Shown here: one piece after another, positions 1 through 64,000 of the stretch | Numbering within the stretch: position 1 is the first letter of the stretch | How the letters are laid out: every line of letters begins with the position of its first letter | NCBI GenBank assembly: GCA_943788865.1 | Contig: CALSRX010000004.1 | Location: forward strand, 1 to 64,000 | DNA length: 64,000 nucleotides | Reading direction: 5' to 3' | DNA from: an uncultured Polaribacter sp. | GTDB taxonomy: Bacteria > Bacteroidota > Bacteroidia > Flavobacteriales > Flavobacteriaceae | Notes under the pieces: generated by a model | Databases searched by the model: none | Seen by the model: the letters and a program-made list of their open reading frames with translations, nothing else | What the model was told of the DNA's origin: nothing | Translations under genes and position numbers: made by a program

Positions 1-1844
1 ACAGATTTTGCTAAATTTCTTGGCTGATCAACATTTTTTCCTAACATCACAGCGATATGATACGACAATAATTGTAACGGTATTGTTGTTAACAAGGGTG
101 TTAACGCTTCTTCTGTATCTGGAATTTCAATTACATGATCTGCAATTTCTTTTACAGTTACATCACCTTCTGTAACAACAGCAATAATTTTACCGGCTCT
201 CGATTTAATTTCTTGAATATTACTTACCACTTTTTCATAATGTCCTTTATTAGTAGCAATTACAAAAATTGGCATGTTTTCATCAATTAAAGCAATTGGG
301 CCATGCTTCATTTCTGCTGCTGGATACCCTTCTGCATGGATATATGAAATTTCTTTCAGCTTTAAAGCTCCTTCTAATGCAACTGGAAAGTTATACCCTC
401 TTCCTAAATACAAACAATTAGTTGCGTCTTTATAAACAGAAGCGATATGTTTTACTTCGTCATTCTTTTTCAATAATTCTTCTACTTTACCAGGAATTAA
501 CTGTAATTGGTATAAGTATGAATGAAATACCGATTTTGAAATTGTTCCTTTTTCTTTTCCTAATTTTAAAGCAATTAATGTTAAAAGTGTAATTTGGGTT
601 GTAAAAGCTTTTGTTGAAGCAACTCCAATTTCTGGACCTGCATGTGTATAGGAACCTGCATCACTTTCTCTAGCAATTGAAGACCCAACCACATTACAAA
701 CACCAAAAACAAATGCTCCTTTAGATTTTGCTAATTTAATTGCCGCTAATGTATCTGCTGTTTCCCCTGATTGAGAGATTGCGATAACTACATCTTTTTC
801 TGTAATGATAGGGTTTCTATATCTAAACTCAGAAGCATACTCTACCTCAACAGGTATTCTTGCAAGATCTTCAAATAAATATTCTGCGACTAACCCTGCG
901 TGCCAAGATGTTCCACAGGCAACAATAATAATTCTATTAGCGTTTAAAAATCTTTCTATATGGTCGTCAACTCCAGACATTCTTATAATGCCTTCATTTG
1001 GCAACATTCTTCCTCTATAAGTATCTAAAATAGCTTTAGGCTGCTCATAAATTTCCTTCAACATAAAATGGTCATAACCACCTTTTTCTATTTGCTCTAA
1101 ATTCATTTGAAGTTCATGAATTTTTGCAACCACTGAAGAATCATCATAGATTTTACGAACTCGAATTCCTTTATCCAGTTTTATAATTGCTAGCTCTTCA
1201 TCATCAAGGTAAATAACATCTTTTGTGTATTCTAAAAACGGAGAGGCATCAGAAGCAACAAAAAACTCTTTATTGTTTTCTCCAACTCCGATTGCAATTG
1301 GACTTCCTAAACGAGCAACAACAATTTCATTTGGTTTTGTTTTGTCAAATACCGCTATGGCATATGCACCAATTACTTGGGTTAATGCTAATTGAACAGC
1401 TTTACCTAACTTACATCCTTCTTTCTTTTTTACTTCTTCAATTAGATTGACTAAAACCTCTGTATCCGTGTCGCTCTTAAAAACGTATCCTCTTTTGATA
1501 AGTTCTTTCTTTATGGTGTCGTAGTTTTCAATAATTCCGTTATGAACAATTACAAGTTCTCCAGACATTGAAGTATGTGGGTGAGAATTTATATCATTAG
1601 GAACACCGTGTGTTGCCCATCTTGTGTGACCTATTCCTATATTCCCTTTTTTGCTTTCTGGATTTCTGTTTGCAATATCTTTTAGATCTGATACTTTTCC
1701 TTTCGTTTTAGAGACATGAATGTTTTCTGCATCAAACATCATTATACCTGCACTGTCGTAACCTCTATACTCTAATCTTTGTAATCCGTTTATAACAATT
1801 GGATAGGCTTCTCTATAACCTATGTAACCTGTAATTCCGCACAT
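1..1844 (-). CDS. glmS: Glutamine--fructose-6-phosphate aminotransferase (isomerizing), 3' end cut by the window
   Basis: This cytosolic enzyme makes glucosamine-6-phosphate from fructose-6-phosphate and glutamine, the first step toward UDP-GlcNAc for peptidoglycan and LPS. The reading frame starts at the ATG at 1844 and stays open for 614 codons to the window edge. The start reads MCGITGYIGY, so Cys2 becomes the N-terminal glutaminase nucleophile once Met is removed. The class II glutamine amidotransferase domain (about 1-220) includes GHTRWATHG. Two SIS sugar-isomerase domains follow, with ACGTSWHAG and ISQSGETADT in the first and ALEGALKLKEISY in the second. The last visible residues, DQPRNLAKSV, are the usual near-C-terminus, so only about three residues are missing. 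It follows the DUF4270 lipoprotein gene with a 10-nt gap and is probably co-transcribed with it. Confidence 0.97.
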   Translation of the reverse strand, partial: MCGITGYIGYREAYPIVINGLQRLEYRGYDSAGIMMFDAENIHVSKTKGKVSDLKDIANRNPESKKGNIGIGHTRWATHGVPNDINSHPHTSMSGELVIVHNGIIENYDTIKKELIKRGYVFKSDTDTEVLVNLIEEVKKKEGCKLGKAVQLALTQVIGAYAIAVFDKTKPNEIVVARLGSPIAIGVGENNKEFFVASDASPFLEYTKDVIYLDDEELAIIKLDKGIRVRKIYDDSSVVAKIHELQMNLEQIEKGGYDHFMLKEIYEQPKAILDTYRGRMLPNEGIIRMSGVDDHIERFLNANRIIIVACGTSWHAGLVAEYLFEDLARIPVEVEYASEFRYRNPIITEKDVVIAISQSGETADTLAAIKLAKSKGAFVFGVCNVVGSSIARESDAGSYTHAGPEIGVASTKAFTTQITLLTLIALKLGKEKGTISKSVFHSYLYQLQLIPGKVEELLKKNDEVKHIASVYKDATNCLYLGRGYNFPVALEGALKLKEISYIHAEGYPAAEMKHGPIALIDENMPIFVIATNKGHYEKVVSNIQEIKSRAGKIIAVVTEGDVTVKEIADHVIEIPDTEEALTPLLTTIPLQLLSYHIAVMLGKNVDQPRNLAKS

Positions 1845-1854
1845 AGCACTATTT

Positions 1855-3387
1855 CTATTTTTTCTTTGAGTATGATATTTTTAATCGAGCTTTTCTTGCT
1901 CCATTAGAACTTGAGTGGTTTAATAAGGTCACAACTTTCGGGTTCCAGCTATAGTCTGTAACCAAACTATCTGTTCCTGTTGTTGGAAAATCAGTCGAGT
2001 TTAAAACCTTAAGTCCTAAAATTGGATTGTAATTTGAATTCCCATTTAATAAATCAGAAATATAATCTGTAATTTTAAAGGTATAATAATCTGGCTTATC
2101 ATCGGTTTTTACCAAACCACCACCAAATGAATCTGGCCCTTCTGAAAGGACGTCTTTTATTTGAGATTTAGTGTTTCCATCTTTAAACAAAAACAGCTTA
2201 TAAGGAGTAGCAATGGTGTCGGTTCCTACAATATTTTGATTCACATAAAAAGTTAACGAAGCGTCATTAATTAGTAAATTTTTACTTCTTAACACGGCTA
2301 ATTGATTTGCATCAAACAACTGCACCTGAGCTCTATTTCCAGCAGTTCCTTGTAAAACAATGTTTCCGTTGTCTGGATATACTTTTTCATCCATCTTATA
2401 AACACTTGTGCTAAAGTTTGAAAGTGCAAACGAATTTGTTTTCTCTATTGTATCTAGCACAGTTGTTCCTCCTTTCAAAACAGTTTTGGTATATCTAATC
2501 TCAATTGATGGTCTTAAACTAAGATCTAGCGTGTTTATTTTAAACGATATTAATGAGCCTTCATTTCCTGTCGCCTGAATATAAAGCCCTTTAAAGTATT
2601 CATCTAGAGCATCTTGACTTGTAAAATTTGAACTATCAAGTTGATCTACAAAAATCTGTTTTATTTTAGCTTCATCTAAGGTAATTCTCGCAAAAGGATT
2701 GTTGTTTGATAATCTAAGTGTATCTGTTTTATATACTGTACCATTGCTCAATCTTCTTTTAAATATCATTAAAGTATCTGTAGCTACTGGTGTAAAAGGG
2801 TAATTTACTTGAGTATTTAATTCTCCTGGAAGAATTTGATATGTTTTGTCTGATTGAAAATTACTTGCCTTTGAAGGATCTACAGGGTCTAACCTGCTCA
2901 TATACGTATCAGATCTGTATACGTTAAGTGTAAATGGTCTTGTTTGATCTCCAATAATTGAATCTAAGGTGTAATCTGCTGTTGTTCCTGATTTTAAAGT
3001 TGCTTGATAAGGTAACATTAAAAATACAGTGTCAATTGTTGTAACAACAGTTGTATCATTCCCATAGACTCTCTCTGCATTATCTTTAAAAGTAATACCT
3101 GTGTCTAATCCTAATTGAGAAACAATTGAGGCTTGAATTTTTTCGTAATTTGGATTGTTGTATACTCCTAAAAGATATTGATCTAGTGTTCCTCCAATAG
3201 TTAACCCATCTGCTCTAACACTTGTAACCTGTTTGTTTGTAATTACAATATCAATAATAGTATCTTTTGTTTCAAACTTCGTGTTACTTACTACTGAAGT
3301 TGCAATGTCTTGAAAATCTTTTTCGCAAGAAACTACCATTGTTATAAACAATATAAACACGCTAATATATGCACTCTTTTTAATCAT
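1855..3387 (-). CDS. DUF4270 family lipoprotein
   Basis: A 510-residue lipoprotein of the Bacteroidota DUF4270 family, whose function is unknown. The N-terminus is a lipoprotein signal (MIKKSAYISVFILFITMVVSC) with the acylated Cys at position 21, so the mature protein should sit in the outer membrane or face the periplasm. The rest is rich in beta-strand-type sequence, Asp, Thr and Ser, with no enzyme motif that I recognise. It lies 20 nt after the GT5-like gene and 10 nt before glmS. From memory, the order GT5-like, DUF4270, glmS divergent from panC is widely kept in Flavobacteriaceae. That suggests an envelope-related role, which is inference. Confidence 0.9.
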   Translation of the reverse strand: MIKKSAYISVFILFITMVVSCEKDFQDIATSVVSNTKFETKDTIIDIVITNKQVTSVRADGLTIGGTLDQYLLGVYNNPNYEKIQASIVSQLGLDTGITFKDNAERVYGNDTTVVTTIDTVFLMLPYQATLKSGTTADYTLDSIIGDQTRPFTLNVYRSDTYMSRLDPVDPSKASNFQSDKTYQILPGELNTQVNYPFTPVATDTLMIFKRRLSNGTVYKTDTLRLSNNNPFARITLDEAKIKQIFVDQLDSSNFTSQDALDEYFKGLYIQATGNEGSLISFKINTLDLSLRPSIEIRYTKTVLKGGTTVLDTIEKTNSFALSNFSTSVYKMDEKVYPDNGNIVLQGTAGNRAQVQLFDANQLAVLRSKNLLINDASLTFYVNQNIVGTDTIATPYKLFLFKDGNTKSQIKDVLSEGPDSFGGGLVKTDDKPDYYTFKITDYISDLLNGNSNYNPILGLKVLNSTDFPTTGTDSLVTDYSWNPKVVTLLNHSSSNGARKARLKISYSKKK

Positions 3388-3407
3388 TTTTCCTTTTAAA
3401 TAACTGG

Positions 3408-4220
3408 TTACTTTGCTAAAACTTCGTTAGCATAAAAATTTAAATAAGCTTCGGTTAGGTTTTCTTCTGTTTGATAATCTAAAACAGGTTTATTGTTTTC
3501 TTCAATAAAACTATTTAACTCCTCAGAAATACTTTCGCTTCCTTTAATAACTGCATCAGAATTTTCTATTGCACTTTTAAGGATATTTGTATGGTTTGGT
3601 AATTTTAGAATAGTGGTTTTATCTGCATCAATTTTGTCAAATTTCACTTTATCCGCCAATGATGAGTTTAACGTTCCTTCAAAATCATTATTGTAAATAG
3701 AAGTTACTATTTTACTTTCTGTAAATAAAGGTTCTTCTTTATAAAACTCTTTCAAATATAAAGGCAACAAAGAAGCCATCCACCCATGAATATGAATAAT
3801 GTCGGGCGCCCAATTTAATTTCTTTACGGTTTCTATAACACCTTTTGCAAAAAAGATAGCTCTTTCATCATTGTCTTCAAACAATTTATCGTCTTCGTCA
3901 GTAAAAATTGCTTTACGCTTAAAATACTCTTCATTATCAATAAAGTACACTTGCATTCTCTCTTTTGGAATGGATGCAACTTTAATAATTAATGGCATAT
4001 CCATATCGTTAATTATTAAATTCATTCCTGATAACCTAATTACTTCGTGTAACTGATGTCTTCTTTCATTGATTACGCCAAACCTTGGCATAAAAATTCG
4101 TGTCTGAACACCATTAGAATGGGCATTTCTAGCAGCATTAAATGCTGTTGATGCCATTTCTGTTTCTGGTAAATATGGTACTACTTCAGACGAAACGTAT
4201 AATATTCTCTTATCTTTCAT
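3408..4220 (-). CDS. Short glycogen/starch synthase-like protein (GT5 N-terminal domain only)
   Basis: 270 residues from the ATG at 4220; the open frame extends upstream to 4253, but MKDKRILYVSSEVVP is the natural GT5 start. It matches the N-terminal Rossmann-like half of glycogen synthase, with YVSSEVVPY and the DIIHIHGWMASLLPLYLK segment. Two features argue against ordinary synthase activity. The protein is about half the usual length and lacks the C-terminal GT-B domain. The ADP-glucose-binding KTGGL motif that normally follows SEVAPF is replaced by LPETEMAS at residues 17-24. It is often annotated as glycogen synthase, but a binding or regulatory role is just as likely. It is divergent from panC and starts an operon with the DUF4270 and glmS genes. 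Confidence 0.85.
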   Translation of the reverse strand: MKDKRILYVSSEVVPYLPETEMASTAFNAARNAHSNGVQTRIFMPRFGVINERRHQLHEVIRLSGMNLIINDMDMPLIIKVASIPKERMQVYFIDNEEYFKRKAIFTDEDDKLFEDNDERAIFFAKGVIETVKKLNWAPDIIHIHGWMASLLPLYLKEFYKEEPLFTESKIVTSIYNNDFEGTLNSSLADKVKFDKIDADKTTILKLPNHTNILKSAIENSDAVIKGSESISEELNSFIEENNKPVLDYQTEENLTEAYLNFYANEVLAK

Positions 4221-4250
4221 TAAATCTATCCCTTTATAATATAAGAAGTG

Positions 4251-4258
4251 CAAAAATA
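4251..4258 (-). promoter_or_regulatory. -7 promoter element for the GT5-like/DUF4270/glmS operon
   Basis: On the minus strand this reads TATTTTTG, matching the Bacteroidota consensus TAnnTTTG, and lies 30 nt before the ATG at 4220. It is back-to-back with the panC promoter in the 101-bp divergent gap. I did not find a convincing -33 element. Confidence 0.6.
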
Positions 4259-4290
4259 CACTTTTTTATGCTAATTTCATGTTAAAATGC

Positions 4291-4298
4291 TAAGTTTG
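4291..4298 (+). promoter_or_regulatory. -7 promoter element for panC
   Basis: TAAGTTTG matches the Bacteroidota TAnnTTTG consensus and ends 23 nt before the panC ATG at 4322. That predicts a short leader of about 15-18 nt. Confidence 0.6.
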
Positions 4299-4321
4299 CA
4301 CACATTTTACAAGTACTATTT

Positions 4322-5161
4322 ATGCAAGTTTTCGAAAAAAAGAGCGCTTTAATTCATTGTTTATCTTTACTTAAAGGAAAAAATAAGCAAATTGGTTTTG
4401 TTCCAACAATGGGCGCTTTGCATAAAGGGCATCAATCTTTGGTGTTAAAATCAATAGAAAATAACGATTATACTGTTGTGAGTATTTTTGTAAATCCTAC
4501 TCAATTTAACAATGTTGATGACTTAAAAAAATATCCTAAAACGCTAAAAAAAGACCTAGAATTACTTGAAAAAAGTGGTTGTGATATTGTTTTTATTCCT
4601 TCTGTTGCAGAAATCTATGCCAAAAAAATTATTTCTAAACTATATTCTTTTGATGGTATCGAAAACCAAATGGAAGGAAAATTTAGAAAAGGTCACTTTG
4701 ATGGTGTGGCAACCATCGTTCAAACACTTTTTGAAATAATTGAGCCAACTAATGCTTACTTTGGAGAAAAAGATTTTCAGCAATTACAAGTTGTTAAAAA
4801 ATTAGTAGAAAAAGAAAAACTACCAACCAACGTTATTGGTTGTCCTATTTATAGAGAAAAAGATGGATTGGCAATGAGCTCTAGAAATATTCGCCTTTCT
4901 AATGAACAAAGATTAGAGGTTCCTTTAATTTACAAAACATTAAAAAAAGCTGTCGAATTTGCAAAGACCAAATCAATTAAAGATATTTATGAATTTGTGC
5001 AAAATGAATTTGGTGCCTCTTCTCTAAAATTAGAATACTTTACAATTGCAGAAGAAAGCACTTTAAAAGAGGTTTCAGAAATTAATTTTAATAAAAAAAA
5101 CAGAGCCTTTATTGCTGTAAATGTTGGTCAAATTAGATTAATTGACAATCTTTCTCTATAA
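4322..5161 (+). CDS. panC: Pantothenate synthetase
   Basis: PanC joins pantoate and beta-alanine with ATP to make pantothenate, the precursor of coenzyme A. The 279-residue length is standard. The first ATP-binding signature PTMGALHKGH lies near residues 29-38. The FGEKDFQQLQVV segment and the MSSRN motif of the nucleotidyltransferase fold are intact. The gene is followed after 68 nt by panD, which makes the beta-alanine, so the two final branches of the pathway are adjacent. It is divergent from the GT5-like gene and has its own TAAGTTTG promoter element. Confidence 0.97.
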   Translation: MQVFEKKSALIHCLSLLKGKNKQIGFVPTMGALHKGHQSLVLKSIENNDYTVVSIFVNPTQFNNVDDLKKYPKTLKKDLELLEKSGCDIVFIPSVAEIYAKKIISKLYSFDGIENQMEGKFRKGHFDGVATIVQTLFEIIEPTNAYFGEKDFQQLQVVKKLVEKEKLPTNVIGCPIYREKDGLAMSSRNIRLSNEQRLEVPLIYKTLKKAVEFAKTKSIKDIYEFVQNEFGASSLKLEYFTIAEESTLKEVSEINFNKKNRAFIAVNVGQIRLIDNLSL

Positions 5162-5217
5162 AAAAAGAAATCATTTCGTTTTTAGCTTTTTTAAGATACA
5201 AATACATTTAAAAGTTT

Positions 5218-5225
5218 TATTTTTG
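5218..5225 (+). promoter_or_regulatory. -7 promoter element placing panD on a leaderless transcript
   Basis: TATTTTTG ends only 4 nt before the panD ATG at 5230. Bacteroidota transcripts usually start about 5-8 nt after this element, so the ATG would be at or next to the RNA 5' end. No Shine-Dalgarno sequence could fit. The folB and LuxE-like genes show the same geometry. Confidence 0.6.
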
Positions 5226-5229
5226 CGGC

Positions 5230-5580
5230 ATGTTAGTGCAAGTAGTAAAATCTAAAATTCACCGAGTTAAAGTAACGGGTGCAGATTTAAATTATATTGG
5301 AAGTATTGCCATTGACTTAGAGTTAATGGAGGCAGCCAATATTATTGAGGGAGAGAAAGTGCAAATTGTTAACAACAATAACGGAGAGCGCTTAGAAACA
5401 TACGTAATTCCTGGGAAAAGAGGGAGTGGAGAGATTACACTAAATGGTGCCGCTGCAAGAAGAGTTGCTGTGGGTGACGTGCTGATATTAATTGCGTATG
5501 CATTTATGGATTTTGAAGAGGCAAAAGAATTTAAACCTTCTTTAGTTTTTCCAAATGAAAAAACAAATACACTTACATAA
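5230..5580 (+). CDS. panD: Aspartate 1-decarboxylase proenzyme
   Basis: PanD decarboxylates aspartate to beta-alanine for pantothenate synthesis. It is a pyruvoyl enzyme made as a proenzyme. The self-cleavage site is Gly24-Ser25 in [10 protein letters not shown], and Ser25 becomes the pyruvoyl group. The downstream [19 protein letters not shown] core and the 116-residue length are typical of the family. Its stop codon is followed after 3 nt by the TTG start of the flippase-like gene, so the two are probably translated from one message. The promoter element upstream implies a leaderless mRNA. Confidence 0.97.
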
Positions 5581-5583
5581 GGT

Positions 5584-6534
5584 TTGAGTAGAACAACAAA
5601 AAAAACACTACAAATTATTTTACCTCTTGTTTTAGGAGGTTTTTTAGTCTGGTACTCTTTATCTAATATTTCTATTACCACTTTGATTGCGTATTTTAAA
5701 AATGCCAATTATTGGTGGATTGGATTGGGTTTATTTTTTGGAATTCTTAGTCATTTATCTAGAGCGTATCGTTGGAAATTTATTCTTGAACCCATTGGAT
5801 ACAAACCAAAACTAGGAAACAGCATTTTAGCAGTTTTAGTTGGGTATTTAGTGAATTTAGCAATTCCAAGAGCAGGAGAAGTTTCTAGAGCTGCAGTCTT
5901 AGCAAATTACGAAAATGTCCCGTTTGAAAAAGGTTTTGGGACTATTGTAGCAGAACGAATTGCTGATTTAATTATGATGATGATTATCATTTTAATTACA
6001 CTTTTTGTGCAATTTGATTTTATCTATAATTTACTGACCAAAAACTTTGATCCAACAAAAATCATACTCTTAATTGTGCTATTAATTGTTGGTTTTTATG
6101 TGTTCACCTCCTTTGTAAAGAAAGCAACAAAAGGATTTCTTCTAAAAATAAAAGCTTTTGTTTCTGGACTTATTGAAGGTGTTACTAGCATCTTTAAAAT
6201 GAAAAAGAAATGGGCATTTATTTTTCATACTGTTTTTATTTGGGGAATGTATGTGGCAATGTTTTGGGCTACAATACCAGCTATTGAAGGATTACAGGTG
6301 CCAATTGGTGGCGTTTTAATTGGCTTTATTGCTGGCGCATTTAGTATTGCGGCAACCAATGGCGGAGTTGGTTTATATCCTGTTGCAGTTACCGGAGCTT
6401 TGGCTTTGTTTGGGGTACCAGAAGAACCCGCAACAGCTTTTGGTTGGATTATGTGGACTGCCCAAACAGCTATGATTGTTGTTTTTGGTGGATTGTCTTT
6501 TTTAGCGCTTCCTATCTATAATAAAAACAAGTAA
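5584..6534 (+). CDS. Flippase-like integral membrane protein (lysylphosphatidylglycerol synthase TM family)
   Basis: A 316-residue polytopic inner-membrane protein of the family covering the membrane half of MprF-type proteins. Several hydrophobic segments are visible, with the family's AIPRAGEVSRAAVLA motif near residue 97 and the GGVGLYPVAVTGALAL segment near the C-terminus. There is no soluble aminoacyl-transfer domain, so this is a stand-alone membrane unit, probably handling a lipid or lipid-linked substrate; the substrate is unknown. The start is a TTG at 5584, three bases after the panD stop. No in-frame ATG occurs until well inside the protein. The order panC, panD, this gene, radA is, as far as I recall, conserved in flavobacteria. 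Confidence 0.88.
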   Translation: MSRTTKKTLQIILPLVLGGFLVWYSLSNISITTLIAYFKNANYWWIGLGLFFGILSHLSRAYRWKFILEPIGYKPKLGNSILAVLVGYLVNLAIPRAGEVSRAAVLANYENVPFEKGFGTIVAERIADLIMMMIIILITLFVQFDFIYNLLTKNFDPTKIILLIVLLIVGFYVFTSFVKKATKGFLLKIKAFVSGLIEGVTSIFKMKKKWAFIFHTVFIWGMYVAMFWATIPAIEGLQVPIGGVLIGFIAGAFSIAATNGGVGLYPVAVTGALALFGVPEEPATAFGWIMWTAQTAMIVVFGGLSFLALPIYNKNK

Positions 6535-6574
6535 TTTTATTTTCATTCTTGAAGATAAATAACCTTGAAACTTG

Positions 6575-6582
6575 TAACTTTG
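6575..6582 (+). promoter_or_regulatory. -7 promoter element for radA
   Basis: TAACTTTG matches TAnnTTTG and ends 21 nt before the radA ATG at 6604. It lies in the 69-bp gap after the flippase-like gene. Confidence 0.5.
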
Positions 6583-6603
6583 AGACTTTGAAACTCTTTT
6601 TAA

Positions 6604-7963
6604 ATGGCTAAAGTTAAAACTTCTTTTTTTTGTCAAAACTGTGGAGCACAAACTCCAAAATGGACAGGGCAATGTTCTACGTGTGCCGAATGGAATACAA
6701 TTGTAGAGGAAGTAATTCAGAAAGAAGAAAAAAGAAGTTGGAAACAATCTACCTCTTTAAAACAGAAAGCAAAACCGCTGAGAATTGATGAAATTCAGCT
6801 CAATCCAGAAGAGCGAATTAAAACTAATAACAACGAATTAGATACTGTTTTAGGTGGTGGTTTGGTAAAAGGTTCTGTTACGCTTTTGGGCGGTGAGCCA
6901 GGTATTGGAAAATCAACATTGTTATTGCAAGTTGCCTTGTCAATATCTCAAAAAGTATTGTATGTATCTGGTGAAGAAAGCCAGTCTCAAATAAAAATGA
7001 GAGCAGAAAGAATTGACGCATCAACATCTAACTGCTTCATTTTAACCGAAACCAACACCCAGCAAATATTTAAAAACATAGAAGAGGTTCAGCCAGAGTT
7101 TTTAATCATTGATTCTATTCAAACTTTACATACAGAATCTATCGATGCTACTCCAGGAAGCATTTCTCAGATTAGAGAGACCACGGCAGAATTGATCAAG
7201 TTTGCTAAAGAAACTGCAACTCCAGTTTTATTAATTGGCCACATCAACAAAGAAGGGCAAATTGCTGGCCCAAAAATTTTAGAGCACATGGTAGATGTTG
7301 TCTTGCAATTTGAAGGCGATAGAAATCATACGTATAGAATTTTAAGAGCTCAAAAAAACAGATTTGGCTCTACGGCAGAATTAGGAATTTACGAAATGTT
7401 GTCTGATGGATTGAGAGAGATTTCAAATCCGTCTGAAATATTAATTTCTAAGAAAGATGCCGACTTAAGCGGAACAGCAATTGCATCCACTTTAGAGGGG
7501 ATTCGTCCTTTAATGATAGAAATTCAAGCCTTAGTTTCTACTGCTGTTTATGGAACTCCACAACGTTCTACAACAGGTTACAATTTAAAAAGATTGCACA
7601 TGATTTTGGCTGTTTTAGAAAAAAGAGCCGGGTTTAAACTAGGCGCAAAAGATGTTTTTTTAAATGTTACTGGCGGCATACATGTAGATGACCCGGCTAT
7701 AGATTTAGCAGTTGTAGCAGCAATTTTATCCTCTAATGAAGACGTTGCAATTGCGCCGCATGTTTGTTTTGCAGCAGAGGTTGGTTTGGCAGGAGAAATT
7801 AGACCTGTTTCTAAAATAGATCAACGTATTAGCGAGGCAGAAAAATTGGGTTACACCAAATTTGTAGCTTCAAAATACAATAAAATAGCCTCTAAAAACA
7901 GTAAAGATTCAGTTGATTCTTGTTGGAAAAGTTGAAGAAGCTTTTGCTACGTTGTTTGCATAA
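6604..7963 (+). CDS. radA: DNA repair protein RadA, with a frameshift in the last codons
   Basis: RadA (Sms) is a RecA-like ATPase that promotes branch migration during recombinational repair. The protein shows the N-terminal zinc finger (Cys10, Cys13, Cys24, Cys27), the Walker A motif GGEPGIGKSTLL, the RadA-specific KNRFG motif (in AQKNRFGSTAELG) and the C-terminal Lon-like domain. The uninterrupted frame stops at 7935 after 443 residues with an atypical tail. Removing one A from the AAA at about 7903-7906 restores KIQLILVGKVEEAFATLFA and a stop at 7961-7963, which is the family's normal C-terminus. The indel is therefore probably an error or a very recent mutation. It is the first of many in the next 6 kb. 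Confidence 0.93.
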
Positions 7964-7965
7964 AA

Positions 7966-7995
7966 AAACCGAACATTTCTGCTCGGTTTATTTTT
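7966..7995 (+). terminator. Bidirectional terminator between radA and hemD
   Basis: AAACCGA (7966-7972) pairs with TCGGTTT (7983-7989) around a 10-nt loop. It is followed by a T-rich run on the plus strand and preceded by an A-run that serves the minus strand. It separates the convergent radA and hemD genes. Confidence 0.65.
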
Positions 7996-8030
7996 CTATT
8001 ATAAAAGTTTCTGAAATAAGTCTAAATCTA

Positions 8031-8778
8031 TTATTTCTTATTTACTTCTTTAATATACTTTTCTAGTGCCATCGTCATTGATGGTGTTTCTGGAGCAGGT
8101 GCCATGATGTTACACTGTTAATCCGGCATCTGTTACCGCTTTAATGGTTGTGTTTCCAAAAGCAGCAATGCGTGTGTTGTTTTGCTTAAATTCTGGGAAA
8201 TTTTCAAATAAAGAATCAATTCCAGATGGACTAAAAAACACTAAAATATCATAAAAAACATCTTCTAAATCAGACAAGTCGCTTACTACTGTTTTGTATA
8301 AAACTGCTTGTTTCCAATCAACTCCTAAGGCATTTAACTCTTCAGGGATTAAGTCTTTTAATTTATCAGAAGCTGGTAATAAGAATTTTTCGTCTTTATG
8401 TTTTTTAATCAATTTACATAATTCCGGAAAAGTTCTATTTCCTACATAAATCTTACGTTTTCTATACACAACGTACTTTTGCAAATAATAAGCAACAGCT
8501 TCAGACTGACAAAAATATTTCATCGAATCTGGCACTTTAAAACGCATTTCTTCAGCTACTCTGAAAAAATTATCTACTGCGTTTCTACTTGTTAAAATAA
8601 TTGCAGTGTGTTGATTTAAGTCGACTTTTTGAGCCCTAACTTCTTTTACAGGAACCCCTTCTACGTGTATAAAAGATCTAAAATCAATTTTTACTTTCTG
8701 TTTTTCAGACAAGTCGAAGTAAGGTGACGTTTCCGTTTTTGGAGCTGGTTGCGACACCAATATTGTTTTCACTTTCAT
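8031..8778 (-). CDS. hemD: Uroporphyrinogen-III synthase, frameshifted near the C-terminus
   Basis: HemD closes and inverts hydroxymethylbilane to uroporphyrinogen III in haem synthesis. The sequence has the two-lobed HemD pattern: TAIILTSRNAVDNFF in one lobe, LVFFSPSGIDSLFENF and AAFGNTTIKAVTDAGL in the other. The unbroken frame ends at 8110 after 222 residues. Removing one base from the GTGTAAC at about 8104-8110 joins it to a downstream frame encoding MAPAPETPSMTMALEKYIKE. That tail is typical of flavobacterial HemD and stops at 8031, giving about 248 residues. The gene sits 14 nt downstream of the DUF4271 gene and should share its transcript. Confidence 0.9.
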
Positions 8779-8792
8779 ATATCTCCTTTTTA

Positions 8793-9438
8793 TTAAACAG
8801 TTATTTTATAAATAATTAATAACGGTGCTATTTCAAGTGCGCAAAGGTACAAAATAAAATAAAACAACTTATTAATAATCAAGTTTTTGTTGTTTATAAA
8901 TGTTATCACAAAACTTAAGGCAAATAGTAATAAAAAAACGCTTAACAAAATGTAACTATTTAAAAAAGCAGTAGGTTGTAAATATCAAAAACGGAAAGAG
9001 AAACAACGCAATATTGTATAAATATCCCAATTTTGCAGCAACAAAATAAGCTAACTCATTTTTGATTTCAAACAAGTGGCATAATAACAAAGTCTAAAAC
9101 TACAAACACTGTAAAATACCCAAAAACAAAAGCAGTAATTTTTATATAGAGCTCAAAATTTTTTTCTATCTTCTGGCAGCAACCATTCTGCTAAATAAAG
9201 AAAGAAAAGTGCATATACAACTACAGAAAAAACAAACAAAACAATGTTAAAGCCATTAAAAAATGAAGCTCTTCTCTTCTACTTTTTTTTCGATAAATCC
9301 TTTTAAAAAAATTGCTCTTGAATATTCAAAAATTTTCCGATGATTTAGTGTTTTTAAAACAACCAATAATAAAAGGCATAATAGATAAACAAGCGTCAAC
9401 CAATTATTAGATATTTCTATACGTTCTAGAGCCTGCAT
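8793..9438 (-). pseudogene. DUF4271 membrane protein gene, several frameshifts
   Basis: Only the first 60 residues, from the ATG at 9438, are in one frame. Reading on through indels recovers hydrophobic segments in consistent order, such as FNIVLFVFSVVVYALFFLYL, then ITAFVFGYFTVFVVLDFVIM, then AYFVAAKLGYLYNIALFLFP, ending in KITV and a stop at 8793. This is the DUF4271 family, about 215 residues with multiple membrane segments, commonly found directly upstream of hemD in flavobacteria. The role is unknown. Because the neighbouring essential genes show the same kind of damage, sequencing error is a better explanation than real decay. Confidence 0.8.
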
Positions 9439-9464
9439 TATATTGTTTTATGAAAGATATAACA

Positions 9465-9472
9465 CAAAATTA
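9465..9472 (-). promoter_or_regulatory. -7 promoter element for DUF4271/hemD
   Basis: On the minus strand this reads TAATTTTG, matching TAnnTTTG, and lies 26 nt before the DUF4271 ATG at 9438. Confidence 0.55.
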
Positions 9473-9488
9473 GTGATTAAATTAGCTG

Positions 9489-9496
9489 TATATTTG
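9489..9496 (+). promoter_or_regulatory. -7 promoter element for the GT2 gene
   Basis: TATATTTG matches TAnnTTTG and lies 28 nt before the ATG at 9525. It is divergent from the DUF4271 promoter, which is only 16 bp away. Confidence 0.55.
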
Positions 9497-9524
9497 TTGC
9501 TCTTACCTTTTATTAGGTAAAAAT

Positions 9525-10249
9525 ATGTCTGACGCGTTAGTAATCATCCCTACATATAACGAAAAAGAAAATATCGAAGCGATAATCAGAGCTGTATTTC
9601 ACCAAAAAAAAGAGTTTCATGTTTTAGTGGTTGATGATAGTTCTCCTGACGGCACTTCTGAAATCGTAGCAAATTTAATCAACGAGTTTCCTAATAAACT
9701 TATTCATTAAAAACCGAAAAGAAAAGAAAGGGATTGGTGCTGCATATATTCATGGTTTTAAATGGGCTATTGAAAAGAAATACGAGTACATCATAGAAAT
9801 GGATGCCGATTTTTCTCATGACCCTAAAGACTTAATTAAACTCTATAATGCATGTTCAGAAAAAGGGGCAGATGTTTCTGTAGGCTCAAGATATTCTAAA
9901 GGGGTTAATGTGGTTAATTGGCCACATGAATAGAGTGTTGCTTTCCTATTTTGCCTCAAAATACGTGCGATTTATAACTAGAATTCCAGTTTACGATACG
10001 ACTGCTGGTTTTGTTTGTTATAAAAGAAAAGTATTAGAAACCATACAACTAGATAAAATTAGATTTGTTGGTTACGCTTTTCAAATAGAAATGAAGTTTA
10101 AAGCATGGAAGCATAACTTTAACATTACAAGAAGTTTCGGTGATTTTCACTGATAGAACTCTAGGCGAATTCTAAAATGAGTGGATCAATTGTTTATGAA
10201 GCTTTGTTTGGTGTGATTAAAATTGAAACTAAACGGGTTGCCTAAATAG
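9525..10249 (+). pseudogene. Polyprenol-phosphate mannosyltransferase-like GT2, at least six frameshifts
   Basis: Repairing single-base indels gives about 240 residues of a family 2 glycosyltransferase like dolichol-phosphate mannose synthase. These enzymes move a sugar from a nucleotide donor to a polyprenyl phosphate at the membrane. Visible parts are ALVIIPTYNEKENI and VVDDSSPDGT at the N-terminus, the metal-binding EMDADFSHDP, VGSRYSKGVNVVNWP and a C-terminus ending LNGLPK with a stop at 10247-10249. The breaks fall near 9709, 9735, 9925, 10132, 10172 and 10220. No extra membrane domain is attached. In related genomes, as I recall, this gene lies between DUF4271 and pyrC, as here. Confidence 0.85.
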
Positions 10250-10402
10250 ATTTGTGCCCATAATCTACAACGCCAAGTAAAGTATTAGGTCAGGAGGTAT
10301 CTACTAGATCCAAAAATACGAAAGCAGCATACAGACCAGTAGAATTTGGACTTGCTCCAAAGTTCTTGTCAGCATGAGAAATCGATACTTTAGAAATAAA
10401 AA
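10250..10402 (+). other. Unexplained 153-bp gap between the GT2 gene and pyrC
   Basis: No gene, promoter consensus or hairpin is evident. The minus strand has a coding-like open stretch of about 36 codons (including SPNSTGLYAAFVFLDLVD) that runs into a stop. It has no recognised family and no start signal. The stretch lies inside the error-rich block, so its reading frames are not reliable. Confidence 0.4.
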
Positions 10403-11747
10403 ATGACAGAATCAACGTTAATAAAAAACGCCCAGAATTGTAAATGAAAATGTTGTTTTTAATGGTGATTTACTAATTGAAAACGAATATCATCAAAGAA
10501 ATTTCTGAAGACTATTTCTGTTTCAGAAAACACAACGGTGATTGATGCAGAAGGTTGTTTTTTAATTGCCCGGATTTATAGACGATCAAGTTCATTTTCG
10601 TGAGCCTGGGCTCACACATAAAGCAACGATTGCTACAGAAAGCAAGGCGGCTATTGCAGGCGGAATTACTTCTTTTATAGAAATGCCAAACACAGTACCG
10701 CAAGCTACAACGCAAGAATTATTAGAAGATAAGTTCAAAATTGCTTCAAAAACTTCCTATGCAAATTATTCTTTTATGTTTGGTGGCACAAATGATAATT
10801 TAGAAGAGTTGTTAAAAACAAACCCTAAAAATGTAGCCGGAATAAAATTATTTTTAGGTTCATCAACAGGAAATATGTTGGTTGACAATGAAGAAGTTTT
10901 AGAGAAAATATTTTCATCTACAAAAATGCTTATATCTGTGCATTGTGAAGATGAAGCAACTATTAGAAAAAATACCGAACACTATAAAGCTATTTATGGT
11001 GATGACATTCCTTTGAAATTTCATCCAATTATTAGAAGTGAAGAGGCGTGTTATTTATCATCATCAAGAGCGATTGAATTGGCTAAAAAAACGGGTGCAA
11101 GGCTACATGTTTTTCACTTATCAACTGAAAAAGAAACACATTTATTTAGAAATGATATTCCGCTAGAGGAAAAACAAATTACGGCTGAAGTTTGCATTCA
11201 TCATTTATGGTTTTCTGATGAAGATTACGATGAAAAAGGAACCTTAATTAAATGGAATCCTGCAGTTAAAACTGCAAATGATAGAGCTGGTTTGTGGAAA
11301 GCCTTATTAGACGATAGAATTGACGTGATAGCTACCGATCATGCGCCACATACCATAGAGGAAAAGAAAAATGTGTATACAAAAGCGCCAAGTGGGGGAC
11401 CTCTAGTACAACACGCTTTAACTGCTATTTTAGAAAAAGTAAAAGACGGAACCTTAACTATTGGAAAAGCAGTAGAAAAAATGAGTCACAATCCTGCTAA
11501 AATTTTTAAAATTGAAAAACGCGGTTTTATCAAAGAAGGTTTTTATGCTGATTTAGTGTTGGTAAACCCAGCCTTATCAAATACCGTTTCAAAAGAAACA
11601 CTTTTATACAAATGTGGTTGGTCTCCTTTTGAGGGAACAACATTTTCATCAACCATTACACATACTTTTGTAAATGGAAACTTAATGTATGAAAATGGAA
11701 ACTTTAATGAAGAAATAAAAGGAGAACGTTTAATCTTTAATAGATAA
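10403..11747 (+). CDS. pyrC: Dihydroorotase, N-terminal part frameshifted
   Basis: Dihydroorotase cyclises carbamoyl-aspartate to dihydroorotate in pyrimidine synthesis. An intact frame covers 10566-11747 (393 residues), but it begins inside the protein. Upstream, after indels, [21 protein letters not shown] and [19 protein letters not shown] can be read from the ATG at 10403, completing the family N-terminus. The metal-site region reads [14 protein letters not shown], with Gln in place of the first His of the classical HxH. I believe this variant is common in Bacteroidota. The later VIATDHAPH motif is intact. The stop at 11747 is followed after 1 nt by the DUF4296 start, indicating an operon. 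Confidence 0.92.
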
Positions 11748-11748
11748 A

Positions 11749-12102
11749 ATGAAAAAAGGGTTGTTATTTATACTTGTTGTTATCATAAGTTCTTGCACAA
11801 GCAATACCATGTTAAAAGAGCCTAAAGATTTAATTCCGAAGGACACAATGGTGCTTTTGCTTACCGATTTATTTATTGCAAAAAGTGCATTTCCAGAAAA
11901 AAACACCTTGAACCTACGAAGAGTAAATTACATGCCTCTAGTATATAATAAATATAAAATTGATAGTACTCGCTTTGGCAATAGCAACTTTTATTATACG
12001 TCTAAACTTGAAGAGTATGAGTTAATTTACAAAACAGTAAATGAAAAATTGATTGCTAAAAAAGCGGAACTAGAAGAAATCATAAAAAACAAATCTGAAT
12101 AA
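11749..12102 (+). CDS. DUF4296 family lipoprotein
   Basis: A 117-residue lipoprotein. The signal MKKGLLFILVVIISSC places the acylated Cys at position 16. The mature part contains the DUF4296 pattern: IPKDTMVLLLTDLFIAKSA, then RVNYMPLVYNKYKIDSTRF and a charged C-terminal helix. The function is unknown. It starts 2 nt after the pyrC stop codon and is almost certainly translated from the same message. From memory, the pyrC-DUF4296 pair is widespread in flavobacteria. Confidence 0.88.
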   Translation: MKKGLLFILVVIISSCTSNTMLKEPKDLIPKDTMVLLLTDLFIAKSAFPEKNTLNLRRVNYMPLVYNKYKIDSTRFGNSNFYYTSKLEEYELIYKTVNEKLIAKKAELEEIIKNKSE

Positions 12103-12105
12103 TAG

Positions 12106-13124
12106 CTATCCTGTTTTATTTTCTTTGCTATAAATAGCACACACCTCTTTAATTACCTGAGCTGTTGGCTCAAAATTAAAGTCAATTACCTGTTTAATTT
12201 TTTCTGAAGAATATGCTGTTTTGCCGTGTAAAGAATTAACTGATGCTTTTGTAATTAACCTTCTTTTTCTCGTTATAAAAGTAACAACCGCATCTACTCT
12301 TCTTAGCATATTTGATACCGCTTTTGAAATTCGAATACTCGGTGGTTTTTTACCAAATTCGTTAGCAATTAAAGTGAAAATTTCTTGAAAAGAGTTGTTT
12401 TGAGCAACCAAAATAAATTTTTCGTTCTTTACAGAACTCTCCGTTAATTGAATCATAGCTTTTACAACATCTTTTACACCAACAAATCCCGTAACTCCTT
12501 CTGTGTAAAAAGAAAAACCTTTGGCAACTTTAGAAAAGAACTGTCCGGTATTTAGAGTCCAAAAACCAGGCCCTAAAATTACTCCTGGGTTTACAATAAC
12601 AACATCTATTCCTTCTTGACTTCCTCGCCAAACTTCCATTTCTGCACCATATTTAGTAATTGCATAGCCATTACTACTAGACTCAACACTCCACTCATTC
12701 TCCTCTGTTACTTCTTTATTTTCTATAGAGTTGCCAATAGCAGCAATAGAACTTACATAGCACAATTTTTTTACAGAATTACTAATACATTGATTTACAA
12801 TATTTGCAGTTCCATCAATATTTACTTTGACGCATTTTTCGATAGTCTTTTGCGTCAAAAGATACCAAATGCTGCTGCATGATACACAACAGTAACATCT
12901 TTAAATACCTTTGTTAATGAAGGAGTTTCTGTAATATCTGCCTGAACCCAATCAATTTTAGAAAACAACTTTTCTACATCATCTGTAAAATATGAAAATA
13001 TTCTTTTTACGCCTTCTACACTTTTATCAGTTCTGTATATAGCTTTAATATTTTCATTTTCTAAAGTTAACTGAAATAATAAATGAGCACCAACTAAACC
13101 CGTACCTCCTGTTACTAAAATCAT
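12106..13124 (-). pseudogene. NAD-dependent epimerase/dehydratase, split by two indels
   Basis: An extended short-chain dehydrogenase of the epimerase family, about 338 residues when repaired. The N-terminal piece (13124 to about 12858) has the dinucleotide-binding TGGTGLVGAHL and VVYHAAAF. The C-terminal piece (to 12106) has the catalytic YAITKYGAE (Tyr-x3-Lys) and NPGVILGPGFW. The two pieces join if one G is removed near 12869 and one A near 12835-12840, which recovers FVSFDAKDYRKCVKVNIDG. Related flavobacterial proteins act on nucleotide sugars or similar substrates; the substrate here is unknown. The gene is convergent with DUF4296 (3-nt gap) and divergent from tyrS. Confidence 0.88.
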
Positions 13125-13177
13125 TGTTAAAATCTAAAATCCTAGTTGCTAAAATAGTTTTTTTTGAAGGATAAAAG

Positions 13178-13185
13178 TATCTTTG
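13178..13185 (+). promoter_or_regulatory. -7 promoter element for tyrS
   Basis: TATCTTTG matches TAnnTTTG and ends 15 nt before the ATG at 13201 (21 nt before the ATG at 13207). The predicted leader is very short. Confidence 0.5.
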
Positions 13186-13200
13186 TTGACTGATTAATTT

Positions 13201-14503
<1,303 letters not shown>

Positions 14504-14516
14504 TCTAGATTTTACT

Positions 14517-14699
14517 TGTCATTCCGAATGCTACTGAAATCAAAATGTATTTTGATTGAAAGTATTAGCGAAGATAATGAGGAGGAATTTTAAAAATATA
14601 GTTGTCATTCAGAATGAGGGACGAAGAGGAACCTCATATTTTTTACTTCTATTTCATAAGATTTCTCGTCGCTCATTCTTCGCTCTGTCGAAATGACAT
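14517..14699. repeat. Dispersed inverted-repeat element after tyrS
   Basis: TTGTCATTCCGAATG begins the stretch. A second arm starts at TGTCATTCAGAATGAGGG (14603) and faces an inverted arm ending AAATGACA (to 14697), which carries GCTCATTCTTCGCTC on the opposite strand. The arms are imperfect inverted copies about 35 bp long. An 18-base stretch, AAAATATAGTTGTCATTC (14593-14610), recurs in inverse orientation at 26061-26078, between atpA and atpG. That marks it as part of a repeat family rather than unique DNA. Confidence 0.7.
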
Positions 14700-14722
14700 T
14701 TGGTGTTTTTATCGAGTTTTAA

Positions 14723-14790
14723 TTTCATTCCTGCGAAGGCAGGAATCTAAACAACCTTACTATGGATTCCTGCCTTGGCAGGAATGACAA
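14723..14790. repeat. Paired REP-like palindromes
   Basis: Two palindromes face each other. ATTCCTGC-GAAG-GCAGGAAT spans 14727-14746 and ATTCCTGCC-TT-GGCAGGAAT spans 14766-14785, and each is flanked by TCATTCC/GGAATGA-type ends. The same design, a palindrome pair with GGAATC facing GGATTCC across a spacer, recurs after asd at 59324-59422. It could also act as a transcription barrier between the convergent tyrS and YHS-domain genes. Confidence 0.75.
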
Positions 14791-14793
14791 ATG

Positions 14794-15237
14794 CTAATTC
14801 TTTTTTAACTTCTCCCAGTTTTTATCAGCGGAGGTTTTTAATTCTTCTGCACCTTCCTTAGTCCAAAGCTTTAAGGTATTGGTTCCCCAAAAATTGTAGA
14901 ACAAGTATAATTTTCCATCTCTAATTTCAAATGTTTTAGGGTTGATAGATACTTTTTCTCCGTTTTTCCCGATAGCGTAAGCACAATATCCACCGTATTG
15001 AGGCGTGTATTTTTTAGGCGTTTTTTTAAATGTTTCTAAATTTTCTTTGGTAGAAAACATAAATTTCACACCATTAAAAGTCGTTTGAAATTTCTTATTT
15101 CCTTTTTCTGCCTCGTTGTTAAAATAGGCAACAACATCATAACCTTCTGCAATAAAACCTTTAGTGGTATTGTATTGTTGTTGTGCAAAAAAAGTAGTTG
15201 AAATACTTATAAATAGAATTGTAAGGAGATGTTTCAT
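14794..15237 (-). CDS. Secreted YHS domain-containing protein
   Basis: 147 residues from the ATG at 15237. The longer open frame up to 15354 lacks a better start, and MKHLLTILFISISTTFFAQ is a clean signal peptide. The mature protein carries a YHS domain: GFIAEGYDVVAYF, then TTFNGVKFMFSTKENLETFKKTPKKYTPQYGGYCAYAIG. Such domains are short and often linked to metal or haem-related proteins, but the specific role is unknown. It follows the small membrane protein gene on the same strand with a 76-nt gap. Confidence 0.85.
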   Translation of the reverse strand: MKHLLTILFISISTTFFAQQQYNTTKGFIAEGYDVVAYFNNEAEKGNKKFQTTFNGVKFMFSTKENLETFKKTPKKYTPQYGGYCAYAIGKNGEKVSINPKTFEIRDGKLYLFYNFWGTNTLKLWTKEGAEELKTSADKNWEKLKKN

Positions 15238-15313
15238 CGAAATTGATTTTACATGTTGTCGATGTATGCATTCATAAATTACAAATACTTTTATATTTAT
15301 TAGCCATGTTTTT

Positions 15314-15838
15314 CTAACTACCTGCAAACGGTGTTCCGAAAACTCCAACAGCAAGCTCTACCCAAATTAGAAAAAGTAAAACGAATAACAGAATCCCTAA
15401 TAAAATTCTATATCGTAATGTTTTTATTTTTCTTAAAATAAATTCAAGTGTTAATCCTGTTCCAATCAATAAAACCCCTGCAACGAGAAAATCAAAAATT
15501 TTCCAACTTACATCGTTGGTAAAAATCATCGCAATAAGCGGAATTAATAATATTGCTACAGCAGTAGCCAAAATAGTAATCAATCTTTTGTTTTGGTTTG
15601 TAATTTCCATAGTTCCTGTATTTGTTAAATGATAAATATTTCCGACAATAGATGGTCGAAATAAAGAGATAACCTCTTTTATAAAAAGTCTATTTGCTTT
15701 GGTATAACCATATTTTAAGGAGTATATGTTAAACCGCTCCAACAAATCTCCTTCAATTTCTTCTCGAAAATCAGGATGACAATACCAATTGAAGATCATC
15801 ATTGCGATTCGTGATGGTTTATTTTTCTTTTGATTCAT
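15314..15838 (-). CDS. Small membrane protein with permease-prefix-type N-terminus, partner of PadR
   Basis: 174 residues. The N-terminal ~60 residues (NWYCHPDFREEIEGDLLERF, KEVISLFRPS) match the soluble prefix domain found before some FtsX/MacB-type permeases in Bacteroidota. Three hydrophobic segments follow (about 85-108, 113-130 and 142-165). No permease core is attached, so this is a stand-alone prefix plus membrane anchor. Its ATG (15838) directly follows the PadR stop codon, so the pair is translationally coupled and is probably controlled by that regulator. Function unknown. Confidence 0.78.
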   Translation of the reverse strand: MNQKKNKPSRIAMMIFNWYCHPDFREEIEGDLLERFNIYSLKYGYTKANRLFIKEVISLFRPSIVGNIYHLTNTGTMEITNQNKRLITILATAVAILLIPLIAMIFTNDVSWKIFDFLVAGVLLIGTGLTLEFILRKIKTLRYRILLGILLFVLLFLIWVELAVGVFGTPFAGS

Positions 15839-16171
15839 TTAATGTAAATTGAATGAAAGTCTTGGTATAGCTTCCCATAGTGAATTTCTTTGAACTCTTG
15901 TTTGATCCAGTATTTTTTGTCCTGCAGCTGTAACCTCATAGAGACGTTTTCGTTTTCCACCTCTTTCGTTGGTTGCATCACCAAATTCTGACTTTAACAA
16001 CCCTTTTTTTTTCAGTCTTTTTAAAACGGTTTGAATTGCTCCCAAACTAACATTTCTATTTAAGCGTTCTTCAATCTCTGTTATAATGCCTACACTATAT
16101 GCGTCCCCATTGAGAATGGCTACAATTAGTATTACAATTTCCTCAAATTCTCCAAGTGCTTTTTGACTCAT
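15839..16171 (-). CDS. PadR family transcriptional regulator
   Basis: 110 residues with the PadR winged-helix pattern: LGEFEEIVILIVAILNGDAYSVGIITEIEER, then LGAIQTVLKRLKKKGLL and the wing KRKRLYEVTAAGQKIL. PadR proteins are usually repressors that dimerise and bind inverted repeats near their own promoter. Two such palindromes built on ACTACA/TGTAGT lie 14 and 45 nt upstream of this start. The gene abuts the prefix-domain membrane protein gene, making a two-gene autoregulated unit. The inducer is unknown. Confidence 0.92.
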   Translation of the reverse strand: MSQKALGEFEEIVILIVAILNGDAYSVGIITEIEERLNRNVSLGAIQTVLKRLKKKGLLKSEFGDATNERGGKRKRLYEVTAAGQKILDQTRVQRNSLWEAIPRLSFNLH

Positions 16172-16184
16172 TTTTTTAATATTT

Positions 16185-16230
16185 ACTACAAATGTAGTTA
16201 AAATTATTTAAAATAAACTACATTGTAGTT
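16185..16230 (-). promoter_or_regulatory. Probable PadR operator pair
   Basis: Two palindromes share the same half-site. ACTACA-AA-TGTAGT spans 16185-16198 and AACTACA-T-TGTAGTT spans 16216-16230. Their centres are about 31-32 bp apart, close to three helical turns, so both dimers would sit on one face of the DNA. They occupy the region directly upstream of the PadR start at 16171, as expected for autorepression. Confidence 0.75.
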
Positions 16231-16261
16231 AAAATATATCTCTAAAAAAGTAATCTAAATT

Positions 16262-17236
16262 TTACAACACCATCAAATTACAACCTCTAATATCAGAATT
16301 ATCAAAGCGTCCAATAATTTCAAAACTCCCGTTTTGGTGCACTTTTCCTAAATCTTGCGTTGCAATAAACGAACACGAATTGTAATTGGCTAGATCTATG
16401 ACATTAATTCCGCCTGTTTTAGTTGGCTGTTGAATTGTTAATGCATCTTCGGTGTCTCGTGTTAAAATTTTCATCCAAGGTGGGCACTCAAAAATTCCGT
16501 TACCTTTAGAATACGCTTGACTTAATAATTCTGTCATTCCGTATTCTGAATGAATTTCAGAAACACCAAATCCGTTTTTAAGAATCGCATGCAATTCATC
16601 ACGAATCAATTCTTTTCGTCTTCCTTTCATTCCGCCTGTTTCCATTACAATGGTGTTTTTTAGATTAAATTGATATTTATTAATCAAATCTAATAAGGCA
16701 AAAGAAACACCAATTAGCAACACTTTTTTTTCTGAGGCTTCAAGACGAATTAATGTTTCTGAAAGTTCTTTTAAATTGTTTAGGTAAAATCCGCTTTCTG
16801 GTTGTTTTGATTTTTGTATCAAATCATTTACCATATACACCAAAGACGAACCTTTTCTTTCTAAATAATTTGGCAGCAAGGCTAAAACAGTATATTCTTT
16901 TATATCTCCATAAAAATGATGAAACCCTTTTAAATAGCTTTCTTCATACAAAGAAATATCCGTTACAAAATGTTGACTTGTGGTGTTTCCTGTTGTTCCA
17001 GAGCTAGAAAAAACCTCTTCTATTTCATCTAAAGAAGAAAGTACTTTTCTAGATTTAAAAAATTGAATGGGTAAAAAAGGTATCTTTTCAATTTCGGTAA
17101 TATCTGAAGGGTGCGCATATAATAAATCACAAAAAGAACGATACACTTTATTATTCTTAAACTGATGTTTAAACACCTCTATAGCAACATCGCTTAAGCT
17201 TTGTGGGGTTTCAATAGTAAAAATTGTGTTCTTCAT
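16262..17236 (-). CDS. LuxE-like acyl-protein synthetase / acyl transferase
   Basis: 324 residues from the ATG at 17236. The protein belongs to the LuxE-type adenylate-forming family, which activates an acyl group with ATP and carries it on the enzyme. Visible motifs are FSSSGTTGNTTSQHF near residue 80 (the phosphate-binding Ser/Thr/Gly loop), METGGMKGRRKELIRDE, and EIHSEYGMTELLSQAYS, the core adenylation motif. There are no lux genes nearby, so bioluminescence is not implied; flavobacteria commonly have this gene alone. The natural substrate is unknown. A TATTTTTG element ends 6 nt before the ATG. Confidence 0.85.
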   Translation of the reverse strand: MKNTIFTIETPQSLSDVAIEVFKHQFKNNKVYRSFCDLLYAHPSDITEIEKIPFLPIQFFKSRKVLSSLDEIEEVFSSSGTTGNTTSQHFVTDISLYEESYLKGFHHFYGDIKEYTVLALLPNYLERKGSSLVYMVNDLIQKSKQPESGFYLNNLKELSETLIRLEASEKKVLLIGVSFALLDLINKYQFNLKNTIVMETGGMKGRRKELIRDELHAILKNGFGVSEIHSEYGMTELLSQAYSKGNGIFECPPWMKILTRDTEDALTIQQPTKTGGINVIDLANYNSCSFIATQDLGKVHQNGSFEIIGRFDNSDIRGCNLMVL

Positions 17237-17242
17237 GAATTG

Positions 17243-17250
17243 CAAAAATA
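17243..17250 (-). promoter_or_regulatory. -7 promoter element giving a near-leaderless LuxE-like transcript
   Basis: On the minus strand this reads TATTTTTG and ends 6 nt before the ATG at 17236, the same close spacing as at panD and folB. Confidence 0.55.
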
Positions 17251-17321
17251 GTTGATATAAAGATCTTTATAAAAGAATTGTTAATATTGTTAAAAATCTT
17301 TTTATTTTTTAAAATAGGTGT

Positions 17322-17329
17322 TATTTTTG
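17322..17329 (+). promoter_or_regulatory. -7 promoter element for the 113-residue unknown gene
   Basis: TATTTTTG matches TAnnTTTG and lies 71 nt before the ATG at 17401. It is back-to-back with the LuxE-like promoter. Confidence 0.4.
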
Positions 17330-17400
17330 TTTCGCTAAAAAAAGGAAGGCTTTTAAATATTAAAAAATGCTTTTGAATTAATCCCCTAATTAATAATTGC

Positions 17401-17742
17401 ATGAAAAAATACAAACTTACTACGTATAGAACTATTACTGGTTCTATAGATATTCTTGAAATACCTAAGCAAAAACCTGGTCAGTGGGTTATTTATCAAA
17501 ATGAAAAACCTTCTTATTTTGTAGATTGTTTTGATTTTAAAAAAGAATCTAATTTAAGGCTAAACAATTTGATTCTTAGTGAAAGAAATACAATTGAAGA
17601 TGTTCTTAAAAAAATTAAAAAGAAGAAAAAAATTAAATTATCTCTTCCTAGACGACCTCTTCTTGAAATAGAAATGAAATCTATAATCAAAGAATTAGAC
17701 TTACAGCCTTTACCCGAAGAATGGTTAGATTTTAATGTTTAA
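17401..17742 (+). CDS. Conserved-looking hypothetical protein, 113 residues
   Basis: I do not recognise this gene. It starts MKKYKLTTYRTITGSIDILE, has no signal peptide or membrane segment, and carries a lysine-rich patch (KKIKKKKKIKLSLPRRP) around residues 68-85 that could contact nucleic acid or acidic lipids. The C-terminus LQPLPEEWLDFNV is acidic and aromatic. A promoter-like TATTTTTG at 17322 and normal codon use support a real gene. It stands alone, 93 nt before the aldehyde dehydrogenase. Confidence 0.6.
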   Translation: MKKYKLTTYRTITGSIDILEIPKQKPGQWVIYQNEKPSYFVDCFDFKKESNLRLNNLILSERNTIEDVLKKIKKKKKIKLSLPRRPLLEIEMKSIIKELDLQPLPEEWLDFNV

Positions 17743-17794
17743 AATTAAACATTAAATAGAATTTTGTTTAATTTCTTATCTGCTAAATTATTTG

Positions 17795-17802
17795 TAGTTT
17801 TG
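17795..17802 (+). promoter_or_regulatory. -7 promoter element for the ALDH7-type gene
   Basis: TAGTTTTG matches TAnnTTTG and ends 33 nt before the ATG at 17836. Confidence 0.55.
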
Positions 17803-17835
17803 ATGTTCAGTTTTAACAACTAAAATAACAATACA

Positions 17836-19377
17836 ATGAGCAAATTTGGTATTAAAGAAGCCTTGCAACAATTAGGTTTAAAAGACATAAATAATGGAAC
17901 TTCTACAGGTTCTATCAACTTTGGAAACGGAGAAACTATTTCTTCATATTCTCCTACAGATGGGGCTTTAATAGGTAAAGTTACAACAACATCTAAAGAA
18001 GATTACGAAAAAGTAATGCAAACCGCAACGGAAGCATTTTTATCTTTTAGAAATATGCCAGCTCCTCAAAGAGGAGAAATCGTTCGTCAATTTGGAAATA
18101 AATTAAGAGACTTAAAAGAGCCTTTAGGGAAATTAGTTTCTTATGAAATGGGGAAATCCTTGCAAGAAGGGTATGGAGAAGTTCAAGAAATGATTGATAT
18201 CTGTGATTTTGCGGTTGGATTATCAAGACAATTAAACGGACAAACCATTCCTTCTGAGCGTCCAGGACATGTTATGAGAGAGCAATGGCACCCAATAGGT
18301 GTGGTTGGAATTATCTCGGCATTTAATTTTCCTGTTGCGGTATGGGCTTGGAATACTGCTTTAGCTTGGATTTGTGGAGATGTATGTGTTTGGAAAGCTT
18401 CTGAAAAAGCACCTTTATGTTCCGTTGCTTGTCAAAATATTATTGCAGAAATTTTAAAAAACAACAACTTACCTGAAGGAATTTCAAATATCATCAATGG
18501 AGATTATAAGGTAGGAGAAATGATTACTACAGATAGTCGTATTCCTCTAATTTCTGCTACAGGTTCTACAAGAATGGGAAGAATTGTTGGCGCAACAGTT
18601 GCGCAACGTTTTGGAAAATCTTTATTAGAACTAGGTGGAAACAACGCCATCATTATTACACCAACTGCAGATTTAAAAGTTGTGGTTCCTGGTGCAGTAT
18701 TTGGTGCTGTTGGTACTTGTGGTCAACGTTGTACATCTACAAGAAGATTAATTATTCACGAATCTGTTTATGATAAAGTTAGAGATGCTATTGTTGGTGC
18801 ATACAAACAAATAAAAATTGGAAACCCTTTAGATGAAACCAAACATGTTGGTCCTTTAATTGACAAAGATGCTGTAAACACCTACTTAGCTGCCATTGAA
18901 AAAGCAAAGGCAGAGGGTGGAAATGTTTTGGTTGAAGGTGGTGTTTTAGAAGGAGAAGGTTACGAAAGTGGGTGCTATGTGAAGCCTGCAATTATTGAAG
19001 CTGAAAACCATTTTGAAATTGTACAGCACGAAACATTTGCTCCTATTTTATATGTAATGAAATATTCTGGAGAAGTAGAAAATGCCATTGAGAAACAAAA
19101 TGGTGTAGCTCAAGGATTGTCTTCTGCAATCATGACTAATGAAATGAAAGAAGCAGAAAAGTTCTTATCATATGCTGGCTCTGATTGTGGTATCGCTAAT
19201 GTAAATATTGGAACTTCTGGTGCTGAAATTGGTGGTGCTTTTGGAGGTGAAAAAGAAACAGGTGGCGGACGTGAATCTGGCTCTGATGCATGGAAAGTAT
19301 ATATGAGAAGACAAACAAATACCATTAATTATTCTGACGAGCTACCTTTAGCACAAGGGATTAAATTTGATTTATAA
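17836..19377 (+). CDS. amaB: ALDH7-type aldehyde dehydrogenase (piperideine-6-carboxylate/aminoadipate semialdehyde dehydrogenase)
   Basis: 513 residues, the standard length. ALDH7 enzymes oxidise alpha-aminoadipic semialdehyde, in equilibrium with piperideine-6-carboxylate, to aminoadipate in lysine breakdown, using NAD. The cofactor segment GSTRMGRIVG, the general base Glu in LELGGNNAIIITP and the catalytic Cys299 in GQRCTSTRRL are intact, with a second Cys at 295. The GQRCTSTRR context and overall length point to the ALDH7 branch rather than generic ALDH. No other lysine-degradation gene is in the window, so the substrate is inferred from the family alone. Confidence 0.9.
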   Translation: MSKFGIKEALQQLGLKDINNGTSTGSINFGNGETISSYSPTDGALIGKVTTTSKEDYEKVMQTATEAFLSFRNMPAPQRGEIVRQFGNKLRDLKEPLGKLVSYEMGKSLQEGYGEVQEMIDICDFAVGLSRQLNGQTIPSERPGHVMREQWHPIGVVGIISAFNFPVAVWAWNTALAWICGDVCVWKASEKAPLCSVACQNIIAEILKNNNLPEGISNIINGDYKVGEMITTDSRIPLISATGSTRMGRIVGATVAQRFGKSLLELGGNNAIIITPTADLKVVVPGAVFGAVGTCGQRCTSTRRLIIHESVYDKVRDAIVGAYKQIKIGNPLDETKHVGPLIDKDAVNTYLAAIEKAKAEGGNVLVEGGVLEGEGYESGCYVKPAIIEAENHFEIVQHETFAPILYVMKYSGEVENAIEKQNGVAQGLSSAIMTNEMKEAEKFLSYAGSDCGIANVNIGTSGAEIGGAFGGEKETGGGRESGSDAWKVYMRRQTNTINYSDELPLAQGIKFDL

Positions 19378-19450
19378 AATCATAAAGCCTACATAAAAAA
19401 TTGGTTAAAACAATTATGTCTATTTTTATATAAACAAAAAGAAAATATTC

Positions 19451-20035
19451 ATGAAAAAAATTATTTACTTCTGTATTGTTATTAGTATGATTTCATGCAA
19501 ATCAGAAAAAACATACAATGTTGGGCAGATTATAACCTCTAAAGGCGAAATCTTAATTTGGTTATATGACGAAACACCAAAACACAAAGAAAGTTTTACA
19601 CAATTAGCTAATGATGGTTATTGGGATACTTATACCTTTAATCGTGTAATACCAAATTTTGTTGCCCAGGGCGGCTGTCCAGACACACCAGAAGGCTTTA
19701 ACGATCCAAAATACTTATTAGAACCAGAGTTTGATAAAAATTTACGTCATGTATATGGTGCTGTGGGTGCTGGTCGTGATGATAATCCAAAGATGCTTTC
19801 TGCTAGGTGCCAATTTTATATAGTTCAAAACAAAAATGGTTTAAGTAGATTGGATGACAAATACACCATTTTTGGTAAAGTAATTAAAGGTATGGATGTT
19901 GTAAATACAATAACAAATATAGAACGCGATGCTACCGATAAACCGATTACAGATATTTCGTTAGATATAAATATGATTCAAATGACAGCATCTGAGTTGC
20001 AAAAGATATATCCAGAGGGTATACAAATAAAGTAA
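19451..20035 (+). CDS. Cyclophilin-type peptidyl-prolyl isomerase lipoprotein
   Basis: 194 residues. An N-terminal lipoprotein signal (MKKIIYFCIVISMISC) has the acylated Cys at 16, so the enzyme should act in the periplasm, anchored to a membrane. The cyclophilin fold is recognisable from ITSKGEILIWLYDETPKHKESF, FNRVIPNFVAQGGCPDT, and SARCQFYIVQNKNGLSRLDDKYTIFGKVIKG. These enzymes speed proline isomerisation during protein folding. It follows the ALDH gene by 73 nt and precedes a Spy-like secreted protein gene on the same strand. Confidence 0.9.
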   Translation: MKKIIYFCIVISMISCKSEKTYNVGQIITSKGEILIWLYDETPKHKESFTQLANDGYWDTYTFNRVIPNFVAQGGCPDTPEGFNDPKYLLEPEFDKNLRHVYGAVGAGRDDNPKMLSARCQFYIVQNKNGLSRLDDKYTIFGKVIKGMDVVNTITNIERDATDKPITDISLDINMIQMTASELQKIYPEGIQIK

Positions 20036-20156
20036 TTATTAGATTAAACCAAATGAAAAAAAATAGTCTAAGCATAGATATTCTAGTTAAAAACTAATAA
20101 TTTATTCTTATAACTGGTTGTCAAAAAAAAAATTTAAAACGAATAACTATTATAAA

Positions 20157-20534
20157 ATGAAAGCAAAATACTTTGTAATTACAATCCTATTTTTTATTGG
20201 AGCATTAACAGTTCAGGCTCAAAGAGGTGAGCGCCCTGATCCAAAAGCACAAGCAAAAACAAATGCTGATACTTGGCAAAAAGAATTTAGTTTATCTGAT
20301 GAACAAAGAACAAAAGTGTATGACCTTCTTATAAAGTCTGCAGAAGACAGAACTAAAAAAATGACTGAATTAAGATCAAGTGGGTATAGAGAAGGAATGC
20401 GTGAAGCTTTTACAAAACTTCAAGCAGAAACAGACAAAGGATTGAAAGCAATATTTACTGACGCTCAATGGGTAATGTACGAGAAATGGAAAAAAGAAAA
20501 CCCTCCAAGAAGAAGAGGAAGAGGAGGAAATTAA
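20157..20534 (+). CDS. Small secreted Spy/CpxP-like protein
   Basis: 125 residues from the ATG at 20157; the frame is open from a TTG at 20118, but the ATG starts a clean signal peptide, MKAKYFVITILFFIGALTVQAQ. The mature part is helical and highly charged, with the segment LSDEQRTKVYDLLIKSAEDR resembling the LTxxQ-type helices of Spy/CpxP periplasmic chaperones. It ends in a basic tail, RRRGRGGN. A periplasmic chaperone role is plausible but unproven. A strong terminator follows. Confidence 0.7.
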   Translation: MKAKYFVITILFFIGALTVQAQRGERPDPKAQAKTNADTWQKEFSLSDEQRTKVYDLLIKSAEDRTKKMTELRSSGYREGMREAFTKLQAETDKGLKAIFTDAQWVMYEKWKKENPPRRRGRGGN

Positions 20535-20552
20535 CAACCTCAGCAAATAGCA

Positions 20553-20583
20553 AAAAACCAACTCAAATGAGTTGGTTTTTTTA
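20553..20583 (+). terminator. Rho-independent terminator after the Spy-like gene
   Basis: AACCAACTC (20556-20564) pairs perfectly with GAGTTGGTT (20569-20577) around an AAAT loop, followed by a T-run. Confidence 0.85.
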
Positions 20584-20621
20584 TTTTGTTAAACTTGACT
20601 TTCTTAAAAAAACCCGCTAAC

Positions 20622-20677
20622 TTCGTTTAACGTCTGATAAAATGAATTAAAACTCACGTTATCATTATAGTTATGGG
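20622..20677 (+). repeat. Left end of a boxed single-gene unit
   Basis: Starts TTCGTTTAACG and ends GTTATGGG. The 11-bp start is the exact inverse complement of the last 11 bp of the right element (21340-21350). The 8-bp end is the inverse complement of its first 8 bp (21215-21222). GTTTAAC fits the RYYYAAC consensus of an integron attC site. Confidence 0.6.
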
Positions 20678-20820
20678 TAAGTTTAACAAACATAGCAGTT
20701 CAATGCAGGCTGAACACTTAAAGTGACAAACAAAAACGTGGAGACAAGAAAACCACTTAAAAAAACAGGGAGTATTCTGAAAATCCAAAAGAGTAAGGAC
20801 AAAATTAAAAAAATAACAAA

Positions 20821-21210
20821 ATGAAAAAATTATTGATTTTAGCAACCATGTTGCTTACGTTTGGGTTTGCGAATGCACAAAGAATGTATGATGGATCCGG
20901 CAAACAAATAGGTAGGGTAGATGGTGAACGTTACTATGATGGTTCGGGCAGGCAAATAGGAAGGGTTGATGCTCAAAGAATTTATGATGGGTCAGGCCGA
21001 CAAATAGGTAGAATTGATGGCAAAAGATTATATGATGGTTCAGGGAGACAAATGGGACGAATTGATGGTGATAGACTTTACGACAGTTCAGGAAGACAAA
21101 TTGGTAGAATTGATGGTGATAGAGTTTACGATGGTTCAGGAAGACAAATTGGAAGAGCTGACGGATTAAGAAGAATGCAAATTATTTTGTTCTTTTATTT
21201 TTATATGTAA
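20821..21210 (+). CDS. Secreted six-repeat YDGSGRQIGRIDG protein
   Basis: 129 residues. A signal peptide (MKKLLILATMLLTFGFANAQ) is followed by six exact-length 16-residue repeats covering residues 23-118 (nt 20887-21174). The consensus is Y-D-G-S-G-R-Q-I-G-R-I-D-G-D-R-L, and the last copy drifts. A short hydrophobic tail, MQIILFFYFYM, ends the protein. The repeat should form a small closed or solenoid beta structure; a similar Bacteroidota family is named '5-fold beta-flower protein' in some databases, from memory. Function unknown. The gene lies inside a unit bounded by perfect inverted repeats (20622-21350), unlike any other gene here. Confidence 0.85.
   Translation: MKKLLILATMLLTFGFANAQRMYDGSGKQIGRVDGERYYDGSGRQIGRVDAQRIYDGSGRQIGRIDGKRLYDGSGRQMGRIDGDRLYDSSGRQIGRIDGDRVYDGSGRQIGRADGLRRMQIILFFYFYM
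20887..21174 (+). repeat. Six tandem 48-bp coding repeats
   Basis: Each 48-bp unit encodes one 16-residue YDGSGRQIGR-type repeat. The DNA copies have diverged at synonymous positions, while the protein pattern is nearly constant, which suggests selection on the protein. Confidence 0.85.
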
Positions 21211-21214
21211 CCAG

Positions 21215-21350
21215 CCCATAACAACACATTTGCGAATATGGCGGGTTTAGTGGTAAATGAATTATCCTGCTTCTAATAAATATTAGCGATAAAATGAAAG
21301 ATACTGCTACTAAGTCCGCCACATCGCAAATCTACAAACCGTTAAACGAA
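21215..21350 (+). repeat. Right end of the boxed unit, attC-like hairpin
   Basis: Begins CCCATAAC and ends CGTTAAACGAA. An imperfect stem pairs 21229-21250 (TTTGCGAATATGGCGGG...) with 21310-21330 (...CCGCCACATCGCAAA), leaving unpaired bases as integron attC stems do. The terminal GTTAAAC fits the attC core GTTRRRY. It ends 6 bp before the stop end of the AlbA_2 gene. Confidence 0.6.
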
Positions 21351-21355
21351 CCTTA

Positions 21356-22495
21356 CTAATTATATTTCACCTTTCGTAAAACACGCATCGCTTCTTTATA
21401 CTTAATATACGTAGTTTTATCTGAAAGACTTTTAATGTATTCTTTTGCCTTTCGTAATTGAGTTGGCGCGTCTAAATACCCGTGTAAATAACAAATTAAA
21501 TAACTCGTTGGTAGTCTAGAAACATCTTCATATTCTGTAACCGAAAGTGCTTTTTTTGCAACTATCTTTTTTACAATTGCGTTATTATTGTTATAAATAT
21601 GCTTAATAATAACTTCATCAAAAGCAGGTGGTTTAAACAATAATTCATTTACAATATCGTGTTTGCCATTATCTTTAAAATGAATGATGGTTTTTTCTAA
21701 TGGATAATGCGTTTCGTTTTTATCAATTCCTAATAAAATATATTCTGTAATAATAAACGAATGTGAATTATAACTAATCTGTACTTCATCTAATGCAGAA
21801 AAAAACAATCGAACTTGCTCGTTAATCAATTCTATATCTACTCTAGAGAAAAATTCTTCTCCGTTTATAATCGACTTCTTTCCTGCCCAACACAACACAA
21901 ACTGCTCGTTAAAAACTTTGTATTGTGGACTGTATTCTTTTTTATGATTGTTGATAAAATCAAAAACACCGTTTAAGGTTAATTCAATATTGTTACTCGC
22001 ATTCTTCTCAATTGCTTCAACAATATCTTGGTTTGTGTTTTTGAGTTCAAAATTTCCTTTTGAAGGCATCGAATTACTACCTCGTCTAAAAAACACCGAA
22101 CCCTGTTTGTATTTCCATGCATTTTTTGAAAGAGATGTTATCGTGTTATTAGGAGAAATGGTAACCAAACCAATTACTTTATGACGGGGTAAAGTTGGAA
22201 AAGGAACATTTTCATATTGTATTTTTGGCGGATTTGTTAAATACGCATTTGCAAGATTCTGAATTTTACTATCATCAAAAAAATCGACACCAACAATTTT
22301 GTTTTCTCCGTCTTCAATTCCAATAACAACATAAGAATTGTTGTTTGGGTTTGAGTTAGATAACGCACAAATGTGTTTTATAAACTTGGCTTTGCCTTCT
22401 TTATTATCAAGAGATAACTTTTGCTTTTTATCATAAAAACTGTTCTCGTCATTATGAGACAACAGGTTTTTGATTAAAAGACGCTTATTTATCAT
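21356..22495 (-). CDS. AlbA_2 (Schlafen-type) domain protein
   Basis: 379 residues. The N-terminal ~140 residues fit the AlbA_2 domain: FYDKKQKLSLDNKEGKAKFIKHICALSN, then YVVIGIEDGENKIVGVDFFDD. These proteins are often annotated as ATP-binding or helix-turn-helix regulators, but no Walker motif is visible and the biochemical role is uncertain. Related AlbA_2/Schlafen proteins include some nucleases and defence genes, but nothing here proves that. It starts 1 nt after the SDR stop codon (TAACATG), so the two are co-translated. Confidence 0.75.
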   Translation of the reverse strand: MINKRLLIKNLLSHNDENSFYDKKQKLSLDNKEGKAKFIKHICALSNSNPNNNSYVVIGIEDGENKIVGVDFFDDSKIQNLANAYLTNPPKIQYENVPFPTLPRHKVIGLVTISPNNTITSLSKNAWKYKQGSVFFRRGSNSMPSKGNFELKNTNQDIVEAIEKNASNNIELTLNGVFDFINNHKKEYSPQYKVFNEQFVLCWAGKKSIINGEEFFSRVDIELINEQVRLFFSALDEVQISYNSHSFIITEYILLGIDKNETHYPLEKTIIHFKDNGKHDIVNELLFKPPAFDEVIIKHIYNNNNAIVKKIVAKKALSVTEYEDVSRLPTSYLICYLHGYLDAPTQLRKAKEYIKSLSDKTTYIKYKEAMRVLRKVKYN

Positions 22496-22496
22496 G

Positions 22497-23249
22497 TTAC
22501 TTTTTATTCATAATTGTTGCACTTGCTTGTGCTGTTGGGTACACAATTAAATCCTCAATATTTACATGATAAGGTCTTGTAACTACAAAATAAATAATGT
22601 CTGCAATATCTTCTGCTTGTAATGCATTATAGCCTGCGTAAACACTTTTAGCTTTTTCTGTATCTCCTTTAAAACGAACATCAGAAAATTCTGTTTCTAC
22701 AGCTCCAGGATGAATTGCAGAAACTCGAATATCATATTTATTTAAATCGATTCTCATTGCTTTGTTTAACGCATTTACAGCGTATTTAGAGGCACAATAA
22801 ACATTTCCGTTTGGATAGACTTCTTTTCCAGCTATAGAGCCTATATTAACGATAAAGCCTTTGTTTTTTTCGATCATTTTAGGAATGATGGCTTTAGAAA
22901 CATACAACAGTCCTTTTACATTGATGTCTATCATTGCATCCCAGTCATCTAAATCTCCATCTTGGATGGTGCTTAAACCATGTGCGTTACCTGCAACATT
23001 TGATAAAATATCTATATCACTAAACTTTTCTGGCAAAGATTGGATGGCAGAAAACACCTCTTCTTTATTTCGAACATCAAATTGTAGTGTAGTAACCTCT
23101 GTAAGTTTTCCTAAAGTTTGTTGTAATTCATCTAGTCGATCTTTTCTTCTACCGCAAAGAACTAATCGAATTTGATTTTTAGCAAACAACTCTGCAGTTG
23201 CTTTTCCAATTCCGGACGTTGCGCCGGTAATAAATGCTGTTAGGCTCAT
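22497..23249 (-). CDS. SDR family NAD(P)-dependent oxidoreductase
   Basis: 250 residues from the ATG at 23249; the open frame reaches 23375, but that extension is not SDR-like. It shows the classical short-chain dehydrogenase set: TGATSGIG (cofactor loop), CGRRKDR (Arg suggests NADP preference), NVAGNAHG, the catalytic Ser in VNIGSIAG and Tyr-x3-Lys in YCASKYAVN. The pattern resembles YdfG-like 3-hydroxy acid or serine dehydrogenases. The exact substrate is unknown. It is followed directly by the AlbA_2 gene. Confidence 0.9.
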   Translation of the reverse strand: MSLTAFITGATSGIGKATAELFAKNQIRLVLCGRRKDRLDELQQTLGKLTEVTTLQFDVRNKEEVFSAIQSLPEKFSDIDILSNVAGNAHGLSTIQDGDLDDWDAMIDINVKGLLYVSKAIIPKMIEKNKGFIVNIGSIAGKEVYPNGNVYCASKYAVNALNKAMRIDLNKYDIRVSAIHPGAVETEFSDVRFKGDTEKAKSVYAGYNALQAEDIADIIYFVVTRPYHVNIEDLIVYPTAQASATIMNKK

Positions 23250-23307
23250 TGATATTGTTTTTGTTAAAGATACTTGAGTTCTAGTAAAAATCAAAACTAA
23301 AAGGCAT

Positions 23308-23341
23308 GAAAAAACCGCTCTACCTCTAGAGCGGTTTATTT
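23308..23341 (-). terminator. Terminator after the 305-residue lipoprotein gene
   Basis: AAACCGCTCTA (23312-23322) pairs perfectly with TAGAGCGGTTT (23327-23337) around CCTC. An A-run at 23309-23314 gives the U-run on the minus strand. Confidence 0.8.
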
Positions 23342-23386
23342 TAATTGGCTGCTTAACCAACCAATTAAAAATCAACTAACCAAACT

Positions 23387-24304
23387 TTATTTTATATGTC
23401 TTCTAACTTTTGTTTCTCTTTGTATCTTAGTTCGCTTTCTACCACTGTTCCTTACATTTGGTTTTTCTTTTCCTCCTTTTAAGAATTGGATAAACCCTCT
23501 TCCATTGAATTCATACGTTGTTTGCGAACTTATGTGGTATAAACTTATTTTACCATCATTAATAACGCTTAATTCAAACTCTTCATTGTCTCCTCCATCA
23601 TAATTAAGTGTTAAAATCTTTAGGTCGTCATAATTCTGTACATCGAATATTTGATAACTCCCTACAAAATCCCAATTAATAATATCAATATCTGTGCCAA
23701 AAGGATCTTTTGACGAATAGAATGTTGTGTTGTTTTCTGGTGTGAATTGTAAAAACATTTCTTCATCAAAAGGGTTGATAGCTCCTGAATTACTAGTATT
23801 TGTTTTTTCCCAAGCAACATATTCTTGTAAGAAATATTCTATGTTTTCATAAAACAACTTATCATAATCAAAATTATTTCTTTGATAACCCACTAAATAA
23901 TATGAAACGTCATTAAATGTATCGTCTATTCGTATTTCGTTCGCAGAAATTACATAGACATCAAAATCATACACTCCATCTAAAGAATGAGCAATTTCTA
24001 GATATCCATTATACGTATTATAATTTCCAACTTTAATCCCCAAACCATTTCCAGTGATTCCGATGTCTGCAATGTTATTGTTTGCATAGAATTGCCCATT
24101 AAAAAAAGAAACCGTAAACGCTTTTGATAAAAAAGGTACATCGCCGTTTCCTGTTGTTTTATGATAATCTACATACCAAAGATCGTATTCTGACATTACT
24201 TCTTCTAAAGGAACTTCGTACAGGTACTCATCGTCTATAAGTTTACATGATGTAAATGTAGATCCAGTAATTAAAAGTATTAAAAGTAGTTTTACTGATT
24301 TCAT
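23387..24304 (-). CDS. Conserved flavobacterial lipoprotein, 305 residues
   Basis: The signal MKSVKLLLILLITGSTFTSC gives an acylated Cys at 20. The mature protein contains EVMSEYDLWYVDYHKTTGNGDVPFLSKAF and many beta-type stretches, then a strongly basic C-terminal tail (GRKRTKIQRETKVRRHIK). From memory, relatives are sometimes labelled nicotinic acid mononucleotide adenylyltransferase. No nucleotidyltransferase HxGH motif is visible, so that label looks wrong. Function unknown. Confidence 0.75.
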   Translation of the reverse strand: MKSVKLLLILLITGSTFTSCKLIDDEYLYEVPLEEVMSEYDLWYVDYHKTTGNGDVPFLSKAFTVSFFNGQFYANNNIADIGITGNGLGIKVGNYNTYNGYLEIAHSLDGVYDFDVYVISANEIRIDDTFNDVSYYLVGYQRNNFDYDKLFYENIEYFLQEYVAWEKTNTSNSGAINPFDEEMFLQFTPENNTTFYSSKDPFGTDIDIINWDFVGSYQIFDVQNYDDLKILTLNYDGGDNEEFELSVINDGKISLYHISSQTTYEFNGRGFIQFLKGGKEKPNVRNSGRKRTKIQRETKVRRHIK

Positions 24305-24357
24305 AAGCTTTCATTTAATGATTCTAAAACAATATTTTCAAATTGCGTGCCAAAAAG

Positions 24358-24386
24358 AAAAGGCAACCTTTTTGGTTGCCTTTTTA
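24358..24386 (-). terminator. Terminator after the 163-residue lipoprotein gene
   Basis: AAAGGCAACC pairs with GGTTGCCTTT (24359-24383) around a T-rich loop, with an A/T-run on both sides. Confidence 0.8.
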
Positions 24387-24405
24387 TAAATAAAAATTTG
24401 TTTTC

Positions 24406-24897
24406 TTATGGATAGTAAATTGTATCTGTTTTTTTAATTTTTGACACTTTATAATAGTATTTTTTATTTCCTGAAACGTAGCTTATAACAGCCTCATTTT
24501 GTTTTAAATTAAAAGGAATTGTTTCTCTTTTAATTTTTGGTTTATTTCTTTTGTCATCCATAACAATACCTCCATTTATAGTTGTAGTGGTTTTCGTTAC
24601 TAAAACCCTTTTTGATGAAGTACTAAAATTTGCTACGAGATATTTTTTACCATTTCTGTCTTCTATTTCACCCTCTACAACTTTGTTCTGAAAATATATT
24701 TTTTCAAAAGTAATATTAGTATCATTGTCTACACCAATAATTAAATTTGTTCCACTAACACCTGGCTGACCTCCAACCCAATTGTGATAGGTTGCTCCTG
24801 TTATTTTGAATGGTGCAGTTTCTGTTAATTTCATTGTTTTACATTGAGAAAAACTAACTACTGCAAAAATTAAAATACTAATTTTTAGTGATTTCAT
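24406..24897 (-). CDS. Hypothetical lipoprotein, 163 residues
   Basis: Start chosen at the ATG at 24897 (MKSLKISILIFAVVSFSQC), which gives a lipoprotein signal with Cys19; the frame is open to 24915. The mature part is beta-rich, with GATYHNWVGGQPGVSGTNLIIGVDN and repeated Lys/Thr stretches. No family is recognised. It stands between two strong terminators, so it is probably transcribed alone. Confidence 0.65.
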   Translation of the reverse strand: MKSLKISILIFAVVSFSQCKTMKLTETAPFKITGATYHNWVGGQPGVSGTNLIIGVDNDTNITFEKIYFQNKVVEGEIEDRNGKKYLVANFSTSSKRVLVTKTTTTINGGIVMDDKRNKPKIKRETIPFNLKQNEAVISYVSGNKKYYYKVSKIKKTDTIYYP

Positions 24898-24939
24898 ATG
24901 TTCTTTTTTATACATCAGTTCAATTGTTATGCCAATTTA

Positions 24940-24973
24940 CAAAAAAAAGAGCTTATCAAAATTGATAAGCTCT
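24940..24973 (-). terminator. Terminator of the ATP synthase operon
   Basis: GAGCTTATCAA (24949-24959) pairs perfectly with TTGATAAGCTC (24962-24972). An A-run at 24940-24948 becomes a U-run on the minus strand. It lies about 185 bp after atpG, beyond the tandem repeats. Confidence 0.85.
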
Positions 24974-25001
24974 CATAAATATTATTTGAAATTAGCTTTG
25001 T

Positions 25002-25022
25002 TTAATTATTAAGAGCCTCAGC
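25002..25022 (-). other. Orphan copy of the atpG C-terminal codons
   Basis: On the minus strand this reads the codons for Ala-Glu-Ala-Leu-Asn-Asn-stop, the same seven codons' meaning as the real atpG end at 25158. Four of the codons differ (GCT GAG GCT CTT against GCA GAA GCG TTG). It lies past three stop codons, so it is not translated from atpG. Confidence 0.6.
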
Positions 25023-25030
25023 ATTTTGGA

Positions 25031-25175
25031 AATTTGGCTTCGTTACTCTTCGCTTAATTATTCAACGCTTCGCTGACTATATAATTTGGCTTCGTTACTC
25101 TTCGCCTAATTATTCAACGCTTCGCTGACTATATAATTTGGCTTCGTTACTCTCCGCCTAATTATTCAACGCTTC
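25031..25175 (-). repeat. 52-bp tandem repeat at the 3' end of atpG
   Basis: Copies start at 25031, 25083 and 25135 (period 52). The third runs into the atpG coding end. On the minus strand each full copy carries codons for Ser-Glu-Ala-Leu-Asn-Asn-stop, copying the atpG tail. The first two copies differ at one position and the third at one more in the shared 41 bp. The period is not a multiple of three. Confidence 0.85.
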
Positions 25176-26021
25176 TGCTCCTCCAACAATTTCTAAAATT
25201 TCATTTGTAATGGCAGCTTGACGTGCTTTATTATACGTTAATAATAAGTCGTCACGTAAATCTGTTGCATTATCTGTTGCTTTATGCATTGCTGTCATAC
25301 GAGCACCATGCTCTGCAGCAAAACTATCTCTAATAGATTTATACAACTGAGTTTTTAAAGACTTCGGAATTAACTCTAAAACAATTTCTTCTTTAGACGG
25401 TTCAAAAATGTAATCTAAATTAGCATTTACGTTTTCTCCGTCTACCGGTTTTATCGGTAAAAATTGTTCTACAGTCGGAATTTGAGTTGCAGCATTTTTA
25501 AATCTATTGTAAACGATTTCTATTTTATCGTAGCTTCCATCAACAAATAAACTCATTAATTTTTCTGCAATTACAGCAACATTATCAAAGGTTAAATCAT
25601 CAAAAACATCATTGTTGTTTTGAATCACATTGTATTTTTTTGATAAAATTCCATGTCCTTTTTTACCAATAGTAAGTAAATCAACAGTACAGTTGTTGTA
25701 TTTGTTTTCTATAGTGCTTAGTGTTTCTTTAATTACATAAGAATTAAATCCACCACATAAACCTCTATTAGAAGTAATTACAACGATTAATGCTTTTGAA
25801 ACTTCTCTCTGATTAGAATATGCCCCACCAGCATCGCTATCTAAAGTAGCGCTTAAACTTTGTAATAATTCGGTTAACTTAGACGAATAAGGACGCATTG
25901 CTGTTATAGCATCTTGCGCTTTTTTCAACTTTGCAGCAGATACCATTTTCATGGCACTAGTAATCTGCATGGTAGAACCAATCGATGTTATCCTATTACG
26001 TATTTCTTTTAAGTTTGCCAT
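25158..26021 (-). CDS. atpG: F1Fo ATP synthase gamma subunit
   Basis: The 287-residue gamma subunit is the rotating central stalk of F1, linking proton flow to catalysis. The N-terminal helix reads ANLKEIRNRITSIGSTMQITSAMKMVSAAKLKKAQ and the C-terminal helix MHKATDNATDLRDDLLLTYNKARQAAITNEILEIVGGAEALNN, both typical. It is the last gene of this operon. The beta and epsilon genes (atpD, atpC) do not follow; they are usually at a separate locus in this phylum. The stop codon is immediately followed by a 52-bp tandem repeat that copies the last codons. Confidence 0.97.
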   Translation of the reverse strand: MANLKEIRNRITSIGSTMQITSAMKMVSAAKLKKAQDAITAMRPYSSKLTELLQSLSATLDSDAGGAYSNQREVSKALIVVITSNRGLCGGFNSYVIKETLSTIENKYNNCTVDLLTIGKKGHGILSKKYNVIQNNNDVFDDLTFDNVAVIAEKLMSLFVDGSYDKIEIVYNRFKNAATQIPTVEQFLPIKPVDGENVNANLDYIFEPSKEEIVLELIPKSLKTQLYKSIRDSFAAEHGARMTAMHKATDNATDLRDDLLLTYNKARQAAITNEILEIVGGAEALNN

Positions 26022-26040
26022 TCTTTTCTATTTGAAATGA

Positions 26041-26078
26041 TGAGATTCCCACTTACGTGGGAATGACAACTATATTTT
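26041..26078. repeat. Dispersed palindrome between atpA and atpG
   Basis: ATTCCCAC-TTAC-GTGGGAAT (26045-26064) is followed by GACAACTATATTTT. The 18 bases GAATGACAACTATATTTT (26061-26078) are the exact inverse complement of 14593-14610 after tyrS. The element fills most of the 61-bp gap, so it lies inside the operon's transcript as a hairpin. Confidence 0.75.
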
Positions 26079-26082
26079 CAGC

Positions 26083-27657
26083 TTAATATTTACTTGAGAT
26101 CTCTTTAGCAGCATTTTCTAACGTAGCAATCACTTCGTCAGTTAATTTTCCTGCTTTTATAGTGTCTAAAGTATCTCTATGTTTTGCATTTAAATATGCG
26201 ATATAGTCACTTTCAAACTCTTTAACCATATTTACAGGGACTTTACTTAATAAGTTTTTAGAACCTGCATAAATAATCGCTACCTGATCTTCTACAGAAT
26301 AAGGATCATTTTGAGCTTGCTTTAAAATTTCAACATTACGTTGTCCTTTAGAAATTACACTCATTGTTGCTGCATCTAAATCAGAACCAAATTTTGCAAA
26401 CGCTTCTAATTCACGGAAAGCTGCTTGATCTAATTTTAAGGTACCAGATACTTTTTTCATTGATTTAATCTGAGCATTACCTCCAACACGCGATACAGAA
26501 ATACCTACGTTAATTGCAGGACGAACACCCGAGTTAAATAAATCTCCATCTAAGAAAATTTGTCCATCTGTAATCGAAATTACGTTTGTTGGAATATATG
26601 CTGATACGTCTCCTGCTTGTGTTTCAATAATTGGCAATGCTGTTAAAGAACCTCCACCTTTTACAATTCCTTTTAAAGAATCAGGTAAATCGTTCATTTC
26701 ACTAGCAATTTTATCATCATTAATAATCTTTGCAGCACGCTCTAATAATCTTGAGTGTAAGTAAAATACATCTCCAGGGTATGCCTCACGTCCCGGTGGT
26801 CTTCTTAATAATAAAGAAATTTCACGGTACGCAACAGCTTGTTTAGATAAATCATCATAAATAATCAAAGCTGGTCTTCCAGAATCTCTAAAATATTCTC
26901 CAATGGCTGCTCCAGCAAATGGTGCATATACTTGCATTGCTGCAGGATCAGATGCATTTGCTGCTACAATTGTAGTATAAGCTAAAGCTCCTTTTTCTTC
27001 TAACATGTTTGCAATGGCTGCAACTGTAGATGCTTTTTGACCAATAGCCACATAAATACAGTAAACTGGCTCACCAGCATCAAAAAATTCTTTTTGATTT
27101 AAAATCGTATCAATTGCAACTGTAGATTTTCCTGTTTGACGGTCTCCAATGATTAACTCACGCTGACCTCTTCCAACTGGAATCATTGCATCGATAGATT
27201 TAATTCCTGTTTGTAAAGGCTCTGTTACAGGCTCTCTATAAATTACTCCTGGTGCTCTACGCTCCAAAGGCATTTCATAGGTTTTCCCCTCAATAGGTCC
27301 TTTACCATCAATTGGATTTCCTAAAGTATCAACTACACGTCCAACAACGCCTTCTCCAGCTTTTAAAGAAGCAATACGTTCTGTACGTTTTACGGTAGAA
27401 CCTTCTCTTACTGATGTAGGATCTCCTAATAGTACAACCCCTACGTTGTCTTCTTCTAAGTTTAATACGATTCCTTCTAATCCATTCGCAAAAGAAACTA
27501 ACTCTCCGTATTGAACATTAGATAATCCATAAACACGAGCAATACCATCACCTACTTGTAATACGGTACCTACTTCGTTTAACGAAGCTTTTGCTTCGAA
27601 ATTTGTTAATTGTTGCTTTAAAATTGCTGATACTTCAGCTGGTTTAATTGTTGCCAT
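26083..27657 (-). CDS. atpA: F1Fo ATP synthase alpha subunit
   Basis: The 524-residue alpha subunit forms the F1 hexamer with beta and holds non-catalytic nucleotide sites. The Walker A motif GDRQTGKS, the [19 protein letters not shown] segment, the ATP synthase signature [10 protein letters not shown] and the arginine-finger region SVSRVGG are intact. The N-terminus [16 protein letters not shown] and the full length are normal. It follows atpH by 21 nt and precedes atpG by 61 nt, a gap occupied by a dispersed palindrome. Confidence 0.98.
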
Positions 27658-27678
27658 CTTTTATAATTTGATGTATAA

Positions 27679-28236
27679 TTAAATTTTAGGGATATAATGA
27701 CTGTTGTCAAATTCCTTTCTTAATTCACTAAAATTGTTTGAAATACTTGCGTCGTATTGCTTGTCTCCAACTCGTAAAATAAATCCTCCAATAATTTTTG
27801 GATCTATAATGTTTTCTATATTGGTTTTGTTACCTGTAAGCTCAATAACTTTCTCTAATATTTGTGCTTCTAAATCTGCTGTTAAAGGAATAGCGGTTGT
27901 AACAATCGCTGTGTCCAAGCTTTTTAAGAAATCGTAAATAATAATGTATTGTTGAGCGATTGATTGTAACATAACCGTACGCTTATTTTCTTCTAAAAGG
28001 TTAAATAAACCTAGAGTAATTGCATTTACTTTTTCTCCAAAAAGAGCATGTAGCGCTTTATTTTTTTCTGCGGATTTAATTACAGGACTCTTCAACATTC
28101 TTTCTAGGTCTTCACTTCCAGAAATTGTTCCGCTAATAAATTCCATGTCTTTATTAACTTCTTTTTCTAACCCAGAGTCTTTGGCTAAGTTTAAAATAGC
28201 TCTTGCGTAACGTAATGCTGCTCTTGCTCCTTTCAT
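27679..28236 (-). CDS. atpH: F1Fo ATP synthase delta subunit
   Basis: The 185-residue delta subunit joins the peripheral stalk to the top of F1. Features include the N-terminal helical domain (ARAALRYARAILNLAKDSG) and the C-terminal family pattern IDPKIIGGFILRVGDKQYDASISNNFSELRKEF. It sits 6 nt after atpF and 21 nt before atpA in the standard order B-E-F-H-A-G. Confidence 0.96.
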   Translation of the reverse strand: MKGARAALRYARAILNLAKDSGLEKEVNKDMEFISGTISGSEDLERMLKSPVIKSAEKNKALHALFGEKVNAITLGLFNLLEENKRTVMLQSIAQQYIIIYDFLKSLDTAIVTTAIPLTADLEAQILEKVIELTGNKTNIENIIDPKIIGGFILRVGDKQYDASISNNFSELRKEFDNSHYIPKI

Positions 28237-28242
28237 AACGAA

Positions 28243-28743
28243 TTAGTTTAAGGTAACATCTTTAAGCATTCCTTCTACCAATTTAATTTGATCTTCTTGA
28301 GAAGATAATTCTTTCTTAAGTATTGCTTTTGCAATAATCATTGATAAATCGCCTACTTCTTTTTTCAAATGTGCTAATGCCGCTTGCTTTTCTTGATCAA
28401 TTGCAGTTACTGCATTTTCAATCATTTTTGCACCTTGTTCTTTTGCATCTTCTTTGGCTTCTGAAATCATTTTTTCTCTAATTTCACGAGCTTCTTTTAA
28501 CATTGCGTCTCTTTCTGCTCTAGCTTCTTTTATAAGAGCTTCATTATCTGAAGCTAAGTTTTGCATCTCTTTTTTTGCGTTTTCTGCAGATTCTAAGGCT
28601 TTTTTAATTCCTTCTTCTCTTTCATTAACCGCATCTAAAATAGGTTTCCATGCAAACTTTTTTAATAAAAGAACCAATCCGACAAATAATAATAATTGCC
28701 AAAAAAACAATCCTAAAGAAAATTCACTTAATAACTTATCCAT
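28243..28743 (-). CDS. atpF: F1Fo ATP synthase subunit b
   Basis: The 166-residue peripheral-stalk subunit. The start is the ATG at 28743 (MDKLLSEFSLGLFFWQLLLFVGLVLLLKKFAWKPI); the longer frame to 28797 adds 18 unlikely residues. One N-terminal membrane helix is followed by a long charged coiled coil (NEREEGIKKALESAENAKKEMQ and onward) that dimerises and holds F1 still. It lies between atpE (78-nt gap) and atpH (6-nt gap). Confidence 0.96.
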   Translation of the reverse strand: MDKLLSEFSLGLFFWQLLLFVGLVLLLKKFAWKPILDAVNEREEGIKKALESAENAKKEMQNLASDNEALIKEARAERDAMLKEAREIREKMISEAKEDAKEQGAKMIENAVTAIDQEKQAALAHLKKEVGDLSMIIAKAILKKELSSQEDQIKLVEGMLKDVTLN

Positions 28744-28821
28744 AATATATGTATATAATAATGATCTTTTTTTGTTGTAAACAAAAGCTATAACCAACCG
28801 TTATAGCTTTTGCTAGTTGTT

Positions 28822-29028
<207 letters not shown>

Positions 29029-29058
29029 TTATTAAACATTCAAATTAAAAATTAACCT

Positions 29059-30159
29059 CTAATGATGTTCATCATGTTCTTCTACCGCCGAACCAAAATA
29101 TAAGGCAGATAACATTGTAAAAATATAGGCTTGTAAAGCTGCAACTAGCAACTCTAATATACCTAATACAAATGCTAAGAAAAATGAAAGTGAACTTCCC
29201 AGCCAGTTGTTAAAAACGAACATCATACCTATGATACTCATTAACACGATGTGTCCTGCAGTAATGTTTGCATACAAACGTATCATTAATGAAAAAGGTT
29301 TGATAATGGTTCCTAAAAACTCAATAGGGGCTAATATTATTTTCATTGGAACAGGCACTCCTGGCATCCAGAAGATGTGTTTCCAATAATCTTTTTTTGC
29401 TGTAAACGTTGTGATTACATATGTAAATAATGCCAAACAAAAAGTTACTGCAATATTGTTAGTTATGTTAACTCCGATTGGTGTTAATCCAAATAAATTA
29501 ACAATCCAAACAAAGAAAAAGATAGTCAACAAATAACTCATGTATCTTTTGTAGTTCTTCTCTCCAATATTTGGTTTTGCAATATCATCACGGATGTATA
29601 AAACAATAGGCTCTAATAAGCGACCCATTCCTTTTGGCATTCCGTTATTTTTTTGGTAAGCACTTGCCATTCTTTTAAACATAAAAAACATGATTAAAAA
29701 GACAACAAAAATCATTACCACGTTTTTTGTAATCGAAAAATCTAATGGTTTTGCATTTGTAGGGTGGTGTTCTGCATCGTAATTGATAGTCCCTTGCGCA
29801 TCTGTCTTGTAGATTTTATTGTGGTATAGTTTGTAGTAATTTCCATCTACCTCTGCCAATGTTTCTCCGTAGTGGAACTTTGAAGATAAAAACACTTTTA
29901 ACCCATTATCCCATAAAATTACTGGTAACGGAGATCCGATGTGTACTTTTTCGTTCTGATCGTTTGTGTAAGAAAACAACCCAAAATCATAAGAATCTAG
30001 CAAGTGATGATTTATATATTCTTTAATCGTAACTTTTAAATCCTTTTCTTCTTTAGGTGCATTTGCAACATCTTTTTTTTCATTGTGCTGAGCCACAGAA
30101 ACAAACGAAACTAAAAATAGTAAAAACGTAATCTTTTTTATTGAAAATTTTCTTCTCAT
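29059..30159 (-). CDS. atpB: F1Fo ATP synthase subunit a, with N-terminal periplasmic extension
   Basis: 366 residues, longer than the ~270 of E. coli. The extra N-terminus is a signal peptide (MRRKFSIKKITFLLFLVSFVSVAQ) and about 120 soluble residues, a layout usual in Bacteroidota. The membrane core includes the half-channel Arg in SLMIRLYANITAGHIVLM and the C-terminal ALQAYIFTMLSALYFGSA. Subunit a passes protons to the c ring. It starts the structural part of the operon, about 100 nt after the DUF6168-like gene, which is the largest internal gap. Confidence 0.97.
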   Translation of the reverse strand: MRRKFSIKKITFLLFLVSFVSVAQHNEKKDVANAPKEEKDLKVTIKEYINHHLLDSYDFGLFSYTNDQNEKVHIGSPLPVILWDNGLKVFLSSKFHYGETLAEVDGNYYKLYHNKIYKTDAQGTINYDAEHHPTNAKPLDFSITKNVVMIFVVFLIMFFMFKRMASAYQKNNGMPKGMGRLLEPIVLYIRDDIAKPNIGEKNYKRYMSYLLTIFFFVWIVNLFGLTPIGVNITNNIAVTFCLALFTYVITTFTAKKDYWKHIFWMPGVPVPMKIILAPIEFLGTIIKPFSLMIRLYANITAGHIVLMSIIGMMFVFNNWLGSSLSFFLAFVLGILELLVAALQAYIFTMLSALYFGSAVEEHDEHH

Positions 30160-30262
30160 ATCACTCGGATAATAGTGTCTTTAAAATCGGTGCAAAGGTA
30201 ACTTTTTCTCTTAATAATTAAAAATTATTTATACTTTTATTTTACTTCAAAACAGAAGGCTT

Positions 30263-30679
30263 TTATGAATCCTTGTTTTCTATAGAATTTAACAGCTTGA
30301 TGAGTGATTTAATTTCTATAATTAAACACACTAAGTAAGGAGTAAAAAAGGTTAAAAATTCTTCTTTTGAATTGCCTGGAGTCTTATTGTAGCTTGGGTA
30401 AAAAAATATAAAAAAGAGGGCAAACTTAAAAAAGCTTCCATACATAAAAATATACCCTAAATAATCATTGGCTTTTTTTCTAAAAAACAACAGTGTTCTA
30501 AAAATTATAAGAGCCAACGCCCAGTTAACAAGGTACGCTAGAACTATTAGATTTTCGAAAAGTGGTTTTTCTAAAACAACTAAAAGAGTTAAGTGTGTGG
30601 CAAAAACAAAAGCTAGATAAAGAGTTGCTTTAAAGAGAAAACCTATAAAAAGGCTTTTAGGTTTAAGAGTCTTTTTCAT
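30263..30679 (-). CDS. DUF6168-like small membrane protein of the atp operon
   Basis: 138 residues with four hydrophobic segments (about 10-35, 42-62, 75-95 and 108-125), so it should be an inner-membrane protein. It overlaps the AtpZ-like gene by 17 bp and occupies the position of the AtpI/UncI genes upstream of atpB. A role in assembly of the c ring or ion supply, like AtpI, is plausible but unproven. The family name is from memory. Confidence 0.75.
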   Translation of the reverse strand: MKKTLKPKSLFIGFLFKATLYLAFVFATHLTLLVVLEKPLFENLIVLAYLVNWALALIIFRTLLFFRKKANDYLGYIFMYGSFFKFALFFIFFYPSYNKTPGNSKEEFLTFFTPYLVCLIIEIKSLIKLLNSIENKDS

Positions 30680-30899
30680 TAATTTTTTTTAATTGAACAA
30701 GAAGACTCACCAACGAAGTCACAAATCCAATTATAATAAGTATAAAGGTGAAATATTTTTTATCAAATTGATAATATGCATCAATTTTTTTTCCAAAATA
30801 GGCTGCAAAATAAATGGTAATCCCCATTTGCAACCCTACCCCTGTTAGTCTAATAAACTTATTAAGCGGTTCTTTCTTCGGAAGTTGATTTTTGCTCAT
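30663..30899 (-). CDS. AtpZ/AtpI family protein
   Basis: 78 residues with two membrane helices: IRLTGVGLQMGITIYFAAYFGKKIDAYYQ, then YFTFILIIIGFVTSLVSLLVQL. This is the AtpZ/AtpI pattern, linked to assembly or magnesium/calcium supply of the ATP synthase. It overlaps bactofilin by 38 bp at its start and the DUF6168-like gene by 17 bp at its end, so all three are translationally linked. Confidence 0.88.
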   Translation of the reverse strand: MSKNQLPKKEPLNKFIRLTGVGLQMGITIYFAAYFGKKIDAYYQFDKKYFTFILIIIGFVTSLVSLLVQLKKINEKDS

Positions 30900-31272
30900 T
30901 TGCGTTAAGTTCTTTTAAAGCTCCTTTCATGGTACAAGTCGCATTAAAAGTTGCTCCTGGCTCTACAGATAGTTTTCCTAAAACTACTTCTCCTGAAATA
31001 GATGCTGACGCTTTAATTGACAGCATAGTGTTTACTTTTAATTCTCCAGAAAATTTTCCTTCTATATCTGCATTTTCGCACAATACTTTTCCTTGCACAA
31101 ATCCATCTAAACCTATAATTACTCTTCCTTTTGTTTCTAAAGTTCCCTCTAAAACACCATCGATTCTAAAATCTCCTTCAGAACTTAAATCGCCAACAAT
31201 TTTTGTGTTTTTGGCTAAGATATTTCTTTCCATTGTTTTTGGGTTTTTCTGATTTTTTCCTTTATCAAACAT
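30862..31272 (-). CDS. Bactofilin (polymer-forming cytoskeletal protein)
   Basis: 136 residues. Bactofilins self-assemble into filaments through a right-handed beta helix without nucleotides and organise envelope synthesis or positioning. The core reads IVGDLSSEGDFRIDGVLEGTLETKGRVIIG, with ENADIEGKFSGELKVN and SISGEVVLGKLSVEPGATF. The disordered ends are rich in Lys, Asn and Glu. It starts 11 nt after the SprE stop, making a bridge between the gliding/T9SS gene and the ATP synthase genes. Confidence 0.93.
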   Translation of the reverse strand: MFDKGKNQKNPKTMERNILAKNTKIVGDLSSEGDFRIDGVLEGTLETKGRVIIGLDGFVQGKVLCENADIEGKFSGELKVNTMLSIKASASISGEVVLGKLSVEPGATFNATCTMKGALKELNANEQKSTSEERTA

Positions 31273-31283
31273 TGGGGAATGTT

Positions 31284-33482
31284 TTAATTTAACTGATTTA
31301 TTATTTCTTTTGCTCTTTGACCCTCTTTGGTGTTTACATAATTGAAAGAGACGTACTCTAACGCTTTAAGGTACGACTTTTTACTTTGATATTTACCAAT
31401 TGCCATCGCTTTAAGCAGTTCAAATTTAGCAATTAAATTTGAATCTTTAATTTCTGGCTCTAATTCTATGATTTGAGACACAACATCTGCAAATTTATCT
31501 TCCTTGTAGATATAATACAATTCCTTATATATTGCTTCTGTCTGGCTTATTTTTTTATCGTCTTGTTTTTTAGGCTTATTCAATAATATTTCTGCATATT
31601 TAGAGGAAGGGTATTCTTTAATAATACCCTCTTTATATACTTGTGCTTCAGGGTTGTTTAACTCTGAATATAATTGATACAAGTGGTATTTTGTTGGCAA
31701 TATCAAGGTTCTGTCTGGATTTTCTTTTAGCAGCCTTTCTAACCTAAGAATAGCTAAATTAACATTTTTAAATTGCTCCTTGTATATAACCCCTGTTTGA
31801 TACAGTGCTTCATTTCGGTTATAAACTAAAGAATCAATCTCTGATTTTGTTTTTGGCAACGCATCTAAATAGGTGTTTAGATTGTATTTTGGCAATGAAA
31901 CTATTGCTGTTTTTTTGGTGTCCGCTGTTGTTACTTGTGTTTGTTGTTTGTCGGAAATTCTCCAATTATCTTCTAAAGGTCTGTTTCCCCACGTTTTTTC
32001 AAATTCACTTTTACCAAAATTTAAAGATTGCGTATTGTAAAAATACCATTTGCCTTTATTGGTTGATTTTATAGAAGATCCTCCCGAAAATGAGCTACCA
32101 AAAGAACTGTTTACTAATTGTTGTTTTGCTGCTGCTTCGTCAGCTTTTTTAAGGCTTTCTATGTGCTCTTTAAAAAAAGTAGTTTGCTCTAAACTTGATA
32201 AATCTGCAAGCTTTAAAACACTATCGTTTGTTTTAAGTACTGTTTCAAAATCGATTAACGCCGCCAAACTTTTATGCTTTCTTCTAATTTGTCTAATCCG
32301 TTTGTCTGTGCTGTTTTCTGAAATCTGAATTATACTGTCATAATAAGCGCCTGCTTTAACAAATAAGGAAGATTCAAAAGCGATATCTCCTAGCTTTTCA
32401 TACGTATATGTTTTCTGAATGTTATCTCCATCAGGAATACTAAGGGATGTTTTAAAATCTTCTAAGGCAAGATGCAAACTATCTCTTTTTTCTTCTAACA
32501 AGCCTTTTTGATAATACAAAGCGTCTAAATATTTTCTATTCTCTCTTTCTTTAATTAGTTTTTTAAACTTTGAAATTAAGCTTGTAACCGAAGAATCTTT
32601 TGTGGTGGTTTTTGCCAAATCTATATTGGCATAAATTTTAAATTTATAAGGTGCTTTTTTAAAGTTGATTAATTTTTGAAAAACAACTGCAGCTGAATCT
32701 TTTTTGCTTTCTGAGTTGTAAATTTGACCCAGTATAAATAAATTTCTTGCTGCTTGAGAAACATTTATTTGAGTGTTTGTTGCTAAAGTTAATTGCTGTA
32801 TTGCCTTCTGAATGCTGTCATTTTTTACATAGGCCATTGCCAATGCCGTATGTGCTTCTTCTTTCGTTTTTGGCGCTAATTTTTCATTTGATAAAACAAT
32901 CTTTAATGATTCTATTGCTAGCTCATCATTGTCTAAACGAATGTTCGTTTTTGCTCTCCAAATTCTAGTTTCATCAATTAAATCTGCATATGGGTAATTA
33001 ATAATCACGTAATTAAACGCTTCAATAGCGGGAACAAATCGTTGTGTATAATATCTAGATTTTCCTAGCAATAAATAAGCCTCATCTATTTGGTTATTGC
33101 GCTCCCTTCCTCCAATATTCATTGAATGTAACTGAATCGCTTTTACCGCTTTTTCTTCTGCTTTATCAAAGGTTGTAAGTGTTTTGTCTTCGGTGTTGCT
33201 TGAACCTGGAGATCCTGAGTTTCCTCCAAAAGAAGCTATTGAAGTTGGTTTTTCCTCAAAAGTTATTGGTTCTATAAAAAGCTGCTCCCAAAAATTATCT
33301 TTATGTTGTTGGTTAATTTTATCTAATCCTTCTTGAAAAGCCAAATTACCATTATACAAGATGTTGTATTTAGTTGTAATAGAATTGTAAGTTCTACTTA
33401 CAAAAGTATCTTTTTTTGTACTGCAAGAGAAAAAAGCCGTTACGGCTATCAAAAAAAATACTATTGCGTTTTTGTTTTTCAT
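31284..33482 (-). CDS. sprE: SprE/PorW-type tetratricopeptide lipoprotein (gliding and type IX secretion)
   Basis: 732 residues from the ATG at 33482 (MKNKNAIVFFLIAVTAFFSC, lipoprotein Cys20). The start SRTYNSITTKYNILYNGNLAFQEGLDKI is the characteristic SprE/PorW N-terminus. TPR units cover most of the protein, with a central low-complexity stretch (SSFGSSFSGGSSIKSTNKGKWYFYN) before the conserved LNFGKSEFEKTWGNRPLEDNWR. SprE is needed for gliding and for secretion of adhesins through the type IX system in Flavobacterium johnsoniae, and PorW is its Porphyromonas counterpart. It heads the run bactofilin-AtpZ-atp. Confidence 0.88.
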   Translation of the reverse strand: MKNKNAIVFFLIAVTAFFSCSTKKDTFVSRTYNSITTKYNILYNGNLAFQEGLDKINQQHKDNFWEQLFIEPITFEEKPTSIASFGGNSGSPGSSNTEDKTLTTFDKAEEKAVKAIQLHSMNIGGRERNNQIDEAYLLLGKSRYYTQRFVPAIEAFNYVIINYPYADLIDETRIWRAKTNIRLDNDELAIESLKIVLSNEKLAPKTKEEAHTALAMAYVKNDSIQKAIQQLTLATNTQINVSQAARNLFILGQIYNSESKKDSAAVVFQKLINFKKAPYKFKIYANIDLAKTTTKDSSVTSLISKFKKLIKERENRKYLDALYYQKGLLEEKRDSLHLALEDFKTSLSIPDGDNIQKTYTYEKLGDIAFESSLFVKAGAYYDSIIQISENSTDKRIRQIRRKHKSLAALIDFETVLKTNDSVLKLADLSSLEQTTFFKEHIESLKKADEAAAKQQLVNSSFGSSFSGGSSIKSTNKGKWYFYNTQSLNFGKSEFEKTWGNRPLEDNWRISDKQQTQVTTADTKKTAIVSLPKYNLNTYLDALPKTKSEIDSLVYNRNEALYQTGVIYKEQFKNVNLAILRLERLLKENPDRTLILPTKYHLYQLYSELNNPEAQVYKEGIIKEYPSSKYAEILLNKPKKQDDKKISQTEAIYKELYYIYKEDKFADVVSQIIELEPEIKDSNLIAKFELLKAMAIGKYQSKKSYLKALEYVSFNYVNTKEGQRAKEIINQLN

Positions 33483-33598
33483 AAAATTGAGTAAACATCT
33501 TAACTTTTTTTCAATAAAAAAGCTCCTACTCACAACCCTTTTTTTGAAAAAATATTGTGTTTAGAAGCTGTAAAAGTAATAATAAAATAAGAAAGAAT

Positions 33599-34294
33599 TT
33601 ATACTGCGAAATAGCTTTCTAATTCTTTTAATGTTTCTTGAGATGTTTCTATATCTTTTACTACATTTCCTTTGTCTAAAACAACGATGCGCTCACAGAC
33701 TTCTGTAACATGACTTAAATCGTGACTAGAAACCAAAACCGTCACTTCTTTGTTGTCTGTTAACTCCTTTAACATCTTTTTTAATCTGATTTGTGTTGTT
33801 GGATCTAAATTTGCAAAAGGCTCATCTAAAATTACAACTTGCGGACTTCCTAAAAGTGCAGCAACAATTCCTGCTTTTTTCTGATTTCCTTTACTCAAAT
33901 CTCTTAAATATTTCTTTTTCCCTAGAATTTCCCCATTAAATATTTCTTCAAACTTATTTAAAAAACTATTGATGTCTGCTTTGTTCATACCTCTTAATTC
34001 ACCAATAAAATCAAAATATTCTTCAGCGGTTAAATAGCCAATTAAAAATGTTTCATCAATAAAAGAACCTGTAAAGGATTTCCAAGCTTCACTTTTATTT
34101 ACAATTACATCATGGTTTGTAATTTCTCCTGTTGTAGGTCTAATTAAATCTAACAGAATATTAAAAAAAGTAGTTTTTCCCGCTCCGTTATTTCCAACCA
34201 ATCCAAAGCTTTGCCCTTTTGGAATTTCTAATTCTTCTATGTTTAGCACCTGAGTTGTGCCATATTTCTTTGTAATATTTTTTGAATGTATCAT
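33599..34294 (-). CDS. ABC transporter ATP-binding protein, partner of the DUF5687 permease
   Basis: 231 residues from the ATG at 34294 (MIHSKNITKKYGTTQVLNIEEL); the frame to 34384 overlaps the permease and is unlikely. Walker A is GNNGAGKTTFFN, the signature is LRDLSKGNQKKAGI (degenerate LSGGQ), and Walker B is VVILDEPFANLDP, with SSHDLSHV as the H-loop. This is the exporter-type ATPase (CcmA/ABC-2 style). It is separated by 28 nt from the permease gene upstream and should pair with it. Substrate unknown. Confidence 0.9.
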   Translation of the reverse strand: MIHSKNITKKYGTTQVLNIEELEIPKGQSFGLVGNNGAGKTTFFNILLDLIRPTTGEITNHDVIVNKSEAWKSFTGSFIDETFLIGYLTAEEYFDFIGELRGMNKADINSFLNKFEEIFNGEILGKKKYLRDLSKGNQKKAGIVAALLGSPQVVILDEPFANLDPTTQIRLKKMLKELTDNKEVTVLVSSHDLSHVTEVCERIVVLDKGNVVKDIETSQETLKELESYFAV

Positions 34295-34322
34295 AATTAT
34301 TGTGTGTCTTAATTTGTATTGA

Positions 34323-35792
34323 TTATGCTTTTTGATCGAAGGCGTGAATGGCAGCATATTTTTCTTTAATGTACCTTTTAGCAATCAAATTCATAAAATA
34401 ATTTTTTGTTACTAGTCCTAAAATTCCGAATCCTGCTATGGCAGCAATTCCTGCGTTAAACCCAAAGGGCAAGCTAAATGCGTAAAATAATCCGATTGGA
34501 ATTAACATTACTGGAATAATCACAATAAATTGTTTTGCGCTTGTTCCTTGTGTATTTCCAAATCCACTTGCATTTAAATCGATTTGTTTTCTGTTAAATG
34601 ACCCCGCGAATAACAACACTAATGTGTTAAATCCAATATTAAAGGCAGCTCCAGCAGCAATCATTAAATAAAATTTCAACCCAAAATAAATATAAGGTGT
34701 TGCTAAAATGAATAACACAGCCGTAATGACTACCATTAAATACCATTTAGATTCTAAATATTTTCTGTACGAAAGATTTTGAGTCATTAACATTTTGTAG
34801 TAAGAACTTTCCCATGCAGGAATAAATTGTCCGTAGTTTAAAACAAATCCGCCTGTTACAAATAACGATGCAAATATTAAAAACCCTGGCATTTTTTCTT
34901 CATAAATTGGATTTGTAAAAAAGATCAATCCATATAAAACAAATGCAAAAGACATTAAGAAAACCGTTTTTGTTCTTTTGTTTCTCCAAATCAGCCTGAT
35001 TTCATTTTTTATAAAGGGCGCCATTTCTCCAAATCTGTTTGCCCAAGATAAATCTGCAGTATTTGCTTCTTTTACTTTTACTTTTACCGCAGCATCTAAA
35101 TACAATTGCTGTTTTAATATTTTTTGATTGATGATATATAAAATTACCAATAATGTAAATGGAACACTCACATAAATTGGGTTTGCAAAAATACCATCAA
35201 AAACGGATTGACTATGAATGGTTATATCGTAGATGTTAAAATACTGTAAAGCAATTGTACCCATTAATAAAACCGCTAAAGTCCAAAAAGCAACATTGTT
35301 TTTATTAATAATAAAGTTTAAAAAGTTGGCACATTGTGTTACAAAAATCATTGTAAACAACCATCCTAAAGCTCCATATACACTATAATCTTGTCCAATT
35401 AAAACAACCGTAAACGGAATATAGAAGAACAAGGAAAAAATATTAAATGCAGAAAACATTGATTTGCCTAATACATAATGCACCAGTTTATTCTTCTTGA
35501 TGGGAAGCACCAATAAAGGTTTTACATTCATTACTGGCATTTTTTGCATTAGATACCTAAAAATTAAATCTCCAATAATTGCAAAAATTAAAAAGGAATT
35601 TACTACTTGTAAAGGGTCTGAGCCTGGCATTGCTTTTCTAATTAAGAAAAAACTTCCAACTCCTAGAACAAGGAAAGATGCCATCATGTACAAAGCAAAA
35701 AAGCCCATGATAATTTTTAACGCTATTCCCTTTTGCCAATAAGAAGAGCGGAAATATTGTTTCCATTCTAATTTTAAAAATCGTCTAAACAT
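34323..35792 (-). CDS. DUF5687 family ABC-2-like permease
   Basis: 489 residues with roughly 10-12 membrane segments. The start MFRRFLKLEWKQYFRSSYWQKG and the central PFIKNEIRLIWRNKRTKTVFLMS fit the DUF5687 family, which pairs with an ATPase as an ABC-2-type exporter. The neighbouring ATP-binding gene supports this. Substrate unknown; lipids, peptides or antibiotics are the usual possibilities for the class. Confidence 0.88.
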   Translation of the reverse strand: MFRRFLKLEWKQYFRSSYWQKGIALKIIMGFFALYMMASFLVLGVGSFFLIRKAMPGSDPLQVVNSFLIFAIIGDLIFRYLMQKMPVMNVKPLLVLPIKKNKLVHYVLGKSMFSAFNIFSLFFYIPFTVVLIGQDYSVYGALGWLFTMIFVTQCANFLNFIINKNNVAFWTLAVLLMGTIALQYFNIYDITIHSQSVFDGIFANPIYVSVPFTLLVILYIINQKILKQQLYLDAAVKVKVKEANTADLSWANRFGEMAPFIKNEIRLIWRNKRTKTVFLMSFAFVLYGLIFFTNPIYEEKMPGFLIFASLFVTGGFVLNYGQFIPAWESSYYKMLMTQNLSYRKYLESKWYLMVVITAVLFILATPYIYFGLKFYLMIAAGAAFNIGFNTLVLLFAGSFNRKQIDLNASGFGNTQGTSAKQFIVIIPVMLIPIGLFYAFSLPFGFNAGIAAIAGFGILGLVTKNYFMNLIAKRYIKEKYAAIHAFDQKA

Positions 35793-35945
35793 AAGTACTT
35801 GGTTAATTGTTTACTGGTTATAGGTGTCTTAAATATGGTTTTTGTTACAAATAATTTGCTTTTCTTTTTTAATCTTAATTTTAAGAAAAGTAATTACTTG
35901 CTAAATTTAACCTTTTTAAAAATATAGCTTTCGTGATTTGTTTCC

Positions 35946-35953
35946 TATTTTTG
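35946..35953 (+). promoter_or_regulatory. -7 promoter element for the PaaK-like reductase
   Basis: TATTTTTG matches TAnnTTTG and ends 19 nt before the ATG at 35973. It lies in the 180-bp divergent gap with the DUF5687 gene. Confidence 0.55.
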
Positions 35954-35972
35954 CATCTTTAAATAAAGATTG

Positions 35973-37016
35973 ATGTCGAAATATTACACTTTAACAATTC
36001 AAAAAGTTATCAAAGAAACTGAAGATGCGGTTTCAATAGTATTTGATGTTCCTGCAAATTTAAAAGAAGAATTTTCTTTTAAAGCCGGACAATATATTAC
36101 CCTAAAAACCATCATAAACGGTAAAGAAGTAAGAAGAGCTTATTCTATTTGTGCTTCTCCAAAAAGCAATGAGTTAAAAGTTGCCGTTAAAGCCGTTGAA
36201 AACGGTGTGTTTTCAACCTTTGCAACCACGTCATTAAAAAGCGGAGATTCGCTAGATGTATTTGTTCCTGAAGGAAAATTTGTTTTATCACCTGAAGCAA
36301 ATAAAAACTATTTAGCTTTTGCTGCTGGTAGTGGAATTACACCTGTTTTATCAATGATTAAAACAGTTTTAGAAACCGAAAAGTCTTCTACGTTTACCTT
36401 GGTTTATGGAAATAAATCTGCTGCAAATACTATTTTTAAAAATCAATTAGACGCTCTTTTAGAACAATATCCAAACACTTTTAAATTAAATTATGTTTTT
36501 AGTCAAGAAAGAGTTTCTGATGCTCAATTTGGAAGAATCGAAAAGGGTATTACTAACTATTTTGTTAAAAACATCCATAAAGAAATTTCTTTTGACGCTG
36601 CCTTTTTATGTGGTCCAGAAGAAATGATTAACATTGTTTCGGATACTTTAAAAGAAAATAATTTTACTGAAAACACAATTCATTTTGAATTATTTACAGC
36701 TTCAACAGAAGAAAACAATATTGAAATTGAAGAAGGTAAAACAGAGGTTACGGTTTTATTAGATGATGAAGAGACAACCTTTACCATGAACAAAACAGAC
36801 GATATTCTAGCAGCTTCTTTACGCAACAATTTAGATGCTCCTTATTCTTGTCAAGGAGGTGTTTGTAGTAGTTGTTTGTGTAAAGTGATTGAAGGAGAAG
36901 CGGTAATGACTAAAAATAGTATTTTAACTGATGGAGAAGTAGAAGAAGGGTTTGTTTTAGCTTGTCAGGCACATCCAACAACTTCAAAAATAATAATTGA
37001 TTTTGATGATGTTTAA
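35973..37016 (+). CDS. Ferredoxin-NAD(P)H reductase with C-terminal 2Fe-2S domain (PaaK-like)
   Basis: 347 residues from the ATG at 35973. An FAD-binding domain (RRAYSICASP, residues ~52-61) is followed by an NAD-binding domain (FAAGSGITPVLSMIKT and AAFLCGPEEMI) and a plant-type 2Fe-2S domain with CQGGVCSSCLC and a last Cys in VLACQAHP. This is the electron-transfer component of oxygenases such as phenylacetyl-CoA epoxidase or related hydroxylases. No paa oxygenase genes are nearby, so the partner is unknown. A LysE transporter gene follows after 19 nt. Confidence 0.9.
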   Translation: MSKYYTLTIQKVIKETEDAVSIVFDVPANLKEEFSFKAGQYITLKTIINGKEVRRAYSICASPKSNELKVAVKAVENGVFSTFATTSLKSGDSLDVFVPEGKFVLSPEANKNYLAFAAGSGITPVLSMIKTVLETEKSSTFTLVYGNKSAANTIFKNQLDALLEQYPNTFKLNYVFSQERVSDAQFGRIEKGITNYFVKNIHKEISFDAAFLCGPEEMINIVSDTLKENNFTENTIHFELFTASTEENNIEIEEGKTEVTVLLDDEETTFTMNKTDDILAASLRNNLDAPYSCQGGVCSSCLCKVIEGEAVMTKNSILTDGEVEEGFVLACQAHPTTSKIIIDFDDV

Positions 37017-37035
37017 GAAATTGTATCTTTAAAAA

Positions 37036-37716
37036 ATGGATTTTTACGACATAAAAAATGCAATACTATTTGGGTTCTTTCTTTCTTTTATGATTGGCCC
37101 TGTATTTTTTATGTTGATACAAACAAGCATTTTAAAAGGTGCAAGAGCTGCAATAATGTTTAACCTAGGTGTTATCTTTGGGGATGTTGCATTTATTGTG
37201 ATTGCTTATTTAGGGAGTAGACACTTATTAGAAAGAATTAAAGACGACCCAAGGTTGTTTTTTATTGGAGGGTTGATTTTGGTAGTTTATGGTCTCATCA
37301 CTTATTTTGATAAATCAAACAAAAAAGAAGTTGAAAACACACCTATTATAGAAATTCCTGTAAGTAACAATTATTTAAAACTTCTTTTTAAAGGATTCTT
37401 TTTAAACTTTATTAATATTGGTGTGCTAGGGTTTTGGCTGGGTTTAATAGTTGTTATTGGACCAACGCTAGACATGAACCCAAATCATATTTTTTGGTAC
37501 TTTACAACAATCATTATTAGTTATTTTATTACTGATTTAGGAAAGATTTTCTTGGCCAAGAAATTAAAAAAGAAGCTAACTGTAAACATAATTTACAGAA
37601 TTAAAAAAACCATGGGTGTTTTGTTAATTATTTTTGGAGTTGGATTAATACTAAAAGGTTTTATCCCTAAAGAAAAATTAAATATAGACAACTTTATAGA
37701 ACGTGTTGAAAAATAA
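37036..37716 (+). CDS. LysE/RhtB family amino-acid exporter
   Basis: 226 residues with about six membrane helices. The N-terminus GFFLSFMIGPVFFMLIQTSILKGARAAIMFNLGVIFGD is characteristic of LysE-type exporters, including the GPVFF and G-x-x-x-GD pattern. These proteins export basic or other amino acids. The substrate cannot be read from the sequence. The gene is 19 nt after the reductase and ends at a strong terminator. Confidence 0.9.
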   Translation: MDFYDIKNAILFGFFLSFMIGPVFFMLIQTSILKGARAAIMFNLGVIFGDVAFIVIAYLGSRHLLERIKDDPRLFFIGGLILVVYGLITYFDKSNKKEVENTPIIEIPVSNNYLKLLFKGFFLNFINIGVLGFWLGLIVVIGPTLDMNPNHIFWYFTTIIISYFITDLGKIFLAKKLKKKLTVNIIYRIKKTMGVLLIIFGVGLILKGFIPKEKLNIDNFIERVEK

Positions 37717-37745
37717 AAAAGCGAGGTAAAAACCTCGCTTTTTTA
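37715..37745 (+). terminator. Bidirectional terminator between the LysE and M1 peptidase genes
   Basis: AAAAGCGAGGT pairs with ACCTCGCTTTT (37717-37742) around an AAAA loop, with A- and T-runs on either side. It serves both convergent genes. Confidence 0.85.
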
Positions 37746-37762
37746 AATTTATAAACTTGAAT

Positions 37763-39637
37763 TTAGTTTTTCATTTTCTTATTCAACGCTTCATAAACAT
37801 TGTTTTCTCTGTCTATATCTGCCATTAATTGAGAAGTATCTATCTCTACTTTTTTAATGTCTTTTGAAACTGAGAAAGAATACGAAGGATAAGACCAAGC
37901 CCAATCATCAATAACTGTAGCGTTTGTTGGTTTGTTTCCTCTCATCATGCGTAATGGAATATTAAAATCTTCTGTTGTTCCATCAGCATACGTTACTGTA
38001 ACATCAATAGGCATCGGCATTTTTCCAATTCGCTCTAATGTAATTTTCTTACCATCAACACTTTGAATTCCGTAATCTATTGTGTGAGTTGTTTGTGCCC
38101 ATTCGTTTAAGTACCAATCTAAATGTAGCCCAGAAACCTTTTCTGCTGTTCTTTTAATATCGTTTGGCGTTGGGTGTTTAAAGCTAAAATCGTTGTAATA
38201 TTTTTTTAATGTTTTCTTTACATTGTCTTCTCCGATTACATAATTCAACTGCGCTAAAAACATACTCCCTTTTGTATAACTAGCAACACTATAAGCAGTA
38301 TTTAAATCAAATCGATCTGAATGTGTAACTAACGGCTCTTCGATACCTTCTTTTACCACATAAAAATATCCACCATAACTTCTTCCTCCAGTAGGTCTTC
38401 CATCACCTCCTCTTAATATTTTATTTGATGCCAATCCAGAAATATACGAAGTAAATCCTTCATCCATCCAAGGGTGTTTACTTTCATTATTCGCTAAAAT
38501 TTGTTGGAACCAAGTGTGTCCCAATTCGTGAATAATTGTTCCAATATTACTTCTTTTTCCTCCTCCTGCAACAAATGTTGCCATAGCATATTCCATTCCT
38601 CCGTCACCAGCTTGAATTACAGAGTATTGTTTCCATGGATATGGTCCAACATTTTCGCTAAAAAACTCCATTGCTTTAGCGGTTAAAGGTTGATTTTTTG
38701 TCCAGTTTTCTTTATTGTAATCTCTGTCTTTATAAAAGAAGTGGATGTCTGGTCCGTTTTCCATTTTATAAATATCGTGCACATATTCATCATCAGCAGC
38801 CCAAGTAAAATCATGTACTCTTTCGGCTTTAAAGTGCCAAGCTAATTTTGGTGTGTCTGGAACATTTAATGGCTTTGTTTTGTCTTCATAACCATGTCCT
38901 ATTTCTTGTGGGTTTTGTAGATTTCCTGTTCCCCCAATGGTGTAATTTCTATCAATTCTAAGTGTTACATCAAAATTTCCCCAAACTCCTTGAAATTCTC
39001 TGGCGATGTATGCATGTGCTTGCCATCCTTCAAAGTCATATTCTGCCATTTTAGGATACCATTGCGCCATAGACATTGCAATATCGTCTCTACTGTTTCT
39101 TCCAGCTCTACGAATATGAACCGGTAATTGCCCATCAAATTCCATGTCAAAAGTTACATTAGATCCAGATTTAATTGGTTCATTTAATGTAACTTCTAAA
39201 ACAGTACCCGCAACTTTAAATTTCACGTCTTTTCCGTTTTGTTTTAACGACTTAATTTTTAAATATCCTATTTCATTAGGTTTTAACATTGCAATTCTAC
39301 TTTTGTAGATTGGTTTTTCTCTAGTTCCTTCGTTAATAACCATTCTTCCGTCTGGGTCTCCAATACTTTGCAGACGCGCATCCATTTCGCTTCCTGGTTG
39401 AAAAGCATTGTAATACAAGTGATAATATACGTTGTTTAAATCATCTGGTGAGTTGTTTGTATAGACTAACTTTTGAGTTCCGCTGTATTGAAACTTTTCT
39501 ACATTTACATCAACATCCATTGTATAATCAACATGTTGTTGCCAATACCCATTAGTAGATGAAGTTGAATTTTTTGAGTTTTGTGCACAAGAAATCATTA
39601 GTGAAAATGATAGCGCAACTAGAAAAACTTTTTTCAT
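37763..39637 (-). CDS. M1 family aminopeptidase lipoprotein
   Basis: 624 residues. MKKVFLVALSFSLMISC is a lipoprotein signal (Cys17). The M1 zinc site is intact: HELGHTWFQQ (HExxH) followed by ESKHPWMDEGFTSYISG, which supplies the third zinc ligand Glu. The exopeptidase GxMEN motif appears as GDGGMEYAMA, with Glu retained. The N-terminal beta domain (VDYTMDVDVNVEKFQYSGTQKLVYTNNS) is typical. It should act in the periplasm or on the outer face, trimming peptides for uptake. Confidence 0.93.
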   Translation of the reverse strand: MKKVFLVALSFSLMISCAQNSKNSTSSTNGYWQQHVDYTMDVDVNVEKFQYSGTQKLVYTNNSPDDLNNVYYHLYYNAFQPGSEMDARLQSIGDPDGRMVINEGTREKPIYKSRIAMLKPNEIGYLKIKSLKQNGKDVKFKVAGTVLEVTLNEPIKSGSNVTFDMEFDGQLPVHIRRAGRNSRDDIAMSMAQWYPKMAEYDFEGWQAHAYIAREFQGVWGNFDVTLRIDRNYTIGGTGNLQNPQEIGHGYEDKTKPLNVPDTPKLAWHFKAERVHDFTWAADDEYVHDIYKMENGPDIHFFYKDRDYNKENWTKNQPLTAKAMEFFSENVGPYPWKQYSVIQAGDGGMEYAMATFVAGGGKRSNIGTIIHELGHTWFQQILANNESKHPWMDEGFTSYISGLASNKILRGGDGRPTGGRSYGGYFYVVKEGIEEPLVTHSDRFDLNTAYSVASYTKGSMFLAQLNYVIGEDNVKKTLKKYYNDFSFKHPTPNDIKRTAEKVSGLHLDWYLNEWAQTTHTIDYGIQSVDGKKITLERIGKMPMPIDVTVTYADGTTEDFNIPLRMMRGNKPTNATVIDDWAWSYPSYSFSVSKDIKKVEIDTSQLMADIDRENNVYEALNKKMKN

Positions 39638-39734
39638 GATAATATTAATTTTATTTGGTTTGTGATCTCTTTTTAAGAAAGCATCTGTAAATCTAATGCT
39701 CTTTTTTTATATATACTAATTCGGTATACAAGGA

Positions 39735-41372
39735 TTATTTTCCATTTACCATTCGGTCTGCTATTTTTAGCGCGTTGTATGCATTGACAATTCTTCCGGT
39801 AACGGATAATTCAGAAAAAGGAACTTTTTCTCCTGTTGGATTATCTTGAGAAAAGGAACCTGGCTTTATTACCTCTAAATCTATTTTAGTTCCAGAGTTC
39901 ATAATAATATGTTTTACTTGTTTTGCAGACAATTTAGGATAGTACGAACGGATTAAAGCAGCAACACCCGCTGTTGCTGGAGCCGCCATTGACGTCCCAT
40001 TAAAATATTCGTATTCATTTTCTGGAACTGTAGAATAAATTTGAACTCCAGGTGCAAAAATATCAACATTAATTTTTCCATAATTGGTAAAATCCGCAGG
40101 TAAATTCTCGTTGTAATCAGAGCTCATTGCTCCAATAGTAATTACATTATCAACAAATTCTGTCTTTAAATCTTTTGAATCGTTCGGAAAGGTTTTTTTT
40201 ACGTCGATGTTTTTTGCATCATTTCCAGCTGCATTTACAATTAAAACATCTTTTTCTGCGGCATATTTTATAGCTTCAAAAACCCATTCTTTGTTTGGTG
40301 AATACGATTTTCCAAAACTTGTATTGATCACTTTTGCGCCATTATCTACCGCATATCTAATAGCCAATGCAACATCTTTGTCATATTCATCTCCATCAGG
40401 AACTGTTCTTACAGCCATGATTTTAACATTATTTGCAACGCCGTTCATTCCGATTCCATTGTTTCTTACAGCTGCAATTATACCTGAAACATGTGTGCCA
40501 TGTGCTTCTTCTTTTGTGGTATGTCCTGTTTTGTTATCGCCATAAAATTTTATTGAAAAATTTTGAGCATTATCTCCTAGAGCTTTTCTATAATCTGTTT
40601 TTAGATTATCACCACTCATTAGGTCTTCTGCATTTTTAATTTCTTTCTTGATTTCTGTTATTGCTTGACTAAGAGAGTTCAGTCCAAGACCAAACATCTG
40701 TTTTGCAATATTTACACTTTGCATTAAACCCGGGTTGTCTGATTTGATAGTGTTTAAATCTTCTAGGGTGTATGTTTTCTTTTTTAAATGATCTGTTATC
40801 GTTTTGTCTGCAAATTGAACTGCTTGTAAAATCTGATTAAATCTAAACTTGTTTGCAGATGCTTCTTTGGTTTTTTTATCCTGAGCTTCTTTTATTGATT
40901 TATACGTAGCTTCATCTACTAACTTAGGATTTTTAAGAATTCTCTCTACCTCTGCATTTTCTTTAAAAATTGGCCCTAGAAAATTCCATCCGTTAATGTC
41001 ATCTACATACCCGTTTTTATCATCGTCTTTTCCGTTATTCGGAATTTCTTTTTTGTTAACCCAAGCAACCGCGCTTAAATCTTCGTGTTTTAAATCTGTT
41101 CCAGAATCTACTACTCCTACAATTACTTCAACTCCTTTTTTCCCTTTTAAAAAAGCATATGCTTTTTCAATGCTCATTCCTGGAATGGTGTCTGTAGCTA
41201 GGTCAGCATGACCCCAAGTTTGTTTTTGAGTTTTTGTTAATGGCGCTTTTTTTGCTGATATGATTACAGCATTATTTGTTCCTAAAGGAACAGGGATTGT
41301 GTTTATTGTTTTACATCCTGTTAATAGTATAGCAACTACACTTGCAAAATAAAGTGGTTTTAAAAATTTCAT
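39735..41372 (-). CDS. S8 family subtilisin-like serine peptidase lipoprotein
   Basis: 545 residues with the lipoprotein signal MKFLKPLYFASVVAILLTGC (Cys20). The catalytic triad lies in VGVVDSGTDLKHEDL (Asp), EEAHGTHVSGIIAAV (His) and YFNGTSMAAPATAGVAAL (Ser). A helical insert of about 120 residues separates Asp and His, longer than in subtilisin. No type IX C-terminal sorting domain is present, so it is probably membrane-anchored by its lipid and not released. It lies near the M1 peptidase on the same strand, suggesting a joint role in peptide breakdown. Confidence 0.93.
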   Translation of the reverse strand: MKFLKPLYFASVVAILLTGCKTINTIPVPLGTNNAVIISAKKAPLTKTQKQTWGHADLATDTIPGMSIEKAYAFLKGKKGVEVIVGVVDSGTDLKHEDLSAVAWVNKKEIPNNGKDDDKNGYVDDINGWNFLGPIFKENAEVERILKNPKLVDEATYKSIKEAQDKKTKEASANKFRFNQILQAVQFADKTITDHLKKKTYTLEDLNTIKSDNPGLMQSVNIAKQMFGLGLNSLSQAITEIKKEIKNAEDLMSGDNLKTDYRKALGDNAQNFSIKFYGDNKTGHTTKEEAHGTHVSGIIAAVRNNGIGMNGVANNVKIMAVRTVPDGDEYDKDVALAIRYAVDNGAKVINTSFGKSYSPNKEWVFEAIKYAAEKDVLIVNAAGNDAKNIDVKKTFPNDSKDLKTEFVDNVITIGAMSSDYNENLPADFTNYGKINVDIFAPGVQIYSTVPENEYEYFNGTSMAAPATAGVAALIRSYYPKLSAKQVKHIIMNSGTKIDLEVIKPGSFSQDNPTGEKVPFSELSVTGRIVNAYNALKIADRMVNGK

Positions 41373-41387
41373 CTTTTTCTCTCTTTT

Positions 41388-42230
41388 CTAATTAAATATT
41401 TCCGAAAACTTAAAGGTATCTTTAAGCTGTACTCCTTTTTCTGTATGCTTTAACGTACAAAGTTCTGTGGAAGCATCATGCTCTAAGAATAAAAAATATT
41501 CGTTATCTGCAGCTTCATTTAAAAATTGTGCTTTTTCTTTAATGGTTAACAAAGGTCTTGTATCATAACCCATCACATAAGGCAGAGGAATGTGTCCTGT
41601 TGTAGGCAATAAATCTGCCATAAAAACAACTGTTTTTCCTTGATATGCTATTTTAGGGAGCATTTGTTTTTCTGTATGGCCATCCATATACAACACCTCA
41701 AAACCAACATCTTTAATGCCGTTTTTAATAAAGTTTAATTGTCCGTTTTCTTTTATTGGCTGAATGTTTTCAGTTAAAAAAGAGGCTTTCTCTCTTGGAT
41801 TGGGAATTGTTGCCCATTTCCAATGTTCTTCATTAGACCATACTTTTGCGTTTTTAAACGCTGGCATAAACCCCGTTTTGTCCTTATTCCATTGGATTAC
41901 ACCTCCGCAATGATCAAAGTGCAAATGTGTTAAAAATACATCTGTAATATCATCTCTATGAAATCCAAGTTTTGCTAAAGAAGCATCAAGTGAAAAATCT
42001 CCATACAAGTAATAATATCCAAAAAACTTTTCTGTTTGCTTAGCTCCAAGTCCCGTATCAACCAATGTTAATCTATCTCCGTCTTCTATAAGCATACAAC
42101 GCATGCTCATAGAGATTAAGTTATTCGCATCTGCCGGATTTGTTCTTTGCCAAATAGACTTCGGAACAACACCAAACATAGCTCCGCCATCAAGCTTAAA
42201 ATTTCCAGTTTCTATTGGGTATACTTTCAT
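41388..42230 (-). CDS. Metallo-beta-lactamase-fold hydrolase
   Basis: 280 residues from the ATG at 42230 (MKVYPIETGNFKLDGGAMFG); the frame to 42278 adds an unlikely hydrophobic start. The zinc motif THLHFDHCGG, the later MDGHTEKQMLP and the LVDTGLG start of the fold are present. Family members include lactonases and other hydrolases, and the GGAMFGVVPKSIW start resembles quorum-quenching-type lactonases in outline only. No signal peptide is seen. The promoter region has CATCTTTG 5 nt before the ATG, one base off consensus. Confidence 0.88.
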   Translation of the reverse strand: MKVYPIETGNFKLDGGAMFGVVPKSIWQRTNPADANNLISMSMRCMLIEDGDRLTLVDTGLGAKQTEKFFGYYYLYGDFSLDASLAKLGFHRDDITDVFLTHLHFDHCGGVIQWNKDKTGFMPAFKNAKVWSNEEHWKWATIPNPREKASFLTENIQPIKENGQLNFIKNGIKDVGFEVLYMDGHTEKQMLPKIAYQGKTVVFMADLLPTTGHIPLPYVMGYDTRPLLTIKEKAQFLNEAADNEYFLFLEHDASTELCTLKHTEKGVQLKDTFKFSEIFN

Positions 42231-42318
42231 AAAAACAAAGATGCAGAAAAAAGAGTAATTTTTTGTTAATGAAAACAAAAAATAACCTATAATTTATAAG
42301 AGTTTTAAAGTTTTTGAG

Positions 42319-43968
42319 CTATGCAAAATAAATATAAATTCCTATTACAAAAAGACAAATTGCTATTCCTACTTTTTGGGTGTGTTGCCAAGGGGTAATA
42401 TCTACTTGTTTTGTGTTTTCTTGTACAAATGCTTCTTTTCTTGGTTTTAACTTTCCAATTATGATCATAATAACAATATTTAACACAAATAAAATGGCCA
42501 TAATGTCTAAAAAGTGTGGGTATGCATTTGCTTTAATCAAAGCTAATTCTGATGCGTTTGTTATGCCGCTAGAGGATGCTTTTTCAAGTGCTGAATTAAT
42601 AAAATAGGGCTGTAAAAAGAATTGGCTTGTTATGTATAAAAAACAACCAGAAAGCAATCCTATTTTTGCTGCTACTGCAGGAACTCGTTTTGTTAAATAA
42701 CCAACAACAATTATGGTTAAAATAGGAATGCTATAAATTCCGTTTATTTCTTGTAAATATGCAAACAAGCTACCCGCATTGGCTATCATGGGTGCAATAA
42801 ACATTGAAGCGATTGCCAAAACAACACCAAATAGTTTCCCATATTTAACAACTGTTTTTTCAGCTGCTTCTTTATTAATGTGTTGCTTGTATATGTCTAT
42901 TCCAAACAACGTTACAGAACTGTTTAAAACACTATTAAATGAGCTCAGTATTGCTCCGAATAAAACAGCAGCAAAAAAGCCTAATAATGAGGGTGGTAAA
43001 ACTTTGTTCACCAACATGGGATATGCGTCATCTGCATTTTCCAAACCTCCGTTAAACATGTGAAATGCAATCAATCCTGGTAAAACAACAATAATTGGCC
43101 CTAATATTTTTATAAATGAAGCGAGTAATAATCCTTTCTGTCCTTCTGCTAAATTTTTTGCCCCTAGTGCTCGTTGAATAATTTGTTGATTTGTTCCCCA
43201 GTAAAACAATTGAACCAACATCATTCCAGTAAAAATAGTATAAAAAGGCACAGGGTCTGTTGGTCCACCCATTGATTTAAATTTATCTGGATGCTCTGTG
43301 ACTATAACAGAAAGTCCATCAAGCATGCTTCCATCTCCAATCATAATTAACCCAAAAACAGGAATCATAATTCCACCTATTAGTAACCCTATGGCATTAA
43401 TTGAATCAGAAATAGCAACTGCTTTTAAGCCTCCTAAAACTGCATAAATAGAGCCAATAATTCCAATTCCCCAAACACAAATCCAAATGGACTGTGTTTG
43501 ACTTACATTTAATAATTCTGGCACATTAAACATACCGCTGATAGCTAGTGCTCCAGAGTATAAAATTACTGGTAATAAAACCACTACATATCCAGATAAA
43601 AACAAGCCAGAAGTAAGTGTTTTTGTTGTTGTATCAAATCTTTTTGCTAAAAATCCAGGAACCGTTGTTAAGCCCCCTTTTAAATATCTTGGAAGTAAAA
43701 ATATAGCCGTTGCTATCATGGCAATTGCCGCTAATGTTTCCCAAACCATAACAGATAAACCGCTTTGATATGCAGACCCATTTAACCCTACTATTTGCTC
43801 TGTAGATAAATTGGTTAATAAAAGTGATCCTGCGATTACTCCTGCTGTTAAACTTCTTCCCCCTAAAAAATAACCATCTGAAGTAGATTCGTTTGTGTTA
43901 CGAGTAGCGAAGTAAGAAATAACGGCAACTAGGACTGTAAATCCTACAAATGAAAGAATGCTTAACAT
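42319..43968 (-). CDS. Sodium:solute symporter (SSS family)
   Basis: 549 residues with about 14 membrane helices. The family signature regions ATRNTNESTSDGYFLGGRSLTAGVIAGSLLLTNLSTEQIVG, GGLKAVAISDSINAIGLLIGG and YWGTNQQIIQRALGAKNLAEGQKG match sodium/glucose-type cotransporters (SglT-like). The substrate is probably a sugar or similar solute. It lies alone, with 407 bp free upstream. Confidence 0.93.
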   Translation of the reverse strand: MLSILSFVGFTVLVAVISYFATRNTNESTSDGYFLGGRSLTAGVIAGSLLLTNLSTEQIVGLNGSAYQSGLSVMVWETLAAIAMIATAIFLLPRYLKGGLTTVPGFLAKRFDTTTKTLTSGLFLSGYVVVLLPVILYSGALAISGMFNVPELLNVSQTQSIWICVWGIGIIGSIYAVLGGLKAVAISDSINAIGLLIGGIMIPVFGLIMIGDGSMLDGLSVIVTEHPDKFKSMGGPTDPVPFYTIFTGMMLVQLFYWGTNQQIIQRALGAKNLAEGQKGLLLASFIKILGPIIVVLPGLIAFHMFNGGLENADDAYPMLVNKVLPPSLLGFFAAVLFGAILSSFNSVLNSSVTLFGIDIYKQHINKEAAEKTVVKYGKLFGVVLAIASMFIAPMIANAGSLFAYLQEINGIYSIPILTIIVVGYLTKRVPAVAAKIGLLSGCFLYITSQFFLQPYFINSALEKASSSGITNASELALIKANAYPHFLDIMAILFVLNIVIMIIIGKLKPRKEAFVQENTKQVDITPWQHTQKVGIAICLFVIGIYIYFA

Positions 43969-44375
43969 ATTCGTTTTTTTGTTGTTTGGTTACGAATGTA
44001 AATAAATTTGAGGAAAAGGAGGATTAAAGAGGTATTTCATGTGAAATTTTTGTTTTGCTGATTCTTCTTAAAAAGCATAAAAACAAAATCACACTGTATT
44101 AAAAAACCTATTTCGCCCTCCCAAAATTTGTATTCTTTGATTTAAGGAATTTTGCTCCTGTTTATCTTTTTTTATAAAACTAAAAAAAAATTACATACTC
44201 TCTTTTTTAATTAATAGTTTCAAAAACAATTATAAACATTTGAAATCATGAATAATTTTCAATTGGTTGACTAAATGTTGACTAGAAAAAATCTCAAACA
44301 ACACATAAATCGTACATATTATAAAACAACAAAACCTCAACTCACTTATTATTAGCTTATTAAGGTTTTTTAAAG
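43969..44375. other. 407-bp gap upstream of the symporter, no gene seen
   Basis: Very AT-rich. There is no open frame of convincing composition and no TAnnTTTG match in the right place. AAAACCT (44331-44337) can pair with AGGTTTT (44363-44369) and may be a weak terminator for the tRNA on the minus strand. The rest should hold the symporter promoter, which I could not identify. Confidence 0.5.
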
Positions 44376-44446
44376 AGGTGTCGAGCGGATTCGAACCGCT
44401 GTAGATGGTGTTGCAGACCACTGCCTAGCCACTCGGCCACGACACC
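44376..44446 (-). tRNA. tRNA-Cys (GCA)
   Basis: On the minus strand GGTGTCG (44446-44440) pairs with CGACACC (44383-44377). The anticodon loop CTGCAAC gives anticodon GCA. The T arm reads GCGGTTCGAATCCGC. At 71 nt it is the usual tRNA-Cys length, and CCA is not encoded. Confidence 0.95.
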
Positions 44447-44494
44447 TTTTGCGTTGGCAAATTTAAGGAAAAATCCTGTTTAGGCAAGGTTTTT

Positions 44495-44857
44495 TTATGC
44501 TTTCCTTTTTTTTGTTAAAATAATTTTTACATCTTCTACGTTGCCTCCAATTGGTGGGTTTATTTTTGCAACAGAAATTGTTGCTTTTTTAACCAAGTGA
44601 AGTTCTCTAAAGATTCTGTCCATAATTCTTTGAGCAACATGCTCTAAAAGCTTAGACCTTGTTGCCATTTCTTCTTTTACAATAAAATTTAAATGAACAT
44701 AATCTACTGTATCAATTAAATCATCTGTTGTTGAAGATTTTTGTAAATTTGCTTTGATTTCAATATCAACTCTGTATTCAGAGCCTATTTTTGCTTCTTC
44801 ATCCAAACACCCATGAAAGGCATAAATTTTGATGTTGTTTACTTGAATAATTCCCAT
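44495..44857 (-). CDS. folB: Dihydroneopterin aldolase
   Basis: 120 residues. FolB splits dihydroneopterin to 6-hydroxymethyl-dihydropterin in folate synthesis. The N-terminus GIIQVNNIKIYAFHGCLDEEAKIGSEYRVDI is characteristic, including YAFHGCLDEE with its active-site Glu, and SKLLEHVAQRIMDRIF and SVAKINPPIGGNVEDVKI (Lys active site) follow. A TACTTTTG element ends 4 nt before the ATG, indicating a leaderless mRNA. Confidence 0.95.
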   Translation of the reverse strand: MGIIQVNNIKIYAFHGCLDEEAKIGSEYRVDIEIKANLQKSSTTDDLIDTVDYVHLNFIVKEEMATRSKLLEHVAQRIMDRIFRELHLVKKATISVAKINPPIGGNVEDVKIILTKKRKA

Positions 44858-44861
44858 AGCA

Positions 44862-44869
44862 CAAAAGTA
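44862..44869 (-). promoter_or_regulatory. -7 promoter element giving a leaderless folB transcript
   Basis: On the minus strand this reads TACTTTTG (TAnnTTTG) and is separated from the ATG at 44857 by 4 nt, exactly as at panD. Confidence 0.6.
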
Positions 44870-44915
44870 TTAAAGTTATGGAAGAATTTAGGGTTAAATA
44901 ATTAAAAATAAACAA

Positions 44916-45782
44916 ATGAAATAAATAAAAAAGGTAACTCGTTTATTGCTCCTAGCGGTTATATTTGCAAACTTATCTTCTTGCATCATTAATGATAATA
45001 TTAAAGATTCCACAGCTCCAATCGATCCAGGAAATGACCCGAATTTTCAAATTGTTGCTAATACAGATGATCAATTTAAAGATTTAAACAGAAAAATTAT
45101 TGTTTTCGACATTCCAATTTTTGCATTTAAAACGGTTGAAGATTCAAAATTAATTCATGTAGCAAACATTTTAGCTCAGTATTTAGATAACGATGAAGAT
45201 GGTGTTGTTGATAATTCTACTATTCACAATCAATTAAAATCAGGGATGCCCTTTATTTTTCTATGGAAAACGACCACAGAAAGAGATGCTTTTATTGCTC
45301 CTGGCGGATTTAATGTTTATAGTATTGGTGAAGATTCTATGAATAGCACATGGCATTCAAATGGACATACAGGTGTTTTTGATGGGGCTTTAGAGTCTGT
45401 TTGGGCATTTATTACAAAAAATGGTCATCAAGTTTCATATCCATCAACTTTTAGCGCTCAGGCAACTTCAGAAATTAGCGATGCTATGAATACGGCTCGT
45501 GGAGGCGTTTTTCAAAATCCTCCTGCTAGTTATCCTGCGGGTGCTTGGTATACAAATGCTGACATTACTTGTAACTTTTCTTGTCAAGTAACAACATATA
45601 GTTTTTGGGTGCTTTCATCTATGTTAGGAGCTAATGAAAATCGATTAACTGATATTCAAAATGAATGGACATTAAATACAAGAGCTAAAGTTCAGGCAAC
45701 AGATGTGAAAGCTTGGGCCATCTTTACAAATACCAATTATAAATTACCAAGTGTTTTGCCAGACGGTACTTATAAACACTAA
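44916..45782 (+). CDS. Lipoprotein of unknown function, possible in-frame stop at codon 3
   Basis: The frame is open from 44925 to 45782. The nearest ATG (44916) would read Met-Lys-stop, then the natural-looking signal IKKVTRLLLLAVIFANLSSC. The first usable start without it is a TTG at 44946, which gives a signal lacking the basic N-region (MLLAVIFANLSSC, 13 residues). A single base change or an error at 44922 would explain this. The mature protein has an EF-hand-like calcium loop, LDNDEDGVVDN, and WHSNGHTGVFDGALESVWAF; I do not recognise the family. The gene has a good terminator and normal composition. Confidence 0.65.
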
Positions 45783-45796
45783 ATTATTAAACGCTA

Positions 45797-45836
45797 TAAA
45801 AACCCTTTCACATTCCTTGAAAGGGTTTCTTTTTTA
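45797..45836 (+). terminator. Terminator after the unknown lipoprotein gene
   Basis: AAACCCTTTCA (45800-45810) pairs with TGAAAGGGTTT (45818-45828), followed by a T-run. Confidence 0.85.
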
Positions 45837-45862
45837 ATAGAAACAACCTCAACTATTTTGCT

Positions 45863-45870
45863 TAATTTTG
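45863..45870 (+). promoter_or_regulatory. -7 promoter element for glnS
   Basis: TAATTTTG matches TAnnTTTG and ends 21 nt before the ATG at 45892. Confidence 0.55.
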
Positions 45871-45891
45871 TGGCTTCAATCTTAAGAGAAC

Positions 45892-47580
45892 ATGTCAGAA
45901 GAAAAATTACCGCTCAACTTTTTAGAGCAAATTATTGAAGAAGATTTAGCAAACGGAATGTCAAAAGAAAATTTGCGTTTTCGTTTTCCTCCAGAACCTA
46001 ATGGATATTTGCATATTGGTCATACCAAAGCAATCGGAATTAGTTTTGGTTTGGGAGAAAAATACAATGCGCCTGTAAACTTGCGTTTTGATGACACAAA
46101 CCCGGCAAAAGAAGAACAAGAATATGTAGATGCCATTAAAGAAGATATTTCTTGGTTGGGTTATACATGGGCAAATGAGTTGTACTCTTCAGACTACTTT
46201 CAACAATTATATGATTGGGCTCTCCTATTGATAAAAGATGGAAAAGCTTATGTAGATAGCCAAACTTCTGAAGAAATGCGTATTCAAAAAGGAACTCCTA
46301 CTGAAGCTGGTACCAATAGTCCTTATAGAAATAGATCTGTAGAAGAAAACTTGGAATTGTTTCAAGGAATGAAAGACGGAAAATTTAAAGAAGGAGAACA
46401 CACCTTGCGTGCAAAAATTGACATGGCGAGTCCAAATATGTTGTTGCGTGACCCTTTGATGTACAGAATCATGTACAAATCTCATCACAGAACAGGTACA
46501 GATTGGTGTATTTATCCAATGTACGATTGGACACATGGAGAAAGCGATTATATTGAGCAAATATCACATTCATTATGTTCTTTAGAGTTTAAACCTCACA
46601 GAGAATTGTATGATTGGTTTAAAGAAAATGTATATTCTTATAGTAGCAATGCATATCCATTACAACCAAAACAACGTGAATTTTCTCGTTTAAATTTGAG
46701 CTATACAATTATGAGTAAGCGAAAATTATTGACCTTGGTTGAAAATGGTGTTGTTGCTGGTTGGGACGACCCAAGAATGCCAACAATTTCTGGTTTAAGA
46801 AGACGAGGTTATACGCCTAACTCTATTAAGAACTTTATTGAAACTGTTGGGGTTTCTAAGCGTGAAAACGTGATTGATGTTGCGTTATTAGAGTTTAAAA
46901 TTAGAGAAGATTTAAATAAAACAGCAAATAGAGTAATGGCTGTATTAGATCCTGTAAAAGTGATAATTGATAATTATCCTGAAGGAAAAGAAGAACTGTT
47001 AATTGCAGAAAATAATCCTGAAGATGAAAACTCGGGCGTTAGAGAAGTTCCTTTTTCAAGAGAAATTTATATTGAAAGGGAAGATTTTAGAGAAGAAGCG
47101 AACAAAAAATTCTTTAGACTTAAATTGGGTAAAGAGGTTCGTTTAAAAAATGCTTATTTGATTTCAGCTACTAGCTGCGAAAAAGATGAAAACGGAGAAA
47201 TTACTACCATACATTGTTCTTATGATCCATTAACAAAATCTGGAAGCGGCACAGAAGAAAGTAAACGAAAAGTTAAGGGCACTTTGCATTGGGTTTCTAT
47301 AAAACATGCAGTAAAAGCAGAGGTAAGAGCTTATGATAGGTTGTTTTTAGATGAAGCTCCAGATTCGCACAAAGACAAAGATTTTATGGAGTTTATCAAC
47401 CCAAGTTCATTAGAGATTATTAACGCTTATGTTGAGCCAAGCTTGCAATCTGCAAAAATAGGAGAGCGTTTTCAGTTTCAACGTTTGGGTTATTTTAATG
47501 TAGATAACGATTCAACTTCAGAAAATCTGGTTTTTAATAAAACCGTTGGTTTACGAGATAGTTGGGGAAACAAAAACTAA
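45892..47580 (+). CDS. glnS: Glutaminyl-tRNA synthetase
   Basis: 562 residues, a class I synthetase that charges tRNA-Gln. The HIGH motif is in FPPEPNGYLHIGHTKAI and the KMSKS motif appears as IMSKRKL. TGTDWCIYPMYDWTHGESDYIEQISHSLCSLEF and the two C-terminal anticodon-binding beta barrels are intact. Presence of GlnS means this organism charges Gln directly. A terminator follows at once. Confidence 0.97.
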   Translation: MSEEKLPLNFLEQIIEEDLANGMSKENLRFRFPPEPNGYLHIGHTKAIGISFGLGEKYNAPVNLRFDDTNPAKEEQEYVDAIKEDISWLGYTWANELYSSDYFQQLYDWALLLIKDGKAYVDSQTSEEMRIQKGTPTEAGTNSPYRNRSVEENLELFQGMKDGKFKEGEHTLRAKIDMASPNMLLRDPLMYRIMYKSHHRTGTDWCIYPMYDWTHGESDYIEQISHSLCSLEFKPHRELYDWFKENVYSYSSNAYPLQPKQREFSRLNLSYTIMSKRKLLTLVENGVVAGWDDPRMPTISGLRRRGYTPNSIKNFIETVGVSKRENVIDVALLEFKIREDLNKTANRVMAVLDPVKVIIDNYPEGKEELLIAENNPEDENSGVREVPFSREIYIEREDFREEANKKFFRLKLGKEVRLKNAYLISATSCEKDENGEITTIHCSYDPLTKSGSGTEESKRKVKGTLHWVSIKHAVKAEVRAYDRLFLDEAPDSHKDKDFMEFINPSSLEIINAYVEPSLQSAKIGERFQFQRLGYFNVDNDSTSENLVFNKTVGLRDSWGNKN

Positions 47581-47611
47581 AAAAAAGGATCGCAAATTGC
47601 GATCCTTTTTT
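47581..47611 (+). terminator. Terminator after glnS
   Basis: AAAAGGATCGCAA pairs with TTGCGATCCTTTT around an AT-rich centre, with a T-run. Being symmetric, it may also serve the convergent DUF1761 gene. Confidence 0.85.
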
Positions 47612-47629
47612 GTTTACATTTTTTCTACA

Positions 47630-48134
47630 TTAAAAAACAGATTGACATAAAACTCCGCCAATTAAAGCAAGGGTTACTGTCCAATACCCAGCATTTATTA
47701 GTACATATTTTAATGTTTTTCTTTTAAACATCGCATTCGTCCCGATAATTGGCAATCCAATTAATAGTCCGACCATTGCCCCATGCAATGCTCCGTGTCC
47801 AAATGTTCTAAAACGATCTCCGTAAGTTGCTAAAAAATTTTGAAAATAGGTAAATGCTTCTCCCGTTCCTTCTGTAAATCCGGGTTCACCCATTAATACA
47901 GATTGTGCACCAAACTGATGAATTACTAAGGTTTGTAGTAGGCCTGCAATTAAAAAAATTTAGCACATAGCTCAATCCAAAAATTAATGCCATGTTACCA
48001 CCTTTTAATGATTCTTCAGTAAAACCCATTTCTTTCATCCATGCTTTTTGAAAAAGCATTGGTCCGTACCAAATAAAGCCCATAATTAAAGGAATTAGGG
48101 CCGCAATGGCTGTAGTTAAAAAATTAAATTCCAT
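47630..48134 (-). pseudogene. DUF1761 membrane protein gene, one frameshift in a 7-A run
   Basis: The frame starts at the ATG at 48134 (MEFNFLTTAIAALIPLIMGFIWYGPMLFQKAWMKEMGF) and fails at the run of seven A's at 47952-47958. Removing one base restores NFLIAGLLQTLVIHQFGAQSVLMGEPGFTEG and carries on to the stop at 47630. Whole, it is about 167 residues with four or more membrane segments, the DUF1761 family, function unknown. Homopolymer context favours a sequencing error, though phase-variable slippage at seven bases is possible. Confidence 0.85.
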
Positions 48135-48199
48135 ACTGTTTTTGTTTATTGGTTCTTTCAAATATAACAAATAAGTTTTTGATTTTGAACTGTTTAAAA

Positions 48200-48236
48200 T
48201 AAAAAAAGGCTAAAACAATTTGTTTTAGCCTTTTAA
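48200..48236 (-). terminator. Terminator after the DUF4837 gene
   Basis: AAAGGCTAAAACA pairs with TGTTTTAGCCTTT, with A- and T-runs on the outside. Confidence 0.8.
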
Positions 48237-48251
48237 TATGTGTGTTTTTTT

Positions 48252-49244
48252 CTACTTTATTTTTAATGATTTACCTATTGCTTCTAATTCAAAAATAAAG
48301 TCTCTTTTGTCTATAGATGGTGCATACGTAAACCCTTCAAAAACAATTAATCTGTTGTTTTTTTCATCAACTACAGTATAATTAATAAACGGTCCTGCCA
48401 TAAAATCGTTTTTAACTTCCCATTTTCCTCTTGTTTCAAAAGCTTTTTTATTGTCAATTACGGCTTCTTTGGTTTGAGGGGTAAAAGCTGCTTCTGTAAT
48501 CATATACATTCCTTCTTTAGACCCAGGAATATGTTTTTCGCCAATTATATTTCTATTATTAATGATGTTATTGTTTACATCTAAATCAAATTCTTCTGTT
48601 AAGGGAACTGAATACACCAAAATGTTACTTCTTCCATCTCCGTGTGCAATTCCACTCATTAAATATTGCCTTAGCCATAAAAAATCTCCTGTATCTTCTA
48701 CAGTTCTAAAGTCAGTTGGAATTATTAAAGAAAGTCCTAATTTTTCTAATGTTTTGTATTTAGAATCATCAACTCTTTTGTTATAAAATCGATCTTGTAT
48801 ATCTTTAATATCCGAGTCTCTAAAGATTTTGACAATTTCCTTTTTGTGTTTTTCTAACTGCGCATTTAATGATTCTTTATCTTTTGCAGTAACATAAACT
48901 AAGGTTTGAGGCCTCGCATAAAAATCGTTTTGGACACGAAAAGATTCTTTATCTCCAACCTGAACAAACAAAATATTTTTGTATTTATTCATCATACTTC
49001 CAAAACCTTTAGGTGCAATTTGGGTAACACTAAACATGGTTTCTGGCTGAGGCAAACCAACCACTAACTCACCTAAAAAGTCTCTAAGATTATCTCCTAT
49101 TTTACCAGACCAGTCTTTGGCTTCAGTTACTACCAGAAGATGGTTAGATTTTCCTACGGAACTGCTTAATACAAAGGTTTCTTTTGCGTCTTTACATGAT
49201 GTTAAAAAAAGTAATAGAGCTACTATTGTTAATCCTTTTTTCAT
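48252..49244 (-). CDS. DUF4837 family lipoprotein
   Basis: 330 residues with the lipoprotein signal MKKGLTIVALLLFLTSC (Cys17). The mature part matches DUF4837: SVGKSNHLLVVTEAKDWSGKIGDNLRDFLGE, LPQPETMFSVTQIAPKGFGSM and GISHGDGRSNILVY-type segments (here GIAHGDGRSNILVYSVP). Function unknown. It lies 78 nt after mltD on the same strand and ends at a terminator, so it is the last gene of the xth-mltD-DUF4837 run. Confidence 0.88.
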   Translation of the reverse strand: MKKGLTIVALLLFLTSCKDAKETFVLSSSVGKSNHLLVVTEAKDWSGKIGDNLRDFLGELVVGLPQPETMFSVTQIAPKGFGSMMNKYKNILFVQVGDKESFRVQNDFYARPQTLVYVTAKDKESLNAQLEKHKKEIVKIFRDSDIKDIQDRFYNKRVDDSKYKTLEKLGLSLIIPTDFRTVEDTGDFLWLRQYLMSGIAHGDGRSNILVYSVPLTEEFDLDVNNNIINNRNIIGEKHIPGSKEGMYMITEAAFTPQTKEAVIDNKKAFETRGKWEVKNDFMAGPFINYTVVDEKNNRLIVFEGFTYAPSIDKRDFIFELEAIGKSLKIK

Positions 49245-49322
49245 ATTTATCTATTTAACGTTTTAGTTGTCGGGTGTTCTCCTTCAAATATTGTTCCAAT
49301 TTTAAAGAATCAATTTCTTTTT

Positions 49323-50609
49323 TTATAATCTTTTAGGAAAAATAGTAAGCCTTTGTCCAATTTTTAAATTGGTGCTTCTTAGTCGATTCCATTTTTTAAT
49401 TTGACTCACACGAACCCCAAATTTTTTAGCAATTCTTCCTAAGTAATCTCCGCTTCTAACTTTATACCTAATTCGTTGATTTAGCTCTAAATATTTAGGT
49501 AAAGGTTTTTCTCTCTTTGCATTGTCTTCTTCAACTAGAGAGTATAATTCTTTCTCTTTCGCTAAAAATTTAACGGTAGCGTTTCTTGGAACTGTAACTG
49601 CATAATTTTTCCCTTTTACAAACGGAATGATATCTAATTTGTATTCTGGATTTAAAAACTGTAGCATTTCTGTTTCTATTCCTGTGATTTCTGTGATTTG
49701 ATCAAACGAAACTGTTTTTTTAACTTGAATTGTATCTGTTGCAAAATGATAAATAGGTGGGTTTTCTGGAGCCAAGCCGTGTTCTTTTGCATATTTAAAA
49801 ATATATAGGGTTGCGTAAAAAGCAGGCACATACCCAGCTGTTTCTGTTGGTAAATATTGGCGAATATTCCAATAATTTTGATATCCTCCTGAACGTTTGA
49901 TTGCTTTCGAAACATTTCCTGGTCCAGAATTATAGGCTGCTAAAGCCAAATCCCAATCGCCAAAAATATCATATAAATCGCTCAAATACTTACAGGCTGC
50001 TATGGTTGCTTTTATAGGGTCTTGCCGCTCATCTACATAAGAACTCACATTTAATTTATACTGCTTTCCGGTTAAATACATAAACTGCCACAAACCTCTT
50101 GCACCAACTCTAGATCTTGCTCTGGGATCTAAAGCAGACTCTACAATCGCTAAATATTTCATTTCTAGCGGAACATCAAACTGATCTAAATATTTTTCGA
50201 ACATTGGAAAATAATACTCCGCTTTTGCCATTAAACTTGGATAGTATTTCTTCCTGTATTTTAAATATGAATTGATTACGTTTTCTAAAATAGGATTGTA
50301 TTCAATGAAAAATGGAGATGTATTGTCTAAGTGCTTTAAGCGCTCCTTTAAAAGGTTTGTTGGAATTTTTACCGACGGTTGCTCTTTAGCTTCTAATCCC
50401 TTTATTACATAATTTATGTTGTCTGTTAGAGGAGATTTGTATTGGGTTTCAACCACCAAACTATCAATTACAGAGAGGTCTTTATCACTAAAAAACCCTT
50501 TTTTAAGACTTGTTTTTATTGTGGTTTTTGGAATGCTGTCTGTCTTGTTTTGTGCAGATATAGAAAAAACTAAAAAAATAAGTAAAAATGTAATTTTCAA
50601 GTTTCTCAT
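49323..50609 (-). CDS. mltD: MltD-like lytic transglycosylase with LysM domain
   Basis: 428 residues from the ATG at 50609 (MRNLKITFLLIFLVFSISAQ, signal peptide); the longer frame to 50642 overlaps xth and is unlikely. The SLT domain carries the catalytic Glu in LAIVESALDPRARSRVGARGLWQFM, then YLSDLYDIFGDWDLALAAYNSGPGNV. A LysM domain near the C-terminus (YKVRSGDYLGRIAKKFGVRVSQIKKWN) binds peptidoglycan. The enzyme cuts glycan strands to leave anhydro ends. It starts 2 nt after the xth stop, so the two are co-translated. Confidence 0.93.
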   Translation of the reverse strand: MRNLKITFLLIFLVFSISAQNKTDSIPKTTIKTSLKKGFFSDKDLSVIDSLVVETQYKSPLTDNINYVIKGLEAKEQPSVKIPTNLLKERLKHLDNTSPFFIEYNPILENVINSYLKYRKKYYPSLMAKAEYYFPMFEKYLDQFDVPLEMKYLAIVESALDPRARSRVGARGLWQFMYLTGKQYKLNVSSYVDERQDPIKATIAACKYLSDLYDIFGDWDLALAAYNSGPGNVSKAIKRSGGYQNYWNIRQYLPTETAGYVPAFYATLYIFKYAKEHGLAPENPPIYHFATDTIQVKKTVSFDQITEITGIETEMLQFLNPEYKLDIIPFVKGKNYAVTVPRNATVKFLAKEKELYSLVEEDNAKREKPLPKYLELNQRIRYKVRSGDYLGRIAKKFGVRVSQIKKWNRLRSTNLKIGQRLTIFPKRL

Positions 50610-50611
50610 AT

Positions 50612-51373
50612 TTAAAATTCTAATTCTACAGCAATCGGACAATGGTCTGAATGCTTAGCTTCTGGTAAAATATATGCTCTAGAAATGTTCTCTTTTATGG
50701 GGTCTGCAACAAGTGCATAATCCAATCGCCATCCTTTATTGTTTGCTCTCGAATTCGCTCGATAACTCCACCAAGAAAACTCTTGTCTGTCTTTATTTAA
50801 ATACCGAAAACTATCTATAAAGCCGTTTTCTATAAAATCTCCCATCCACGCTCTCTCCTCTGGTAAAAACCCTGAAACACCTTTCATTTTTGGGTTGTGA
50901 ATATCTATTTCTTCATGACAAATATTATAATCTCCACAAATCACTAAATTCGGAATTTCCTTTTTTAAATTATTTATATACTCTTGGAATTCTGCCATGT
51001 AGTTGAATTTAAAATCCAACCTAGCATCATTTGTTCCAGAGGGAAGGTATAAGCTCATGATAGAAATAGAATCAAAATCTACGCGCAGGTTTCTTCCTTC
51101 AAAATCCATCGATTCAATCCCTGTTCCATATTCAACATGATTTGGTTTTTGTTTACATAAAATGGCAACCGAAGAATACCCTTTTTTTTCTGCCGAAAAC
51201 CAATAATGATAGGGGTATCCAGCTGCCTCAAACTCAGATACATCTAATTGCTCTTGATGAGCTTTTGTTTCCTGAATACAAATTACATCTGGACTCGCAG
51301 ATTGTAGCCAATCTAAAAACCCTTTTTTTAAAGCTGCTCGTATTCCGTTAACATTGTAAGAAATTATTTTCAT
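50612..51373 (-). CDS. xth: Exodeoxyribonuclease III
   Basis: 253 residues of the AP endonuclease/exonuclease III family, which repairs abasic sites. MKIISYNVNGIRAALKKGFLDW, the catalytic Glu in ICIQETKAH, CGDYNICHEEIDIHNP, RLDYALVA and the last motif KHSDHCPIAVEL are intact. It lies 2 nt after the scoB end and 2 nt before mltD, so a mixed operon is likely. Confidence 0.96.
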   Translation of the reverse strand: MKIISYNVNGIRAALKKGFLDWLQSASPDVICIQETKAHQEQLDVSEFEAAGYPYHYWFSAEKKGYSSVAILCKQKPNHVEYGTGIESMDFEGRNLRVDFDSISIMSLYLPSGTNDARLDFKFNYMAEFQEYINNLKKEIPNLVICGDYNICHEEIDIHNPKMKGVSGFLPEERAWMGDFIENGFIDSFRYLNKDRQEFSWWSYRANSRANNKGWRLDYALVADPIKENISRAYILPEAKHSDHCPIAVELEF

Positions 51374-51375
51374 TG

Positions 51376-52032
51376 TTAAAATTGCATTTCTGGAATTTCC
51401 CCTTCAACAATTAATGTTCCTTCTGTGGCTGCTTTAATTTCTTCTACAGAAACCCCTGGAGCTCTTTCTAACAAGTGAAAAGAACCATTTTTAATTTCTA
51501 AAACTGCTAAATTAGTTACTACTTTTTTTACACAACCCACTCCTGTTAATGGTAACGAACATTCTTTTAATAATTTAGACTCTCCTTTTTTATTGGTGTG
51601 CATCATGGCAACAATAATGTTTTCTGCTGACGCGACTAAATCCATTGCGCCACCCATACCTTTTACCATTCTGCCTGGAATTTTCCAGTTTGCAATGTCT
51701 CCGTTTTGTGCAACTTCCATGGCACCTAGAACCGTTAATTGAACGTGTTGTCCTCGAATCATGGCAAAGCTCATTGCTGAATCAAATAAAGATCCTCCAT
51801 CTAAAATTGTAACGGTTTGTTTTCCTGCGTTGATTAAATCAGCATCTTCAGCTCCTTCTATAGGAAAAGGTCCCATTCCAAGTAATCCGTTTTCTGATTG
51901 AAATTCAACATCAATTCCTTTAGGAATGTAATTTGCTACCAACGTAGGAATTCCAATTCCTAAATTCACATACCATTTATCTTGTAATTCTTGTGCAATT
52001 CTTTGTGCTATTTGTTCTTTTGATAATGCCAT
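51376..52032 (-). CDS. scoB: 3-oxoacid CoA-transferase subunit B
   Basis: 218 residues. With subunit A it moves CoA between succinyl-CoA and acetoacetate or related 3-oxoacids. The catalytic Glu lies in VEFQSENGLLGMGPFP, and the family pattern NLGIGIPTLVANYIPKG is at the N-terminus. It follows scoA with a 4-nt gap. Confidence 0.95.
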   Translation of the reverse strand: MALSKEQIAQRIAQELQDKWYVNLGIGIPTLVANYIPKGIDVEFQSENGLLGMGPFPIEGAEDADLINAGKQTVTILDGGSLFDSAMSFAMIRGQHVQLTVLGAMEVAQNGDIANWKIPGRMVKGMGGAMDLVASAENIIVAMMHTNKKGESKLLKECSLPLTGVGCVKKVVTNLAVLEIKNGSFHLLERAPGVSVEEIKAATEGTLIVEGEIPEMQF

Positions 52033-52036
52033 CTTG

Positions 52037-52738
52037 TTACGATTTAGGAGTTACTGTTCGTTGCTCTATTCTTTTTTCGTAAGCTGTTCCTTGAAAAATT
52101 CGTTGTACAAAAATTCCTGGAATATGAATTTGATTTGGGTCTAATTCGCCCGCTTCAACCAATTCTTCAACTTCCACAACAGTTGTTTTTCCTGCCATTG
52201 CCATCATTGGATTAAAGTTTCTTGCTGTCCCTTTAAAAATTAAGTTTCCTGCTGTGTCTCCTTTCCATGCTTTTACAAATGCAAATTGAGCATCAAAAGC
52301 ATGTTCTAACACATACATTTTTCCGTTAAATTCTCTTGTTTCTTTTCCTTCAGCGACTTCGGTTCCGTAACCAGCAGGGGTGTAAAAAGCAGGAATCCCT
52401 GCTCCTGTTGCTCTACATCTTTCTGCTAATGTTCCTTGCGGAATTAAATCTACTTCTAATTCTCCTGACAACATTTGTCTTTCAAACTCGTCGTTTTCTC
52501 CCACATAAGAAGAAATCATTTTTTTAATTTGACGTTTTTGTAATAACAATCCTAAACCAAAATCATCAACTCCGGCATTGTTAGAAATACACGTTAAGTC
52601 TGTAACGCCTAAGTTTACCAATTCCGAAATACAGTTTTCTGGTATTCCACACAATCCAAAACCTCCTAACATAAACGTCATTCCGTTTTCAACTCCTTTC
52701 AGAGCTTCTTCTGCGTTTTTTACTACTTTATTTATCAT
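52037..52738 (-). CDS. scoA: 3-oxoacid CoA-transferase subunit A
   Basis: 233 residues. The N-terminus [23 protein letters not shown] is typical of the A subunit of SCOT-type CoA-transferases. [24 protein letters not shown] and the [25 protein letters not shown] segment also match. It works with ScoB in ketone-body or 3-oxoacid breakdown. Confidence 0.95.
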
Positions 52739-52748
52739 TTTACTCTTT

Positions 52749-55052
52749 TTAAAAATCTATATCGCCTTTTTTAATAACGGGTTTTTCGTCCTCTTTTTCT
52801 TTTAATGGGTCCTTATCTGCACAATCCAATCGAATAGAGATTGGGTTTTCTGGTTTTTCAAAATCTTCTTTACTGATATTTAGTGTTGGATCTTCATAAC
52901 ACTTTCTCATAAAAATTGCCCAAGTTGGTAGAGACATAGATGCTCCTTGTCCTTTTCCAATTCCTTCAAAATGAATTGCATTATCTTCTCCACCTGTCCA
53001 AACTCCTGTTGCTAAATTTGGAACAACACCCATAAACCATCCATCTGTATGATTCTGAGTCGTTCCTGTTTTTCCTGCGATTGGATTGTCAAAACCATAA
53101 GGATAACCTGTTACATAATCTGGTCTGGCATAGGATGTTCTTAATCTAACTCCAGATCCGGCAGTTGTAACACCTTTTAGTAAATCCAACACCACATAGG
53201 CAGATTCTTCACTCAACACTTCTTGAGTTTTTGGCGTAAATTGCGTTAAAACTGTTCCGTTTTTATCTTCAATTCTGGTAATTATCATTGGTTCTACACG
53301 CAACCCTTTGTTTGCAAACATTGCATAAGCACTAACCATTTCATATAAAGACAATTCAACCGTTCCTAGTGCAATTGCTGGTGTTTCTGGAATCGTTCTT
53401 GTAATTCCAAGAGAGGCTTTTGCTAATCTAGAAACGTTTTGTGGACCTACCATGTCTATTAATCTAGCAGACATCGTGTTCACAGAATTCGCTAATCCGT
53501 CTTTTAAACTTAATTCTCCTTTGTATCTCGAATAAGGATTAGAACCAGAGTTTTCTGGAGTCCATGCTTTCATATTTCCGTACTTTCCTTTTGGTATTGT
53601 GTACAGAGAAATCGGATATGTATCACAGGGAGATAATTTTAACTGATTGATCGCTGTTGCATACACAAACGGTTTAAATGTTGAACCAACTTGTCTTTTT
53701 CCTTGCTCAACATGGTCGTATTTAAAGTGCTTATTGTTGATTCCTCCAACCCATGCTTTTATATGCCCTGTTTGTGGCTCCATTGACATTAAGCCAGAAT
53801 GTAAAAAGTATTTGTAATATTTTATTGAATCTGCCGGAGTCATTAAGGTGTCTCTATCGCCTTTCCAAGTAAAAATTTTCATCTTCGTTTTTCTTAAAAA
53901 GGAAGCTTCAATTTCTTTTTCTGGAGTTCCAAGTCTTTTCATTTCTCGCCATCGGTCAGAGTTTTTCTTTGCTCTGGTTAAGATCATTTCAATTTGCTCT
54001 GGCTCTAGATCGTAAAAAGGAGCTGTTTTGTTGCTTTTTTGCTCTGCGTTAAAATAGCTTTGTAGGTTTGAAATATGCTCTTGTACTGCTTCTTCTGCAT
54101 ATTTTTGCATACGAGAATCAATCGTTACATAGACTTTTAATCCGTCTGCGTAAATATTATATTCTTCTCCGTTTGCTTTTGGATTTGTTTTTACCCATTG
54201 TTTTAAATATTCTCTTAAATACTCTCTAAAATAAGTTGCATATCCATCGCTATGACTTTCTGGTGTATAATTAATTTCTAAAGGAATTTTTTGCAAAGAG
54301 TCTTTTTGTTGAGTTGTTAAAAAAGCATTCTTTTCCATTTGTTTAAGCACAACATTTCTACGCTGATGTACTAGTTTTTTTCTTCTAAGAGGATTAAAAT
54401 AAGAGGAGTTTTTAAGCATCCCAACTAACATAGCAGATTCTTCTGTTTTTAATTCATTGGGCTCTTTTCCAAAATAAATTCGTGCTGCAGAACGAATTCC
54501 AACTGCCTGATTTAAAAAATCGTAATTGTTTAAATACATTGCAATAATTTCATGCTTTGTATATTGTCTTTCTAGTTTGATAGAAACCACCCATTCTTTA
54601 ATTTTTTGAATAAGTCTTTTTGCTGTGTTTCCAGAGGCTCTTTTTGTAAATAAGTTTTTTGCTAATTGTTGTGTAATAGTACTCGCGCCTCCGCCTTTTC
54701 CAAATTTAGAAACGGCTCTTGCCAAACTTCTAAGATCTATTCCAGAGTGCTCATAAAACCGCTCATCTTCTGTTGCTATTAAAGCCAAAACTAAGTTTTC
54801 TGGTAACTCTTTAAATTTTATAGGTGTTCTGTTTTCATAAGCGAATTTTCCTAATGTTTTTCCGTCTGAAGAAATAATTTCTGTGGCTAAATTATTTTGC
54901 GGATTTTCTAACTCTTCAAATGTTGGCAATGCTCCAAAAACACCCCAAGAAGCTAATAGAAATAAGAATAGAATAGATGCAAATCCGCCTATTACAATTC
55001 CCCAGAACCATTTTATATATTTTTTAAAATTTACTGTTTTTTTCTTAGTCAT
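52749..55052 (-). CDS. mrcA: Penicillin-binding protein 1A (bifunctional class A PBP)
   Basis: 767 residues. One membrane helix near residues 13-37 is followed by the GT51 glycosyltransferase domain ([33 protein letters not shown]) and then the transpeptidase domain. The transpeptidase active Ser lies in [15 protein letters not shown] (SxxK), with the second motif in [10 protein letters not shown] and KTG in [17 protein letters not shown]. It builds and cross-links peptidoglycan. The gene follows gldH by 2 nt. Confidence 0.96.
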
Positions 55053-55054
55053 TT

Positions 55055-55546
55055 TTAATTCTTTTCTATTCTAAATCCAACTTCTGTAATTCCTTTTAAG
55101 CTTTCTATTCCGTTTATTTCACCATTTTTTCTCATGGCTTGAGTTATTGAAATAGTGTATTCTCCTGATACCGGAAAAACAACATTCTCTTTGTAAAACA
55201 GCTTACTCTCTTTAATTGCTGTTATTCCTTTTCCTAAAAAATGACCAGAATTATCGGCCATTTTATACTCTAACGTGTCTACAATTTTCTTGCCATTCGG
55301 AAAATTTAACGATGTAATTAAAAACAAATTGCTGAAATTGTAGTTTTGATTGTTTCTAACGTTTAAAAACAAGTTCTTTTTATTAATCGTGTCGTTAACG
55401 TTAAAGTTAAACAGAATAGCATTACTATGCTCCCATGAACCGTTTGGGACAGAAACAAAAGAGTCATACTCTCTTTTTGAATCACAAGAAATGATGCTAA
55501 AAGCAACAAAAACAAATACAATATAATTAATCTTGCTTGTTTTCAT
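55055..55546 (-). CDS. gldH: Gliding motility lipoprotein GldH
   Basis: 163 residues. The lipoprotein signal MKTSKINYIVFVFVAFSIISC has Cys21. The family pattern VPNGSWEHSNAILFNFNVNDTINKKNLFLNVRN and the C-terminal GIESLKGITEVGFRIEKN identify GldH, a periplasm-facing lipoprotein required for gliding in Flavobacterium johnsoniae. It overlaps ricT by 20 bp and lies 2 nt before the PBP1A gene. The order ricT-gldH-PBP1A is, from memory, common in the family. Confidence 0.93.
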   Translation of the reverse strand: MKTSKINYIVFVFVAFSIISCDSKREYDSFVSVPNGSWEHSNAILFNFNVNDTINKKNLFLNVRNNQNYNFSNLFLITSLNFPNGKKIVDTLEYKMADNSGHFLGKGITAIKESKLFYKENVVFPVSGEYTISITQAMRKNGEINGIESLKGITEVGFRIEKN

Positions 55547-56855
55547 TATTGTTGTTTCGGTTTCTATTTTTGTTTTGGTTATTATTTCTGCGTTTTGGTC
55601 TCTTCGTTTGAGTGTTCTCTGCTACGCTTGTTGCTTCTCCTTTATGTTCATTAGGATTTCTTTTTTTAGTTGGTTGATTTGAGTTTTGAGCCCTAGCTGC
55701 TGGTTTCTTTTTATTTCTATTTCTATTATTTCTGCGTCCTTTTTTCTGCTTTGGAGCATCAAAACGCGTTAAACTATCTTGTCCAACTACATTTTCAAAA
55801 TCAACCTTAACTATTTCTACAATATCCGATTCATAATCTTCTAACGGAGCTGCTTCCTCATTATTCTTATTCAACTCAATTATTTCTAAAACTTGATCAA
55901 GAGATAATCGAAACCATTTAAAGCTATTGTCTTTATACGTGTACCACAACATCTTTTTAAAGATGTCCATTTTAACGAAAATAGCATCACCATTTTCTGT
56001 TTTTAAAATTTTATCTTGTTTAGGAAACGCTTTTAAAGCATCTAAATACGTGTCTAATTCAAAGTTTAAACAACATTTTAGTTTTCCACATTGACCTGCT
56101 AATTTTAACGGGTTTAGAGATAATTGTTGATAACGTGCCGCTGCTGTATTTACTTTTCTAAAATCTGTTAGCCAAGTAGAGCAACACAATTCTCTACCAC
56201 AAGAACCAACACCACCTAAACGGGCTGCTTCTTGACGCAAACCAACCTGTTTCATTTCTACTCTAATAGAAAATGCGCTAGCTAAATCTCTAATCAATTG
56301 TCTAAAATCTACACGTTCATCAGCTGTGTAGTAGAAAGTTGCTTTGTTTCCATCGCCTTGGTATTCTACATCAGAAAGTTTCATCTTTAGCCCTAAACGA
56401 CCCAAAATTTCTCTTCCTCTTCGCTGGGTTTCTTGTTCTTTTTCTCTGTACGATTGCCAAATGTCAATGTCTTTCTGTGATGCTTTTCTGTAGATTTTTA
56501 AAATCTCTTCACTGTCTTCTGTAAGGTTTTTCTTTTTTAATTGCACCTTCACCAATTCTCCTCCTAAAGAAATAGTTCCAACATCATGTCCAGGAGAACT
56601 TTCAACAGCAACCACATCACCCATAGAAAGGGTTAGATTTTCTGTATTTTTAAAGAAATGTTTACGCCCGTTTTTAAATCGGACTTCGTAAATATTAAAA
56701 GGGGCTTCTCCACTTGGCAAGGTCATGTTAGATAACCAATCGAAAACAGACAATTTACTTCCGCTTCCGCAAGATCCGCCAGTTCCACAATTCCCGTTAC
56801 TTTTACAGCCGTTTGGTACGCCACCGTCTTTTGTTGAGCAACTAGTACAGCTCAT
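55527..56855 (-). CDS. ricT: RicT/YaaT PSP1-domain protein
   Basis: 442 residues. The PSP1 domain (about 50-310) includes NIYEVRFKNGRKHFFKNTENL, ATFYYTADERVDFRQLIRDLASAF, and a cysteine-rich GGVGSCGRELCCSTWLTDF plus GQCGKLKCCLNFELDTY, known in RicT to hold iron-sulfur clusters in the Ric complex of Bacillus. The N-terminus (MSCTSCSTKDGGVPNGCKSNG) adds more Cys. The C-terminus is a long basic Asn/Lys/Arg-rich tail, which may bind RNA. In Bacillus, Ric proteins affect RNase Y; here that is inference. Confidence 0.9.
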   Translation of the reverse strand: MSCTSCSTKDGGVPNGCKSNGNCGTGGSCGSGSKLSVFDWLSNMTLPSGEAPFNIYEVRFKNGRKHFFKNTENLTLSMGDVVAVESSPGHDVGTISLGGELVKVQLKKKNLTEDSEEILKIYRKASQKDIDIWQSYREKEQETQRRGREILGRLGLKMKLSDVEYQGDGNKATFYYTADERVDFRQLIRDLASAFSIRVEMKQVGLRQEAARLGGVGSCGRELCCSTWLTDFRKVNTAAARYQQLSLNPLKLAGQCGKLKCCLNFELDTYLDALKAFPKQDKILKTENGDAIFVKMDIFKKMLWYTYKDNSFKWFRLSLDQVLEIIELNKNNEEAAPLEDYESDIVEIVKVDFENVVGQDSLTRFDAPKQKKGRRNNRNRNKKKPAARAQNSNQPTKKRNPNEHKGEATSVAENTQTKRPKRRNNNQNKNRNRNNNNENKQD

Positions 56856-57002
56856 AGAATGTATATATTTTTAAAAAACTAAGGTGCTTTTTGTTGCAAC
56901 TCTTGTTTTTATAGGGTTCTTAAATAATTTGAAAATCAACATAAAGTTGATGAATCTGTAAATATACGCATTCTCAAAGAATGAGAAAATGGTTTTTAAG
57001 CA

Positions 57003-57031
57003 TAAAAAAAGACCTCTAAATTGAGGTCTTA
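57003..57031 (-). terminator. Terminator after trhO
   Basis: AAGACCTC pairs with GAGGTCTT around TAAATT, with an A-run at 57003-57010 that becomes a U-run on the minus strand. Confidence 0.75.
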
Positions 57032-57048
57032 ATAATTTATTTATGCTG

Positions 57049-58080
57049 TTACTTCTTAAATGTCAATACCTCTGATCTTCCTTTTTTGAAAATCTTATTG
57101 CTATTTCCTTTTCCTTTTCGCAATTCTTTTTGAACTTCAAAAGGCAATGCTGCAATTTCCTTACATGCATTAGAACAACAGGTGTTCATCTTTTCTTGAC
57201 ACGATTTACACTGAATAAACAATAAATGACAGGCTTCGTTATCGCAATTTACATGCTCGTCACATGGCTCTCCACATTGATGGCAATTGGCAATTACATC
57301 GTCAGAAATTTTTTCTGATCGTCTGTGGTCAAACACAAAATTCTTTCCTAAAAATTTGTTTTCAATGCCTTCTGATTTTACTTGACGTGTGTATTCTATA
57401 ATTCCGCCTTCTAACTGAAAAACATTTTTAAATCCTTTATGTTTGTAATAGGCTGATGCTTTTTCACAACGGATTCCACCCGTACAATACATCAATAAAT
57501 TTTTATCTTCTTTATTGTCTTTTAAATCTTCTTCAATAATATCTAACGAATCTCTAAAGGTGTCTACATCTGGAGTAACAGCGCCATCAAAATGACCTAT
57601 TTCGCTTTCGTAATGATTTCGCATATCCACACAAACAGTGTTTGGATCTGCCAACATTTCGTTGAACTCTTTTGCGTTTAAATGAACTCCTTTATTAGTT
57701 ACATCAAACGTATCGTCATTTAAACCATCTGCAACAATTTTGTTTCTAACTTTTATTTTCAGTTTTAAAAACGACTTATTGTCTTGCTCTACCGCAACAT
57801 TCAAACGAATATCTTTTAAAAACGGAATGGCATCTAATTGATTTTTTAATTCAATCATTCTATCCGAAGGAACAGAAATTTGAGCGTTGATGCCTTCGTA
57901 AGAAACATAGGTTCTACCAAGAACATCCAATTGGTTCCATTCAATAAATAATTGATCTCTAAAAGTTTGTGGGTCTTCTATCTTGTGATATTGATAGAAA
58001 GAAATGGTTAAACGATCCTTTCCGGCCTCGTCTATTAATACAGCGCGTTCTTTTGCGCTTAACTTATTGTACAGTTGCAT
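57049..58080 (-). CDS. trhO: tRNA uridine(34) hydroxylase TrhO (rhodanese family)
   Basis: 343 residues. TrhO uses oxygen to hydroxylate U34 of some tRNAs. The N-terminal acylphosphatase-like part (FRDQLFIEWNQLDVLGRTYVSYEGINAQISVP) is followed by a rhodanese domain with the active Cys in LLMYCTGGIRCEKASAYY. A C-terminal zinc-binding Cys cluster (CHQCGEPCDEHVNCDNEACHLLFIQCKSC) is typical of longer members. Its basic C-terminal tail is normal. Confidence 0.93.
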   Translation of the reverse strand: MQLYNKLSAKERAVLIDEAGKDRLTISFYQYHKIEDPQTFRDQLFIEWNQLDVLGRTYVSYEGINAQISVPSDRMIELKNQLDAIPFLKDIRLNVAVEQDNKSFLKLKIKVRNKIVADGLNDDTFDVTNKGVHLNAKEFNEMLADPNTVCVDMRNHYESEIGHFDGAVTPDVDTFRDSLDIIEEDLKDNKEDKNLLMYCTGGIRCEKASAYYKHKGFKNVFQLEGGIIEYTRQVKSEGIENKFLGKNFVFDHRRSEKISDDVIANCHQCGEPCDEHVNCDNEACHLLFIQCKSCQEKMNTCCSNACKEIAALPFEVQKELRKGKGNSNKIFKKGRSEVLTFKK

Positions 58081-58309
58081 GCTATACTTTTTTAGTTAGA
58101 CAAAATATGTAGACTCTTTCGAATCTTTTAATACGCTACAAAACTACTACTTTTTAATAAAAACAAACAGCCTTTGCGTTTAATACTTAACAAATTCATA
58201 TTTCTTGTAACGATTTAAACAACTTGAAAACTTATCTGTAATTTAAAATACAACTAATTGGTTTTTTGCTAATCTTTGCAGCTTCATTGATATACTAAAT
58301 AGCAATTAA

Positions 58310-59305
58310 ATGAGAGTAGCTGTTGTTGGCGCTACCGGAATGGTAGGGGGTGTACTATTAAAAGTGTTGGCAGAACGAAATTTTCCTGTTTCAGAATTAA
58401 TTCCTGTGGCTTCAGAAAAATCTGTTGGTAAAAAAATGCTTTTTAAAGGACGAGAATATGTGGTTGTAAACTTAGCAACTGCCGTAAAAATGAAACCAGA
58501 TATTGCTTTATTTTCTGCAGGGGGAGAAACCTCATTAGAATGGGCTCCAAAATTTGCTGAAGTTGGTGCTACAGTCGTAGATAATTCTTCTGCTTGGAGA
58601 ATGGACACCACAAAAAAATTAGTGGTTCCAGAAATTAATGGAGATGTATTAACTTCTGATGATAAAATTATAGCAAACCCAAACTGTTCTACAATTCAGT
58701 TGGTAATGGCATTAGCCCCTTTGCATACAAAATACAAAATGAAACGGGTAGTAATTTCTACCTATCAATCTGTTTCTGGAACAGGTGTAAAAGCGGTGCA
58801 ACAATTAGATAATGAAGAAGCTGGTATTGATGGTGAAATGGCATATCCACATCAAATAGGAAGAAATGCCTTGCCACACTGTGATGTGTTTTTGGAAAAT
58901 GGGTACACCAAAGAAGAAATGAAATTGGTAAAAGAGCCCAAGAAAATTTTACGAGATGAGTCTTTTTCTGTAACTGCAACTGCGGTTCGGATTCCAACTG
59001 CAGGTGGACATTCAGAGGCAGTAAATGTGCAATTTGAAAACGATTTTGATTTGTCTGAAGTTCGTCAAATTTTAAGTGAAACTCCTGGTGTAATTGTTCA
59101 AGATGATGTTGCTAACAACGTATATCCGATGCCAATTACAGCGCATGATAAAGACGAGGTTTTTGTGGGTAGACTTCGTAGAGATGAATCGCAAGAAAAC
59201 ACTTTAAACTTATGGATTGTTGCAGACAATCTTAGAAAAGGAGCTGCAACAAATACCGTTCAAATTGCAGAGTATTTAGTAGCTAAAAATTTGGTGAGAT
59301 CTTAA
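58310..59305 (+). CDS. asd: Aspartate-semialdehyde dehydrogenase
   Basis: 331 residues. Asd makes aspartate semialdehyde for lysine/diaminopimelate, threonine and methionine. The dinucleotide loop GATGMVGGVLL, the catalytic Cys126 in NPNCSTIQ, and AVRIPTAGGHSEAVNV (catalytic His) are intact. It stands alone, with dispersed repeats behind it. Confidence 0.96.
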   Translation: MRVAVVGATGMVGGVLLKVLAERNFPVSELIPVASEKSVGKKMLFKGREYVVVNLATAVKMKPDIALFSAGGETSLEWAPKFAEVGATVVDNSSAWRMDTTKKLVVPEINGDVLTSDDKIIANPNCSTIQLVMALAPLHTKYKMKRVVISTYQSVSGTGVKAVQQLDNEEAGIDGEMAYPHQIGRNALPHCDVFLENGYTKEEMKLVKEPKKILRDESFSVTATAVRIPTAGGHSEAVNVQFENDFDLSEVRQILSETPGVIVQDDVANNVYPMPITAHDKDEVFVGRLRRDESQENTLNLWIVADNLRKGAATNTVQIAEYLVAKNLVRS

Positions 59306-59323
59306 CAATATTGCTCAATTGTT

Positions 59324-59422
59324 ATTCTCGCGAAAGCGGGAATCCAAACTTGCTACATTGCAGTTATTTAGTTCTCTGAAAACCTACTTAATTCGTTTGG
59401 ATTCCCTTTTTCAAGGGAATGA
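59324..59422. repeat. Paired REP-like palindromes after asd
   Basis: ATTCTCGC-GAAA-type-GCGGGAAT (59324-59343) faces ATTCCCTT...AAGGGAAT (59401-59420). GGGAATCCAAAC (59338-59349) and GTTTGGATTCCC (59395-59406) are perfect 12-bp inverted repeats. The same two-palindrome design is seen at 14723-14790. Confidence 0.75.
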
Positions 59423-59451
59423 TATGTTTAAAAACTTTATTACAATATCAT

Positions 59452-59483
59452 AAAAAACCCGAGAATAAACTCGGGGTTTTTTT
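59452..59483 (-). terminator. Bidirectional terminator between asd and trxA
   Basis: AAACCCGAG pairs with CTCGGGGTTT around AATAAA with A- and T-runs on either side; one mismatch. Confidence 0.75.
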
Positions 59484-59841
59484 ATTTCTCAACCTTTAAA
59501 ACATCTTTTATAATCTGTTCTAATTGTGGTTTTGGTAAGGCGCCATTTGCCATTTGTGGGGCTTCGTTCATTGGACAAAATAACATTGATGGAATGCTTC
59601 TAATTGCAAAAGCAGCAGATAACTCTTGTTCTGCTTCTGTGTCTATTTTATAAATATTGATTTTACCACCATATTCTTCACTTAATTGTTCTAAAATTGG
59701 AGCAATCATTTTACAAGGTCCGCACCAATCTGCATAAAAATCAATTATTGCAGGAACTTTTCCTTCAAACTTCCACTCTTTGTTTTCTTCGAAATTAAAA
59801 ACCTTTTCTAAGAAGGCTTCTTTTGTTAAATTTTCTGTCAT
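59482..59841 (-). CDS. trxA: Thioredoxin
   Basis: 119 residues with the active site DFYADWCGPCKMIAPIL and the later cis-Pro in RSIPSMLFC. Cytosolic disulfide reductant. The N-terminus is slightly longer than E. coli TrxA. A TAACTTTG promoter element lies 19 nt before the ATG. Confidence 0.95.
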   Translation of the reverse strand: MTENLTKEAFLEKVFNFEENKEWKFEGKVPAIIDFYADWCGPCKMIAPILEQLSEEYGGKINIYKIDTEAEQELSAAFAIRSIPSMLFCPMNEAPQMANGALPKPQLEQIIKDVLKVEK

Positions 59842-59860
59842 TTACGTATTCTTTAATGTG

Positions 59861-59868
59861 CAAAGTTA
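59861..59868 (-). promoter_or_regulatory. -7 promoter element for trxA
   Basis: On the minus strand this reads TAACTTTG (TAnnTTTG), 19 nt before the ATG at 59841. Confidence 0.6.
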
Positions 59869-59944
59869 GACGTATTTTTATTTAAAAAATTACAAACGCT
59901 TTTTTTATTCACTTTATAAACTTTTTGAGTAAAATGTAAATAGT

Positions 59945-59952
59945 TATATTTG
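59945..59952 (+). promoter_or_regulatory. -7 promoter element for the M13 peptidase
   Basis: TATATTTG matches TAnnTTTG and lies 95 nt before the ATG at 60048, implying a long leader. The distance makes the assignment uncertain. Confidence 0.35.
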
Positions 59953-60047
59953 TTAAATTATTAAAAACAGTTAACTCTTGTTTAAGCCAATAGAAGAATT
60001 GTTTATATACTAATTTAGAACGTTTTTAACCACATTAAATTTAAATT

Positions 60048-62129
60048 ATGAAAAAATTAATTAAAAGAACGCTGTTTTTTTCCTCTATAGCTATGCTAAC
60101 AGTTGTCGTTTCATGTAAAAATGAAAAAGCGAATGAAAAAATTCCCGGAATTGTTTTAGAGAACATGGACAAATCTGTTAAACCAACAGACGATTTCTTT
60201 AGATATACAAATGGTACTTGGCTTGATAAAACTGAAATTCCTGCAGACAGAACTTCTTGGGGTGGATTTGGAGAGCTTCGTAAAAAAACAGATGCTGATG
60301 TTTTGGCAATTTTAAACAAAGCAATTGAAGAAGGAAACTTTCCAAGAATAAAAGATGCTAAAGGAAATAAAACAGATTCTGATCAAGAAAAAGCAGTTAA
60401 TTATTTTGAAAGTATTATGGATACTGTTTCTCGTAATAAACAAGGAACAGACCCTATTAAGCCTTATTTAGCTAAAGTTGATGAAATTAAAACAAAGAAA
60501 GATATAGAAACCTACTTAACAAACATGGCTCCTTATGGTGGTGGTGGTTTTTATGGTTTTGGTGTATCTAATGACTTAAAAAATAGCAGCATGAATGCTG
60601 GTTACTTATTTGCTGGAGGATTAGGTTTATCAAGAGATTATTATGTTGACGAAAAGGTGAAAGATAAACTTGAAAAGTATCAAGAATTCGTAGAGAAAAT
60701 ATTGAAAAAATTTGGTGATGATGATGCAACAGCAAAAAATAATGCGGCAAAAATTGTTGCCTTTGAAGCTAGTTTAGCAACACCAATGATGACAAAAGAA
60801 GAACGAAGAGATACTCGAAAAATGTATAATCCAATGACTGTTGCTGAGTTACAAAAACTAGCTCCTGCAATTGATTGGGATGCTCACTTAAAAGGAATTG
60901 GTGTTAAAAACATAGAAAAAGTTATTGTTACTGATCCTGGATACTTTAAGGAAATGAGCACTATTTTTAAGAAGAACTCTGTTAACGATATTAAATTAGT
61001 GTTGCGTTGGAATACCATAAAAAACGCTCTTAGCCTACTAAGTACAGATCTTGAAACCGACAACTGGGAATTTTATGCCAAAACAATGCGTGGGGCAAAA
61101 AAACAACGTCCAAGAGATGAGCGTGCTTTAGGTAATTTAAATGGTGCAATTGGAGAAGCATTGGGTAAATTATATGTAGATGAAAAATTTCCACCAGAAG
61201 CTAAGAAAAAAGCTAGAGAAATGATAGACAATGTTTTGCTGGGCTTTGAAAAGCGTATCGCAAAACTACCTTGGATGAGTGAAGAAACGAAGAAAAAAGC
61301 GTTAGAAAAGTTAAGCAAATTAACCGTTAAAATAGCATATCCTGATAAATGGAAAGACTATTCTGAATTAGAAGTTGTTAGTTTAAAAAACGGCGGAACT
61401 TATTTTGAAAACGCAATTAACGTTACAAAATGGAACTACAAAAAGAACATGTCTAAACTAGGAAAAGAAGTAGACAGAACTGAGTGGGGAATGTCTCCGC
61501 AAACAGTAAATGCTTATTTTAATCCAGTAAATAATGAAATCGTTTTCCCTGCTGCAATTTTACAGCCTCCTTTCTACAATTACCAAGCAGATGAAGCTGT
61601 AAACTATGGTGGAATTGGAGCTGTTATTGGTCATGAAATTTCACATAGTTTTGATGATTCAGGTGCTCGCTTTGATGGAGACGGAAACTTAAAAAACTGG
61701 TGGACAGAAAGCGATGCTAAAGAATTTGCAATTGTTGGTAAAAAACTAGTGGATCAATACAGTAGTATTGTTGTGATTGATAGCATGACAATAAATGGGC
61801 AGTTTACGTTAGGAGAAAACATTGGTGATTTAGGTGGAATTCAGGCTGCGTATGAAGGATTACAAATTTTCTACGAAAAAAATGGCCGTCCAGATAATAT
61901 TGATGGATTTACCCCTGAGCAAAGATTCTTTTTATCTTGGGGTACTATTTGGAGAACAAAGTCAAGAGACGAAGCGTTAAAAAATCAAATTATGACAGAC
62001 CCTCACTCTCCTGGAAAATATAGATCTTTTGTTCCTTTAAAAAATGTTGATGCTTTTTATAAGGCCTTTAATGTTAAAGAAGGAGATAAAATGTATTTGA
62101 AACCAGAAGACAGAGTTCGTATTTGGTAA
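60048..62129 (+). CDS. M13 family (neprilysin-like) metallopeptidase lipoprotein
   Basis: 693 residues. The signal MKKLIKRTLFFSSIAMLTVVVSC gives Cys23, so the enzyme is a membrane-anchored periplasmic or outer-membrane protein. The zinc site reads GAVIGHEISHSFDDSGARFD (HExxH), followed by the third-ligand motif GENIGDLGG (ExxGD). The N-terminal M13 domain starts VKPTDDFFRYTNGTWLDKTEIP, and the C-terminus ends near YLKPEDRVRIW, the usual end with a terminal Trp. It cleaves small peptides. Confidence 0.95.
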   Translation: MKKLIKRTLFFSSIAMLTVVVSCKNEKANEKIPGIVLENMDKSVKPTDDFFRYTNGTWLDKTEIPADRTSWGGFGELRKKTDADVLAILNKAIEEGNFPRIKDAKGNKTDSDQEKAVNYFESIMDTVSRNKQGTDPIKPYLAKVDEIKTKKDIETYLTNMAPYGGGGFYGFGVSNDLKNSSMNAGYLFAGGLGLSRDYYVDEKVKDKLEKYQEFVEKILKKFGDDDATAKNNAAKIVAFEASLATPMMTKEERRDTRKMYNPMTVAELQKLAPAIDWDAHLKGIGVKNIEKVIVTDPGYFKEMSTIFKKNSVNDIKLVLRWNTIKNALSLLSTDLETDNWEFYAKTMRGAKKQRPRDERALGNLNGAIGEALGKLYVDEKFPPEAKKKAREMIDNVLLGFEKRIAKLPWMSEETKKKALEKLSKLTVKIAYPDKWKDYSELEVVSLKNGGTYFENAINVTKWNYKKNMSKLGKEVDRTEWGMSPQTVNAYFNPVNNEIVFPAAILQPPFYNYQADEAVNYGGIGAVIGHEISHSFDDSGARFDGDGNLKNWWTESDAKEFAIVGKKLVDQYSSIVVIDSMTINGQFTLGENIGDLGGIQAAYEGLQIFYEKNGRPDNIDGFTPEQRFFLSWGTIWRTKSRDEALKNQIMTDPHSPGKYRSFVPLKNVDAFYKAFNVKEGDKMYLKPEDRVRIW

Positions 62130-62156
62130 GCTTTAAGAATAAAAAATGCTATTTTA

Positions 62157-62193
62157 GCCGTGAGTTTTATAAATACAACTCACGGTTTTTTTT
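62157..62193 (+). terminator. Terminator after the M13 peptidase
   Basis: CCGTGAGTT pairs with AACTCACGG, followed by an 8-T run that ends directly at the start of the next gene. Confidence 0.85.
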
Positions 62194-63120
62194 ATGCTAA
62201 TCGTTTCTAATCTTTTTTTTCAATATCAAACCAAAAAACCTGTTTTAAAAGACATCAGTTTTCAACTTAAAAAAGGCGAACATTTATGTGTAATGGGCGA
62301 AAGTGGTTGCGGGAAATCTACTTTATTAAAAGCGGTTTACGGATTGTTAAATCTGAATAAAGGAACCATTTTTTGGGATGATACGAAAGTTCTTGGTCCA
62401 AAACATCATTTAGTTCCAGGAATGGATTTTATCAAATACGTAGCGCAAGATTTTGATTTAATGCCGTATACTTCTGTGTCAGAAAATATTAAAAAATTCT
62501 TGTCTCGTTTTTATCCTGAAGAGGCCCAAAAAAGAACAGAAGAATTACTAGAGGTTATTGAGATGACCGCTTTTGCGAACACAAAAGTAAAAACCTTAAG
62601 TGGTGGACAACAACAACGTGTTGCAATCGCTAGAGCATTGGCAAAAGAACCAGAATTGATTTTACTAGACGAACCTTTTAGTCAGATAGATAATTTTAAG
62701 AAAAACTCGCTTCGAAGAAAGCTTTTTGCTTATTTAAAAGAAAAAAATATTGCGTGTATTGTTGCAACGCACGACAAAAACGATGCACTTTCTTTTGCTG
62801 ATACATTATTGATTATTCGAGATCATACAATATTAGTAAGCGGTACTCCAAAAAATATTTACAACAACCCTAAAGAAAACTATGTTGCTGCTTTGTTTGA
62901 TGATGTGAGTGAAATTACCATCAATAATAAAAAGCAATTGTATTATCCGCATCAAATCAACATTGTTGAAGATTCAGAAATAAAAGCAATCGTTGTAAAT
63001 TCTTATTTTAAGGGGTTTTATTGGTTGATAGAAGCTGAATTTAATGGACAAAAAGTATATGTGAACCATTCTTCTAGATTAGAAAAAAACACAAAAACAC
63101 ATTTGCATTTCAGAATATGA
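62194..63120 (+). CDS. Orphan ABC transporter ATP-binding protein (importer type)
   Basis: 308 residues. Walker A is GESGCGKSTLLKAVYG, the signature LSGGQQQRVAIARAL, Walker B LILLDEPFSQID and the H-loop VATHDKNDA. The C-terminal ~90 residues form a TOBE-like domain, as in PotA/FbpC-type ATPases of importers for anions, metals or polyamines. No permease or binding-protein gene is nearby, so the partner is elsewhere. The ATG lies right at the end of the terminator T-run, so the promoter must overlap the terminator or the gene is read through from the peptidase. Confidence 0.88.
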   Translation: MLIVSNLFFQYQTKKPVLKDISFQLKKGEHLCVMGESGCGKSTLLKAVYGLLNLNKGTIFWDDTKVLGPKHHLVPGMDFIKYVAQDFDLMPYTSVSENIKKFLSRFYPEEAQKRTEELLEVIEMTAFANTKVKTLSGGQQQRVAIARALAKEPELILLDEPFSQIDNFKKNSLRRKLFAYLKEKNIACIVATHDKNDALSFADTLLIIRDHTILVSGTPKNIYNNPKENYVAALFDDVSEITINNKKQLYYPHQINIVEDSEIKAIVVNSYFKGFYWLIEAEFNGQKVYVNHSSRLEKNTKTHLHFRI

Positions 63121-63291
63121 TTAATTCCTTGAGCTAAGGAGAAAAAATAACACAAATGAAAAAAATGAGCTTTTTTGACCTTATTTGAGCAATAAGCATA
63201 AATTATTCTTAACATGATTTTTATCATATTTAATTATGGTTGATCTATTTAACTTCGTTGTCACTATAAATGAAACTTAAAACAATCACAA

Positions 63292-63672
63292 ATGAAAGCG
63301 AATATTAAAAATACACAATGGTTTAGAATATTTTTAGGATTATTTCTTGTCGTTTACGCCTTGAATAAATTTTTCCATTTTATTCCTTCTAGTTATGGTC
63401 AGATGCCTCAGATTACAAAAGATTTTTTAGATTCAACTTTAATGTTTTTACCATATCTCTACATCCTTGAAATCATTATTGGTTTACTTTTGATTCTAGA
63501 TAAATGGTCTGCGTTAATTTATATTGTATTGTTCCCATTAACAATCTCTTTTCTTATTTTTTCATTTACTAATAAAGATTTTAACCATATGTGGCCTGCA
63601 TTAATTGTTTCTGTTCTTAATATTATATTGTTGTTTAGCGCAAAAGAAAAGTACAAAGATTTGCTTACATAA
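63292..63672 (+). CDS. DoxX-like small membrane protein
   Basis: 126 residues with four hydrophobic segments (about 11-29, 49-65, 71-95 and 100-117). The start WFRIFLGLFLVVYALNKFFHFIP resembles DoxX/DoxD-type membrane proteins. Function unknown. Confidence 0.75.
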   Translation: MKANIKNTQWFRIFLGLFLVVYALNKFFHFIPSSYGQMPQITKDFLDSTLMFLPYLYILEIIIGLLLILDKWSALIYIVLFPLTISFLIFSFTNKDFNHMWPALIVSVLNIILLFSAKEKYKDLLT

Positions 63673-63742
63673 ATGGCTAATCCCATAAGAGCAACATATT
63701 AATACTAATTTGTACACCTTATAAAAAAGTATAGATGTAAAC

Positions 63743-63779
63743 TAACTGAATGAAATGGTGAATACGTTTCGTTCAGTTA
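63743..63779 (+). other. Long hairpin after the DoxX-like gene
   Basis: TAACTGAATGAAATG (63743-63757) pairs with CGTTTCGTTCAGTTA (63765-63779) around a 7-nt loop. Two pairs are G-U wobble only if the plus strand is transcribed, which suggests it acts as a 3' end structure of the DoxX-like message. No strong T-run follows. Confidence 0.5.
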
Positions 63780-63820
63780 TATATTCAAATTAAAAGGTGT
63801 TTTACAACAATGTGGATAAC

Positions 63821-64000
63821 TCATGCTAATTCATAAATTTTAATTGTTTTTCCATTAAAAACAACAATTTCCTTTTCTTGTTTACCCAACAACAATTTTC
63901 CAATCGGAGAAGATACAGAAATGGCTAAATAGTGTTCGCGATCAACAATAAGCTGACCTGCACTAACGCTTAAAAAATAAGTTCCTTGATTGGTTTTCAC
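63821..64000 (-). CDS. GreA/GreB-family protein, C-terminal part only
   Basis: The last 59 codons of a gene that runs off the window end. The protein reads FLSVSAGQLIVDREHYLAISVSSPIGKLLLGKQEKEIVVFNGKTIKIYELA. The SPIGKLLLGK stretch is the FKBP-like C-terminal domain of GreA/GreB transcript-cleavage factors or their relatives. Whether it has the N-terminal coiled coil needed for cleavage cannot be seen here. Confidence 0.75.
   Translation of the reverse strand: MKTNQGTYFLSVSAGQLIVDREHYLAISVSSPIGKLLLGKQEKEIVVFNGKTIKIYELA

Follow-up and report, generated by a model that had tools for sequence, protein, structure and literature searches.

Known integron systems

The closest described systems are the integron cassettes together with the sedentary chromosomal integrons of the Vibrio type, the CALINs and the genomic attG sites. 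The window, which is the whole stretch of 64,000 nucleotides analysed here from an uncultured Polaribacter sp., very probably contains an integron cassette captured at a stand-alone docking site, one of at least 12 such sites on which a single integrase would act in trans. With the integron cassettes and the Vibrio-type integrons this system shares one-gene cassettes, a cassette start of the GTTRRRY type, an R'' that ends in AAC, an imperfect attC hairpin, insertion between G and TT and, in genome G037, a long array beside the integrase. In contrast to the Vibrio-type integrons, the integrase lacks the IntI patch and is transcribed towards the array, and attI lies 3' of the gene. The system is an integron by its structural definition, and its integrase stands outside the IntI family as curated.

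A CALIN is a cluster of at least two attC sites without an integrase. The window resembles the CALINs of IntegronFinder in having attC without an integrase nearby, but its docking site is a dedicated one with only one attC. The accessible text on attG sites (PMC12901181, citing Loot et al. 2024) likewise describes insertion outside the integron, with no local integrase; the recipient site described here, however, is conserved, forms a hairpin, carries a putative promoter and is present in many copies. In the accessible part of the IntegronFinder 2.0 survey, one complete integron is listed for the Bacteroidetes proper, that of Salinibacter ruber (PMC9024848). The corresponding part of an earlier survey records intI genes in the Bacteroidetes/Chlorobi group, only patch-bearing integrases having been kept (PMC2426708). 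The papers listed from the open-access literature, as far as their accessible text extends, yielded no description of this type of integron in Flavobacteriaceae, of HARP-recombinase fusions or of orphan attI platforms, which is weak as an argument from absence.

The unit in the window

The original prediction described a 729-base unit bounded by two nested pairs of perfect inverted repeats, with one gene inside and a bulged hairpin at the right end. All of these are present. The outer pair consists of TTCGTTTAACG (20622-20632) and CGTTAAACGAA (21340-21350), the inner pair of GTTATGGG (20670-20677) and CCCATAAC (21215-21222). The gene occupies 20821-21210 and encodes 129 aa, and the right end is a long bulged hairpin with a DNA fold z of -2.57. 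A search of the own genome found no second copy of the whole 729-base unit.

The window is rich in comparable nested pairs. It contains 26 perfect inverted pairs of 11 bp at distances of 600-900 nt, 822 inverted pairs of 10 bp at distances of 300-3000 nt, and 29 combinations in which an 8-bp pair is nested at similar spacing, counts in which overlapping registers of this AT-rich window are entered separately. The repeats by themselves were therefore rejected as evidence, being near the chance level. This level, and the position of the repeats at the borders of the gene, would suit a reading of them as UTR or terminator hairpins of the gene, or as the termini of a cargo-carrying MITE-like element. 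Because the repeats are unremarkable in an AT-rich window, the case rests on the comparison with relatives, from which the following features of the locus were derived.

20592 to 20670, forward strand: left-hand portion of the host docking site, comprising the promoter-like sequence, the R'' arm and the hairpin; match to model R1 at 20592-20674, 87.6 bits, E 1.4e-24, the window site being among the 11 used to build R1
20595 to 20625, forward strand: promoter-like sequence of the docking site, with TTG at 20595-20597, 20 nt, and TAACTTCG at 20618-20625; alignment A1
20622 to 20631, forward strand: R''-like arm TTCGTTTAAC of the host site, which pairs with 21341-21350 in the empty site
20632 to 20669, forward strand: inner hairpin of the host site, TGATA ... 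TATCA; alignment A1 and folding of the homologous empty site in G037
20670 to 20677, forward strand: R' of the cassette, GTTATGGG; comparison of filled sites
20671 to 21341, forward strand: inserted gene cassette, 671 bp, with G^TT at both bounds; join test against empty sites and point of divergence from G020
20733 to 20804, forward strand: DUF805 RNA (RF03081) in the cassette leader; cmscan 65.2 bits, gathering score 51.1, E 1.1e-9
20821 to 21210, forward strand: cassette gene, 129 aa, fivefold beta-flower repeat protein; open reading frame and Pfam PF21785 (Bflower_2), E 2.6e-29
21213 to 21350, forward strand: attC of the cassette, with R'' CCCATAAC at 21215-21222, an imperfect stem and then R' GTT at 21341; model R2, 98.9 bits, the window attC itself being included in this model
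21341 to 21350, forward strand: right arm GTTAAACGAA of the host docking site; sequence and join test

The beta-flower repeat protein is probably secreted, as judged from a signal peptide recognised by eye. The hairpin at 20632-20669, the promoter-like sequence overlapping the left arm and the RF03081 RNA in the leader formed no part of the original prediction. The site in the window is bordered by an AlbA_2/DUF5929 gene. Genome G036 has three matches to this gene (C1:2172k, 2262k and 2264k; L052, L123), each of which adjoins a docking site, and the inserts in these sites differ.

Empty sites and exchange of inserts

The 58 genomes of the same genus were searched with positions 20040-21600 of the window. 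The left end was found at many loci, and the flanking genes recur in several species. In G020 the same locus has a left flank of 95% and a right flank of 88% identity and contains an insert of 776 bp, which has no similarity at E 1e-5 to the 671 bp inserted in the window. The two sequences agree at every position from the R'' arm to the GTT at 20670-20672 and diverge directly after the GTT.

A predicted empty site was made by joining 20591-20670 of the window to 21342-21360, and it was compared with seven real empty sites picked by pattern. It aligns without gaps with the empty site of G037 over 94 nt at 93.6% identity and with that of G004 at 92%. Identities with the other sites are 88% (G040), 81% (G021), 80% (G013) and 74-75% (G026 and G034); gaps are needed for G040, G013, G026 and G034, the weakest alignments having one gap. 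When folded, the empty site of G037 forms an attC-like hairpin whose outer stem has 11 bp and whose inner stem has 6 bp; the DNA fold z is -4.76 over 81 nt and -5.48 when the site is trimmed to 60 nt. The join test, the divergence from G020 and the fold of the G037 empty site together identify the outer pair as the halves of a single host site and place the insert at 20671-21341. Clustering by flanks located docking sites at syntenic loci common to several species, where the starts of the inserts differ or the insert is missing. One such locus is recognised by its left flank in seven species and is empty in G026; another, recognised by its right flank, is found in six species and is empty in G040 and G013.

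These comparisons bear on both forms of the reading in which the repeats belong to the gene or to a mobile element, and the chance that either is correct is practically negligible. The ends also flank other genes and lie at other loci, and empty sites exist; all three observations go against UTR elements, and the empty sites together with the replacement of the cassette rule out UTR hairpins. A MITE or transposon with cargo, which had been offered as an option at the outset, fails because the outer arms are part of the target site, the closest empty sites rejoin without gaps or duplication, and unrelated inserts occupy the same locus in different species, the same arms surrounding unrelated genes. 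The other option offered, a cassette of an integron-like system, is borne out by the empty sites, the replacement of the cassette and the presence of an attC with its R'' partner. Both ends had further been compared to attC sites; this holds for the right end, which contains the attC of the cassette, while the outer pair is the R'' and R' of a single host docking site that the insertion has split.

Cassettes and attC sites

Model R1 has 114 matches in 30 of the 58 genus genomes (E 1e-3), from which 50 docking sites, mostly the strongest and not a random sample, were drawn for examination. By strict pattern six are empty, 20 have a distal GTTAAACGAA, the two in L134 sharing one distal arm so that this locus is counted twice, and 24 have neither or lack the GTT. 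A seventh empty site has GTTAAACTAA. The 24 sites outside the strict pattern are either variant or decayed, filled in another way, or truncated where the retrieved sequence ends, as is at least one site of L022. The longest open reading frame is in the forward direction in all 20 inserts. An exact 8-nt inner partner is found 110-135 nt before the outer right arm in 13 of the 20 filled sites; when the left arms were reshuffled 2000 times, the mean number of exact partners was 0.057 and the maximum 1. Seven of the 20 are without an exact R'' partner, and with one mismatch allowed the partner is found in 15, which leaves five without. The window has the exact partner, CCCATAAC, 126 nt before the distal arm.

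The attC hairpin is about 125 nt long. Its stem comprises 15 pairs, of which 12 have changes on both sides among 12 sequences (eleven attCs of scattered sites and one of an orphan attI). Twelve of the 20 inserts terminate in an attC with a counterpart in a stretch of an integrase locus or an orphan attI, at 70-88% identity over at least 90 nt. The window attC is outside these 12; its match is with the C1:180k cassette, whose attC is 76% identical over 74 nt.

The DUF805 RNA occurs three times in the own genome (window 20733-20804, C1:180507-180575 and C3:17252-17321). All three copies are in cassette leaders and end just before the start codon, the end pair of the C3 cassette being imperfect. 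Cassettes may thus carry a ready-made translation leader. In the phylum the RNA is found in 57 of 296 genomes at E 1e-3, in 43 of them over the cut-off. As a mark of cassettes it was rejected: most of the 29 loci inspected by eye have no cassette start in the 220 nt upstream, L160 being a clear exception.

The docking site and its spread

The docking site is about 95 nt long and consists of a Bacteroidetes-type promoter sequence followed by an attC-like hairpin with the outer arms TTCGTTTAAC and GTTAAACGAA. Alignment A1 contains 11 sites over about 84 nt, with TTG, 20 nt and TAACTTCG upstream of and overlapping the R'' arm; L004 is the one site of the 11 without the TTG. The promoter consensus of Bacteroidetes is TTG...TAnnTTTG. 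The conserved element fits this consensus and is promoter-like by sequence, and the promoters of the docking sites may be active. Several sites directly follow a run of T that, by eye, resembles the terminator of a gene. In L066 and L072, attI is followed by a reversed sequence resembling the docking-site promoter and then by an inverted-repeat hairpin (CAAACTG...CAGTTTG in L066), which could represent a further, third type of site or else an antisense promoter.

Model R1 has matches in 27 of the 199 genomes of the family at E 1e-9, with up to 11 matches per genome. The promoter and hairpin sequence is kept in most of the 18 sites outside the genus that were inspected, L308 being deviant. A distant blastn search with the docking-site region (20586-20690) gave no match at E 1e-3 in either the plasmid or the phage collection.

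The own genome has at least 12 hairpin docking sites, ten of them filled and two empty (C1:63k and C2:143k). They were located from eight R1 matches and from the surroundings of the attC matches, and more may exist; C2:189.6k (L314), whose site type is ambiguous, is outside this count. Two types of site occur, TTCGTTTAAC/GTTAAACGAA and TTCGCTAAC/GTTAGCGAA, and the empty site C2:143k carries ATTAGCGAA in place of GTTAGCGAA. In nine of the ten filled sites there is a single attC match, and an R'' partner stands at a distance of 117-145 nt from the end of the cassette; in the tenth, C4:277k, neither an R'' partner nor an attC match was found. In all ten the longest open reading frame runs forward. 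Six inserted open reading frames were scanned, and the genes include those for an SDR, a pirin, a PF00144 beta-lactamase-family serine hydrolase, DUF3050, DUF6090 and a cNMP-binding protein. A scattered cassette with a PF00144 beta-lactamase-family serine hydrolase gene lies at C2:206k (L321), the host being probably a marine flavobacterium. Two more cassettes (C1:180k and C2:39k) are in copies of the attI motif without an adjoining integrase.

The attC model R2 has 13 matches in the own genome at E 1e-3, three of which (the window, C2:125.5k and C1:181.0k) are matched by construction, since they belong to the model. One of the 13 is at the window locus. Only C3:16227 is close to the integrase, the other twelve lying elsewhere in the genome; the attCs are mostly single and in docking sites with a putative promoter, a layout that differs from that of the Vibrio-type integrons.

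An off-target insertion into a genomic site of the attG type, as for the class 1 integrase, would make the recurrence of the site a coincidence or the effect of a common genomic motif. IntI1 is reported, in the accessible text, to use genomic attG sites (PMC12901181), and insertion at G^TT with no local integrase fits such an event. The recipient, however, is a conserved sequence of about 85 nt with a promoter-like part and a hairpin, found in 27 of the 199 family genomes at E 1e-9; it lies at syntenic loci in several species and is filled in ten of the 12 copies of the own genome, whereas attG sites are described in the same text as markedly divergent, in both sequence and structure, from the classical att sites (PMC12901181). 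Off-target insertion is for these reasons quite improbable.

The integrase, attI and cassette arrays

A tyrosine recombinase of 387 aa is encoded at C3:17515-18675 of the own genome, on a contig other than that of the window. The absence of an integrase nearby, as originally noted, thus applies to the window locus, which none adjoins, but not to the genome. The core and catalytic domain of the enzyme are related to those of IntI (TIGR02249; 2a3v), but it scores 201.4 bits against TIGR02249, below the curated cut-off of 265, lacks the patch and has an extra N-terminal domain. Its profile finds 2a3v at E 4e-50, archaeal XerA-like structures scoring better. Fifteen residues stand where IntI4 has 58, and the alignment with 2a3v omits residues 183-240. 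The residues R, K, H, R, H and Y are invariant and are presumably the catalytic ones. A relative at E 1e-50 is present in 45 of the 58 genus genomes and in 75 of 296 genomes of the phylum, the weaker of the phylum matches being partly general Xer proteins. Named relatives among the best 80 matches include Polaribacter, Tenacibaculum and others, and point to Polaribacter as the probable genus of the host. The Rfam Flavo-1 sRNA is found at L077 1343-1428, just upstream of the integrase gene of G008 (50.0 bits, gathering score 42).

The attI motif ATATAACnnGTT lies directly 3' of the integrase gene, on the same strand, in 27 of 28 genus loci (30 fetched loci minus L078, at a contig end, and L082, with a broken gene). 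Such an attI motif is also present in 67 of the 76 testable named loci from the best 80 matches of the scan. From the same 80 matches, an R'' partner was found in 37 of the 44 named loci with the attI motif and more than 1 kb of sequence, against 6.7 after reshuffling (maximum 13 of 300). A looser attI set, which includes other families of the phylum and, outside the genus, probably some false matches (e.g. L191, L194, L203 and L214), gave a partner in 27 of 53 loci against 3.3 (maximum 9). The sequence and layout of the attI next to the integrase differ from those of the scattered docking sites.

The first cassette of the integrase array in the own genome has ends that pair imperfectly (GTTTGCA and TGCCAAC). 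The array of G037 lies directly 3' of the integrase gene and spans 82.5 kb, in which at least 59 attCs, all on the strand of that gene, follow one another at a median spacing of 925 bp. It extends over C1:4172985-4258267, with its ends in L324 and L325, and is Vibrio-like in scale. From the attI 3' of the gene, the cassette arrays and the attCs matching those of the scattered inserts, it is concluded that the 387-aa recombinase is the integrase of an integron and that integrase arrays and scattered sites take up cassettes of the same kind.

The scattered sites could also be served by another recombinase, XerC/XerD or another integrase-like gene, with only the cassettes in common with the integron. 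The own genome has two more tyrosine recombinases that match TIGR02249 below the cut-off, at C1:86.5k and C1:335k (L016-L019), with open frames of 306 and 333 aa; they are likely XerC and XerD. A close relative of the integrase (E up to 1e-90) is encoded in 17 of the 20 genomes that have strong sites, compared with 16 of the 38 that lack them (Fisher p 0.002, kinship ignored). If G040 and G050, whose genes are broken, are scored as lacking the integrase, the first figure becomes 15 of 20 (p 0.026, kinship again ignored), so that five of the 20 genomes with strong sites (G004, G015 and G034, besides G040 and G050 with their broken genes) are without a close unbroken integrase, as a separate recombinase would allow. 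Sixteen genomes have a close integrase and no strong type I sites. Against a separate recombinase stand this association of the sites with the integrase, at either p value, and the related attCs (70-88%) and common GTTRRRY-type start in integrase arrays and scattered sites. Another recombinase at the scattered sites is therefore unlikely. The integrase itself would most likely act there, in view of the related attCs, the G^TT boundary and the co-occurrence of the sites and the integrase.

The N-terminal domain of the integrase

The extra N-terminal domain comprises about 85 aa, and its structure (residues 1-85) is predicted at pLDDT 87. A Foldseek search with these residues places the HARP domain of SMARCAL1 (4o66) at ranks 1-2 (E 0.043, probability 0.92) and archaeal XPB at ranks 4-7. 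In VIA-align, XPB reaches Z 6.7 with an rmsd of 1.7 over 57 residues, tied with folds of the eIF1 type at up to 7.0, all Z being under 8, and 4o66 is not among the 50 matches listed. Pfam HARP (PF07443) matches four of 27 members at E up to 1, the best at 6.6e-4, which is a weak match; the first member scores 13 bits against a gathering score of 25 bits. In a search with a profile of the domain, 4o66 comes third, at E 0.083, behind two other entries.

The predicted fold of residues 1-85 is thus like the HARP domain of SMARCAL1 (PF07443, 4o66) and the N-terminal domain of archaeal XPB, with the difference that it is here attached to a tyrosine recombinase and that the match in sequence is weak. 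The resemblance to the HARP/XPB fold appears weak by sequence and moderate by fold. Both HARP and XPB domains bind DNA that is forked or damaged. The model suggests that the N-terminal domain may replace the IntI patch in the reading of the folded attC.

Proposed mechanism and biological meaning

In the proposed mechanism, the integrase would recombine the folded attC of a cassette with the G^TT of a docking site, and its HARP/XPB-like N-terminal domain would help it to bind the folded attC. Such site-specific insertion would place a single cassette beside the promoter of the docking site. Each scattered site is either empty or filled, with the insert oriented such that the promoter of the site would transcribe the gene, and one integrase, encoded beside its own attI, would fill and empty all the scattered sites in trans.

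Whether the Bacteroidota have an integron lineage of their own is an evenly balanced question. Such a lineage would be defined by a patch-less, Xer-like integrase with a HARP/XPB-like domain, and its distributed form in the Flavobacteriaceae would have, in addition to an array or in its place, up to 12 promoter-bearing sites with one exchangeable, expressed cassette each, served in trans. If the present account holds, patch-based searches would overlook an integron system of a large phylum. In array integrons mainly the cassettes near the promoter are expressed. The scattered layout would lift this limit of the array, since each captured gene sits beside a putative promoter. The HARP-like domain, in turn, suggests a second way in which a tyrosine recombinase may recognise folded single-stranded DNA.
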